The translations under genes and the position numbers were made by a program. This document shows, one piece after another, positions 1-42,394 of a DNA stretch of 42,394 nt (position 1 is the stretch's first letter; the number at the start of each line of letters is the position of its first letter). The notes under the pieces were generated by a model, which worked only from the letters and a program-made list of their open reading frames with translations, was not told the DNA's origin and ran no database searches. The stretch is from an alpha proteobacterium SCGC AAA028-C07 (GTDB taxonomy: Bacteria > Pseudomonadota > Alphaproteobacteria > Pelagibacterales > Pelagibacteraceae): the NCBI GenBank assembly GCA_000419465.1, contig ATTB01000006.1, positions 1-42,394 on the forward strand, given 5' to 3'.

Positions 1-440
1 AGAATCTTCATAAAAATCAAATACTACAGAAATCTCATATTCCAGCAAACATTAGTCCAAAATTAAATAATCAAGCAAAAGTAATTGCAAAAAAAATTGC
101 AGATAAATTAAATTATATCGGAACTATGTGCGTTGAATTTTTTGTGACAAAAAAAAATGAATTATTAGTAAATGAAATAGCTCCAAGAGTTCATAATTCT
201 GGGCATTTAACAATGAATGCACATAATGTAAGTCAATTTGATAATCATATAAGAGCTGTATGTAATCTTAAGTTAAAAAAACCTAAAAAAATTCATAAAG
301 CAATTATGTATAATATTCTAGGCCATGATATTAAAAAATACAGATCAAAAGAAACTATTAGTAATGAATTCTTTTACGATTATGGAAAAAAAGAAATTAA
401 AGATAAAAGAAAAATGGGTCATCTAACTAAAATCTTTTAA
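1..440 (+). CDS. purK: 5-(carboxyamino)imidazole ribonucleotide synthase, C-terminal part (runs off the left edge)
   Basis: This is the C-terminal part of PurK, the ATP-grasp enzyme that carboxylates aminoimidazole ribonucleotide in purine synthesis. The frame is open from base 3, so the ATG at 126 is internal. The diagnostic stretch 'NEIAPRVHNSGH' matches the family's metal/ATP-binding segment (usually NEIAPRPHNSGH), and 'SQFDNHIRAVCNL' matches the following family region. The stop codon overlaps the stop of the convergent COQ9 gene by two bases. Identity follows from these motifs; most of the protein lies outside the window. Confidence 0.93.
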   Translation, partial: NLHKNQILQKSHIPANISPKLNNQAKVIAKKIADKLNYIGTMCVEFFVTKKNELLVNEIAPRVHNSGHLTMNAHNVSQFDNHIRAVCNLKLKKPKKIHKAIMYNILGHDIKKYRSKETISNEFFYDYGKKEIKDKRKMGHLTKIF

Positions 441-1075
441 TAACCACGACCTGCTTTTTGTATAGAAAAAAAACTAAAAAATTCTTTTAAATTTTTAAAA
501 AAATCTAATTTGATTTTAAATTGAGATATTAATTTTACATGTTCCAATGATTTTGAAATTTCTTCATTAAGATCTTTCGGTGTCAAATTATCTTTATAAA
601 AACTCAATATCAAAATTTTTAAATACACTGAGGATAAGATTAATCTTTTTGTATAAAAATTAAAATCTACTGAACGATCATTGGCATATGTCCACATAAT
701 ATCAGAAACAGAATATATGTAAGTTAGAACTTTATTTGAGTTATTGTCTTTAATTAAGTGAATAAAAATTTTCTTAATTAAATCTTTATTCTTTTTTTCT
801 ATCTGTAATCTTTTATTTAATAAAAAAGATATTTTTTCATTAGTTTTAGTAATCTTATCAACCTTGGACTTAACTTCACTCAAAAATCTTTGATCCAAAT
901 CCTCAAAAAACAAACTGCTAATTTTAAGTAATAATTCTTTTTTATCAAAAAAATCTAAATCTCCTATTTTTTTAAAAATAATATCTTGATCAATATTATC
1001 AAAATCTATTTTTTTAAAATTTTTATATAAATGATTTAAAATTTTATCTTTTTGTAACTTAGTAAAATCGGACAT
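437..1075 (-). CDS. COQ9 family protein (ubiquinone biosynthesis accessory factor)
   Basis: A 212-residue protein rich in lysine and leucine. Residues 125-144 contain 'DIMWTYANDRSVDFNFYTKR', which matches the COQ9 signature (W, then D/S-D-F-N-x-Y-T-K-R). In eukaryotes COQ9 binds lipids and presents ubiquinone precursors to the hydroxylase COQ7; in alphaproteobacteria it is assumed to act similarly at the inner membrane. The N-terminal half is poorly conserved and resembles the helical TetR-like fold only by composition. It follows mreD after 7 bp and may share the mreBCD transcript. Family assignment is good; the role is by homology. Confidence 0.8.
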   Translation of the reverse strand: MSDFTKLQKDKILNHLYKNFKKIDFDNIDQDIIFKKIGDLDFFDKKELLLKISSLFFEDLDQRFLSEVKSKVDKITKTNEKISFLLNKRLQIEKKNKDLIKKIFIHLIKDNNSNKVLTYIYSVSDIMWTYANDRSVDFNFYTKRLILSSVYLKILILSFYKDNLTPKDLNEEISKSLEHVKLISQFKIKLDFFKNLKEFFSFFSIQKAGRGY

Positions 1076-1082
1076 TAAAGAT

Positions 1083-1568
1083 TTAATAATAATAAAATAC
1101 TTTAAGAAAAGTTCTTATAACTGGGTAAAAAATAAGACTTACGATTATATTAATGGCTAATAATAAATATTCAAAAGGTGCTTGAGAAAAATAACTTATG
1201 ATAATAACCGATACAATTTGTGTGACCAATAATGATATAGCAAAAGCTATGAATTCATTTTGAAAATTTGTCTGCGTTCTTCTTTGCTTTAAATATGAAG
1301 CTAATTTGCTTAAAAGAATAAAACAAATTGGTGTCATTCCAAAAGGCATTCCTTGTAGTGAGTCAAAAATTAATCCTATAAAAAATAGAAAAGTAATTGA
1401 AAAACGTCCTTTATCAAAAAAAGAAAAGTAAAAAACTAATATATATTTAATATTTATAATTGGCCCTGGCGCAATCCAAGTATTTATAAAAATACTATCA
1501 TTAATGCAAATAAGCGTAAAAATAATATGCGCTGAATAAAATTTAATTTTTTCTATGTAAGAGTCCAT
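1083..1568 (-). CDS. mreD: rod shape-determining protein MreD
   Basis: A 161-residue, very hydrophobic protein with about five membrane segments and the MreD-like stretch 'GLIFDSLQGMPFGMTPICF', whose L-x-D-x-x-x-G-x-P-x-G pattern is conserved in the family. MreD is an inner-membrane part of the elongasome, which guides lateral wall synthesis. The start codon overlaps the mreC stop by one base (TAATG), indicating translational coupling. Position as third gene of mreB-mreC-mreD supports the call as much as the sequence does. Confidence 0.88.
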   Translation of the reverse strand: MDSYIEKIKFYSAHIIFTLICINDSIFINTWIAPGPIINIKYILVFYFSFFDKGRFSITFLFFIGLIFDSLQGMPFGMTPICFILLSKLASYLKQRRTQTNFQNEFIAFAISLLVTQIVSVIIISYFSQAPFEYLLLAINIIVSLIFYPVIRTFLKVFYYY

Positions 1569-2428
1569 TATTTTTTAACCTTCAAAATTGAAACATAATT
1601 CAATTGATGCTCCTTAAAACCAAGATCAACTGAATATTTTCTTTTTTTTATATCTTTTTTATTGTCAGTAATTATTTTTCCAACGTATAAACCTTCCTTA
1701 ATAATCCCATCTGAACCAGAGGTATAAATTTGATCGTTATTTTCAAAAACAGCATTTTGAGGAAGAAAAAGTAATTGCGCCCCTCCAAGACCATTACCTT
1801 TTAAAATTGCATTAACTCCTCTTGATGGAATGACTACAGGAATTCTACTATTAAGATCCGTGATCACCATAGCTTTTGAGCTGAACAAATTAACTTCTGA
1901 AATTTTTCCAAGATAAACATTGTTTCGTACAATCGCCTGTCCTAATTGTACGCCCTCATTAGATCCTATCGTTAAAATTAAATTTTTAGCAAATTCATTT
2001 GTATCTTCATGAATTATTTTTGCATAAACAGATACATAGTCATCTCTATTCTTAATTCCTAAAACTCTTTTTAAATTATCATTTTCATTTTTAAAAAATT
2101 GTAATTCTCGTTTTTCTGCATTTAATTGTTCGATTTCGTCTTTGAGTTTTTTATTCTCTAAAACAATATTAAAATTAAAGTATTGTCTGGCTGAGCTACC
2201 AAAGTTAGAAACAAGCTTAACTGGAGTATTGACTACATAAATACTGTAAGTAATTCCATCGTTAATTAATGCTTTTAAAAATCTAATAGCTTTAAAATCA
2301 CTTTTTTCTGAAAATAAGAATGAAAAAGAAATTATAAGATAAGTAGGAAGAAGAAATTTTTTACTAATAGTTTTTTGTAATGCTGATACGCCTGGAGTTG
2401 AGCTTCTTGCAAGCTGATTTTGACTCAT
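1568..2428 (-). CDS. mreC: rod shape-determining protein MreC
   Basis: A 286-residue protein with a short cytoplasmic N-terminus, one membrane anchor at about residues 28-42, a coiled coil at about 90-120 (repeated L/E/K heptads), then the periplasmic beta domain with conserved elements 'TIGSNEGVQLGQAIV' and 'DLNSRIPVVI'. This is the standard MreC layout and length. MreC links the cytoplasmic MreB filament to PBP2 and RodA; those genes (mrdA, rodA) are also in this window but 20 kb away. It lies 19 bp downstream of mreB. Confidence 0.92.
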   Translation of the reverse strand: MSQNQLARSSTPGVSALQKTISKKFLLPTYLIISFSFLFSEKSDFKAIRFLKALINDGITYSIYVVNTPVKLVSNFGSSARQYFNFNIVLENKKLKDEIEQLNAEKRELQFFKNENDNLKRVLGIKNRDDYVSVYAKIIHEDTNEFAKNLILTIGSNEGVQLGQAIVRNNVYLGKISEVNLFSSKAMVITDLNSRIPVVIPSRGVNAILKGNGLGGAQLLFLPQNAVFENNDQIYTSGSDGIIKEGLYVGKIITDNKKDIKKRKYSVDLGFKEHQLNYVSILKVKK

Positions 2429-2447
2429 ATTAGATTAATATAACTTT

Positions 2448-3494
<1,047 letters not shown>

Positions 3495-5054
3495 TTAAGC
3501 AGAGGCACTCAAGTCTGGGCTTGGTGCAGTTCTTTTTCTCTTAATAATTAATTTATTTAGTGCATTTATATACGCTTTTGCCGAAGCAACAAGAGTGTCT
3601 GTGTCAGCGGCCTGACCTACAGAAATCTTGCCTTTTTCTTCAATTCTTACACTCACTGTTGCTTGCGCATCAGTTCCTTCGGTTACCGCTTGTACTTGGT
3701 AAAGCTGAAGATTAACATTATGAGGATAGATTTTTTTTATTGCTTTAAATATCGCGTCCACAGGACCGTCTCCTTCTGACTCTGTTTTTTTAATTTCGTC
3801 ATAAATCATAAGTTCAATTTTTGCTTTTTGTGGTCCTTTAGTTCCAGCAATAACTTCTAATGAAGATAAACTAATAGCATTATTATGTTTCATTAAATCA
3901 TCATCAATTAATGCAATAATATCTTCATCAAAAACGTGTTTTTTTTTATCTGCTAAATCTTTAAATTTTTTAAAAGCATTATTTATTAATTCATCAGTTA
4001 AATCTGGGTAACCTAATTCAGCGGCTTTATCTTTGAATGCATTTCTGCCGGAATGTTTGCCCATAACTAAAGAAGATTTTGTAACTCCAACGCTTTCTGG
4101 CGTCATGATTTCATAGGTTTTTTTATTTTTTAACATTCCATCTTGATGAATTCCTGACTCATGCGCAAAAGCATTTTTTCCAACGATAGCTTTATTAAAT
4201 TGAACTGGAAAGCCCGTTACATTTGCAACTAATTTTGAACAACTGCTAATTTTTTTTGTATTAATATTTGTTTTATAAGGCATCAAATCACTTCTTGTTT
4301 TCATTGCCATTACAATTTCTTCTAAAGCAGCATTTCCTGCTCTTTCGCCAATACCATTAATCGTACATTCAATTTGTCGCGCCCCAGCTTTTACCCCAGC
4401 TAAAGAATTTGCAACTGCAAGTCCAAGATCATTATGACAATGAGTTGAAACAATTGCCTTGTCTATATTTGGAACTTTATCAAATAATAATTTAATTGTT
4501 TTAAAATATTCATCTGGAATCGTATAACCAACAGTATCTGGAATATTAATTGTTCTTGCTCCACATTTGATTGCAAGTTCTACTGTTTTGCATAAAAAAT
4601 CAGGAGCAGTTCTGGTACCGTCTTCTGGTGACCATTCAACATCATCTGTAAATCTTCTGGCTAAAGTAACGCTATCTTTAATTAATTCCAAAACTTCTTT
4701 TGGAGTTTTTTTTAATTTATGCTTCATGTGTAAAGGAGAGGTTGAAAGAAACGTATGAATTCTAAAACGTTTTGCATTTTTTAATGCGTCTTTGCATCTT
4801 TCAATATCTGCTTTAACTGCTCTGGCTAATCCACAAGGAATAGTTTTTTTTAAAATTTTTGCAATTTCTGATACGGCCTCGAAATCACCGTTAGAAGCAG
4901 CTGGAAATCCAGCTTCCATAACGTCAACTCCTAAGTCTTCAAATGCACGTGCAATTTGAATCTTTTCTTCAAGACTCATTGAAGCTCCTGGAGATTGCTC
5001 TCCATCTCTTAATGTGGTGTCAAAAATGATAATTTGATTATTACTTTTTGCCAT
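3495..5054 (-). CDS. leuA: 2-isopropylmalate synthase
   Basis: A 519-residue protein catalysing acetyl-CoA plus 2-oxoisovalerate to 2-isopropylmalate, the first committed step of leucine synthesis. The TIM-barrel domain starts with 'FDTTLRDGEQSPG' (R16 and D17 catalytic/metal) and holds the metal-binding 'STHCHNDLG' with H205 and H207. The C-terminal third (about 390-500) is the LeuA allosteric domain that normally gives leucine feedback inhibition. 'GERAGNAALEE' is also conserved. The length is typical of the bacterial long form. It lies downstream of ilvBHC, forming a branched-chain cluster. Confidence 0.96.
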   Translation of the reverse strand: MAKSNNQIIIFDTTLRDGEQSPGASMSLEEKIQIARAFEDLGVDVMEAGFPAASNGDFEAVSEIAKILKKTIPCGLARAVKADIERCKDALKNAKRFRIHTFLSTSPLHMKHKLKKTPKEVLELIKDSVTLARRFTDDVEWSPEDGTRTAPDFLCKTVELAIKCGARTINIPDTVGYTIPDEYFKTIKLLFDKVPNIDKAIVSTHCHNDLGLAVANSLAGVKAGARQIECTINGIGERAGNAALEEIVMAMKTRSDLMPYKTNINTKKISSCSKLVANVTGFPVQFNKAIVGKNAFAHESGIHQDGMLKNKKTYEIMTPESVGVTKSSLVMGKHSGRNAFKDKAAELGYPDLTDELINNAFKKFKDLADKKKHVFDEDIIALIDDDLMKHNNAISLSSLEVIAGTKGPQKAKIELMIYDEIKKTESEGDGPVDAIFKAIKKIYPHNVNLQLYQVQAVTEGTDAQATVSVRIEEKGKISVGQAADTDTLVASAKAYINALNKLIIKRKRTAPSPDLSASA

Positions 5055-5139
5055 ATTTTCTAAACTTAATTTAGCTAAAATTAAAAATCTACTGATAAAT
5101 ATTTTTCAATATTTAGTCGATTTTTAAACTATTAAAATT

Positions 5140-5156
5140 GCTTAATAAAATTAAGC
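5140..5156 (-). terminator. possible weak terminator after ilvC
   Basis: A 7-bp inverted repeat with a 3-base loop (GCTTAAT / ATTAAGC) lies 4 bp past the ilvC stop and is followed on the minus strand by a T-rich stretch (AATTTTAAT). It has the position and form of an intrinsic terminator or attenuator separating ilvC from leuA, but the stem is AT-rich and the T run is short. Such palindromes also arise by chance in DNA of this composition. Confidence 0.35.
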
Positions 5157-5160
5157 TTTC

Positions 5161-6739
<1,579 letters not shown>

Positions 6740-6743
<4 letters not shown>

Positions 6744-8503
6744 ACCAAGGTCTTTCCTGCTTTAGAAATTTTAGTTTCTTTTTCATCTTCTGGACTTAAA
6801 ATCATTTCATTATGCGCTTTTCCTGAAGGTATCATTGGAAAACAATTTTCAACTCTATCTACAACGCAATCAAAAAGTACTGGTTTGTCTGATTTAATCA
6901 TTTGTTTAATTTTTATGTCTAACTCATCAGGGGTTGTTGCTCTAATTCCAACAGCACCATAAGCTTCCGCTAGTTTAACAAAATCTGGTAAAGCCTCTGT
7001 GTAGCTTTCTGCATAGTTTTTTTCATGAAGCAACTCTTGCCACTGTCTGACCATTCCCATGTACTGATTATTTATAATAAATATTTTAACTGGAAGTCTA
7101 TATTGAACTGCAGTAGACAATTCTTGAATATTCATCAGAATTGAAGCCTCACCCGCAACATCAACAACTAACTTTCCAGGATTTGCTAATTGAACTCCAA
7201 TTGCTGCAGGAAGACCAAAGCCCATTGTTCCAAGACCGCCAGAAGTCATCCATCTTTTTGGTTTATTAAATTTATAATATTGAGCTGCCCACATTTGATG
7301 TTGCCCAACTTCAGTTGTAATAAAAGTATCTTGACCTTTTGTTAGTTCGTACAATCTTTCAATTGCATATTGTGGCTTAATTGTTTTTTTTCCCTGGACA
7401 AATGACAGGCATTTTTTTTCTCTCCATTTATTAATTTGCTTCCACCATTCACTAATATTTTCTTTATTTGAATTTTTAAAATTGGGATATTTTTTCTTAA
7501 AAACTGTAATTAGTTTATTTAAAACATTTTCAACATCACCAACAATTGCATGATCAACTTTTATAATTTTATTTATAGATGATGGATCAATATCAATATG
7601 AATTTTTTTAGATCCTGGTGAAAATTTATCAATTTTTCCTGTGATACGATCGTCAAAACGAGCTCCAATATTTATCATCAAATCGCAGTCATGCATGGCA
7701 TTATTTGCCTCATAAGTTCCGTGCATTCCTAACATGCCAAGAAATTGCTGATCATCCCCTGGAAAAGCTCCTAGTCCTTGTAGTGTTGAAGTAATAGGAA
7801 AACCAGTCATGCGAACTAAATCATGAAGAAGCGCTGAAGCTTTATCTCCAGAATTTACAACTCCTCCTCCAGAATAAATAATTGGTTTTTTTGATTTATA
7901 AATTAAATCGACAATCTTATCTAATTCGGAAGATTCAACTTCTGTTACAACTTTATTAATTTTTTGTATTACATCTTCCTTTTTTACATATTCTGTTTTC
8001 TGAAACTGTATATCTTTTGGAATATCAACTAAAACTGGTCCTGGTCGGCCGCTGGTTGCGATATGAAATGCTTTATGCATAATAATTGGAAGGTCTTTAA
8101 TATTTTTTACTAACCAATTATGTTTTGTGCATGGTCTTGTAATACCCGTCGTATCACATTCTTGAAAAGCATCTGTTCCAATTAAATGAGTTGGCACTTG
8201 ACCAGTAACACAAACTAAAGGGATTGAGTCCATGTAAGCATCCGTTAACGCTGTAACCATATTTGTTGCTCCTGGGCCTGAGGTAACTAAAACCACTCCT
8301 GGTTTTCCTGATGATCTTGCATAACCTTCTGCTGCATGTCCTGCTCCTTGCTCGTGTCTAACAAGAATATGTTTAATTTTTTTATGATTTCTTAATTCAT
8401 CATACAAAGGAAGGATAGCGCCTCCTGGATAACCAAAAATATATTCAACGCCATGATCAGCGAAAGCTTTAAATACGATTTCTGCTCCAGTTATTTGTGA
8501 CAT
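6740..8503 (-). CDS. ilvB: acetolactate synthase, catalytic large subunit
   Basis: A 587-residue thiamine-diphosphate enzyme condensing pyruvate with pyruvate or 2-oxobutyrate. The catalytic glutamate is E51 in 'VRHEQGAGHAAEGYAR'. Domains are in the usual order: TPP-Pyr domain (about 1-170), central FAD-binding domain (about 190-330), TPP-PP domain (about 375-560). The ThDP/Mg2+ motif is G451-E452-A453, then 24 residues, then N478-N479; many homologues have GDG or GDA here, so the metal-ligand Asp is replaced by Glu. First gene of ilvB-ilvH-ilvC. The symbol could equally be ilvI. Confidence 0.95.
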
Positions 8504-8547
8504 ATAAATTTTCTGAAAAAATCAATCTAAACTAGTTAATTTAACGG

Positions 8548-9463
8548 TCAAGATGAAGTCACTAAATTTATAATTTTTTTAGTTAAAGTATCAAAATTAG
8601 GGCTGAAAAGACTTGTCCATTCCTTCATGTGTCCCCTAAACCAAGTTCTCTGTCTTTTTACATACCTTCTTGTTCTTACGAATGTTTCTTCGAAAGCCTG
8701 TTCTATTGAAATTTTTTTATTTAAATATTTTTTAATTTCTTCAATTCCTAAAATCTTATTAGCCGGTAAACTTGGATTTATTTTCAATTTTAAAAATTTT
8801 TTAACCTCATCGATTGCACCAATTTCAAACATCTTTTTTAAACGTAATCTTAGTAATTTTTGTAAAAAATTATTCTCAGGATTAATAAATATTTTGACAA
8901 AATGATAATTACTAAAATAATTTTTATTTTTTTTTTGCCAATCAATTAAAGATTTTTTTGTAAAAGTTGCAACTTCATAGGCTCTTATTAGTCTGTGTGT
9001 ATCATTTTTTTTTTATCTTGTTCTGAACCAAAGGATCTAATTTGACAAGCAAACTATAAAACTTATCGTTACCTAATTTTGCATTTAACTTTCTTGCTTT
9101 TGTTCTGATTGAATCTGGAATTTTCGGAATATTAGAAATGCCCTCTGTTAATAATTTAAAGTACAATCCTGTGCCGCCAACAAAAATAGGTTGTTTTTTT
9201 TTCTTTATAATTTTATTTAAATTTAATTTAACTTTTTTTAACCATTCTCCAGCAGAAAAATTATTTTTTACAGAAATGTTTCCATAAAGATAATGATAAA
9301 TATTAGAATAACTCTCTGGTCTAGCTGATAAAATTTTAATCTCTTTGTAAACCTGCATGCTATCAGCATTAATAATTTCACCATCTATTTTTTTAGCGAG
9401 ACTTAAGGCGATTTCGGATTTACCAGAACCAGTGGGTCCTGCGATAAGAATGATTTTTTGCAT
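8548..9463 (-). pseudogene. miaA: tRNA dimethylallyltransferase, reading frame broken in an A10 tract
   Basis: MiaA adds a dimethylallyl group to A37 of tRNAs reading UNN codons. The first frame (9463 to 9002) has the P-loop 'GPTGSGKS' (9-16), 'NADSMQVY' (32-39) and 'GGTGLY', then stops right after an A10 run (T10 on the plus strand at 9005-9014). One A fewer would continue into 'NDTHRLIRAYEVA', the conserved N-D-x-x-R-x-x-R-A segment, and then intact to 8548, including 'KRQRTWFRG'. The restored protein is about 304 residues, normal for MiaA. No second lesion is visible. It may be a recent mutation, a sequencing error, or a gene rescued by transcriptional slippage on the A tract. Confidence 0.88.
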
Positions 9464-9474
9464 TAGTAAAAATT

Positions 9475-10902
9475 TTATTTAATTTTTACGCCAATAAATT
9501 TGCTTTGATTATTGCTATCTAAGATCGTCAATAAAATTGAATTTGTGTTTTTTTTAATTTCTTTTTTAAATTGATCCTCAAAATTTTTAACATTACTTAC
9601 TGAAATATTGGCAACTGCTATAATAATCTCACCTTCTTTCACTGGTAATAAAGCTAAAGGACTGTCTCCGCTAATCTCCAGAATGTACACCCCTTTTTTA
9701 TCTTTTAAATTAGATCTTTGTTCGACATCTTGATTATTTATATTTCTAATTTTAATTCCAAGCTCTTTAATAGTAACAATTGAAGGAATTAATTGTTTGT
9801 TATTTTCTTTTTTATATTCGCTTGTTTCTTCAAGTCTCGTAACGGTAATATTTTTTGTTAATATTTTTTTATTTCTCCAAACTTTAACCTCAACACTTTG
9901 TCCAATAGGAGTGTCAGCTACAATTTTTGGAAGCTTTCTCATGTTATCAACTTTTTTATTATTGAATTCTAATATGATATCGCCCGCTTCTATCCCGGCT
10001 TTATCTGCTGGTCCGCCTGCCGAAGCGCTTGATACTAAAGCTCCTTCTTGACTCTTAAGTCCTAAACTATCTGCAATTTCTTTTGTTACTTCTTGAATTC
10101 TAACGCCAATATATCCTCTCTTTATTTCTCCAAATTCTGTAATTTGTTTAACAACATTCTTTGCAAAATTTGCAGGGATAGCAAAACCGATACCTACGGA
10201 TCCACCTGAGTTAGAAAGTATAGCGCTGTTAATGCCAACTACTTCCCCTTTGACATTAAACAACGGTCCTCCAGAATTTCCTTGGTTTATTGATGCATCT
10301 GTTTGAATAAAGTCATCATATTTTCCAAGACTAATATCTCTATTTCTTGCAGATATAATTCCAGCTGTAACAGTACCACCTAATCCAAAAGGGTTTCCAA
10401 TTGCAACAACCCAATCACCTACTCTCGCTTTATCTGAATCTGCAAATGTTACTGCTTTTAAATTATCTTTTGTATTAATTTTAATAACTGCAATATCGCT
10501 CGTTGGGTCTGTTCCTAAAACTTTTGCTTCATATTCTTTGCCATTAGTTAATTTTACAAAAATTCCTTCTGCACTTTGAATAACATGATTATTAGTAATT
10601 ATAATCCCTGCTTTATCAATGATAAATCCAGATCCAAGAGATTGAGTTTTTCTTTTTTGTGGACTTCCACCTCTATCAAAGTCTTTAAATAAATCCTCAA
10701 ATGGATGTCCTGGGGGAAATTGAAATGGAAATGGATTTTGAGGTCTTGTTTCTATAACTCGTGTTGCAGAAATGTTTACAACGGATGGTATTAATTTTTC
10801 AACTAAATCTGCAAATGAATCTGGTACTTCTTTTGAATTTAAATTTGTAATTAATAAAACATTACAAAATACAATTAATAAAAATTTTTTGAAAATTTTC
10901 AT
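9475..10902 (-). CDS. periplasmic serine protease of the DegP/HtrA (Do) family
   Basis: A 475-residue precursor with a signal peptide (lysines, then a hydrophobic core to about residue 23). The trypsin-like domain has the complete triad: H106 in 'TNNHVI', D136 in 'TSDIAVI', S210 in 'GNSGGPL'. Two PDZ domains follow (about 265-355 and 375-470); 'RGYIGVRIQEVT' and 'GALVSSASAGGPADKAGIEA' mark the first. The proline/phenylalanine-rich loop at 54-75 resembles the LA loop of Do proteases. Family role: degrade or chaperone misfolded envelope proteins. It overlaps the DUF2065 gene by 4 bp and follows hflKC, an envelope quality-control group. Confidence 0.95.
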   Translation of the reverse strand: MKIFKKFLLIVFCNVLLITNLNSKEVPDSFADLVEKLIPSVVNISATRVIETRPQNPFPFQFPPGHPFEDLFKDFDRGGSPQKRKTQSLGSGFIIDKAGIIITNNHVIQSAEGIFVKLTNGKEYEAKVLGTDPTSDIAVIKINTKDNLKAVTFADSDKARVGDWVVAIGNPFGLGGTVTAGIISARNRDISLGKYDDFIQTDASINQGNSGGPLFNVKGEVVGINSAILSNSGGSVGIGFAIPANFAKNVVKQITEFGEIKRGYIGVRIQEVTKEIADSLGLKSQEGALVSSASAGGPADKAGIEAGDIILEFNNKKVDNMRKLPKIVADTPIGQSVEVKVWRNKKILTKNITVTRLEETSEYKKENNKQLIPSIVTIKELGIKIRNINNQDVEQRSNLKDKKGVYILEISGDSPLALLPVKEGEIIIAVANISVSNVKNFEDQFKKEIKKNTNSILLTILDSNNQSKFIGVKIK

Positions 10903-11090
10903 TGAAATTTTTTTATATACGCTATTATTATAAAACCTATAATAGCAAAAATAAGCCCTCCAACTCTTAATTTTTGCTCTGATAAATCTTTCATGGAATT
11001 TAGCATACTCTTCATACCCCTTGGAAATAATGCATAGAGAAGACCTTCGATAAACAGCAATAAACCAACTGCTGTTAAAATCTCAAGCAT
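10899..11090 (-). CDS. DUF2065 (YjeT-like) small inner-membrane protein
   Basis: A 63-residue protein with two membrane segments (about 3-23 and 43-60) joined by a short basic loop containing 'FPRGMKSML'. Size and pattern match the DUF2065/YjeT family, often found next to hflKC and degP-type genes in proteobacteria, as here. Function is unknown; context suggests a part in membrane proteostasis. Its stop overlaps the start of the protease gene, and it lies 4 bp after hflC. Confidence 0.8.
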   Translation of the reverse strand: MLEILTAVGLLLFIEGLLYALFPRGMKSMLNSMKDLSEQKLRVGGLIFAIIGFIIIAYIKKFQ

Positions 11091-11094
11091 TAAG

Positions 11095-11982
11095 TTATTT
11101 TTTTAAAACTTTTTTAAGACCAGACTCGCCGAAATATCTAAAAAATTCACTATCCGGTGACAAGACTAAAGATGTTTCGCTGCCACTAATCAAAGATTTT
11201 TCATAAGACTGCATTGCTCTATAAAAACTAAAAAATTCAGGGTCTCTTCCAAATGCTTCTGCAAATATTTTGTTTCTAAGACCATCCCCTTCCCCCCTTG
11301 TAATTTGAGCGGTTTTTCTTGCGTCAGCTAATATGATAGCAGCTTCTTTATCAGCTATAGATTTGATCGTTTGTCCAACTTCAAAGCCCTGGGCTCTAAA
11401 CTCTTTTGCTTCTCGAGTTCGCTCAGTTTGCATTCTTTTAAAAATTGCCTCGCTATTAGCAGATGGCAGATCTGCTCTTTTAATACGCACATCAATGACA
11501 TCAATACCAAAGTCTTTAGCTTCTTCAGCGACATCTTTAGTAATTTGACTCATAAGTTTGTTTCTATTGGTTGAAATCAAATTAACTAGGTTTTCCTTAC
11601 CTAAAACACCTCTTATTTTAGCGTTAATAATTGATGATAATCTTGATTGAGCAATTCTCTCATTTCCTACTGAGATATAAAATTTTAATGGATCTTTAAT
11701 TATAAATTTTGCATAAGCATCAACAATTATTCTTTTTTGGTCTAAAGCTATAACCTCTTCCGCTGGAGCATCAATATCTATTACTCTTTTATCAAGGTAA
11801 TGAACATTTTGAATTAAAGGAATTTTAAAATACAAGCCCGCATCTTTATAAACTTTTTTTGGTTCTCCTAATTGCAAAACAATTGCCTGATGAGTTTCTT
11901 TTACAATAAAGAATGTTGAATAAATTAGTAAGCCAGTCAACACAGCTGCGAAAGCTGAAATTTTTAATATTTTTTCAGACAT
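11095..11982 (-). CDS. hflC: HflC, stomatin/prohibitin-family modulator of FtsH
   Basis: A 295-residue SPFH-domain protein with one N-terminal membrane anchor (about 6-27) and the band-7 domain facing the periplasm. 'QAIVLQLGEPKKVYKDAGLYFKIP' region residues and the Ala/Glu-rich helix 'FRAQGFEVGQTIKSIADKEA' are typical. HflC forms with HflK the cage that encloses FtsH and restrains its degradation of membrane proteins. Its start overlaps the hflK stop by one base. It is shorter than HflK and lacks the Gly/Pro-rich N-terminus, which separates the two paralogues. Confidence 0.94.
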   Translation of the reverse strand: MSEKILKISAFAAVLTGLLIYSTFFIVKETHQAIVLQLGEPKKVYKDAGLYFKIPLIQNVHYLDKRVIDIDAPAEEVIALDQKRIIVDAYAKFIIKDPLKFYISVGNERIAQSRLSSIINAKIRGVLGKENLVNLISTNRNKLMSQITKDVAEEAKDFGIDVIDVRIKRADLPSANSEAIFKRMQTERTREAKEFRAQGFEVGQTIKSIADKEAAIILADARKTAQITRGEGDGLRNKIFAEAFGRDPEFFSFYRAMQSYEKSLISGSETSLVLSPDSEFFRYFGESGLKKVLKK

Positions 11983-13118
11983 TAGTTTTTAACCTCACTT
12001 TTTTTTGACTGAGTGTCAGTATTCTTTTTTAATTCTGGTAAAGACAAGTAGGGTACAACGCCTGAGCCTGACTGCTTATCAATTATAATTTTGTTAACAC
12101 CTGACAAAACTTTTTCCATAGTCTCAAGATACATTCTTTCTTGGGTTACAGTTTTTGCTTTTGCATACTCATTATATATAGCAATAAATCGACTAGCCTC
12201 TCCTTCTGCTTGAGCAACTACTTCTTTTTTATAACCTTCTGCTTCTTGAACAATTTTAGCGGCCTCTCCTCTAGCTCTTGGAATTATGTCGTTCGCGTAA
12301 GCCTCGGCTTCATTTTGCGCTCTCTCTTTATCTGCTTTTGCTGCCTGAACATCTCTAAAAGAATCAATTACTTGTGCCGGTGGATCTGATTTTTGTGCTT
12401 GTACTTGGGTAATATCAACTCCACTATTATAAGAGTCTAAAATTTGTTGCATTATTTTTTGAACTTCAATTTCTATTTCCGCTCTACCTTGCGTTAAAAT
12501 TGTTTGAATTTTTTTTCTGGCAATAACCTCTCGCATTGCAGTTTCAGCAACAACTTTAATTGTTCCAATTGGATCTTGAATATTAAACAGATACTTACTT
12601 GCATCTTTTATCACCCAAAAAACAGAATAATTAATATCAACTATATTTTCATCTCCCGTTAACATTGCGCTTTCTTCTTTAATATCGCCTATTGCCCCTC
12701 TGCTTCCTTCATTTGATGATCTAAAACCAACATCAATTCTATTTACCCTGGAAACTTTCGGTGTCATCACAGACTCAATTGGAAACGGCAGATGATAATT
12801 TAATCCTGGTTGAGTCATGTTAGTATATTTTCCAAATCTTAAAACAACTCCTTGTTCGTCTGCATCAACTCTATAAAATCCACTTAAAGCCCAAACAGCA
12901 ATTGCTCCTATTATAAAAAGAGTAATTGGTTTTTTTACATCTGGAGTTTTTGAAGAACCACCAAACATATTTTTTAAACCGTCTTGAAATTTTTTTGCTA
13001 AATCCTCCATGTCGTCAGGAGTATTCGAGCTTGGTTGCTTATTATTTTTATTAGGTGCACCCCAAGGAGATTCTTTTTTTAAGATATCTTTAGTATTGTT
13101 AGTCTCAATTAATGACAT
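11982..13118 (-). CDS. hflK: HflK, stomatin/prohibitin-family modulator of FtsH
   Basis: A 378-residue protein with a cytoplasmic N-terminus rich in Gly, Pro and Asn ('KKESPWGAPNKNNKQ'), one membrane helix at about 64-81, then a band-7 domain and a long charged Ala/Glu helix (about 255-330). Those features fit HflK rather than HflC. HflK and HflC form a large periplasmic assembly around FtsH. It is first in hflK-hflC-DUF2065-protease. Divergent from mrp, so promoters for both are expected in 13119-13189. Confidence 0.94.
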   Translation of the reverse strand: MSLIETNNTKDILKKESPWGAPNKNNKQPSSNTPDDMEDLAKKFQDGLKNMFGGSSKTPDVKKPITLFIIGAIAVWALSGFYRVDADEQGVVLRFGKYTNMTQPGLNYHLPFPIESVMTPKVSRVNRIDVGFRSSNEGSRGAIGDIKEESAMLTGDENIVDINYSVFWVIKDASKYLFNIQDPIGTIKVVAETAMREVIARKKIQTILTQGRAEIEIEVQKIMQQILDSYNSGVDITQVQAQKSDPPAQVIDSFRDVQAAKADKERAQNEAEAYANDIIPRARGEAAKIVQEAEGYKKEVVAQAEGEASRFIAIYNEYAKAKTVTQERMYLETMEKVLSGVNKIIIDKQSGSGVVPYLSLPELKKNTDTQSKKSEVKN

Positions 13119-13189
13119 ATTATTTTAAAAATAATCCTATTTAATATAGGTATAAATGGTTATTTAAAAGAAAATTACAATGTGCCAAA

Positions 13190-14023
13190 ATGACTGAAAA
13201 AGAAGCAAATCTTAGTAAGAATTTTATGGATCAAATTTCTCCTAAAACTCAATTTAAAAAGAATAAAATAAATGGAATAAAAAAAATTATTGCAATTTCA
13301 AGTGGCAAAGGTGGTGTTGGAAAATCAACAATTGCGGTGAACCTTGCAATCGCTCTTAAAAATTTAAAATATAATGTTGGTATTTTAGACGCTGATATTT
13401 ATGGTCCTTCTGTTCCTAAAATGATGGGTATTTCAGAAAAGCCAAAAAGTGAGGATGGTGTAAATTTAATTCCTATTAAAAAATTTGACCTCCAATGTAT
13501 GTCCATTGGATTCATGGTCTCAGAAGAAACTCCTATGATCTGGAGGGGCCCAATGGTTGCGAGCACTATAAAAACTTTCACTAATAAAGTTTTATGGGAT
13601 AATGTTGATTTTTTAATTATTGATATGCCTCCTGGAACTGGCGATGCTCTTTTAACTTTTTCTCAAGAGATAGATATCGACGGCGCTATCATCGTTACAA
13701 CCCCTCAAGATATTGCAATCATTGATGTGAAAAGAGGAATTGAAATGTTTAAAAGAACGAATGTTAAAATATTAGGTATTATTGAAAATATGACAAGTTT
13801 TACATCGGATGATGGGGTTGAACATTTTATATTTGGAAAAGATGGCGGAAAAAATATAGCAAGTAAATTTAATATTGATCTTTTAGGACAAATTCCGATT
13901 AATATTAATCTTAGAAAAAACTCAGATGAAGGATCGCCTTTTGTCGATCAATTTAAAGATCATCAAGTTTCAAAACTCTTCTTAGAAATTTCAAATAAAA
14001 TTACAAAATTATTAAATAACTAA
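13190..14023 (+). CDS. mrp: Mrp/ApbC-family P-loop ATPase, iron-sulfur cluster carrier
   Basis: A 277-residue deviant Walker A ATPase: '[11 protein letters not shown]' at 37-47, '[14 protein letters not shown]' and '[12 protein letters not shown]'. Mrp/Nbp35 proteins carry Fe-S clusters to client enzymes. Two family features are absent: the N-terminal MIP18/DUF59 domain (the P-loop starts near residue 38 rather than ~105) and the C-terminal CxxC that bridges the cluster in many homologues (here '[15 protein letters not shown]'). The latter loss is known among alphaproteobacterial Mrp proteins. ATG 13190 is chosen because it opens the frame soon after the promoter gap. Its stop overlaps thyX's end by 4 bp. 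Confidence 0.9.
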
Positions 14024-14970
14024 ATAACTATAAGATTTTTTTTATCTATTACTTCCATTAATTCGTTCCACTCTCTTTTACTAAGTCCAGAATCTTCATA
14101 TACAACTTTATTTCCATTAATCATAGATTTTACAATTTTTAATCCTTTTGATGATAAATGAGCAGCTCCAACTCTATAATCCAAAAACGCTGCATGGGTG
14201 ATTGGGACCCATTTTTTAACTGTTTCTAACATTTTCTCTGCATAAACTCTAATTTCATACTGTGCATGACTATCTCCTCTTAAAAATAAAAAATTCATGA
14301 GATTTAAAAGATCCGTTTTCCAATACCATTGAGTATATGAGTTTAATGTTAAATTCATTCTTGCAAGTTCTCTGGCTAGACCAGATTTTTTTTCATCAAT
14401 AACTGTTCCATCAAATCTTTCATTCAACATTTTTTCATAATTATCATAAGTTCTTACTGCATCATCTTTTAAAATTTTAAGAACTTCATCTGCTTGTTGA
14501 CCCGTAATCAGTTCACCTCGACCTTGCCGATTATTAGTAGCTTGTGCAGATAATTGCTCTTTTGCAGGAATGTAAAACTCTTTATCTAATATAGAGTATC
14601 TTGCTGAGTACTCGTTTACATTGGCAGTTCTATGTCTAATCCATTGTCTTGCTATAAAAATTGGAAGCTTTACGTGATACTTGATCTCACACATTTCAAA
14701 TGGAGTGCTATGCCAATGCCTCATTAAATATCTTATTAAACCTTCATCCGTTGAGACTTTTTTAGTTCCTTTTCCATAAGAAACTCTTGCAGATTGGACA
14801 ATTGAACTATCATCCCCCATATAATCTATGACTCTTATAAATCCATGATCTAGAACTGGAATTGCTTCATAAAGAACCTTTTCAAGTTCAGGAGAGGTTA
14901 CTCTTTTTGTAGAATTACTTTGCGATTGTTGTTCTTGAATTTCTTTTTTTTGTTCAGAAGTTAGTTCCAT
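14020..14970 (-). CDS. thyX: flavin-dependent thymidylate synthase
   Basis: A 316-residue FAD-dependent thymidylate synthase making dTMP from dUMP with methylenetetrahydrofolate and NADPH. The ThyX signature RHR-x7-S is complete: R112-H113-R114 and S122 in '[11 protein letters not shown]'. '[11 protein letters not shown]'-type FAD-binding sequence appears as '[14 protein letters not shown]' at 55-68. There is a Gln/Ser-rich N-terminal extension of about 25 residues before the fold. No thyA is seen in the window. It is convergent with mrp. Confidence 0.96.
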
Positions 14971-15211
14971 TGTCTTAGAAAAGCTTAGATTTTAAATATA
15001 TCTTTAATTTAGCGATTCAAAGTCTTATATTATTAATGTTGGTTTTCCAACTATGACGATAAACGAGATTCGTAATAAACATTGAGGACCAGGGGGCGGT
15101 ACCCTGCACCTCCACCAATTTCAACTTATGGGGGTGAAATAGAATCGACTAGTGTCTAAAGGCTTTTCTTTCGTCCGGTATAGTACCACCGTAAAGGACT
15201 AAAATATAAAC

Positions 15212-15241
15212 GCAAATGATAAATTTGCTCTCGCTGCCTAA
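15212..15241 (+). other. tmRNA proteolysis tag reading frame (ANDKFALAA-stop)
   Basis: Codons GCA AAT GAT AAA TTT GCT CTC GCT GCC TAA encode ANDKFALAA. With the alanine carried by the tmRNA the peptide would be AANDKFALAA. The A-N-D start and hydrophobic A-L-A-A end are the usual ClpXP/SspB-type degron features. It is shorter than the common alphaproteobacterial tag, which typically has an acidic middle segment. Confidence 0.9.
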
Positions 15242-15262
15242 TTAATTTATTAATTAGATAAG

Positions 15263-15298
15263 CACGGTCTGGGGCACCGGGTAACAGAACGCCCCACT
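15263..15298 (+). repeat. attachment-site copy 1 (left), within the 3' end of ssrA
   Basis: This 36-bp sequence recurs at 17544-17579 with two mismatches; the last 28 bp are identical. It covers the GGGGC/GCCCC stem at the end of the ssrA coding piece. tmRNA genes are well-known integration targets, and an integrase remnant starts 88 bp downstream. It is inferred to be attL of an integrated element; after this copy the T-run found after copy 2 is replaced by 'ATAGATTC'. Confidence 0.88.
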
Positions 15299-15354
15299 AT
15301 AGATTCGAATAGACCGCAGAATCAAATACGTTTTCTTAAAATATTTTCCTTCGA

Positions 15355-15375
15355 CACAACTGTGACACAACTGAA
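15355..15375 (+). repeat. tandem 10-bp direct repeats upstream of the integrase remnant
   Basis: GACACAACTG occurs at 15355-15364 and again at 15366-15375, one base apart, so the period of 11 is one helical turn. Such same-face repeats between an att core and its integrase gene are what integrase arm-type or excisionase sites look like. The second copy also overlaps the possible GTG start of the integrase remnant. The role is inference. Confidence 0.4.
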
Positions 15376-15385
15376 AAGGAAAGTT

Positions 15386-15469
15386 ATGGCAACAATTAGA
15401 AAACGACTTGGTAAATGGCAAGCACAGATAAGAAGAAAAATTATCCAAATATTATATATCCTAACATAA
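15386..15469 (+). pseudogene. truncated tyrosine recombinase (integrase), N-terminal remnant
   Basis: A 27-codon frame with a good ribosome site (AAAGGAAAG, 5-13 bases upstream) begins 'MATIRKRLGKWQAQIRRK', which matches the arm-DNA-binding start of phage-type tyrosine integrases in proteobacteria (M-A-[ST]-I-R-K-R-x-x-K-W-Q-A-x-[IV]-R-R-K). After that lysine the similarity ends, and the frame closes 10 codons on. An in-frame GTG at 15362 is an alternative start. The catalytic domain is absent from the window, so the ancestral integrase was lost by deletion. Its place just inside the left att copy is where such integrases usually sit. Confidence 0.75.
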
Positions 15470-15496
15470 AATAAGAACTTATAATCTGATTTTGTT

Positions 15497-17302
15497 TCAA
15501 TTTTTAAAATTTGAAATTATTTTATTTAAAATCAACTCTGAACCAGAAATACTCAAATGTATATTATCTAAATACATAGCATTATTAAAACCAATATTCA
15601 TTTTACAAATTTTGGAAGGGCAAATTACATTGGTTATGTCTATAAAAACCACATGACTATTCTTAAAGAATTTCTTAAGTGAATTTATTCTATCGAAATG
15701 TTCTTTAGAAACAGTAAAATCGCAATTTCTTTTATAAAAAAAATAACTCTTAAAAACACATTCACCAACACTAAACGGAGCGCTAGGCGTGGGTCCAATA
15801 ACATAAACATCTTTGTGGCTTAATAGTTGCAATAAATTTTTAAACGAAGTCTTAAAAATATTATCATCCATTTCTTTAGAAAATGGCGACGATATAACTA
15901 CTTTTGTAATTGAATTACTGTTATTAATAGTTTTAACGGCTTGTTCATAAAAATCTTTACAAGATATACTATTAACATCTTTTACTTCATCAACGAAACC
16001 GATCGCGCAACTATCTAGGGTTAACTGGACTACCTTGAAATTCTTATCTTTTCTTAAACCATTAACATAAACCATTGCGTAACTATTTCCCAAAACGGCA
16101 AGATTTGGTGAATCGCCTTCAGAGCATGTTTCATTAATAATTGTATTGCCATTACAATTTAAACCCCAGCCATTATTTTGTTGTAGATTTGAAAAAATTA
16201 CAGATCTATTGGGGAAACCGTTATTTTTATGTCCTAAAATTCCTAGGCAAGTTAATAAACTACCCACGATTAAAGAAATGATCAATAATACTTTTAATGA
16301 AATACTCTTTCTGAATGGCATTTCTACAAATCGATATGAAAACCAAGAAAGCATTGATAAAAAAAAAATATAAAAGATCAATTGAATTATTTGATCAGAA
16401 ATCATGTAAGAAGAATAAATCTGCAAAGGAACATGCCACAAATAAATTGAATAGCTAGCTATACCAATATTTACAAATATTTTATTGCCTAAAAGTTTAG
16501 CAACCACTGTGCCTTTGTTGCCATACAATATTATTAACATCGCACCGATTATCGGAACCAATGTAAATACGCTTGGAAATGGAGTGAACTGATCATAAAA
16601 AAAAAATGAAAAAAATATCAAAGCCATTCCTAGTATCGAAAATATATTGCTAGATTTAATGTTTCGTTTCCAGAGCACAAAGGCCACTATTGATCCAGCA
16701 AATAATTCCCAAATTCTAGAATGTAATAAATAAAAATTTGCCTCAGGATTGTTACCCCGGGTTAATTCACTTATTCCAAAACTAATTGTTGTTAATATTA
16801 CAATTATAAAAAATGCTTTTCTTCTTCCAAAACCCCAAATTAAAATTAAAAATGCTGGAAATAAAAAATAAAACTGCTCTTCTACTCCGAGGCTCCAAGT
16901 GTGAAAAAGTGGGTTTTGCCCCTGTTCCAAACCAAAATAATTATTACCTTTAAGAAAAAGAAGAAAGTTACTAACTGAAAAAATTGAAGCAACAGTATAT
17001 TGTCCAACTACTTTATGAGGTCCGGGAAGAAATATAAACCACGATATTATATAAGTAATAACAAGAACAAAAAAAAGCGCAGGTAATATTCGTCTTGCTC
17101 TTCTTTGATAAAAATAAAGAATATTATTTTTTTTGTTTACAATATCTTCAATAAGAATAGTAGTTATCAAATAACCGCTAATGACAAAAAATATGTCTAC
17201 ACCAACAAAACCGCCACTAAAGAAACCGAATCCAGCGTGCAATAGGACAATTGCAATAACACTAATAGCTCTCAAACCATCTATTTCAGCACGATATACC
17301 AA
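15497..17302 (-). CDS. acyltransferase 3 / SGNH-domain O-acyltransferase (OafA/YrhL-like)
   Basis: A 601-residue membrane protein: an N-terminal acyltransferase-3 domain with about ten to eleven membrane segments ('EIDGLRAISVIAIVLLHAG', H22; 'RRARRILPA' at 67-75), then a periplasmic SGNH domain with S407 in 'LGNSYAM' and D579-H582 in 'LDNIHLS'. Such fusions O-acetylate polysaccharides or other envelope glycans. The start is TTG, with AAGGA 9 bases upstream. It is the only intact gene between the ssrA att copies and points away from the integrase remnant. Its substrate may be the glycan made by the cluster after 25.9 kb; that is inference. Confidence 0.92.
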   Translation of the reverse strand: MVYRAEIDGLRAISVIAIVLLHAGFGFFSGGFVGVDIFFVISGYLITTILIEDIVNKKNNILYFYQRRARRILPALFFVLVITYIISWFIFLPGPHKVVGQYTVASIFSVSNFLLFLKGNNYFGLEQGQNPLFHTWSLGVEEQFYFLFPAFLILIWGFGRRKAFFIIVILTTISFGISELTRGNNPEANFYLLHSRIWELFAGSIVAFVLWKRNIKSSNIFSILGMALIFFSFFFYDQFTPFPSVFTLVPIIGAMLIILYGNKGTVVAKLLGNKIFVNIGIASYSIYLWHVPLQIYSSYMISDQIIQLIFYIFFLSMLSWFSYRFVEMPFRKSISLKVLLIISLIVGSLLTCLGILGHKNNGFPNRSVIFSNLQQNNGWGLNCNGNTIINETCSEGDSPNLAVLGNSYAMVYVNGLRKDKNFKVVQLTLDSCAIGFVDEVKDVNSISCKDFYEQAVKTINNSNSITKVVISSPFSKEMDDNIFKTSFKNLLQLLSHKDVYVIGPTPSAPFSVGECVFKSYFFYKRNCDFTVSKEHFDRINSLKKFFKNSHVVFIDITNVICPSKICKMNIGFNNAMYLDNIHLSISGSELILNKIISNFKN

Positions 17303-17543
17303 GACAAAATCCTTACCTAATTAATGCAATAGTTAATTAACTAATGACGGTTATTATTTTTATTAGAATAAAAGTACATTTAAAACTTATAAATACAAAC
17401 AGTAAATTAAATTTTTAAATTACATTTAAAGTCAATTTTTATTATTGCGCTCAAAAGTAATGCCTAGTATGTTCCTTTAAAAATAAAAACTTAAAGTGTT
17501 TTTATTAAAAAGCACAAAGTTCTAGAAAAAAAAATAATATGTT

Positions 17544-17579
17544 CATGGTCCGGGGCACCGGGTAACAGAACGCCCCACT
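17544..17579 (+). repeat. attachment-site copy 2 (right), directly upstream of grxC
   Basis: Second copy of the 36-bp ssrA-end sequence (two mismatches to 15263-15298). Bounding with copy 1 gives a 2281-bp repeat period. It is inferred to be attR, marking the right edge of the islet. The 240 bp between the acyltransferase start and this repeat have no gene I can recognise and are very AT-rich. Confidence 0.88.
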
Positions 17580-17585
17580 TTTTTT
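17552..17585 (+). terminator. hairpin plus T7, probable original ssrA terminator
   Basis: GGGGC (17552-17556) pairs with GCCCC (17572-17576), followed by AC and seven T residues ending one base before the grxC ATG. This has the layout of an intrinsic terminator, though the 15-base loop is large and the same stem may fold as a tmRNA pseudoknot in the left copy. The left copy lacks the T run, so integration separated ssrA from it. Confidence 0.5.
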
Positions 17586-17846
17586 ATGAAAAAAATTGAA
17601 ATTTATACAACAAATTATTGTCCATTTTGCGTAAAAGCAAAATCATTATTAAAGAAAAAAAATATAAAATTTTCTGAAATTGATGTGTCTAATGATGAAA
17701 CGCTAAGAGAAAAAATGACAACAATGGCAAATGGAGCGAGATCTGTTCCTCAAATATTTGCAGATAATATTCACATTGGTGATTGTGATAAAATTTATAA
17801 GTTAGACCGAGAAAAAAAATTAGATAAATTATTAGGCCTTGAATAA
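17586..17846 (+). CDS. grxC: glutaredoxin 3
   Basis: An 86-residue thioredoxin-fold protein with the active site C12-P-F-C15 in 'TTNYCPFCVKAK', and 'SVPQIFADNIHIGDCD' holding the cis-proline and glutathione-binding Gly-Asp (usually TVPQIFI...GGCDD; here IGDCD). It reduces protein disulfides and mixed disulfides with glutathione in the cytoplasm. No clear Shine-Dalgarno is visible because the T7 tract lies right before the ATG. The ccdA-like gene follows after 7 bp, suggesting a two-gene thiol-redox unit. Confidence 0.93.
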   Translation: MKKIEIYTTNYCPFCVKAKSLLKKKNIKFSEIDVSNDETLREKMTTMANGARSVPQIFADNIHIGDCDKIYKLDREKKLDKLLGLE

Positions 17847-17853
17847 ATCTTAA

Positions 17854-18570
17854 ATGGTCGTATCTCTCTCTATTGCTTTTTTTGCAGGCTTTATAAGTTT
17901 TGTCTCTCCTTGTGTCCTTCCTTTAATCCCTGGTTATGTATCATTTATTTGTGGGACTACTCTCAATGAATTAGATAATAAATCTAAAAATTTTATTTTA
18001 AAAAAATCTATATTCTTTTCACTTGGATTTTCATTAGTATTTATTTCTCTTGGGGCAACCGCAACTTTTATTGGAAGTTTTTTATTACAAAATTCAAAAA
18101 TCTTATCTATTGGATCTGGAGTTATAATTATTTTTTTTGGTATGTATTTATTAGAGCTTATTAAAATAAATTTTTTAAATAAAAATTTTGGAAATTTTAA
18201 TATTCAATACTCAACTAGTTTATTATTTCCATTTTTTGTAGGGGTTGGTTTTGGGTTTGGCTGGACTCCTTGTATTGGACCAATTCTAGGATCCATCCTG
18301 GCTTTTGCATCAATGGAAGACTCAATTTACAAAGGAATTTTACTATTAAGTCTTTATTCCCTAGGTCTTGCGGTTCCTTTTGTACTTTCAAGTCTATTAA
18401 TCAAAAGGTTCTTAATCTTTTCAAAAAGCGCAAAAAATTATTTAATTAATATAAAAAAAATCTCTGGGATTATTTTGATTATAACTGGAATTTTAATTGT
18501 CACTGGAAAATTACAAATTTTAGGATTTTATTTAATTGAATATTTTCCAATTCTTCAAAAACTAGGTTAA
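17854..18570 (+). CDS. CcdA/DsbD-type transmembrane thiol-electron carrier
   Basis: A 238-residue protein with six predicted membrane helices and the paired membrane cysteines of the family: C20 in 'SPCVLPLIPGY' and C140 in 'GWTPCIGPILG'. CcdA moves electrons from cytoplasmic thioredoxin to the periplasm for cytochrome c maturation or disulfide isomerisation. The short length and lack of thioredoxin-like domains fit CcdA rather than full DsbD. It follows grxC on the same strand and ends 2 bp from the convergent dehydrogenase gene. Confidence 0.9.
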   Translation: MVVSLSIAFFAGFISFVSPCVLPLIPGYVSFICGTTLNELDNKSKNFILKKSIFFSLGFSLVFISLGATATFIGSFLLQNSKILSIGSGVIIIFFGMYLLELIKINFLNKNFGNFNIQYSTSLLFPFFVGVGFGFGWTPCIGPILGSILAFASMEDSIYKGILLLSLYSLGLAVPFVLSSLLIKRFLIFSKSAKNYLINIKKISGIILIITGILIVTGKLQILGFYLIEYFPILQKLG

Positions 18571-18572
18571 AA

Positions 18573-19529
18573 TTAATTTAACATCTGGATCACTCTAATG
18601 GGTTTTCCCTCTTTAAATGCTAGTAAATTTTGAGCCATTTGAGTGTAAAAAACTTCATAATTTTCTTTAGTCACATATCCTAAATGCGGCAATAACAGTG
18701 CATTGGGTAAAAATCTAAGTTTATGATTTTCAGGTAGAGGCTCAATATCATAAACGTCCAAACCAGCTCCCATTATTATATTTTTCTCTAATGCATCAAC
18801 CAAATCAAATTCATTTACAATTGTACCTCTTGAAGTATTGATTAAAAAAGCTGTATCTTTCATTAATTCAAAATCTTTTTTAGTAATTAAATTTTTTGTC
18901 CTCTCACTTAATACAGTATGAATTGTAACAATATCCGATTTTTCTAATAACTCTTCTTTTGTCACTGCTAATAATTTATTTTCATTTGCCGTTGAAATTT
19001 TAAGATTTTCACTCCAAGCAATGACATTCATTCCAAATGCTAAAGCAACTTTTGAAACTTGAACTCCAATTTTGCCAAGCCCAATAATCCCTATGGTTTT
19101 GCCTTTTAATTCAAATCCTAAGGTAGTCTGCCAATAACCTTGGTACATATTTTCTGACTCTTCCCTTATATTTCTAACAAGTCCCAAAATTAAAGCCCAT
19201 GTTAATTCTGCAGTAGAATTAGAGCTTGATTCAGTTCCACATATTAAAATTTTTCTCTCTTTTACAGCCAAAAAATCTATGGATTTATTTCTCATTCCAC
19301 TGGTTATAATAAGTTTTAAATTTTTTAAATTTGAAATAATTTTTTTAGTAATTGGAGTTCTTTCTCTCATTACAAGCAAAGCCTCAAAATCTTTTAATTG
19401 TTCTATGGCATGATCTTCATTTTCAAATGGCTGATTAAATACTTGAAAATTAAAATCTTTTTTTAATTTTTCAAAGTTTCCTAAAATCATGGAAACATTT
19501 TGATAGTCATCTAAAATTGCAACTTTCAT
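18573..19529 (-). CDS. D-2-hydroxyacid dehydrogenase family protein
   Basis: A 318-residue NAD(P)-dependent oxidoreductase. The Rossmann motif is 'GIIGLGKIGVQVSK' near 142-155; the catalytic Arg lies in 'INTSRGTIVNE' and the acid/base His in 'LLPHLGYVT'. Like phosphoglycerate dehydrogenase and glyoxylate reductases it has a split catalytic domain around the coenzyme domain, but there is no ACT domain, so serA is unlikely. The substrate is not evident from sequence. It overlaps the start of nothing but its own start overlaps the DMT-transporter stop by 4 bp. Confidence 0.85.
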   Translation of the reverse strand: MKVAILDDYQNVSMILGNFEKLKKDFNFQVFNQPFENEDHAIEQLKDFEALLVMRERTPITKKIISNLKNLKLIITSGMRNKSIDFLAVKERKILICGTESSSNSTAELTWALILGLVRNIREESENMYQGYWQTTLGFELKGKTIGIIGLGKIGVQVSKVALAFGMNVIAWSENLKISTANENKLLAVTKEELLEKSDIVTIHTVLSERTKNLITKKDFELMKDTAFLINTSRGTIVNEFDLVDALEKNIIMGAGLDVYDIEPLPENHKLRFLPNALLLPHLGYVTKENYEVFYTQMAQNLLAFKEGKPIRVIQMLN

Positions 19530-20422
19530 GAAAGTGATTTTTTCCTAGATGATAAGTAAATTCCTAAAATAATTGCAATGGCTCCAAAAATATGAAAATT
19601 CATTAATTTTTCATTTAATAAAAATATGGCCATAAAAGAACTAAACACAGGCATTAAGTGCAAAAATATTCCAGCTCGACTTGGTCCTACAATCAAAACA
19701 GCCTTATTCCAAAAAATGTAAGCACCAAGCCCTGCAAATAAAACCACATAACTGATGATTAAAATAAATGCAAAATTAAATTTTATTAACTCTTGATTAT
19801 TAAATTCAAATAAAAATTGAGGAAATAAAAAAATTAATCCAAGCGTGACGATCACTGAAATAAAAGTTAAATAATTTAATCCAGTTTTATGTGTTTTGAG
19901 CATGGTTGAATAAATAGCCCATGATAACATTGCAACAAGTAACCAAAGATCTCCCTTATTAAGATCTAAATGAATTAGCCTTGAAAATTCCAATTGAGTA
20001 ATAATTATAACAACTCCTGTAATTGATAAAATAAGCCCTAATACTTGATTTAAATTTATTTTTTCAACTCTAAAAATAAAGGAAATAAATATGATTAATA
20101 CTGGAATTGTTGAGATCATCAATGCTCCATTTAGAACTTGAGTAAAATTTAATGAATAATAAACAACAGAATTAAAAATACTAATACTAGTAATAGACAT
20201 TAGTAAGATTGAATAAAATTTTTCTTTAATAATTTTTATATTTAAGAAAATATCCTTAAACGTAAATGGTATTAATATAATCCAAACAATTAACCATCTA
20301 AAAAAGTTTAACGTTAAGGGAGGAACTTGATAAAGTGTTGCAAATTTTCCTACAATAAAATTGCCTGACCAAAAAAAAGCACAAAGAGTTAGCATTAAAT
20401 ATGCTTTAAAATTTGCACTCAT
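19526..20422 (-). CDS. EamA/DMT-superfamily permease (RhaT/YdcZ type)
   Basis: A 298-residue protein with ten predicted membrane helices in two EamA repeats. 'CAFFWSGNFIVGKFA' in helix 1 and 'PVFSSFMAIFLLNEKL' in the ninth segment are typical of each repeat. These transporters usually export amino acids or small metabolites; the substrate cannot be read from sequence. It overlaps the downstream dehydrogenase by 4 bp and is 6 bp after the YdcF-like gene, so a shared transcript is likely. Confidence 0.88.
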   Translation of the reverse strand: MSANFKAYLMLTLCAFFWSGNFIVGKFATLYQVPPLTLNFFRWLIVWIILIPFTFKDIFLNIKIIKEKFYSILLMSITSISIFNSVVYYSLNFTQVLNGALMISTIPVLIIFISFIFRVEKINLNQVLGLILSITGVVIIITQLEFSRLIHLDLNKGDLWLLVAMLSWAIYSTMLKTHKTGLNYLTFISVIVTLGLIFLFPQFLFEFNNQELIKFNFAFILIISYVVLFAGLGAYIFWNKAVLIVGPSRAGIFLHLMPVFSSFMAIFLLNEKLMNFHIFGAIAIILGIYLSSRKKSLS

Positions 20423-20428
20423 TTTATA

Positions 20429-21202
20429 TTAAATTTTACCAGTTATTTTGTAATAAAAAATTCCAACTACTTCGTGTAAAATAATATTCCAGTTTTCTAG
20501 ACCTTTTTTAATATCAAAATTTATCCAAAATATAGAACTTGTTCCTGTTCTATAATCTGCAATTATTGGCTCTAAAATTAATCCTTGTTTTTTAAATCCA
20601 AAATAAGATCTTGGCATGTGACTAGCTGAAGTAATAAGTCCCCAAGTACCTTTATTATTTTTAATAATGTCTTTAGAATAACTTATATTTTCAAAGGTAT
20701 TTCTAGACTGATTTTCAAATATTAAATTATCTACTCTCACCCCCTGTTCTAAAAAAAACTTTTTAGCCATATCAGATTCGCTCCAACCAATAGGTCTTAT
20801 TTTATTGGAAGCACCAGAAAATAAAATTAAAAGTCTTGGATTTTTTTTATAAATTTCTAATGCTTTTGTTAATCGTTCTGCCGCAGAATTTAATAGAACT
20901 TCATTTCTTTCTTTTGACTCTAATTCAAAGTCAAAAGACCCACCTAATATAATAACGCCAGTTAATTGTTGAACTGGATATTTGGAAGGTTTTATAAAAT
21001 CTTCAATTTTATTAAGTAAAAAATTACTTAAAGGAGTGTAACCAAAAAATAAAAATAAGATTAATAAAAACTTAGCAAAAAAAATAGTTAGTTTTTTAGA
21101 ATTTGTAAAAAGTAAAAGGAAAATTAAAATTATTAAGAAAAATGATAAAATATATAGGGGTTCTAATAAATAATTAATAACTTTTGCTATATAAAACTCC
21201 AT
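20429..21202 (-). CDS. YdcF/ElyC-family protein (DUF218)
   Basis: A 257-residue protein with two N-terminal membrane segments (about 13-32 and 37-55) and a DUF218 domain: 'GVIILGGSFDFE', 'RLTKALEIYKKNP', 'LILFSGASN', 'ENQSRNTFENISYSK' and 'LITSASHMPRS' are the ordered family motifs. ElyC in E. coli affects peptidoglycan and lipid-carrier homeostasis. Its place 6 bp after rodA supports an envelope role. The biochemical activity of the family is not settled. Confidence 0.87.
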   Translation of the reverse strand: MEFYIAKVINYLLEPLYILSFFLIILIFLLLFTNSKKLTIFFAKFLLILFLFFGYTPLSNFLLNKIEDFIKPSKYPVQQLTGVIILGGSFDFELESKERNEVLLNSAAERLTKALEIYKKNPRLLILFSGASNKIRPIGWSESDMAKKFFLEQGVRVDNLIFENQSRNTFENISYSKDIIKNNKGTWGLITSASHMPRSYFGFKKQGLILEPIIADYRTGTSSIFWINFDIKKGLENWNIILHEVVGIFYYKITGKI

Positions 21203-21208
21203 AAAATT

Positions 21209-22327
21209 TTAAATAAAATCTTCGTTATATAATTTTGCACTTAAAACTATTCCAAATCCAATCATATTTGTCAGCATTGCAGTGCCTCCATAAGATAAAA
21301 TAGGTAAAGGCACTCCTACAACTGGTAGTATCCCTGTGACCATGCCAAGATTAATTACAATGTAGAGAAAAAAATTAAAGGCAAAAGCATAGCAAAATAT
21401 TTTTGAAAAATTATTTTTACTTTGATCTCCTATAAAAGTTATCTTTTTAATGATAGAGAAAAATAACCACAATAATAATAAAGATCCAATTAGACCAAAT
21501 TCTTCAGAAAAATGTGAAAAGACAAAGTCTGTGTGGTTTTCTGGAACAAAGTCTAGAGAACTTTGAGAGCCTTTCATATAACCTTTGCCAAAAATCCCGC
21601 CTGATCCTATTCCAATCTTAGATTGAATAACTTGGTAATTTGCACCCAACGGATCTCTTTCTGCATTTAAAAAATTAACTACTCTTTGTTTTTGATATGG
21701 TTTTAAATTTGCGAAAATAAAAGGAAGAGACAACAATACAATTATAAAACCTGAGATAAAAATTTTTCTATCTAAACCTACAATCCATAAAGTTCCCAAC
21801 GCTGCTCCAAGTATAAGCACTGCTGTGCCTAGATCAGGTTGTCTTAATACTAGTAAAAATGGAATTAGAATTAAAATAGTTGCTACAAGAAGCGAGAATA
21901 ATTTATTAGTGTTTTCAACTTTCACAGCATTATAAAATTTTGCAAGCACTAAAATGATTGCAAGTTTTGCAATTTCTGAAGGTTGAACGTGAAAAAACCC
22001 AAAATCTAACCAACGCTGCGCCCCTTTTGCGGTAACTCCTACAAATTTTAAAATAACTAATAAAAATAATATAAAAAAATATATATGATAAGCGTAACGA
22101 TACCAAAAACTTACGTGTTTGAAGGCAATAATCAATAAAATAAAAAATGCAAATGCAAATCTTGTTGCATGTTTTAAATAAATACTCCCTTGTCCTTTAT
22201 CAATTGAATAAAGGGATAAAATACTAATAAATCCCAATAATAAAATCATATAAATTAGGCCACGATCTAATTTTTGAAATTTTTCAATGAGTAAAAAAAT
22301 TTTTGAAACTTTTATAACCTCAGGCAT
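21209..22327 (-). CDS. rodA: rod shape-determining glycosyltransferase RodA (SEDS)
   Basis: A SEDS-family peptidoglycan glycosyltransferase with about ten membrane segments and conserved 'GFFHVQPSEIAKLAI', 'LRQPDLGTAVLI', 'IGSGGIFGKGY', 'FVPENHTDFVFSHFSEEFG' and 'PLPILSYGGTAML'. RodA polymerises glycan strands with PBP2 in the elongasome. A longer frame starts at 22384 but its extra 19 residues lie inside mrdA and look unlike RodA; ATG 22327, giving 372 residues and an 8-bp overlap with the mrdA stop, is more likely. Confidence 0.95.
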   Translation of the reverse strand: MPEVIKVSKIFLLIEKFQKLDRGLIYMILLLGFISILSLYSIDKGQGSIYLKHATRFAFAFFILLIIAFKHVSFWYRYAYHIYFFILFLLVILKFVGVTAKGAQRWLDFGFFHVQPSEIAKLAIILVLAKFYNAVKVENTNKLFSLLVATILILIPFLLVLRQPDLGTAVLILGAALGTLWIVGLDRKIFISGFIIVLLSLPFIFANLKPYQKQRVVNFLNAERDPLGANYQVIQSKIGIGSGGIFGKGYMKGSQSSLDFVPENHTDFVFSHFSEEFGLIGSLLLLWLFFSIIKKITFIGDQSKNNFSKIFCYAFAFNFFLYIVINLGMVTGILPVVGVPLPILSYGGTAMLTNMIGFGIVLSAKLYNEDFI

Positions 22328-24149
22328 CGGATATTCTCTTTTTAAATAAAAAATCAAACATACTACTTGCGATAGGCGCTGCAACTCTTGAGCCTGAGCC
22401 AGAGTGTTCTGCTACAACAGCGACTGCATACTTAGGTTCCTCCACTGGACCATAACCAGCAAACAAAGAATGATCTCTATACTTATATTCTCTAGCATTA
22501 GGATTTGCATTATCTTCTCTATCTTTAATATTTAATTTTGTAACTTGCGAGGTACCAGTTTTACCAGCAAATTTTAGTTTTCCAGTTAATCTTGAGCCAT
22601 AAGCGGTTCCACCAGGTTCATTAGTTGCAGCAACTAAAGAGTCGTTAATTATTTTGATATTTTCATCTTCAAAATCCATTCGCGTTAATTTTGATTTTTC
22701 ATCTAAATAAAAAGTTGGATTAACTTCATAACCTCCATTTGCAAATTGTGCCATTGATTTACAAATTTGCATAGGTGTTGCTAAAATATAACCCTGTCCA
22801 ATTCCTGTAATTAAAGTCTCACCCAATAACCAAGGCTTGCCAACTACGTCTTTTTTCCATTTTGTATCAGGCACTATTCCTTTTTTTTCTTCATCAAACT
22901 CTTTAAAAGTTAACTGGCCAAAATTAAATTTTCTAATAGTTTCAGCTATACGATCAACTCCAAGTAATCTTGCAATCTCGTAAATATAAATATCGCAAGA
23001 TTTTTTGATTGCATCTCTTAAATTTACTTTTCCATGACCTCCATCTTTCCAACAATAAAATTCTTGTCCGTATAATTCAATTTTTCCTCCACAAAAATGA
23101 GTATAATCTTGATCAACAATTTTATTCTCTAAGGCAGATAAAGCTATAATGGGCTTTATTACTGAACCTGGTGAATACTGACCTGATAAAAATTTATTCA
23201 CCAAAGGCTTTCTTTCATTTTTTAACAACTCATTAAATTCTTGCTGAATGATCCCAAATGCAAATTTATTAGTATCAAAGGATGGAGTTGAAACGCAGGC
23301 TAAAACTTGGCCCGTTTTAATATCCATTGCAACTGCAGATCCTGCAATCCCTCTAAGTTTTTGGTATGTTAATTTTTGAAGTTCCAAATCAAGGGAAGTT
23401 TTTAGAGGATTTCCACTGACACCATCTACAAACTCCACAGTTCTAACAGCTCGCCCTGCAGCATTAACTTCAAATCGAGTAAAACCAGGTGTGCCAATTA
23501 ATTCTCTATTTAATATTTTCTCAATTCCAAGTTTTCCAATTTTAATACCAGGCGTTCTAAACAAATCATCTTTTTGATTTTGTAAATCATTTTCGTTAGG
23601 AGCCCCCACGTAACCTAAAACATGGGCAAATTCATAAGGGTAATTATAATGGCGTTCCATTGAAATAAAGGGCTGCACTCCATTTAAAATGAATAAATTA
23701 CTATTTATTTTAGAAAACTCTGACCATGTTAAATTTTTACCTATTACATAAGGTTGAAACTTTCTAAGTTTAGTAAAATCAGTTCTGGTTTTTTCAATTA
23801 TATGACCATCTAATTTTAAAAATTTATTTAGTGTAGTTAGGACAAAATCAAGATCAGTAACGTCCCCTTTAATAAGTGCTATTCTATAAAGCTGACGGTT
23901 TTCAGCAATCTTATTATTAAACCGATCTAATATTAATCCTCGTTCCGCTGCAATCTTCCATTCTTTAAACCGATTACGATCGGATAAAATCGAATATTTA
24001 TTTTTCTGAAATACTTGAAGCCATAATAATCTTAGACCAATTAAACCAAAAAAAGTATATTTAACCGTTGTTAAAATTGCTTTTCTTCTATTAATTATAC
24101 TTGGTTTTGTTTGATAACCCTCTTTTGGTCTGTGCTTAAAAAGCTTCAT
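22320..24149 (-). CDS. mrdA: penicillin-binding protein 2 (peptidoglycan D,D-transpeptidase)
   Basis: A 609-residue class B PBP: a short cytoplasmic stretch, one membrane anchor (about 31-47), the dimerisation/pedestal domain ('AERGLILDRFNNKIAENR', 68-85), then the transpeptidase domain with S329-x-x-K332 in 'YSPGSVIKP', S384-C385-D386, and 'AGKTGTSQ'. All three penicillin-binding motifs are present. It crosslinks peptidoglycan made by RodA. mrdA-rodA-YdcF gene form one run; mreBCD is separate in this genome segment. Confidence 0.96.
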   Translation of the reverse strand: MKLFKHRPKEGYQTKPSIINRRKAILTTVKYTFFGLIGLRLLWLQVFQKNKYSILSDRNRFKEWKIAAERGLILDRFNNKIAENRQLYRIALIKGDVTDLDFVLTTLNKFLKLDGHIIEKTRTDFTKLRKFQPYVIGKNLTWSEFSKINSNLFILNGVQPFISMERHYNYPYEFAHVLGYVGAPNENDLQNQKDDLFRTPGIKIGKLGIEKILNRELIGTPGFTRFEVNAAGRAVRTVEFVDGVSGNPLKTSLDLELQKLTYQKLRGIAGSAVAMDIKTGQVLACVSTPSFDTNKFAFGIIQQEFNELLKNERKPLVNKFLSGQYSPGSVIKPIIALSALENKIVDQDYTHFCGGKIELYGQEFYCWKDGGHGKVNLRDAIKKSCDIYIYEIARLLGVDRIAETIRKFNFGQLTFKEFDEEKKGIVPDTKWKKDVVGKPWLLGETLITGIGQGYILATPMQICKSMAQFANGGYEVNPTFYLDEKSKLTRMDFEDENIKIINDSLVAATNEPGGTAYGSRLTGKLKFAGKTGTSQVTKLNIKDREDNANPNAREYKYRDHSLFAGYGPVEEPKYAVAVVAEHSGSGSRVAAPIASSMFDFLFKKRISDA

Positions 24150-24199
24150 AAAAATATAGACAATATAACACCAAAAATGCTAAATCGTCTCACTTTTTT

Positions 24200-24204
24200 G
24201 GAGG
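24200..24204 (+). promoter_or_regulatory. strong Shine-Dalgarno that decides the rpsU start
   Basis: GGAGG, a full match to the anti-Shine-Dalgarno core, lies 9 bases before ATT 24214. No ATG, GTG or TTG exists in the rpsU frame between the in-frame stop at 24181 and the conserved S21 sequence, so this site points to ATT as start. Confidence 0.7.
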
Positions 24205-24213
24205 AAAGCATAT

Positions 24214-24408
24214 ATTAAAATTGAAGTTAAAAATGATAATTTAGAGCAGGCTCTTAGAGCTCTTAAAAAAAAATTACAAAGAGAAGGAGTGTTTCGTTTG
24301 TTAAAAATTAAAAGTCACTATGAAAAACCCTCTGAAAGAAATAAAAGAGAAAAAGACGAGAACACTCGAAGAGTTAAAAAATTCAAAAAACTAAAAGCTC
24401 GTTACTAA
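24214..24408 (+). CDS. rpsU: 30S ribosomal protein S21 with apparent AUU start codon
   Basis: The frame encodes 64 residues matching S21: 'NLEQALRALKKKLQREGVF' and 'SHYEKPSERNKREK' are unmistakable. Aligned by eye to alphaproteobacterial S21 (M-x-V-x-V-R-D-N-N-V-x-Q-A-L), the initiator Met falls exactly on ATT 24214. No standard start is in frame upstream before a stop at 24181-24183. AUU initiation is known for infC. S21 helps the 30S subunit select initiation sites. A sequencing error or a GCA/TAT codon replacing ATG two codons earlier is the alternative. The gene is divergent from mrdA. Confidence 0.88.
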   Translation: MKIEVKNDNLEQALRALKKKLQREGVFRLLKIKSHYEKPSERNKREKDENTRRVKKFKKLKARY

Positions 24409-24420
24409 ACCAGTCAAAGT

Positions 24421-24531
24421 CTAAAGTAAAAAAATAGCCATTAAAACCAAAACAACTACTATTGCAACAGTACTATAGATAGTTAATTTTATAAAATTAG
24501 ACCAAGTTTTTTTTTGTGGATCAATGTCCAT
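24421..24531 (-). CDS. 36-residue membrane peptide, aa3-type cytochrome oxidase subunit IV-like
   Basis: The frame gives a 36-residue protein: a polar N-terminus 'MDIDPQKKTWSNFIKL' and one membrane helix (about 17-36). Small proteins of the form M-D-I-x-x-x-x-K-T-[WF]-x-x-F followed by a single helix are annotated as bacterial aa3-type cytochrome c oxidase subunit IV in alphaproteobacteria. It is convergent with rpsU (12 bp between stops) and 3 bp after rpmJ. No other oxidase genes are nearby, so assignment rests on the short motif. Confidence 0.65.
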   Translation of the reverse strand: MDIDPQKKTWSNFIKLTIYSTVAIVVVLVLMAIFLL

Positions 24532-24534
24532 AAA

Positions 24535-24660
24535 CTAACCTTGTCGTGCTTTAAACTTTGGATTTTTTTTATTTATAACGTAAAGTTTTCCTCGTCTTCG
24601 AACTACTTTACAATTGATATCTCTTTTTTTTAGAGATTTTAATGAACTTACCACTTTCAT
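24535..24660 (-). CDS. rpmJ: 50S ribosomal protein L36 (zinc-free type)
   Basis: A 41-residue protein, '[20 protein letters not shown]' then '[21 protein letters not shown]', clearly L36. It keeps only one Cys (C17) and lacks the C-C-C-H zinc ligands, so it is the zinc-independent form, as usual in alphaproteobacteria. The 41-residue length, with the extra residues, also fits that form. The gene stands alone, away from the ribosomal protein operons, near rpsU. Confidence 0.95.
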
Positions 24661-24703
24661 AACAACTCTAAATATATATTAAACAACACTTTGTAAAGAA
24701 AAG

Positions 24704-25588
24704 TTAATCATTATTCCTTAAAATATTCTTAATATAATCCCTTAACTTAATTTTAGCGTTTAATCTTATAATTTTATTATTTAGGTTCATCTTGGTTAAG
24801 GCTGATGCAAATCTTTCTCCTTTTCTCTTAGGTAAATACCTAATCTGACTTTTAAACATCTTTGTAAGTTCAAGAATGCTATAGGATTGCTTGCTTGCAA
24901 TTGAATAATGTTTACTTTTATTTTTCCTCCAAGCAAAAATACAAGCTTTAACGGTATCAAATACATGAGTAAATCTTCTTTCCTGTGTTCCGGGTCTTAC
25001 TACTGGTAATTTTTTACCCAACCTGAAACAATCTTCAAATATTCCAACAACTGTTGCCATATCTCCTTTGCGAATTTGTCTGTCTCCGTAAACATTATAA
25101 AAGTAAATAACTTCATATTTAAAATTAAACCACTTCTTTAAATTCTCTAATAATTCTAAATTCTTTGCCTTTGAAAAAGCATAAGGAGATAAATTCATAT
25201 CTTGTCCTTTATTTCCCAAACTTGCAGAGGTTGCTGAATAAATTAATCTAATTTTATTCTTTAAGACAAAATTAAATACACTTGAGCTTCCTTCTATATT
25301 TGAGCTAAAGCACTCATTAATCTTTTTAAAGCTTTGATAAATTCTTGCAAATTCTCCAAAATGAAAGATGGTATGAATTTTTCTATTATAACTTCTCAAC
25401 AAATTTTCAATATTTTTAGTACTACCATTTAAATACTTAACTCGTTTATTCTTAATATGATTTTTAACAAAACCTGAGGAGTAATTATCAATACTTAAAA
25501 TGCGAAATTTTTTAAATTTTAAAAGCTCAGTTATTAAGTTAGAGCCTATAAACCCAGCTCCACCAGTAACCACTAATATATTTCTCAT
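24704..25588 (-). CDS. NAD-dependent sugar-nucleotide epimerase/dehydratase (SDR)
   Basis: A 294-residue extended SDR. The coenzyme motif is '[17 protein letters not shown]' (7-23), the catalytic pair is in 'SPYAFSKAK' (Y-x-x-x-K), and 'YFYNVYGDRQIRKGDMATVV' and 'RRFTHVFDTVKA' line the sugar-binding side. Resemblance is greatest to UDP-glucose 4-epimerase and ADP-heptose 6-epimerase groups; the exact substrate cannot be set. It lies between rpmJ and the 5S gene and may contribute to surface sugar supply. Confidence 0.82.
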   Translation of the reverse strand: MRNILVVTGGAGFIGSNLITELLKFKKFRILSIDNYSSGFVKNHIKNKRVKYLNGSTKNIENLLRSYNRKIHTIFHFGEFARIYQSFKKINECFSSNIEGSSSVFNFVLKNKIRLIYSATSASLGNKGQDMNLSPYAFSKAKNLELLENLKKWFNFKYEVIYFYNVYGDRQIRKGDMATVVGIFEDCFRLGKKLPVVRPGTQERRFTHVFDTVKACIFAWRKNKSKHYSIASKQSYSILELTKMFKSQIRYLPKRKGERFASALTKMNLNNKIIRLNAKIKLRDYIKNILRNND

Positions 25589-25614
25589 TAAAATTTAAGA
25601 AGGATTTATATAAA

Positions 25615-25730
25615 GCCTGGCAACGACCTACTCTTCCGTGCCTTAAGACAAAGTACCATTGGCGCTAAAGGGCTTAACTGCCGAGTTCGGAATGGGATCG
25701 GGTGTTACTCCTTTGCAATAATCACCAGGC
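25615..25730 (-). rRNA. rrf: 5S ribosomal RNA
   Basis: The minus strand begins GCCTGGTGATTATTGC and ends CGTTGCCAGGC, so the terminal helix I pairs, and it contains the conserved 'CCCGATCCCATTCCGAACTCGG' loop region (positions about 25680-25701 in reverse). Length is 116 bp. No 16S or 23S is in the window, so this 5S is split from the other rRNA genes, as described for Pelagibacter, or those genes lie beyond the polysaccharide region. Confidence 0.96.
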
Positions 25731-25796
25731 AAGGTTTTGTACATAAATAGTATTCTTTTGTAAATATCTTAAATATTTCAACATCATCAACCTAAC

Positions 25797-25826
25797 TTAA
25801 CAAAAGTAGATAATTTAAAATATAAT
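25797..25826 (+). promoter_or_regulatory. probable sigma-70 type promoter of the initiator tRNA
   Basis: TTAACA (25797-25802) and a perfect TATAAT (25821-25826) are separated by 18 bp, and the tRNA starts 21 bp after the -10. This fits a housekeeping promoter with a short leader. AT-rich DNA gives many chance matches, but the perfect -10 and the position support it. Confidence 0.55.
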
Positions 25827-25847
25827 GCTATAACTAAAAAACTTTAT

Positions 25848-25924
<77 letters not shown>

Positions 25925-25936
25925 ATTAAGCCAATT

Positions 25937-27919
25937 TTAATTATTTTTAATCTTAACTACTTTGTTTTCTTCTTCCACAGAAAGAAAAGGACTTTTATCA
26001 AACTTGCCCTGCTCTAAATAAATATGATCAACAATTGCAGAATTAGACTGATAAGTTTTTACAATTTCAGTAAGCAACTCTTTAACCTCAAATACTTTAT
26101 TATGATCTAATAAAGTTTTTAGATTATTCAAATGAACCTCTAGCTGATTGAAGGGAATGAAGGGATCTTGTGCTTTTAGAATTTTAGGATGCTGAGTCTT
26201 TTGAGGATTATCCCCTAATAACAATTCTTCATATAATTTCTCACCTGGTCGAAGTCCAATAATTTTTATTTCAATATCTCCCTCTTTATTATGTTCATCT
26301 TTAACTGAAAGACCTGAAAGTTTTACAATTCGATAAATTAGATCTTTAATTTTTATACTATTACCCATATCAAGAACAAATACATCGCAATCTTCACTCA
26401 TAGCCCCCGCTTGAATTACAAGTTGAGAAGCCTCGGTAAGGGTCATAAAATAACGTGTAACATCAGGATGTGTTAATGTGATAGGGCCGCCTTCTTTTAT
26501 TTGTTTTTTAAATTTTGGGATAACAGAGCCTGACGATTCAAGAACATTACCGAAGCGAACAATGGACATTTTAATCTTATTATTTTTTCTACTATGGTAA
26601 AGTCCTTGCACACAAAGTTCTGAAAGTCTTTTGGATGCCCCCATAATATTTGTCGGTCTTACCGCTTTATCACTTGATATGAGAACAAAATTTTCAACTG
26701 ACCGAAATAGTGCCGCTTCTGCAACAGCTAAAGTTCCAAACACATTGTTTTTAATACTTTCAGAAATATTTTCCTCAACTAATGGTACATGTTTATAAGC
26801 CGCTGCATGATAGACAGTATCTACTTTGAAAGTTTTAAATATTTCATTTACTTTAGTTTGATCTTGCACATTAACAAGTAACGGAATAATTTGTAAACTT
26901 TTATTTATAATCTTTAACTCTTCATAAATTTTATAAAGAGCAAATTCATTCAACTCTAAAAGTAATAATTTTTTAGGATTATGTTTTACAATTTGGCGAC
27001 CTAATTCTGAACCAATAGAGCCGCCTGCGCCTGTTATTAATACAACTTTTGAAGTTATACTTTTAGTTAACAATTCAGACTTTGCTAAAACTTGATCTCT
27101 ATCCAAAATGTCATCAACATCTAAATCTTTAATGTCAGATAAAGTTACTTTTCCTTGGATAATATCAGTGACTGTTGGTAAGGTTTGTACTTGTAGTTGG
27201 TATTGACTTAAATTTTTTAAAATCTCACTTCTTCTATGTCGAGAAATAGCTGGAAGCGCAAGAAGAATTAATTGTACTTCTTTTGATTTTATCAAATCAG
27301 GAATTCTTGCTGTAGAGTAAATATTTTGACCTTCCAGAACCTGACCTTGAAGAAGGACATTATCATCTAAAAAACCAACCACCTTTAATTCATAACTATT
27401 TACTAAGGCAGACGCTAATTGACGACCTGCTTTGCCAGCGCCATAAACCAAAACTTTTTTTAAAAATTTTGATTTCTCTTTAAAAAGAAAATTGCTTCCA
27501 AGTAAATACTTTACAAGTAATCTAGAACTTATAATGGCAAAAAATAATAACATGGGCTGAAGAATGCCTATGGATCTTGGAATGCCTATAAATCCATAAA
27601 TTCCAAAAACTGAAAAATATAAAAATCCATACGTTAATAAAGCTATAGAAACTGAAAACATAATACTTAGACCTGAATACCTAAAAATAGTACGATACAA
27701 TCCAAGTAACCAAAACACGGGCAAAGCTAAACCTACAGATACCACTGCAGCTATTAGAATAGGTCCTTTAATTAGAACAAACTGATCTAAGCGTAGATAA
27801 AAAGCCAACCATGTGCACAAAATGCATAAATTTAAATCAACAATTACAGCGAGTATCTGTTTTGCATAACGAGGAAGGCTTAGAATGCCTTTGGTAAATT
27901 TTTCAATTTGAAGCAACAT
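25937..27919 (-). CDS. membrane-bound nucleotide-sugar 4,6-dehydratase (CapD/WbpM/PglF type)
   Basis: A 660-residue protein with four N-terminal membrane helices (about 15-130), a Rossmann-like domain ('VLVYGAGKAGRQLASAL', about 152-168) and a catalytic SDR domain ('LITGAGGSIGSELGRQ', about 291-306). In the active site Tyr is replaced by Met: 'SSDKAVRPTNIMGASK' (M-x-x-x-K), the mark of the UDP-GlcNAc C6 dehydratase group. It should make UDP-4-keto-6-deoxy-GlcNAc. With the next two genes it suggests a QuiNAc- or FucNAc-like first sugar. The gene starts the polysaccharide block, 12 bp from tRNA-fMet. Confidence 0.92.
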   Translation of the reverse strand: MLLQIEKFTKGILSLPRYAKQILAVIVDLNLCILCTWLAFYLRLDQFVLIKGPILIAAVVSVGLALPVFWLLGLYRTIFRYSGLSIMFSVSIALLTYGFLYFSVFGIYGFIGIPRSIGILQPMLLFFAIISSRLLVKYLLGSNFLFKEKSKFLKKVLVYGAGKAGRQLASALVNSYELKVVGFLDDNVLLQGQVLEGQNIYSTARIPDLIKSKEVQLILLALPAISRHRRSEILKNLSQYQLQVQTLPTVTDIIQGKVTLSDIKDLDVDDILDRDQVLAKSELLTKSITSKVVLITGAGGSIGSELGRQIVKHNPKKLLLLELNEFALYKIYEELKIINKSLQIIPLLVNVQDQTKVNEIFKTFKVDTVYHAAAYKHVPLVEENISESIKNNVFGTLAVAEAALFRSVENFVLISSDKAVRPTNIMGASKRLSELCVQGLYHSRKNNKIKMSIVRFGNVLESSGSVIPKFKKQIKEGGPITLTHPDVTRYFMTLTEASQLVIQAGAMSEDCDVFVLDMGNSIKIKDLIYRIVKLSGLSVKDEHNKEGDIEIKIIGLRPGEKLYEELLLGDNPQKTQHPKILKAQDPFIPFNQLEVHLNNLKTLLDHNKVFEVKELLTEIVKTYQSNSAIVDHIYLEQGKFDKSPFLSVEEENKVVKIKNN

Positions 27920-28176
27920 TACAATAATAAAATTAGATTAATTTTTAACCTTTAATTATTTGGAAATACATAAACTCAATATAAATCATAAAAATCAAAA
28001 CCCAAAGAATTAACCATACTAAAAACTACTAAACTAATCATAATGGCATTGTTTATACTGGTTTTGATATCGGTAAAATTAAGCTTAATATGATTAATTC
28101 CTTTTTTAAATTTTTTAGCATTAACTTAGATTATAACTTTTTTTTCTTTATGGTAATATTTAAAAAAAAATTTAAT

Positions 28177-28719
28177 TCATAATTTTTTTTTAAAAAATGA
28201 TAAAATTGTAATTAAAATATAATAAAAATAAAAAAATAGATTCATTTTTTTTATCATTCTCAAATCTGTTGTTGCAAGAAGCTTTGGTGTTGCCATTGTA
28301 ATATTGTTAATCTGCGCAAGTCCTGTAATTCCAGGTCTGACTTTAAATATTCTTCTTTTTTTTCTCTCATTAATTAATCTTCTCTGATTAGGTAGGCATG
28401 GCCGAGGACCAACGAAACTCATGTCACCTATTAATACATTCCATAGTTGGGGCAGTTCATCAATTTTAAATTTTCTAAAAAAATGTCCAAGATAAGTAAT
28501 ATTTGAAGGGTTAATTAAATGCGTTCCTGCAGATAAAGTTCCTATCTTCATAGTTCTAAACTTTAGCAATTTAAAAATTTTTAAATGAATTCCAACTCTT
28601 TTTTGTGAAAACAAAGGTGACCCTGTATCAAACCATAAAATTATAAATAAAAAAAATAATAATGGCAAAATTATTATTAAACTAATCAAAGAGAATATAA
28701 AATCTAGTATTCGTATCAT
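28177..28719 (-). CDS. polyprenyl-phosphate sugar-1-phosphate transferase (short, PglC-like)
   Basis: A 180-residue initiating transferase with one N-terminal hydrophobic re-entrant helix (about 5-28) and the soluble catalytic core: 'GSPLFSQKRVG', 'FKLLKFRTMK', 'FFRKFKIDELPQLWNV' (the D-E catalytic dyad) and 'SFVGPRPCLPNQ'. It transfers a sugar phosphate to undecaprenyl phosphate to begin a glycan repeat. It lacks the extra N-terminal membrane domain of WbaP/WcaJ. Neighbours suggest a 6-deoxy-HexNAc donor. The 257 bp to the next gene downstream (27920-28176) contain no gene I can defend. Confidence 0.92.
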   Translation of the reverse strand: MIRILDFIFSLISLIIILPLLFFLFIILWFDTGSPLFSQKRVGIHLKIFKLLKFRTMKIGTLSAGTHLINPSNITYLGHFFRKFKIDELPQLWNVLIGDMSFVGPRPCLPNQRRLINERKKRRIFKVRPGITGLAQINNITMATPKLLATTDLRMIKKMNLFFYFYYILITILSFFKKKL

Positions 28720-28825
28720 TAAAATTATAAAAATTTAGATTAGTTAAATTATATAATTTTTATATTAATTATAATAGTTGTATAATTCTTAAATAAAAAA
28801 AATAAAAAAATTTTTCATTGAAAGC

Positions 28826-29782
28826 TTATTGCTTTTTATTATAATCAATTACTGTTTTAAATAAGGCTTCATCAACACTTATAGATCTATTCCAATTAAG
28901 CAAAGAGGAGGTATGTGAACAATCTAATCGTAAAGAAGAAACTAAACGATCAATTTCTCTAGATTTTCCCATAATCTTTCCAGCAAACTTCATAAAAGAA
29001 ATTGGAACGGGAAATAAGAATGGTTTTTTTTCTAAAATAAATGCTATTTTTTTTATTAGATCAGGTGTTGAAAGATCCTCTCCATCTGAGACTAAAAAAG
29101 TTTGCCCTGTGGCCTTAGGATGGTTAATACAACAAATAATCAAATCGACTAAATTATCAAGTGCAACATATGATCGTAAATTATTTACTTTACCAAAAGG
29201 CAAAGGGAAACCCCGGTCTATAAAATTTATTAAACGATAAAAATTTCCTTTTACTTGTTGCCCGTAGACGATGGGAGTTCTAATAATTACGATTTCTAAC
29301 CCTGTTTGCTTAGATATGGAATGTAAAGACTGTTCTGCCTCCCATTTAGAGATAGCATAAATTCCTTCTGGCTTTGGGATGTCAGTATTTTTAAAACTTA
29401 AAAACCCTCCAGTTCTTTCACCATTTACTTTAATCGAGCTTATAAAAATAAAACGTTTTACGCCTTTAGCAGCAGCTTGATAAGCCAGATTACGCGTTCC
29501 CTCCACATTAATCTTTCGATAATAAGACAAAACACTTGTGTCTAATTTATAAGTTTCGGTGGCCACTCCAGCGCAGTGAATTACACAATCAACCCCCTCT
29601 AAAGCTTCGGACCAATTTGTATCATTATCAATCTGATTTATTATAAAATTTTTTACTCCATTTACATTCTTCTCCAAAGTTGAACGTGATGACGTATGAA
29701 TAAAATATTTTTTTAATTTAAATTGCCTTAATAATTCCGACCCAATGAAACCTGTCGATCCAGTTAATAATATTTTATTCAT
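28826..29782 (-). CDS. SDR sugar-nucleotide 4-reductase/epimerase (WbpV/WreQ-like)
   Basis: A 318-residue extended SDR: 'LLTGSTGFIGSELLRQ' (5-20), 'FIFISSIKVNGE' for the catalytic Ser/Lys region, and 'GIYAISKWEAE' (Y-x-x-x-K). Proteins of this kind next to a WbpM-type dehydratase and a short sugar transferase reduce UDP-4-keto-6-deoxy-GlcNAc to UDP-QuiNAc or UDP-FucNAc. That role is inferred from neighbours; a 4-epimerase role is also possible. It lies 3 bp after rfbD. Confidence 0.82.
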   Translation of the reverse strand: MNKILLTGSTGFIGSELLRQFKLKKYFIHTSSRSTLEKNVNGVKNFIINQIDNDTNWSEALEGVDCVIHCAGVATETYKLDTSVLSYYRKINVEGTRNLAYQAAAKGVKRFIFISSIKVNGERTGGFLSFKNTDIPKPEGIYAISKWEAEQSLHSISKQTGLEIVIIRTPIVYGQQVKGNFYRLINFIDRGFPLPFGKVNNLRSYVALDNLVDLIICCINHPKATGQTFLVSDGEDLSTPDLIKKIAFILEKKPFLFPVPISFMKFAGKIMGKSREIDRLVSSLRLDCSHTSSLLNWNRSISVDEALFKTVIDYNKKQ

Positions 29783-29785
29783 AAC

Positions 29786-30664
29786 TTATCTAAGTATATT
29801 TAAGTATTCAATTAATCGAACTTTCCAGTCATCTTTGGTAATTTCAAAATTTTTGTAAATTTTAGCACAATCTAATCGAGAGTTTTCTGGGCGCTCAGCA
29901 AGCGTTGGATAGTCAAAACTTTTAATAGGTTTTATCATTGGAATTTTTTTTATCAACTTCAAAGCAAATGCAGTTTTGAATATTTCATTAGCAAATTCAT
30001 ACCAAGAAATATTTGGATGACCTGAAAAATTATAAGTTCCCCATATAATTTTACTTTTATTTTTATATTTATAAGCAATCGTCAACAAGGTCTCCGCTAT
30101 ACCATCGGCGCTTGTAGGACCTCCAAATTGGTCCGCCACAACACTGATTTCATCTTTTTCAACTGCCATTCTCATCATTGTGCTCACAAAATTATTTTTT
30201 TCCGAAGAAAATACCCAAGAAGTTCTTAAAATGATGTGCTGTTCAATATTTTTTCTTATAATTTTTTCACCAGACACTTTGCTTATTCCATAAACATTGA
30301 GGGGATTGACATTGTCTGTTTCTGTATAAGGTTTATCTAATTTTCCATCAAAAACATAATCAGTTGAAATATGAAAAAGCGGTATATTAAAAGATGAACA
30401 GACCTGACTTAAAAAAAGCGTACCCTTTTCATTAACATCAAATGCTTTTTCAATTTCTTTTTCAGCATTGTCAACTTTGGTATAGGCGGCGGCATTAATA
30501 ACAAGATCTGGTTTTTCAAGATTAAATACATCATTAACTATCAGTTTAGAGGTTATGTTTAAATTTTCTTTAGAGAAACCAGCCATTTTAAAGCCGTATT
30601 TAACACCACTATTAATAAGTGTTTTTCCTATTTGACCGTCACATCCTGTAACCAGAATCTTCAT
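29786..30664 (-). CDS. rfbD: dTDP-4-dehydrorhamnose reductase
   Basis: A 292-residue SDR making dTDP-L-rhamnose in the last pathway step. 'VTGCDGQIGKTL' (5-16) is the coenzyme motif; 'HISTDYVFDGKLDKPYTETD' is the family hallmark and 'NVYGISKVSGE' holds the catalytic Tyr-Lys. 'WGTYNFSGHPNISWYEFA' is the typical later segment. It shares one base with the rfbC end (coordinate 30664) and completes the set rfbB-rfbA-rfbC-rfbD. Confidence 0.96.
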   Translation of the reverse strand: MKILVTGCDGQIGKTLINSGVKYGFKMAGFSKENLNITSKLIVNDVFNLEKPDLVINAAAYTKVDNAEKEIEKAFDVNEKGTLFLSQVCSSFNIPLFHISTDYVFDGKLDKPYTETDNVNPLNVYGISKVSGEKIIRKNIEQHIILRTSWVFSSEKNNFVSTMMRMAVEKDEISVVADQFGGPTSADGIAETLLTIAYKYKNKSKIIWGTYNFSGHPNISWYEFANEIFKTAFALKLIKKIPMIKPIKSFDYPTLAERPENSRLDCAKIYKNFEITKDDWKVRLIEYLNILR

Positions 30665-31209
30665 TAAACTTTAGATTTATTTTTAATCTCACTTAATGAT
30701 GGAAGTAATTTGTCTTTTTCAGACAATCGAGGAGATTTGATTGGCCAATCTATAGATACATCGGGATCATTCCAAATAAGTCCACTTTCATCATTTGGAA
30801 AATAAAAATCAGTACATTTGTAATAAAGATCTGCCGATTCAGATAACACACAAAATCCGTGAGCATATCCTGGTGGAATCCAAAGTTGAAGATGGTTCTG
30901 CTCACTTAATTCTACGCCAACATAATCACCAAAAGTTTTAGATTTTGGATCAATATCAACTACAACATCATAAATAGAGCCTGCGCTACAGCTGATAAGT
31001 TTTCCCTGAGGATGCAATTTTTGCAGATGAAGACCACGCAACACACCCTTTTGCGAGCGAGAGTAGTTGTCTTGAACAAATGGCAAAGTTATACCAACAT
31101 CGTGATAACGGTTAGTTTGAAAAGTTTCTTTAAAGAAACCACGTTCATCTAATAATACACTTTGTTCAATTATTAAAACACCAGACAATTTTGTCTTATT
31201 TGCTTTCAC
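30664..31209 (-). CDS. rfbC: dTDP-4-dehydrorhamnose 3,5-epimerase
   Basis: A 181-residue cupin epimerase. 'DERGFFKETFQTNRY', 'VLRGLHLQ' (catalytic His), 'KLISCSAGSIYDVVVDI' and 'WIPPGYAHGFCVLSE' are the expected motifs in order; the catalytic Tyr lies in 'DLYYKCTDFY'. It epimerises C3 and C5 of dTDP-4-keto-6-deoxyglucose. Normal length for the family. Located between rfbA (11 bp) and rfbD (1-bp overlap). Confidence 0.96.
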   Translation of the reverse strand: MKANKTKLSGVLIIEQSVLLDERGFFKETFQTNRYHDVGITLPFVQDNYSRSQKGVLRGLHLQKLHPQGKLISCSAGSIYDVVVDIDPKSKTFGDYVGVELSEQNHLQLWIPPGYAHGFCVLSESADLYYKCTDFYFPNDESGLIWNDPDVSIDWPIKSPRLSEKDKLLPSLSEIKNKSKV

Positions 31210-31220
31210 TAATCTATATC

Positions 31221-32084
31221 CTAATCAATTGTACGAAGGAGATATTGTCCGTAACTCGTTTTTGATAATAATTTGCCTTTTTTTTTTATTATTTCAGAAT
31301 CTAGCCAACCATTATTAAAAGCAATTTCTTCAAGACAACCAATTTTTAGCCCCTGACTTTCTTCAATTGCTTGTACAAAATATCCAGCTGTCATTAAAGT
31401 TTCATGTGTGCCGGTATCTAACCAAGAAAAACCACGACCCATTATTTCAACATTTAAGTCATTCCATTTTAAATAAGTATTATTAATATCTGTAATCTCA
31501 AGTTCTCCACGTGGACTAGGTTTTAAACTTTTTGCAATTTTAATAACTCGGTTATCATAAAAGTAAAGCCCTGTTATAGCATAATTAGATTTTGGATTTT
31601 TTGGTTTTTCTTTAATAGATATTATTCTTTTATTTTTATCAAATTCTACAACACCAAAACGTTTTGGATCTGTTACATGATAAGCAAATAATGTTGCACC
31701 TTTTTTTCTCAGAATTGCTGCTTTGAGCATTTTGCTAAAGCTATAACCATAGAAGATGTTATCTCCTAAAATAAGACAAACTCTATCTGTGCCTATAAAT
31801 TTTTCACCAATTATAAAAGCTTGTGCTAAACCTTCAGGACTTTCTTGTTCTGCATAACTTAACTCAATGCCAAAGTCAGAGCCATCACCTAGCAATCTTT
31901 TGAAGTTAGGGAGGTCAGAAGGGGTTGAAATTATTAAAATTTTTCTAATACCCGCTAGCATAAGAACTGAGAGAGGATAATAAATCATTGGCTTATCATA
32001 AATCGGTAACATTTGTTTAGATATACCAAGTGTTATAGGATAAAGGCGAGTACCTGAGCCGCCTGCTAAAATAATACCTTTCAT
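31221..32084 (-). CDS. rfbA: glucose-1-phosphate thymidylyltransferase
   Basis: A 287-residue nucleotidyltransferase. The N-terminal '[14 protein letters not shown]' binds nucleotide, followed by '[16 protein letters not shown]', and 'LGDNIFYG' carries the metal-binding Asp. '[14 protein letters not shown]' is typical of RmlA. It makes dTDP-glucose from glucose 1-phosphate and dTTP, and is usually feedback-inhibited by dTDP-rhamnose. It lies 22 bp after rfbB. Confidence 0.97.
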
Positions 32085-32106
32085 AAATTATATTTTTAAT
32101 ATTTTT

Positions 32107-33174
32107 TTATTTAAATACTTTTTTATATTTATCTTTAAGAATGGGCTGCCACCATTCTTTATTTTTAATATACCACTCTATAGTTTTACGAATACCAGTT
32201 TTAAAATTTTCTTTTGGCTCCCACCCTAAATCTCTACGAATCTTTCGAGAATCGATTGCATAACGACGATCGTGGCCTGGTCGATCAGTTACAAATTTTA
32301 TTAAATTCTGATAATACTTTTTACCATTATTTTTTAGAGGATGTATCTCTTCAAGTAAGTCACAAATTAATTTTACTACTTCAATATTTTTCATTTCATT
32401 ATTTCCGCCAATATTATAGGTTTCTCCAATATTAGCCTCGAATGCTACTAAAACTAATGCTGATACATGATCATCGACATAAAGCCAGTCTCGAATCTGA
32501 TCTCCATTTCCATAAACGGGCAATGATTTTCCCTTTAAAGCATTTAAAATTGTATTTGGAATAAGTTTTTCTGGAAATTGATAAGGTCCGTAATTATTAG
32601 AACAATTTGATATTACAAATGGAAGATTATAAGTGCGACCCCAAGCACGAACTAAATGATCAGAGCTTGCCTTTGAAGCAGAATAAGGTGAGTTTGGCTT
32701 ATAAGAAGTTTTTTCATTAAACAATTCGTGTTTATTATGAAGCTCACCATATACTTCATCGGTTGAGATATGATGAAAACGAAATTTTTTTTTTCTATTA
32801 AAGGTTAATTCGTTCCAATATCTTCTCGAGGTTTCAAGTAAATTGTAAGTACCTAAAATATTTGTTTGAATAAATTCCCTAGATTCTGAAATAGAGCGGT
32901 CAACATGACTTTCGGCAGCCAAGTGCATTATAATATCAGGTTGGAAATTTTTAAAAATTTTTTCAACTAACTTAACATTACAGATATCGATTTTTTTAAA
33001 AACATAATTTGATGACAGGGCTACCGATTGAAGTGATTTTAAATTTCCAGAATATGAAAGTTTATCTAAATTTAAAATTTTATGATTTGTTTTCTTAATA
33101 AGATATCTAATTAGAGCTGAACCGATAAAACCAGCACCGCCTGTGACTAAAAGTTTCAAAATTTTTCCTTTCAA
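32107..33174 (-). CDS. rfbB: dTDP-glucose 4,6-dehydratase
   Basis: A 355-residue SDR dehydratase: '[16 protein letters not shown]' (10-25), '[12 protein letters not shown]', '[11 protein letters not shown]' (catalytic Asp-Glu) and '[17 protein letters not shown]' (Y-x-x-x-K). It forms dTDP-4-keto-6-deoxyglucose. It heads the rhamnose genes; upstream, 33175-33394 (220 bp) is the largest gap within the cluster and shows no gene, so it may hold the promoter for the rfb set. Confidence 0.96.
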
Positions 33175-33394
33175 TATCTATATTGTAATTAATGATTTAA
33201 AGTAACTCTTTAATTTACGTAAGATTTATTTAAAGTTATTTTTAACTAGAATGGCTAAAATAATAAATTGAATAAAAAATCCTGAATTTCGTTTGATGAA
33301 TTAAAATATTAGGGTAAAATCAGAAGCAATAATAATTAAGCTTATAAATAAGGCAAAAGTTGAGGATGATGATTTATGAAAAAACATTAAAATA

Positions 33395-34000
33395 TTAATT
33401 ATTTATACAAACTTCCCAATGTTTAGTTAAGTAAGAAAATTTTTTTACGATCTTTGCAGGGACTCCAACTGCTAGACAATTTGTTGGAAGGTCTTTAGTT
33501 ACTATAGATCCAGCCCCAACTACAACTCCATCTCCAATCGTAACTCCCGGCGTTATAAAAACTCTATCTCCAAACCAACAGTTATTTCCAATTATAATTG
33601 GCGAACTGACAAGTTCTCTCTTGACTGGAGCAATAGATGGATCGCTATGAGATTCTCCTTTATACCCTCCATGAGAATGATCCATGACTGTGCAATCACT
33701 TCCAAATAGAGTATTTGATCCAATTTTTACATATTTAGCCGCTCCAATATGAAGTCGATAATTTGCCATGACATTATCTCCTATAATTAACTGCGAATCT
33801 TTTCCAAAAACATCTAGAACTAGACCAGCATTAGCTGAAAATCCAAATCCTATACTTAATTTGCCCTCTTTTCTTATATAAAATGGATAACGAACGATAC
33901 GTGCGGTTGGGAAACAAATCTTTGATAAAATTAGAGAAAATAGAAGACGAAGACTTCCTATAACGCCAAGATTTGAAAGAGTTTTAATTATATACTTCAT
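33395..34000 (-). CDS. left-handed beta-helix O-acetyltransferase (LbH/WbbJ-like)
   Basis: A 201-residue transferase with hexapeptide repeats from about residue 70 to 180 ('IIGDNVMANYRLHIGAAKYV', 'IGDGVVVGAGSIVTKDLP') and the catalytic His region 'DHSHGG'. C-terminal 'AVGVPAKIVKKF' is common to sugar acetyltransferases. It probably acetylates a sugar or glycan intermediate. Its start overlaps the glycosyltransferase stop by 4 bp. Confidence 0.87.
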   Translation of the reverse strand: MKYIIKTLSNLGVIGSLRLLFSLILSKICFPTARIVRYPFYIRKEGKLSIGFGFSANAGLVLDVFGKDSQLIIGDNVMANYRLHIGAAKYVKIGSNTLFGSDCTVMDHSHGGYKGESHSDPSIAPVKRELVSSPIIIGNNCWFGDRVFITPGVTIGDGVVVGAGSIVTKDLPTNCLAVGVPAKIVKKFSYLTKHWEVCINN

Positions 34001-35106
34001 AAATTTCGAAATAAATTTAAATATTGCTGCCCTATCTTACTCCATTTATATTTCTGGTTAGCAATTTGCTTCATTTTAATACCAATTTTAGAAATTACAT
34101 TTTTATTAATATTTAAAATAAGTGAATTGAGTTCTTTATCATTTTTAAAATATAAACAGCTATTATCAGTTGTATATCTATTAAAATTAACATCATAAGC
34201 GAAAATTGGCAAACCAGAAGCCATAGCTTCAACCAAGGACGGATTTGTACCTCCAACACTATGACCATGAACGTAGATAAAAGCGTTACTTCTAATTTGA
34301 TTAAGAATTTTTAGATCATAAATAGCATCTAAAATTTTAATATTGGATATTTTTTTAAATTTTTCAATTAGATCTCTTCCATATTGATTCGAATTCCAAT
34401 TGCCCACTATAACAAGAGGAAAACCTGTTTTAGAAAAACAATTCAAAATCATCTCAATGTTATTTTCGGGTTCTATTCTAGCTACCTTAAATGCATAAAT
34501 ATTGGGAATATTAAAAATTTTTTTTACTTTTAAGCTTAATTTTATTTTTTTTGCATGATCTCCTCCATATGCTATTTGCACGGTCTTGCATCCGTATTTT
34601 TTTAAAATATGTTTTGAAATTCCATGATTATCCGTAACGATGCAGTCAGCAAAACTTACTGCAAATGCTTCACTCAAACGAAGAAATATCCTTGCAAAAT
34701 AACCCCATTTCAGTCGTTCACTATCTAATCCATCAGTATTTACTATAATTTTACCCTTATAAAATATTTTTATTAATGGCAAAAAAATACAACCTGACAC
34801 GCCTAATAAAAGCATCAGATTAGATTTTCTAATTGCGTAGATCATAGAAAATAAGTCATAAAAAATACTTTGAAAACCATTAGGGTATAAATTTATATAA
34901 ATAAGTTTAACATTCTTATATTTAGGAATTTTATTCTTATAAATTTTAGAGCTACAAAAAACACAAATTTCTAAATCTTTCGAAATAAAATTAATAATAT
35001 TTTCAATTAGACTCTCCCATCCCCCATAATTTGCTGGGAGACCTACGCTTCCAATAATTGATAGTTTAGTTATTTTATTTTCGTTTATATAAATACTCAT
35101 ATTCAT
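33997..35106 (-). CDS. DUF1972-type glycosyltransferase (GT4, possible rhamnosyltransferase)
   Basis: A 369-residue GT-B protein. 'SIIGSVGLPANYGGWESLIE' (16-35) is the DUF1972 N-terminal signature; 'FKVARIEPENNIEMIL' and 'SLVEAMASGLPIFAYD' are the C-terminal nucleotide-sugar motifs of GT4 enzymes. Related proteins next to rfb genes transfer rhamnose, which is the likely donor here. The called start overlaps the preceding gene by 32 bp; the true start may be M3 or a few codons on, since the conserved strand begins near residue 13. Confidence 0.85.
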   Translation of the reverse strand: MNMSIYINENKITKLSIIGSVGLPANYGGWESLIENIINFISKDLEICVFCSSKIYKNKIPKYKNVKLIYINLYPNGFQSIFYDLFSMIYAIRKSNLMLLLGVSGCIFLPLIKIFYKGKIIVNTDGLDSERLKWGYFARIFLRLSEAFAVSFADCIVTDNHGISKHILKKYGCKTVQIAYGGDHAKKIKLSLKVKKIFNIPNIYAFKVARIEPENNIEMILNCFSKTGFPLVIVGNWNSNQYGRDLIEKFKKISNIKILDAIYDLKILNQIRSNAFIYVHGHSVGGTNPSLVEAMASGLPIFAYDVNFNRYTTDNSCLYFKNDKELNSLILNINKNVISKIGIKMKQIANQKYKWSKIGQQYLNLFRNL

Positions 35107-36220
35107 CGGACAATTTATTAATATATTTATTCCAAATTGCCGCTTTTTTTTCTACAAGATAAAATTTATTTAGATCAAATTTAAAATTATCAGCAGAATT
35201 GCTAGTGTACTGATTATGATTTATATGAAAAATAAAATTTTTGGAAATTCTATTTATATGTTTTATATAATTCTCAATTGCTTCTGTGTGCATCTCAGCC
35301 AAGCTATAAGAGTTATAAGAAAAATCTATTATATTGTCAGGCAAATTCTCTATATCGTAATTAGATATTAAAATAATATCATATTTGCTAAAATCTACTT
35401 TTTGGGTATTTAAATCACTTACTAATATTATTTTTTTATTTGGCAAAAGTGATTGCAAAAAAAAAGCAGACAAACATAGATTTTCGGGCAAATCACAACC
35501 AATATAACAATAATTATTTTCCTTCATTAAAAAATATGCAAAAGCTCCGTACCCCCCCCCTAATTCAAATACATATTTTTTTTGCTCTAAATTTTGATTA
35601 AGCAGTTTTGAAACAAAATTCGCATAATAATGGTTAGAAAAATAACTTGGATTAATTTTCTCTCCATCAAATTTAAAATAATATTGATTGCCTATACTAG
35701 GCACAACTAAATCATTTAAATTACAATCAATTTCTTTTTCTCTTGTTAATTTTTTCCATACATCAAAAATATAAATACAGTGTTTTGCATATAAATTTTT
35801 ATCAATAAATGATATTTTTTCTGAAAAAAATCTTTTCTTTAATCTTTCATGCCCACTATCACCATGAAGTCCTGTTGAAAATTTCTCCCTAAAGAAATTA
35901 TTATATTTTTTTGAAAGTTCTTGTAAATTTTTCTGACTCAAAACATCTGCTATTTCACTCATATATTTGCTATATATTGGTAACCATTCATTTCCCACTT
36001 GATACTCAATATCTTTATTTTTTTGATTTTCTTTTGATTTTTTATAAAATTTACATATTTCAGTTAAAAAAAATTCATCATTAAAGTTTGATGGTGAGTG
36101 AGAAAAAAAATCTTGAAAATTTTCTAATATAAAATCGTTATGTTGACTAAATCGTCTATCAAACAACGCAACATACAAAGATGACAATCTTCTATTTATA
36201 GCATAAATATATTTATTCAT
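35075..36220 (-). CDS. putative sugar O-methyltransferase with a G9 tract at its SAM motif
   Basis: A 381-residue protein with a helical N-terminal half (about 1-180) and a methyltransferase-like domain: 'YVFELGGGYGAFAYFL' (217-232) is the SAM-binding Gly-rich loop and 'CDLPENL' the acidic second strand. This layout fits the putative sugar O-methyltransferase family found in polysaccharide clusters. Codons for G221-G223 are GGG GGG GGG (35552-35560), so one base gained or lost would truncate or alter the protein. In the present sequence it is in frame. The substrate is unknown. Confidence 0.7.
   Translation of the reverse strand: MNKYIYAINRRLSSLYVALFDRRFSQHNDFILENFQDFFSHSPSNFNDEFFLTEICKFYKKSKENQKNKDIEYQVGNEWLPIYSKYMSEIADVLSQKNLQELSKKYNNFFREKFSTGLHGDSGHERLKKRFFSEKISFIDKNLYAKHCIYIFDVWKKLTREKEIDCNLNDLVVPSIGNQYYFKFDGEKINPSYFSNHYYANFVSKLLNQNLEQKKYVFELGGGYGAFAYFLMKENNYCYIGCDLPENLCLSAFFLQSLLPNKKIILVSDLNTQKVDFSKYDIILISNYDIENLPDNIIDFSYNSYSLAEMHTEAIENYIKHINRISKNFIFHINHNQYTSNSADNFKFDLNKFYLVEKKAAIWNKYINKLSDEYEYLYKRK
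35552..35560 (-). repeat. G9 homopolymer tract inside the methyltransferase gene
   Basis: Nine consecutive G on the minus strand (C9 on the plus strand). It is the longest G/C homopolymer I see in the window; other polysaccharide genes have runs of at most about six. Its length and place within a surface-glycan gene match tracts that drive phase variation in other bacteria. Confidence 0.9.
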
Positions 36221-36221
36221 T

Positions 36222-37217
36222 TTATTTTTGAGTTTTTGATCTTAAGTTTTGAGTATCAACAGGTAAAGCTGCCAACCATATGGAAAGAGCAGTAATTATA
36301 GGCTGGCTCCACCGAAGATAACTATTGTAACCACTTGTAACTATAGCAAGACCAACTAACGAGATAATAAAAAATATAATTTTATAATTTAGGTAATTTT
36401 TATTAGCAAAAAATAAATACGTTAATGCAACTGTTTGAAATAAAAATAATAAATAAATAGGATGAAATAGCACTGCTAGACCTGTTAAACGAATAACAGG
36501 CCAAGTTAGAGAACGCATAATATCTCCAAGCGGATATCCTATTTCAACAAAGTTATATACTCTATCAAAGTCTCTAAATGCCATGTCTATTTTTTGTCCT
36601 GAAGATATTCCGCTTAAAATAACATCCCAAAAAAACCAAAATAGAACTAATATACCTAAAGTAAGAAATATAAGATTTTTTTTATTTAGGTAAATTAATA
36701 CTATTGGTAAGTAAACAAAAAAACCTAAACGCAGCATAAACCCTAAAATTAGACCAAAAGATGAAATTATTTTACTTGAAGAAAATAAAAATAAAACCAA
36801 AGAAAAAATGATTAACGTATCTTTAAGAATATGGACTGACAGATGAGCACGATAAGGATCAAAGATAATAATAAGAACTGAAATACAATATAGCCAACCC
36901 TTTTTACGGTAGATTTCTTTAATTAATGAAAACATAATTGAATTCGTAAGTGCGTATAAAAAAATATTTAAAATTATTAGAACTATTTTATTAACATTAA
37001 AGAAGAAAACCCAAATGTAATAAAAATTGCCTAAAATTTTTAGTGGATTTTTATAAATGCCTGCAATTAAATCTTCAATTGGATTATTTAAATAAGTTAG
37101 AGCATCAGGGTGGTAGTCATAATTAATATTTACTAACCGTTCTATTGATAAAACTAATAAAGAAAATAATATTGAGATTAGAAAAAAATGAGGAACTTTA
37201 ATTTTTTTTAAAATCAT
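36222..37217 (-). CDS. multi-spanning membrane protein of unknown function, possible polymerase
   Basis: A 331-residue protein with about eight to nine membrane helices. Two soluble stretches stand out: 'NYDYHPDALTYLNNP' (33-47) in the first extracytoplasmic loop and 'DPYRAHLSVHILKDTLIIF' (120-138). A His/Lys-Asp pattern like 'LKDTLIIF' occurs in EpsG/Wzy-like polysaccharide polymerases, but I cannot name a family with confidence. It overlaps the ABC gene by 4 bp upstream and lies 1 bp from the methyltransferase gene. Confidence 0.6.
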   Translation of the reverse strand: MILKKIKVPHFFLISILFSLLVLSIERLVNINYDYHPDALTYLNNPIEDLIAGIYKNPLKILGNFYYIWVFFFNVNKIVLIILNIFLYALTNSIMFSLIKEIYRKKGWLYCISVLIIIFDPYRAHLSVHILKDTLIIFSLVLFLFSSSKIISSFGLILGFMLRLGFFVYLPIVLIYLNKKNLIFLTLGILVLFWFFWDVILSGISSGQKIDMAFRDFDRVYNFVEIGYPLGDIMRSLTWPVIRLTGLAVLFHPIYLLFLFQTVALTYLFFANKNYLNYKIIFFIISLVGLAIVTSGYNSYLRWSQPIITALSIWLAALPVDTQNLRSKTQK

Positions 37218-38866
37218 TTAAAATCTATAAAATGAGTATAATTTTTTGGATCTGAGTAATAATGAGAAACATGAATAAGTATACCTTGAAAAGTTGTTAA
37301 TAATTTTTTTTCGATTAAAAAGTAGTTTTCACGATCTATTGCGGAAAGAGACTCATCTAATAATAAAAATTTAGGCTTCTGCACTAGTGCTCGAGCTAAT
37401 ATTAGTCGCTGTTTTTCTCCAGAAGAAGGTTTAAAATTATTTTCTTCAACAACTCGTTGACCTCCATCACCAAGTAAATCAAAATCTTGCAATCTACATA
37501 TATCGATAATAGATAACATATCTTCTTTTTTTACATCTTGGCCCAATAAAATATTTTCTATTAAAGTCCTTTTAAAAAGATTGGTTGAGCTTGTTAAAAA
37601 TGCAATCTTAACTGTGTTGTCTAATTCTCTATAAAATGAAACCTCCTCTAATTTTTTATCTAAACCCATCAATGACTTTAAAAGTGTTGATTTTCCACAA
37701 CCACTTGGGCCAGTTATAAGAATAGACGCATTATTTTCGATGCAAAAATCAATTTTTTGTTTTTTACCATTAAAATTTAGATAACCTTTGGCAATGTAAA
37801 GAGGACCTTTATTTCTAAAAACTGCGTATTTTTGAATAGTTGCATCATTATACTGTAATTCAGCCAAAATTGACTCGACTAAGGGTTTTGCAAAACGAAA
37901 TTCTTGAAGTGAAATCGCAATCTTATTTAACGATGGCATTGCTCGCATTCCTAAAAAAGTCATTAATGTGACCGAAGCAACAATTGTTTTATTATCTTTG
38001 CTTAAATAAAAGTATATTGAAACGAAAATAAAAATTGCAATAATTGAAAATAACTCCACGAAAACTCGCGGACTAAGAAGAAATGTTCTCTGCAAAGTCA
38101 ATAGTCTTGCGATATTTTTATTATAATTATTAAAAATTTTAACAAAATATGACTTAAGACCAAGAAGCTCGATTTGAACGCCATCATTTATCCCCCTCAT
38201 TACAAGATCGCTCCTTTCTTGTTCTTGGGATAGGTATTTTTCACCCCAAAGTTTAACTTTCCTGCGAATAAATAAATAAAATAATGCAGAAGAACTAAAA
38301 GATATAGAAAAAAAAATAATTGCCGCTACAAAATCAAATATGAGCATTACAACGAATAGTGCAAGGACAATACAAATTTCTGAAAAAATAATGCTCAAAG
38401 GCCAACTAAAACGTGTACTGAGTTGAGAGGTCTCATTAATAATTTTATGAGCTAAATTTTCTGCACTAACTTTTGCATTATCTTGTAAAGATGGAAACCC
38501 CCTCAATTCATACAATTTTTCAGCGACGTATTGTTGTATTTTATAAACATAATTAGATTGATAAAAAGAATGCAAAAGGGAGTAAATCGATTTTATAATA
38601 AATAAAATAAAAAAAATAATTATAACAATTAATATTAAATTAACATTTTCAATATTTTCTAGACTAAGATTATTTATTATTTTTGATAAAAATTTTTCTG
38701 ATTTCAAATCAAGTATAATTAAAATAATCGGAATAACCATGCTTACACTCAACATTTCTAAAAGACCAAGTAATATTGTCGATAAAACAATTATTGGGAA
38801 CTTTTTTTTTAATTGCGGGGAAAGATAATTAAAAAATTTGAAAAATACTTTTATCTCTTTAAACAT
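37214..38866 (-). CDS. ABC exporter fused permease-ATPase (PglK/MsbA-like lipid-glycan flippase)
   Basis: A 550-residue half-transporter: six membrane helices (about 20-320) then a nucleotide-binding domain. Walker A is 'GPSGCGKSTLL', Walker B 'FLLLDESLSAID', H-loop 'ILIHVSHYY'. Two parts are unusual: the signature reads 'PSSGEKQR' instead of LSGGQ-x-x-R, and the Q-loop position ('IAFLTSSTNLF') has Ser where Gln is expected. The Walker glutamate is kept. By context it may flip lipid-linked oligosaccharides. It overlaps the GT2 stop by 16 bp. Confidence 0.88.
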   Translation of the reverse strand: MFKEIKVFFKFFNYLSPQLKKKFPIIVLSTILLGLLEMLSVSMVIPIILIILDLKSEKFLSKIINNLSLENIENVNLILIVIIIFFILFIIKSIYSLLHSFYQSNYVYKIQQYVAEKLYELRGFPSLQDNAKVSAENLAHKIINETSQLSTRFSWPLSIIFSEICIVLALFVVMLIFDFVAAIIFFSISFSSSALFYLFIRRKVKLWGEKYLSQEQERSDLVMRGINDGVQIELLGLKSYFVKIFNNYNKNIARLLTLQRTFLLSPRVFVELFSIIAIFIFVSIYFYLSKDNKTIVASVTLMTFLGMRAMPSLNKIAISLQEFRFAKPLVESILAELQYNDATIQKYAVFRNKGPLYIAKGYLNFNGKKQKIDFCIENNASILITGPSGCGKSTLLKSLMGLDKKLEEVSFYRELDNTVKIAFLTSSTNLFKRTLIENILLGQDVKKEDMLSIIDICRLQDFDLLGDGGQRVVEENNFKPSSGEKQRLILARALVQKPKFLLLDESLSAIDRENYFLIEKKLLTTFQGILIHVSHYYSDPKNYTHFIDFK

Positions 38867-39798
38867 TGATCATATATTTTTTTTAAAACTTTAAGCGGAT
38901 AAATAGGCAATATAGCAATAAAATAAAGCATTAGGTACTTTTTTCCAACAGATTTATTAAGGTATATTTTATAATGTTTAATTTTATTTATTGTTAATAA
39001 ACCTTGGGCACGAAGCCATAAGCCCCCCTTCCAGTTAAAAAGATTCGTAATATCAGAAAAAAGTTTAAATGCTTTTTTTTTAGATTTATAGTTATAACCA
39101 ACTAGAGAATTGATGCTGTCTATCCAATTTTTACATCCAATTTCGAAAACTGATGAAGTGCTTGCCCAATTTAATTTTTGTTCTTTATAAGGTAAGTTAA
39201 GTTTATAAATAGACGAAGAAATCCAATAAGCCTTAGAATTATGTTTTCTTAATCGATCTAAAACGTAAATAGTATGCGGGAAGTCACTTAAAGGTTTGAA
39301 ATTAAATTTTATATTACCTAACTTAGCTTTGTTATAAATTGTACATGACAAACAACTTAAAATACCTGTGAGTTTTTCAAAAACTAACTTAGCATCCATA
39401 TATTCTTCTTTTAAATTTTTAATATGTTCTTTAAGATTAATAATAAAAAAAAGAGGTGAATAAGCCTTTATTTTAAGTAGAATTTTATTAATAAGTTGAC
39501 TACTTATAAAATAAGTATCACCTACCATCCAAACAAATTGACTGTTAACTTTATTAAGCGGTTTTTCTAAATTTTTAAGTCCAATATTTTTTTTATTAGT
39601 TTCAAAGCTTATATTGTTAAATTTTTTTTTCCATTTTTTTAGGAGAGTTTTAGTTCCGTCAGTTGAGCAATTATCTTGAATATGAATGCGAATTTTTTTT
39701 GAGAGCATTAAAGGCGCATGATGCTCAAGCCAACTTTTTAAAATTTGCTCTCTATTAAAAGTAGGAACGACAATAGTTAGGTCTTTGCTATAAATCAT
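38851..39798 (-). CDS. family 2 glycosyltransferase
   Basis: A 315-residue GT-A enzyme. 'LTIVVPTFNREQILKSWL' (7-24) is the nucleotide-binding start, 'IQDNCSTDGTKTLL' the second motif, and 'VWMVGDTYFIS' sits where the metal-binding D-x-D lies (only one Asp, V-G-D). The C-terminal part is basic and hydrophobic, suggesting peripheral membrane contact. It probably adds a sugar in repeat assembly; donor unknown. It overlaps the ABC gene by 16 bp. Confidence 0.85.
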   Translation of the reverse strand: MIYSKDLTIVVPTFNREQILKSWLEHHAPLMLSKKIRIHIQDNCSTDGTKTLLKKWKKKFNNISFETNKKNIGLKNLEKPLNKVNSQFVWMVGDTYFISSQLINKILLKIKAYSPLFFIINLKEHIKNLKEEYMDAKLVFEKLTGILSCLSCTIYNKAKLGNIKFNFKPLSDFPHTIYVLDRLRKHNSKAYWISSSIYKLNLPYKEQKLNWASTSSVFEIGCKNWIDSINSLVGYNYKSKKKAFKLFSDITNLFNWKGGLWLRAQGLLTINKIKHYKIYLNKSVGKKYLMLYFIAILPIYPLKVLKKIYDQCLKR

Positions 39799-39840
39799 TA
39801 TTAAAATAATTATTAAATTTAGGTTTGCTATATAATTTAG

Positions 39841-41100
39841 CTATACACTTTTTTTAAAAAAACCAAATTGCAAACCGTATAAAACCATTAGAGTGTTATT
39901 AAAAAAATTACCATTAGCCGATAATGGCCAAATTGTTATTAACAAACCTGCAAATAAGCATATTTGATAATTCGATAATAATTTTTTATTATAGCTTAAT
40001 CTATAAATTGTATGTTTTAAAATAATATAAGAAAAATAAATTAATAGACCAATCAAAAAAGAAAAACCCACAATACCAGTTTCGGAAAGCATCTGAATAT
40101 AAAAATTATGAGGGTGAGTTGAGCATTTTGTTTCAGGTTTTTTTAATTTCAATTCATCACATTTTATTCTAAACATTTTGGGTCCATGTCCTAAGATTGG
40201 CTTATCTGCAAACATTTTCCAACCAGTTCTAAAAAAAGATTCATGAGCATCACTAATAAAATACTTCTCTTCCGAAACATTAGAAAAACTTTTAATTAAG
40301 GATGCGGGCGTATATTGAGGTCCAAACCAACGTTGATAGACCTTATCATCTTTTAAAAATAAAATACATATAAGGACTGCCATTGTAGAGAGTACAATTT
40401 TATAAATTGTATAATTAGATACAAAAATAAATACAAAAATAATTGCTAAATTTATAAATAAAAATGAAAATCGTTCACCAGATAAAAGAATAATATTGTA
40501 TGTACCCAAAAATAAAATCAGAGAAATATATATCTCTGAAATTTTTTTATTCGGTCGTGCGATAAATAAGGCCATAAATAAAGGAAATAATCTAGAAAGG
40601 TAAGAGCCTAAAATTAATTCATCTCCAAAAAATGAAGAAACTCTAAAATTGTGACCCAAAGGTAAACCAAAAATATTAAATCCTGAAAAAAACTGAATAT
40701 ATCCGTCAATAATAAGTGCGGTAAAGGTTATTATGAAAGAATAGTAAAAATAGTCTAAGATTATTTTGTTTTGATCAATTAGATAAGCAATTAGTAAAGA
40801 AAAAATTCCAATACGGATATAAAACAAAGATGATTTTAAACTAAAATAAATATTGTCAGATAAAATAGAAGAAAAAATACACACTATGCAAAAACCAACG
40901 AAGTAATAAAAATAAATATTTTTGTAAATATAATAAATTTTATTTTTTAACGTGAAATATAAAAACCAAATAGATAAACAACTTATTAACAAGTCTGGAA
41001 GAAAAGGACCGGTTACTATTAGAGGAACAGCAAAAGCACAAAGGATGGAGATATAATTTAAAGTTTGTGGCTTAAGATTTTTTAATAACAACATTTTCAT
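39841..41100 (-). CDS. O-antigen ligase/polymerase (Wzy/WaaL family)
   Basis: A 419-residue protein with about eleven to twelve membrane helices and one large periplasmic loop near residues 260-325 with 'GWKMFADKPILGHGPKMFRI' and 'CSTHPHNFYIQMLSETGIVG'. The H-P-H-N-x-x-x-x-x-x-x-E-x-G pattern is typical of WaaL/Wzy proteins that use lipid-linked glycans. It joins or ligates repeats at the periplasmic face. Whether it is the polymerase or the ligase cannot be told from sequence. Confidence 0.9.
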   Translation of the reverse strand: MKMLLLKNLKPQTLNYISILCAFAVPLIVTGPFLPDLLISCLSIWFLYFTLKNKIYYIYKNIYFYYFVGFCIVCIFSSILSDNIYFSLKSSLFYIRIGIFSLLIAYLIDQNKIILDYFYYSFIITFTALIIDGYIQFFSGFNIFGLPLGHNFRVSSFFGDELILGSYLSRLFPLFMALFIARPNKKISEIYISLILFLGTYNIILLSGERFSFLFINLAIIFVFIFVSNYTIYKIVLSTMAVLICILFLKDDKVYQRWFGPQYTPASLIKSFSNVSEEKYFISDAHESFFRTGWKMFADKPILGHGPKMFRIKCDELKLKKPETKCSTHPHNFYIQMLSETGIVGFSFLIGLLIYFSYIILKHTIYRLSYNKKLLSNYQICLFAGLLITIWPLSANGNFFNNTLMVLYGLQFGFFKKSV

Positions 41101-41124
41101 ATAATATAAATTTAAATCTATTTA

Positions 41125-42060
41125 TTAATTTATTTTTTGAGATAGTAGGTTTATTGTTTTGAGTATAGATTCTTTGCTACTATAATTTATTTTCAAATTA
41201 AGCTCTCTTTTTGCTTTATCAGTATTAGGAATATAATTATCAATTTTTTTTGAGAATTTTTTTGAGTTTAAAATCTTTAAGCAGTATTTTTTTGATAAAA
41301 GATTAGCAATTTTATGAATTGAAATTTTATTATTAGAGCCAACATTGTAAACAGGGCATTGATTGTTAGAATTATCTAAAATTTTAAGCAACCACCTCAC
41401 TAGATCATCGCTATACATATAAGAGCGTATTATTCTATAATTTGCTTTAATATTTATATCTTTATTTCTCAAAACATTATTAATAATATTACCTATTACG
41501 TAATGCGAGTTCTGAGGAAGATATCTACCAACAAAGCTAAAGCATCTTGCTATAGAAACTTTTAATCCTTTACTACCAAGTTCTTTAAACAAATTTTCAC
41601 TTTTTAATTTAATGTCTGAATACTTTTTCTTATATCCGTTTTTAAAATTTATTTTTTTGTATTTATCTAAATAATCTTCTTTAAATTCTTTTACTTTAGA
41701 TTTTTGAATTCCATATATTGCTCCAGAACTGACAAATAATATTTTACTACTGAAGTGATATTTCAATGATAAATTTAAATAATTTTTTACAGCTTTTAAA
41801 TCTTGATCATAGTTTTTTAAAATTGCGGCATATATTACATAATCGGCGCTGGGTAGTTTTTTAATGTTAAGAATATTTCCAGATATTTTTATAATTTTAA
41901 TTTTTTTTTTTAATATTTTATTAATTTGAATATTCTGTTTTCTTCTACTGAAAATTATTATTTTTTTTATTTTTAGAGAATTATAATTTTGAAAATAATC
42001 TAATATTGATTTTCCAAAAAATCCTGTGCCTCCTATAATAAGTAAAGATTTAGATTTCAT
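41125..42060 (-). CDS. NAD-dependent epimerase/dehydratase family protein
   Basis: A 311-residue extended SDR, very lysine- and isoleucine-rich. 'LIIGGTGFFGKSILDYF' (7-23) is the coenzyme motif, 'FVSSGAIYGIQ' the catalytic Ser region, 'YSDIKLKSENL' the Tyr-Lys pair and 'YNVGSNNKISIHKIANLL' a typical C-terminal segment. Substrate unknown; it lies 24 bp upstream of the polymerase start and 31 bp after the aldolase, so it may act on that enzyme's product. Confidence 0.82.
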   Translation of the reverse strand: MKSKSLLIIGGTGFFGKSILDYFQNYNSLKIKKIIIFSRRKQNIQINKILKKKIKIIKISGNILNIKKLPSADYVIYAAILKNYDQDLKAVKNYLNLSLKYHFSSKILFVSSGAIYGIQKSKVKEFKEDYLDKYKKINFKNGYKKKYSDIKLKSENLFKELGSKGLKVSIARCFSFVGRYLPQNSHYVIGNIINNVLRNKDINIKANYRIIRSYMYSDDLVRWLLKILDNSNNQCPVYNVGSNNKISIHKIANLLSKKYCLKILNSKKFSKKIDNYIPNTDKAKRELNLKINYSSKESILKTINLLSQKIN

Positions 42061-42091
42061 AAAAATAAAACAATAAAAGAAATTCTAAATA

Positions 42092-42394
42092 TTATTGAAT
42101 TTTAATATTATTTTTTTTATTTCTTAGATTAAACATAATATTCATTATTAGATCTTCCTGACCTGCAACAAGTTTTTTTAAACCAATCGCTTCAAAAGCT
42201 TCTAATTTGTTAACGCCAAATCTTTTTGAAAAATTATTCACATGAGATGCAAAACCAGAAAATAAACCGTAATTTGCACTTAAGATATTCATTGATTCAG
42301 AAAAAGCATTATCATGTTTAATTTTATTCTTATCTAAAATATTTCTAAAATTTTCTGACATTTGATATATTTGATTGATATCAAAATTTTCAAA
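42092..42394 (-). CDS. DmpG/MhpE-like aldolase, C-terminal part (runs off the right edge)
   Basis: The frame is open to the last base of the window; the ATG at 42361 is internal. 'LSANYGLFSGFASHVNNFSK', then 'RFGVNKLEAFEAIGLKKLV' and 'AGQEDLIMNIMFNL' match the C-terminal domain of 4-hydroxy-2-oxovalerate aldolase (Y-x-x-x-x-S-x-x-x-H-x-x-x-x-x-x-x-[RY]-[YF]-G-V and G-G-Q-E-D-M-I). That class cleaves or forms 4-hydroxy-2-oxo acids with pyruvate. Being inside a polysaccharide cluster, it more likely builds an unusual sugar or acyl group than degrades aromatics; that is inference. Confidence 0.78.
   Translation of the reverse strand, partial: FENFDINQIYQMSENFRNILDKNKIKHDNAFSESMNILSANYGLFSGFASHVNNFSKRFGVNKLEAFEAIGLKKLVAGQEDLIMNIMFNLRNKKNNIKIQ

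Follow-up and report, generated by a model that had tools for sequence, protein, structure and literature searches.

A 2.3-kb islet separates ssrA from grxC in the window, by which we mean the whole analysed stretch of 42,394 nt from the genome of alpha proteobacterium SCGC AAA028-C07 (Pelagibacteraceae). It was formed by site-specific integration at ssrA followed by reduction to one gene, and it belongs to a system of tandem units, mostly lacking an integrase, that extends across the family, a setting that the earlier note on this DNA had missed. Probably, the islet is an ssrA-integrated element pared down to a single cargo gene, the corresponding units of its relatives are mobilised in trans, and the unit in the window is a decayed member of that group. 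The interval is laid out as follows:

14999–15298, forward strand: ssrA, a permuted two-piece tmRNA gene, the insertion target, left complete (Rfam RF01849, ARAGORN)
15263–15298, forward strand: attL, the 3' end of the ssrA coding piece, first copy of the direct repeat
15283–15295, forward strand: 13-nt core AACAGAACGCCCC within attL, recurring in arrays across the family
15299–15385, forward strand: left end of the element, with the period-11 arm-type pair GACACAACT at 15353 and 15364
15386–15442, forward strand: 5' remnant of a phage-type tyrosine integrase, about 18 codons, MATIRKRLGKWQAQIRRKI
15497–17302, reverse strand: cargo gene, a 601-aa acyltransferase (AT3) fused to SGNH (PF01757, PF19040; PHROG 6705)
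17544–17579, forward strand: attR, second copy of the ssrA end in the direct repeat, followed by seven T
17586–17846, forward strand: grxC (glutaredoxin; PF00462, E 4.2e-21), right host neighbour

The Rfam model alpha_tmRNA (RF01849) matches 14999–15298 over its full length (model positions 1–355, 238.6 bits), and ARAGORN calls a tmRNA at 15022–15332 with the tag ANDKFALAA. Because the full-length model match stops at 15298, the ssrA coding piece ends with the repeat copy at 15263–15298. A 36-bp direct repeat with two mismatches had been claimed at this end and again 2281 bp further on before grxC, and both copies were found there (15263–15298 and 17544–17579). The inner 33 nt hold one mismatch, and a repeat search of the window returned the longer pair 15252–15298 and 17533–17579 (spacing 2281, 85% identity over 47 nt). 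With up to three mismatches allowed, the window contains the 33-mer twice and no match to it turned up in 100 shuffles; the inner 28-mer occurs twice in the source genome (0.85 Mb, 32 contigs, 76% complete). The seven T after attR lead to the grxC ATG at 17586; a T tract also lies 3' of the repeat at the empty site described below and is absent at attL. The insertion has also put 2.3 kb between ssrA and grxC. Two features of ssrA islands, a target gene left complete by insertion at its 3' end and a distal direct repeat, are present, while the integrase gene expected inside such an island is down to about 18 codons; the islet is therefore the remnant of an ssrA island and not an intact one.

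An empty site was found in a single-contig genome of the same genus (G003), where ssrA and grxC lie 5 bp apart with one repeat copy. The flanks of the window, joined in silico, are 94.3% identical to this site over 1415 nt, the alignment having a single 1-nt gap where they meet, as the earlier note had expected of ssrA joined to grxC through one repeat. Among the matches listed, ssrA was detectable in at least 7 of the 13 same-genus genomes, with one site empty and six occupied, that of the window included. The expectation that other strains would hold different cargo was also borne out, with FkbM-type methyltransferases at four of the six occupied sites: G011 and G006 carry an FkbM methyltransferase, G012 (single cell AAA280-P20) carries two together with a class I methyltransferase and a degenerate internal repeat, and G002 carries FkbM, an integrase-like C-terminal fragment and a further repeat copy, then more. 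In G004 the contig ends 124 nt past the repeat, in sequence other than grxC; this cargo annotation does not include the genes next to grxC in G007. Two arrangements that had been named as speaking against an insertion were not found. The same repeats and acyltransferase do not occur in all relatives, as G003 is empty and the gene is absent at E 1e-30 from the 12 other same-genus genomes, and the second repeat is not a conserved regulatory structure of grxC, as none of the seven loci from other genera with both genes (L022–L028) has a copy at grxC. We take the single cells AAA280-P20 (G012) and AAA028-D10 (G011) to belong to the freshwater SAR11 clade LD12. In AAA280-P20, the FkbM gene that follows ssrA (L003, minus strand, about 6330–6310) begins with an in-frame run of GA dinucleotides (MREREREI), in which slippage could produce on/off switching.

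The left end of the element comprises 87 bp, and the two arms at 15353 and 15364 agree at 9/9 positions. In G011 (AAA028-D10), the left end is 91.9% identical to that of the window over 74 nt, and the adjoining cargo is different. The repeat, the empty site and this shared left end establish the islet as an integrated element reduced to one cargo gene, as the earlier note had proposed, and the start of an integrase gene agrees with it. This integrase remnant, also claimed before, spans 15386–15442; over its first 18 residues it shares 78% identity with the N-terminus of an intact integrase from the same family of bacteria (L075), and its start follows the arm pair in the same placing as in intact integrase elements, while a Pfam scan of the remnant gave no match. 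The remnant is of the tyrosine type, and no gene of a serine recombinase integration module lies beside attL in 15299–17532. A 20-aa query from the remnant gave one match in phage records (E about 10), and the DNA around attL gave weak matches to phages; both were rejected.

The acyltransferase/SGNH gene that had been reported between the repeats is intact and encodes 601 aa. Its protein carries both domains of an AT3-SGNH O-acyltransferase above the Pfam cut-offs (PF01757, E 3.7e-33, 115.4 bits against 31; PF19040, E 6.6e-29, 101.8 bits against 27) and matches PHROG 6705, "O-antigen acetylase", over its full length (E 1.4e-142). This full-length match makes modification of the cell surface by the cargo likely and a cargo of the lysogenic-conversion type plausible. 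The window gene thus resembles phage-borne O-antigen acetylase genes (PHROG 6705) in its profile but sits in a reduced islet of a SAR11-type host. A phage receptor could be changed by it, a reasonable guess that is consistent with the proposal, in passages of PMC4053759, that phage pressure acts on the evolution of hypervariable SAR11 surface genes. At E 1e-30, 20 of the 197 family genomes have a match to the protein; its own genome is among them, and the remaining matches reach 43% identity at most. None of the 12 other same-genus genomes has one. In two genomes with such a match (G144 and G066), the match region holds cores of the same kind. Five loci in viral contigs match the protein at 26–31% identity; no solved structure matched it by sequence, and a PADLOC defence search with it found nothing.

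The core within attL is widespread in the family. At least 159 of the 197 family genomes contain it, at least 82 of the 197 have more than one copy, and the highest number in one genome was seven among the matches listed, against one occurrence of a reversed control pattern. As the 13-mer was the search bait, its identity among copies follows from selection, which does not apply to the arm pairs or to the conserved bases on its left side, both lying outside the bait. The arrays fetched for comparison, a non-random sample chosen for several cores or an integrase, show core copies downstream of ssrA on one strand, mostly with one to three small genes between them in mixed orientations. Across the compared loci, the 55 inter-core intervals (up to two mismatches) have a median of 1087 bp and range from 241 to 4739 bp. 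Most arrays follow ssrA and some lie elsewhere; for instance, contig 4 of G187 carries a non-ssrA array of seven cores (two imperfect) in 2.4 kb. Individual units recur as well. A two-gene unit is 97–98% identical over 1.7 kb in three genomes, standing second in the array of L051 and first in those of L063 and L064, and a unit of the ssrA array in G042 is 93.8% identical over 355 nt to one in the off-ssrA array of G187. In 53 genomes of the sister family, where ssrA ends may differ, the 23-nt site was not found among the matches listed. In the open-licence literature, no title or opening abstract describing ssrA-core arrays in SAR11 was found.

Copies of the ssrA-end core away from ssrA, as arrays or singly, occur in L052 (G187), L053 and L054 (G058) and L083 (G193), and an rnhA-like gene adjoins those of G187 and G193; the names of neighbouring genes in other genomes (leuB, mazG, rnhA, nadA, peroxiredoxin) come from reading translations. 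A Pfam scan of one marine array found a family above the cut-off in one of its ten proteins. Defence genes were considered as the cargo of one marine array and set aside, PADLOC giving one weak match (E 0.0054) among nine proteins. Cargo proteins in L049–L051 and L058–L064 share a common leader (MKKLLAIVVLGLLWSG or similar) and differ in their mature parts, and a secreted family with DDIRDFQIEGMSIGDSLL recurs in the same loci, one member of which had no Pfam match when scanned.

Many units carry a period-11 direct repeat roughly 44–60 nt to the right of the core, whose sequence differs between units and agrees within the pair. Such arm pairs reach at least 7/9 at 31 of 84 core sites, compared with 1.3% of 12,300 random windows, with score thresholds and distances set after seeing examples. 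A period-11 pair of at least 7/9 also lies shortly before the start codon in nine of eleven intact integrases (background 3.7%), all of the same general type, four with a tRNA called alongside and one at ssrA. Arm-type motifs are further found at the right ends of several units, and several relatives have such sites at both ends. A left pair is present in 27 of the 55 intervals; in these, the motif on the left matches its own right end better than the right ends of others (mean 6.89 versus 6.39; reached in 4 of 5000 permutations, again with thresholds and distances set after seeing examples). This agreement between the two arms of a unit is suggestive, not overwhelming. In several unit families, the left ends are alike to just past the arm pair, after which the cargo diverges.

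Integrases are rare at these sites. When 12 integrases and two fragments were compared by tblastn with 49 loci, arrays and empty sites among them, traces (E<0.1) appeared in two, the N-terminal piece of the window and the G002 fragment. With a tRNA-type integrase as query, relatives were detected in 16 of 397 family genomes, and a core lay within the fetched locus in only one. By eye, no close pair was seen between integrase places and ssrA places among the matches listed. All phage-record matches to the integrases are below 60% identity, the best at about 32% (20 Pelagibacter phage records among 270). In G223, ssrA, a core and an arm pair are followed directly by an integrase (L105 7103–9013). 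A second core lies on another contig of this genome (L203 1–2698), with a motif resembling the same arm sequence on its left and host-like DNA on its right, and an open frame on the left side matches the C-terminus of a phage primase (E 4.2e-7). The last frame of the first contig and the first frame of the second are both open, which makes a compact integrase–primase element likely; it is possibly a satellite able to serve as helper. No good helper candidate was found in the window's own 76% complete genome, only a divergent integrase: a 395-aa tyrosine recombinase on contig 7 (G000; L079 2620–3807; PHROG 1, E 2.7e-8) was considered for this role and set aside as unsupported, being of a different, divergent type. 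Small ORFs surround this recombinase, and its C-terminus resembles the integrase fragment of G002.

These observations can be joined in one mechanism. An element integrated at the 3' end of the permuted ssrA, which stayed complete, the copied end becoming attR. The window element has lost the remainder of its integrase and kept its intact acyltransferase gene. In relatives, the tandem units of about 1 kb, usually with one to three genes, core copies between them, unit-specific arms in many and no integrase in nearly all, would be non-autonomous mini-elements composed of attP and cargo. Satellites or phages may provide, in trans, the integrase that inserts and excises them, with the ssrA end as the fixed entry point; such a helper would have to recognise the arms of the unit, and the ssrA element of G223 may exemplify its source. 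The window unit would be a decayed, probably immobile member, whose acyltransferase may O-acylate a surface glycan, and phage adsorption could change. The trans-mobilisation part of this mechanism draws on the relatives and not on the window unit, since the right-hand arm motif is unrecognisable in the window (5/9) and weak in G011 (6/9).

The main rival is plain decay, in which separate full-length phages or satellites integrated at ssrA and then suffered deletions in a streamlining genome, with no mobilisation in trans. It is a serious alternative, though we think it the less probable account of the family, and it would be enough for the window alone, where the first integrase codons are kept; the integrase-like C-terminal fragment in G002 is also what it would leave. 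Integrase traces in only two of 49 loci are fewer than it suggests, the likeness of left ends within unit families to just past the arm pair would be odd under independent deletions, and left and right motifs have remained matched. A flexible island after ssrA, whose contents are swapped by homologous recombination between flanking genes with the repeats as passengers, appears improbable. A single position with changing surface-related cargo does resemble replacement islands, and passages of PMC4053759 describe, for this clade, regions of hypervariable surface genes and, for marine SAR11, a high level of recombination. Yet the unit boundaries are copies of the ssrA end, the empty site closes within 1 nt, and cores with genes between them also occur away from ssrA, including the unit shared by the arrays of G187 and G042. 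A reading of the arrays as true integrons, whose integron integrase has gone unrecognised, is very improbable. It would fit the small genes set between recurring recombination sites, the presence of an anchor site and the secondary arrays that lack an integrase, but genes lie in both orientations instead of mostly in one as in cassettes, the repeat is the ssrA end with nearby sites that resemble the arm pairs of phage-type integrases, and in three stretches tested the repeat hairpin did not fold better than shuffled sequence.

Beyond integration and trans mobilisation, a wider reading is offered tentatively. SAR11 genomes might exchange, in an integron-like manner, integrase-less units of one to three genes, each with a complete attP made of the ssrA-end core flanked on both sides by its own arm sites; small satellites or phages would act as helpers that stack the units at ssrA and at secondary sites, the arm sequence would serve as a code for which helper moves which unit, and the cargo in the freshwater genus would be mainly of the surface-glycan type. 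SAR11 bacteria are among the most abundant bacterial groups and have very small genomes. If the reading is true, a precise ssrA entry point, units of about one gene and helper sites would allow the gain and loss of single genes without mobile-element machinery. The arm motif predicts which helper pairs with which unit, which makes the idea testable. Integron cassettes and integrase-less cassette clusters also place small genes between recombination sites, in arrays without an integrase gene. The SAR11 sites differ from them in being copies of the ssrA end with phage-type arms and genes in both orientations, and no integron integrase was seen: in 13 same-genus genomes searched with PF00589, the single match was weak and lay on another contig of the window's own genome. 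Passages of PMC4053759 report that SAR11 strains differ in their surface genes.

The closest precedent is found in Dehalococcoides. Passages of PMC2764846 and PMC3146451 describe islands lined up in tandem at ssrA, among which copies of the ssrA end recur; some of the islands lack an integration module, and for 15 of this kind the papers discuss possible cis-mobilization and movement by accretion. Integration there is probably due to a serine recombinase (DsiB), and the cargo consists of reductive dehalogenase operons, whereas the SAR11 side has a tyrosine-type integrase, a permuted ssrA, units of about 1 kb and arm pairs beside the core. According to part of the Islander report (PMC4383910), tRNA and tmRNA genes are long-established island targets, and islands of this type share with the window integration by a tyrosine integrase at the ssrA 3' end, a restored target and a displaced fragment at the far end. 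The window differs in its reduction to one cargo gene with no integrase, and its relatives in their tandem small units. Tycheposons and satellites, in passages of PMC10872708, are likewise cargo elements that use tyrosine recombinases and occur in streamlined bacteria of marine and fresh waters; the tycheposons described there span 4–200 kb with a recombinase gene, whereas the SAR11 units are about 1–2 kb and integrase-less. Among the SAR11 elements, only that of G223, with integrase and primase, is satellite-like.

Viral contigs were scanned for related sequences. The exact 28-mer of the ssrA end, the arm pair of the window, and the G223 integrase together with one cargo protein were not found in them, and no excised circle or attP was seen. 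Near relatives of the integrases in viral contigs, no exact core was found in the best 80 of 226 confirmed, and six viral loci with scattered core matches at two mismatches were set aside as chance. A looser search with a 23-mer returned eight contigs, rejected as attP candidates since all matches lay in complete phage-borne tmRNA genes. These eight viral contigs (L035–L042, IMG/VR) carry their own permuted tmRNA genes, that of L035 within a contig of 242 kb; phage-borne two-piece tmRNA is described in a part of PMC9004378.

Follow-up and report, generated by a model that had tools for sequence, protein, structure and literature searches.

A nine-guanine tract at the SAM-binding glycines of a putative SAR11 sugar O-methyltransferase: a probable chance codon run at a candidate phase-variation site

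Poly-G tracts in Campylobacter range from 7 to 13 G with a peak at 9, and several of them are located in SAM-dependent methyltransferases (PMC6321876). The genomes of C. jejuni carry 12-29 poly-G/C tracts, for which length variation has been observed (PMC8437040, PMC6321876), and cj1426, encoding a phase-variable capsule heptose O-methyltransferase, switches at about 2e-2 (PMC8437040). For SAR11, a literature search listed no paper in which a phase-variation switch is apparent from title and abstract.

A preliminary description of a 42,394-base stretch of SAR11 DNA (hereafter the window, meaning this whole stretch) proposed that a run of nine G in a methyltransferase gene is such a switch, by analogy with Campylobacter. 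Poly-G tracts in Campylobacter methyltransferases are indeed a documented precedent (PMC6321876, PMC8437040). Here, we compare the tract with the composition of the window, with runs of similar length in the family and with the same motif in homologues. We conclude that the G9 is probably a chance, passively slippery codon run that is not maintained as a switch.

The tract and its gene

The tract and the genes around it are listed in Table 1. On the coding strand the sequence around the tract reads TTT GAA TTA GGG GGG GGG TAC GGA, which is translated as part of VFEL-GGG-YGAFA, and Gly221-223 are exactly the three GGG codons making up the G9. Elsewhere in the window (42,394 bases, 29% GC), no run of G or C exceeds 6. 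The number of G9/C9 runs expected per window is 0.004 for independent bases, 0.02 under a first-order Markov model and 0.03 from the tail of the run lengths (3 or more) observed in the window itself. The tract is thus real and, as had been claimed, rare for one window (0.004-0.03 expected); across the many genomes of the family, a tract of this kind is not rare. Given the protein, the chance of three consecutive GGG codons is ~6e-4 with the codon usage of the window (GGG = 65/766 Gly codons) and ~1.6e-4 with the codons that relatives use at this motif. The second homopolymer within the gene, an A9, is ordinary for AT-rich DNA, as the window has 20 A/T runs of 9 or more.

Table 1. Positions of the tract, the methyltransferase gene and the neighbouring genes in the window.
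Feature	Position	Strand	Remarks
Putative sugar O-methyltransferase, 381 aa	35075..36220	(-)	NCBIfam TIGR04371 (methyltran_NanM), profile match
G9 tract (C9 on +, G9 on -)	35552..35560	(-)	codons 221-223, GGG-GGG-GGG; SAM-binding glycine loop (motif I)
A9 on + (T9 on coding strand)	35457..35465	(-)	second homopolymer within the methyltransferase gene
Glycosyltransferase (DUF1972 + Glycos_transf_1)	33997..35106	(-)	downstream; 32 bp overlap with methyltransferase 3' end
Putative membrane protein	36222..37217	(-)	directly upstream; judged hydrophobic by eye, without a Pfam match
ABC transporter	37214..38866	(-)	ATP-binding domain matched; same run of genes
Glycosyltransferase family 2, O-antigen ligase/polymerase (Wzy_C), NAD-dependent epimerase	38851..42060	(-)	

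By score, the encoded protein belongs to TIGR04371 (95.5 bits relative to a cut-off of 44, E 3.9e-27), while the ORF has no Pfam match. It shares with this family the E-L-G-G-G-Y-G of motif I, E309-M310 and Y318, and its identity to every homologue found is ~35% or less. G221 and G225 do not vary in an alignment of 15 homologues, and E219 and G223 are nearly invariant. A sequence search for a solved structure of the protein found none. A structure model was built on a three-sequence alignment; with a mean pLDDT of 51.7 (about 60-80 in the core) it is a poor model, and it was used solely for the strand-loop-helix surrounding motif I. It predicts a strand at residues 215-220, a loop with the glycines and a helix at 226-234 in a class I methyltransferase-like arrangement, and the PDB structures that it matches best are class I SAM methyltransferases, at low TM-scores. 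Conservation and this low-confidence model together place the glycines in motif I for class I SAM binding, in the loop that follows strand 1 of a Rossmann-like fold. This is in agreement with the preliminary description, which had put the tract at SAM-binding glycines 221-223 of a surface-glycan methyltransferase. The gene product is likely a class I SAM-dependent sugar O-methyltransferase of the NanM type, putative and with a presumed substrate.

The presence of glycosyltransferases, an ABC transporter, an O-antigen ligase/polymerase and an epimerase as neighbours points to a surface-glycan operon, and from this genomic context the enzyme likely acts on a sugar of a surface glycan. The gene for the upstream putative membrane protein stops one base before the methyltransferase start codon. 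Since the downstream glycosyltransferase starts inside the methyltransferase 3' end, truncation of the methyltransferase might also lower its translation.

A one-base slip had been described as turning the enzyme off, and translation of the altered sequences bears this out: G8 gives a product of 230 aa and G10 one of 235 aa, against 381 aa at G9. Both products stop ~7-12 codons past the glycines and would lack most of the SAM-binding fold, while at G6 and G12 the frame is kept with one glycine fewer or more. The locus therefore has two properties of a contingency locus, namely an in-frame run of at least 7-8 G and the loss of the full product by a one-base slip. It also has a third, a permissive mutational background with weak or absent mismatch repair: neither MutS (0/41) nor MutL (0/41) scored over the cut-off in 41 Pelagibacterales genomes, in a search whose controls were positive, and mutS and mutL are reported to be missing from SAR11 single-cell genomes (PMC12374537). 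Because MutS and MutL are apparently absent from the lineage, the tract is probably passively slip-prone. It may slip often, as may every such run in these genomes.

Poly-G runs in the family and in homologues

Runs of this length were then counted across the family. In 297 family genomes (~1 Mb each) there are 30 distinct runs of 9 or more G/C, or ~0.1 per Mb. The tail of the run-length distribution, taken from a 187-kb sample of Pelagibacteraceae DNA, would give 0.21 per Mb; the observed rate thus shows no excess. Within the whole 0.85 Mb window genome, there are two G/C runs of 8 or more, the methyltransferase G9 and one other. With two tracts in 0.85 Mb and a family rate below the tail estimate, a genome-wide excess of tracts over chance was not found. 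The second run of the window genome is a C9 that is intergenic and directly after dxs (C5:36667-36675).

Sorted by eye, from reading frames and Pfam, 18 of the 30 family runs are coding, 11 lie in non-coding DNA or immediately 5' of a start codon, and the last is in DNA of 62% GC that is probably foreign. The frame is intact at seven coding runs, those in Ppx/GppA, SelO, TctA, GlpX, a Gfo/Idh oxidoreductase, TyrS (G11) and the window methyltransferase. At ~11 of the 18, a number to be read with the search threshold of 9 or more, which enriches for +1 errors of G8 runs, the assembled sequence has a broken frame or a displaced N-terminus. These include SecA (in two genomes), CarB, CoaBC, RmuC, an AMP-binding enzyme, a PLP-dependent enzyme, a decarboxylase and a GT2, as well as a permease-like and a small methyltransferase-like protein, both without a Pfam match. 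By this sorting, the coding runs sit mostly in housekeeping genes. Since Pelagibacteraceae assemblies often break the frame at runs of 9-10 G, even in conserved genes such as SecA and CarB, the runs would mark slippage or assembly/consensus error and not switches. Glycan-type genes account for ~4/18 coding tracts (the window gene, the GT2, the Gfo/Idh oxidoreductase and the small methyltransferase-like protein), which is somewhat more than they would be expected to occupy of a genome. The genus of the window genome (g1) has 6 runs of 9 G in 13 genomes, which exceeds what the family rate would give (post hoc P about 4e-4). These g1 runs occur as two each in three genomes (G000, which is the window's genome, G001 and G009), and 4/6 are non-coding or 5' of a start.

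The same motif was followed through relatives of the gene. The pattern E-x-GGG-[YF]-G occurs at 38 sites in 397 family genomes, and only the window gene spells it GGG-GGG-GGG, as it alone does among the SAR11 members of TIGR04371 that were examined. All of the other 37 sites use mixed Gly codons, with GGG at 6/111 positions. Order-wide, 19 other TIGR04371 loci have a readable motif, and the longest G run in it is at most 5. A protein search found no homologue in the 12 other genomes of the genus, and no relatives came up when GTDB genome contigs, IMG/VR viral contigs, plasmids and phages were searched at the protein level. The glycine codon choice of relatives had been fixed in advance as a point on which the switch could fail, and with 37/37 SAR11 sites mixed the codon half of that point went against it. 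The broader proposal of a phase-variable switch fared no better, as the family runs are no commoner than the chance tail, lie mostly in housekeeping genes or non-coding DNA, and form no Campylobacter-like set.

The tract, found at 0/37 other family sites, is present in two homologues, L120 and L119, both of which were found via a search for the tract itself. In this search the exact G9 motif pattern was run against 84,980 species genomes and gave nine matches, two of them in genes of this kind; the other seven, in frames of 60 codons or fewer, were not in methyltransferase-type genes and were discarded. L120, from a Burkholderiaceae MAG (RH-23may17-1242), is the closest homologue found, with 173 bits and 35% identity over nearly the full length. 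It carries a G10 at the same codons (CTG GGG GGG GGG) with the frame intact. While it shares the motif with the window gene, it comes from a different bacterial class and from a locus of 42% GC. The L120 genome has ~13 runs of 8 or more G. No close relatives of L120 were found among 299 related genomes, and queries with either protein, that of the window or L120, found no other comparably close homologue in ~800 genomes. L119, from a Lachnospiraceae MAG, is a remoter homologue that has a G9 at the same codons, within a low-GC glycan island.

This island (L119, L166 and L167, in the MAG CAMWXB01) holds at least six G7-G9 runs, some of them at frame breaks, and two of its runs are followed by similar C-terminal segments (RGGVKSxxYILxPP...). 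It thereby resembles a set of poly-G contingency loci of the Campylobacter kind, here in a Lachnospiraceae.

Explanations of the tract

The reading that we consider probable is that the G9 arose by chance and is passively slippery, without being maintained as a switch. In this case, the E-L-G-G-G-Y-G of motif I would happen to be spelled with three GGG codons, giving the G9, and the run would most likely be a product of synonymous drift, in a glycan gene that is seldom shared. Slips by +1 or -1 would then yield truncated, inactive products, mostly in deleterious or neutral mutants. We infer here both the absence of selection for the tract and its slippage rate. A selected switch was considered as the best explanation and set aside because the family background explains runs of such length. 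What counts against a chance run is above all that L120, the closest homologue found, has a G10 at the same codons, because genes as diverged as it and the window gene would not be expected to have inherited the same synonymous choices. The G9 of L119 in its tract-rich island, the ~4/18 glycan-type genes and the raised number of runs in the genus also count against it. If the run is a chance one, it shows that chance produces G9 runs in these genomes, which lack mismatch repair, and that finding one in a single assembly does not amount to evidence of phase variation.

It is unlikely, though possible, that the locus is a true contingency locus, in which the G9 is kept as a hypermutable on/off switch of surface-glycan methylation that possibly alters phage adsorption. 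The length and position of the tract match the Campylobacter type (PMC6321876; cj1426, PMC8437040), MutS and MutL were not found in the 41 Pelagibacterales genomes, and the setting is a glycan operon. The tracts of L120 and L119, the latter within a glycan island rich in tracts, are also in its favour, but as examples retrieved via the tract they are biased. Against it, none of the 37 other SAR11 motif sites keeps the run, there is no genome-wide set of tracts, and the family background is equal to or below the chance tail. Should the run vary in length, SAR11, one of the most abundant groups of marine bacteria, would have a reversible surface-sugar switch that bears on phage escape, in genomes regarded as streamlined.

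A narrower proposal, which we hold to be somewhat less likely still, is that a small methyltransferase subfamily spanning SAR11, Burkholderiaceae and the Lachnospiraceae island keeps G9-G10 as a phase-variation site, which would make this the first SAR11 contingency locus. Such a site would allow phage-facing glycans to be changed rapidly and reversibly.

That the length of 9 is partly an assembly or sequencing error, with a true run of another length or an interrupted one, appears improbable. Homopolymers readily give rise to artefacts in both sequencing and bioinformatic analysis (PMC8808543), and ~11/18 family coding runs of 9 or more break the frames of conserved genes, two of them in SecA. 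However, a single-base error would break the frame, so the intact 381 codons at length 9, together with the exact conserved motif ELGGGYG, argue against a miscount. Another role in DNA or RNA, for example as a programmed frameshift site that yields a short second product, is very improbable: the run is G-rich, slippery and coding, and a product of 230 or 235 aa would retain the N-terminal part, but the out-of-frame products end so soon after the glycines (~7-12 codons), before most of the SAM-binding fold, and no SAR11 relative has such a run at any of the 37 motif sites.

Comparison with Campylobacter contingency loci

The window gene differs from the Campylobacter loci cj1426, Cj0170 and UbiE_3 in its genomic surroundings, as its genome has two tracts in 0.85 Mb relative to 12-29, and its SAR11 relatives have no tract. 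It is like them in having an in-frame tract of the G8-G11 class in a surface-glycan or SAM-dependent methyltransferase gene, in that a one-base slip would switch it off, and in belonging to an AT-rich genome.
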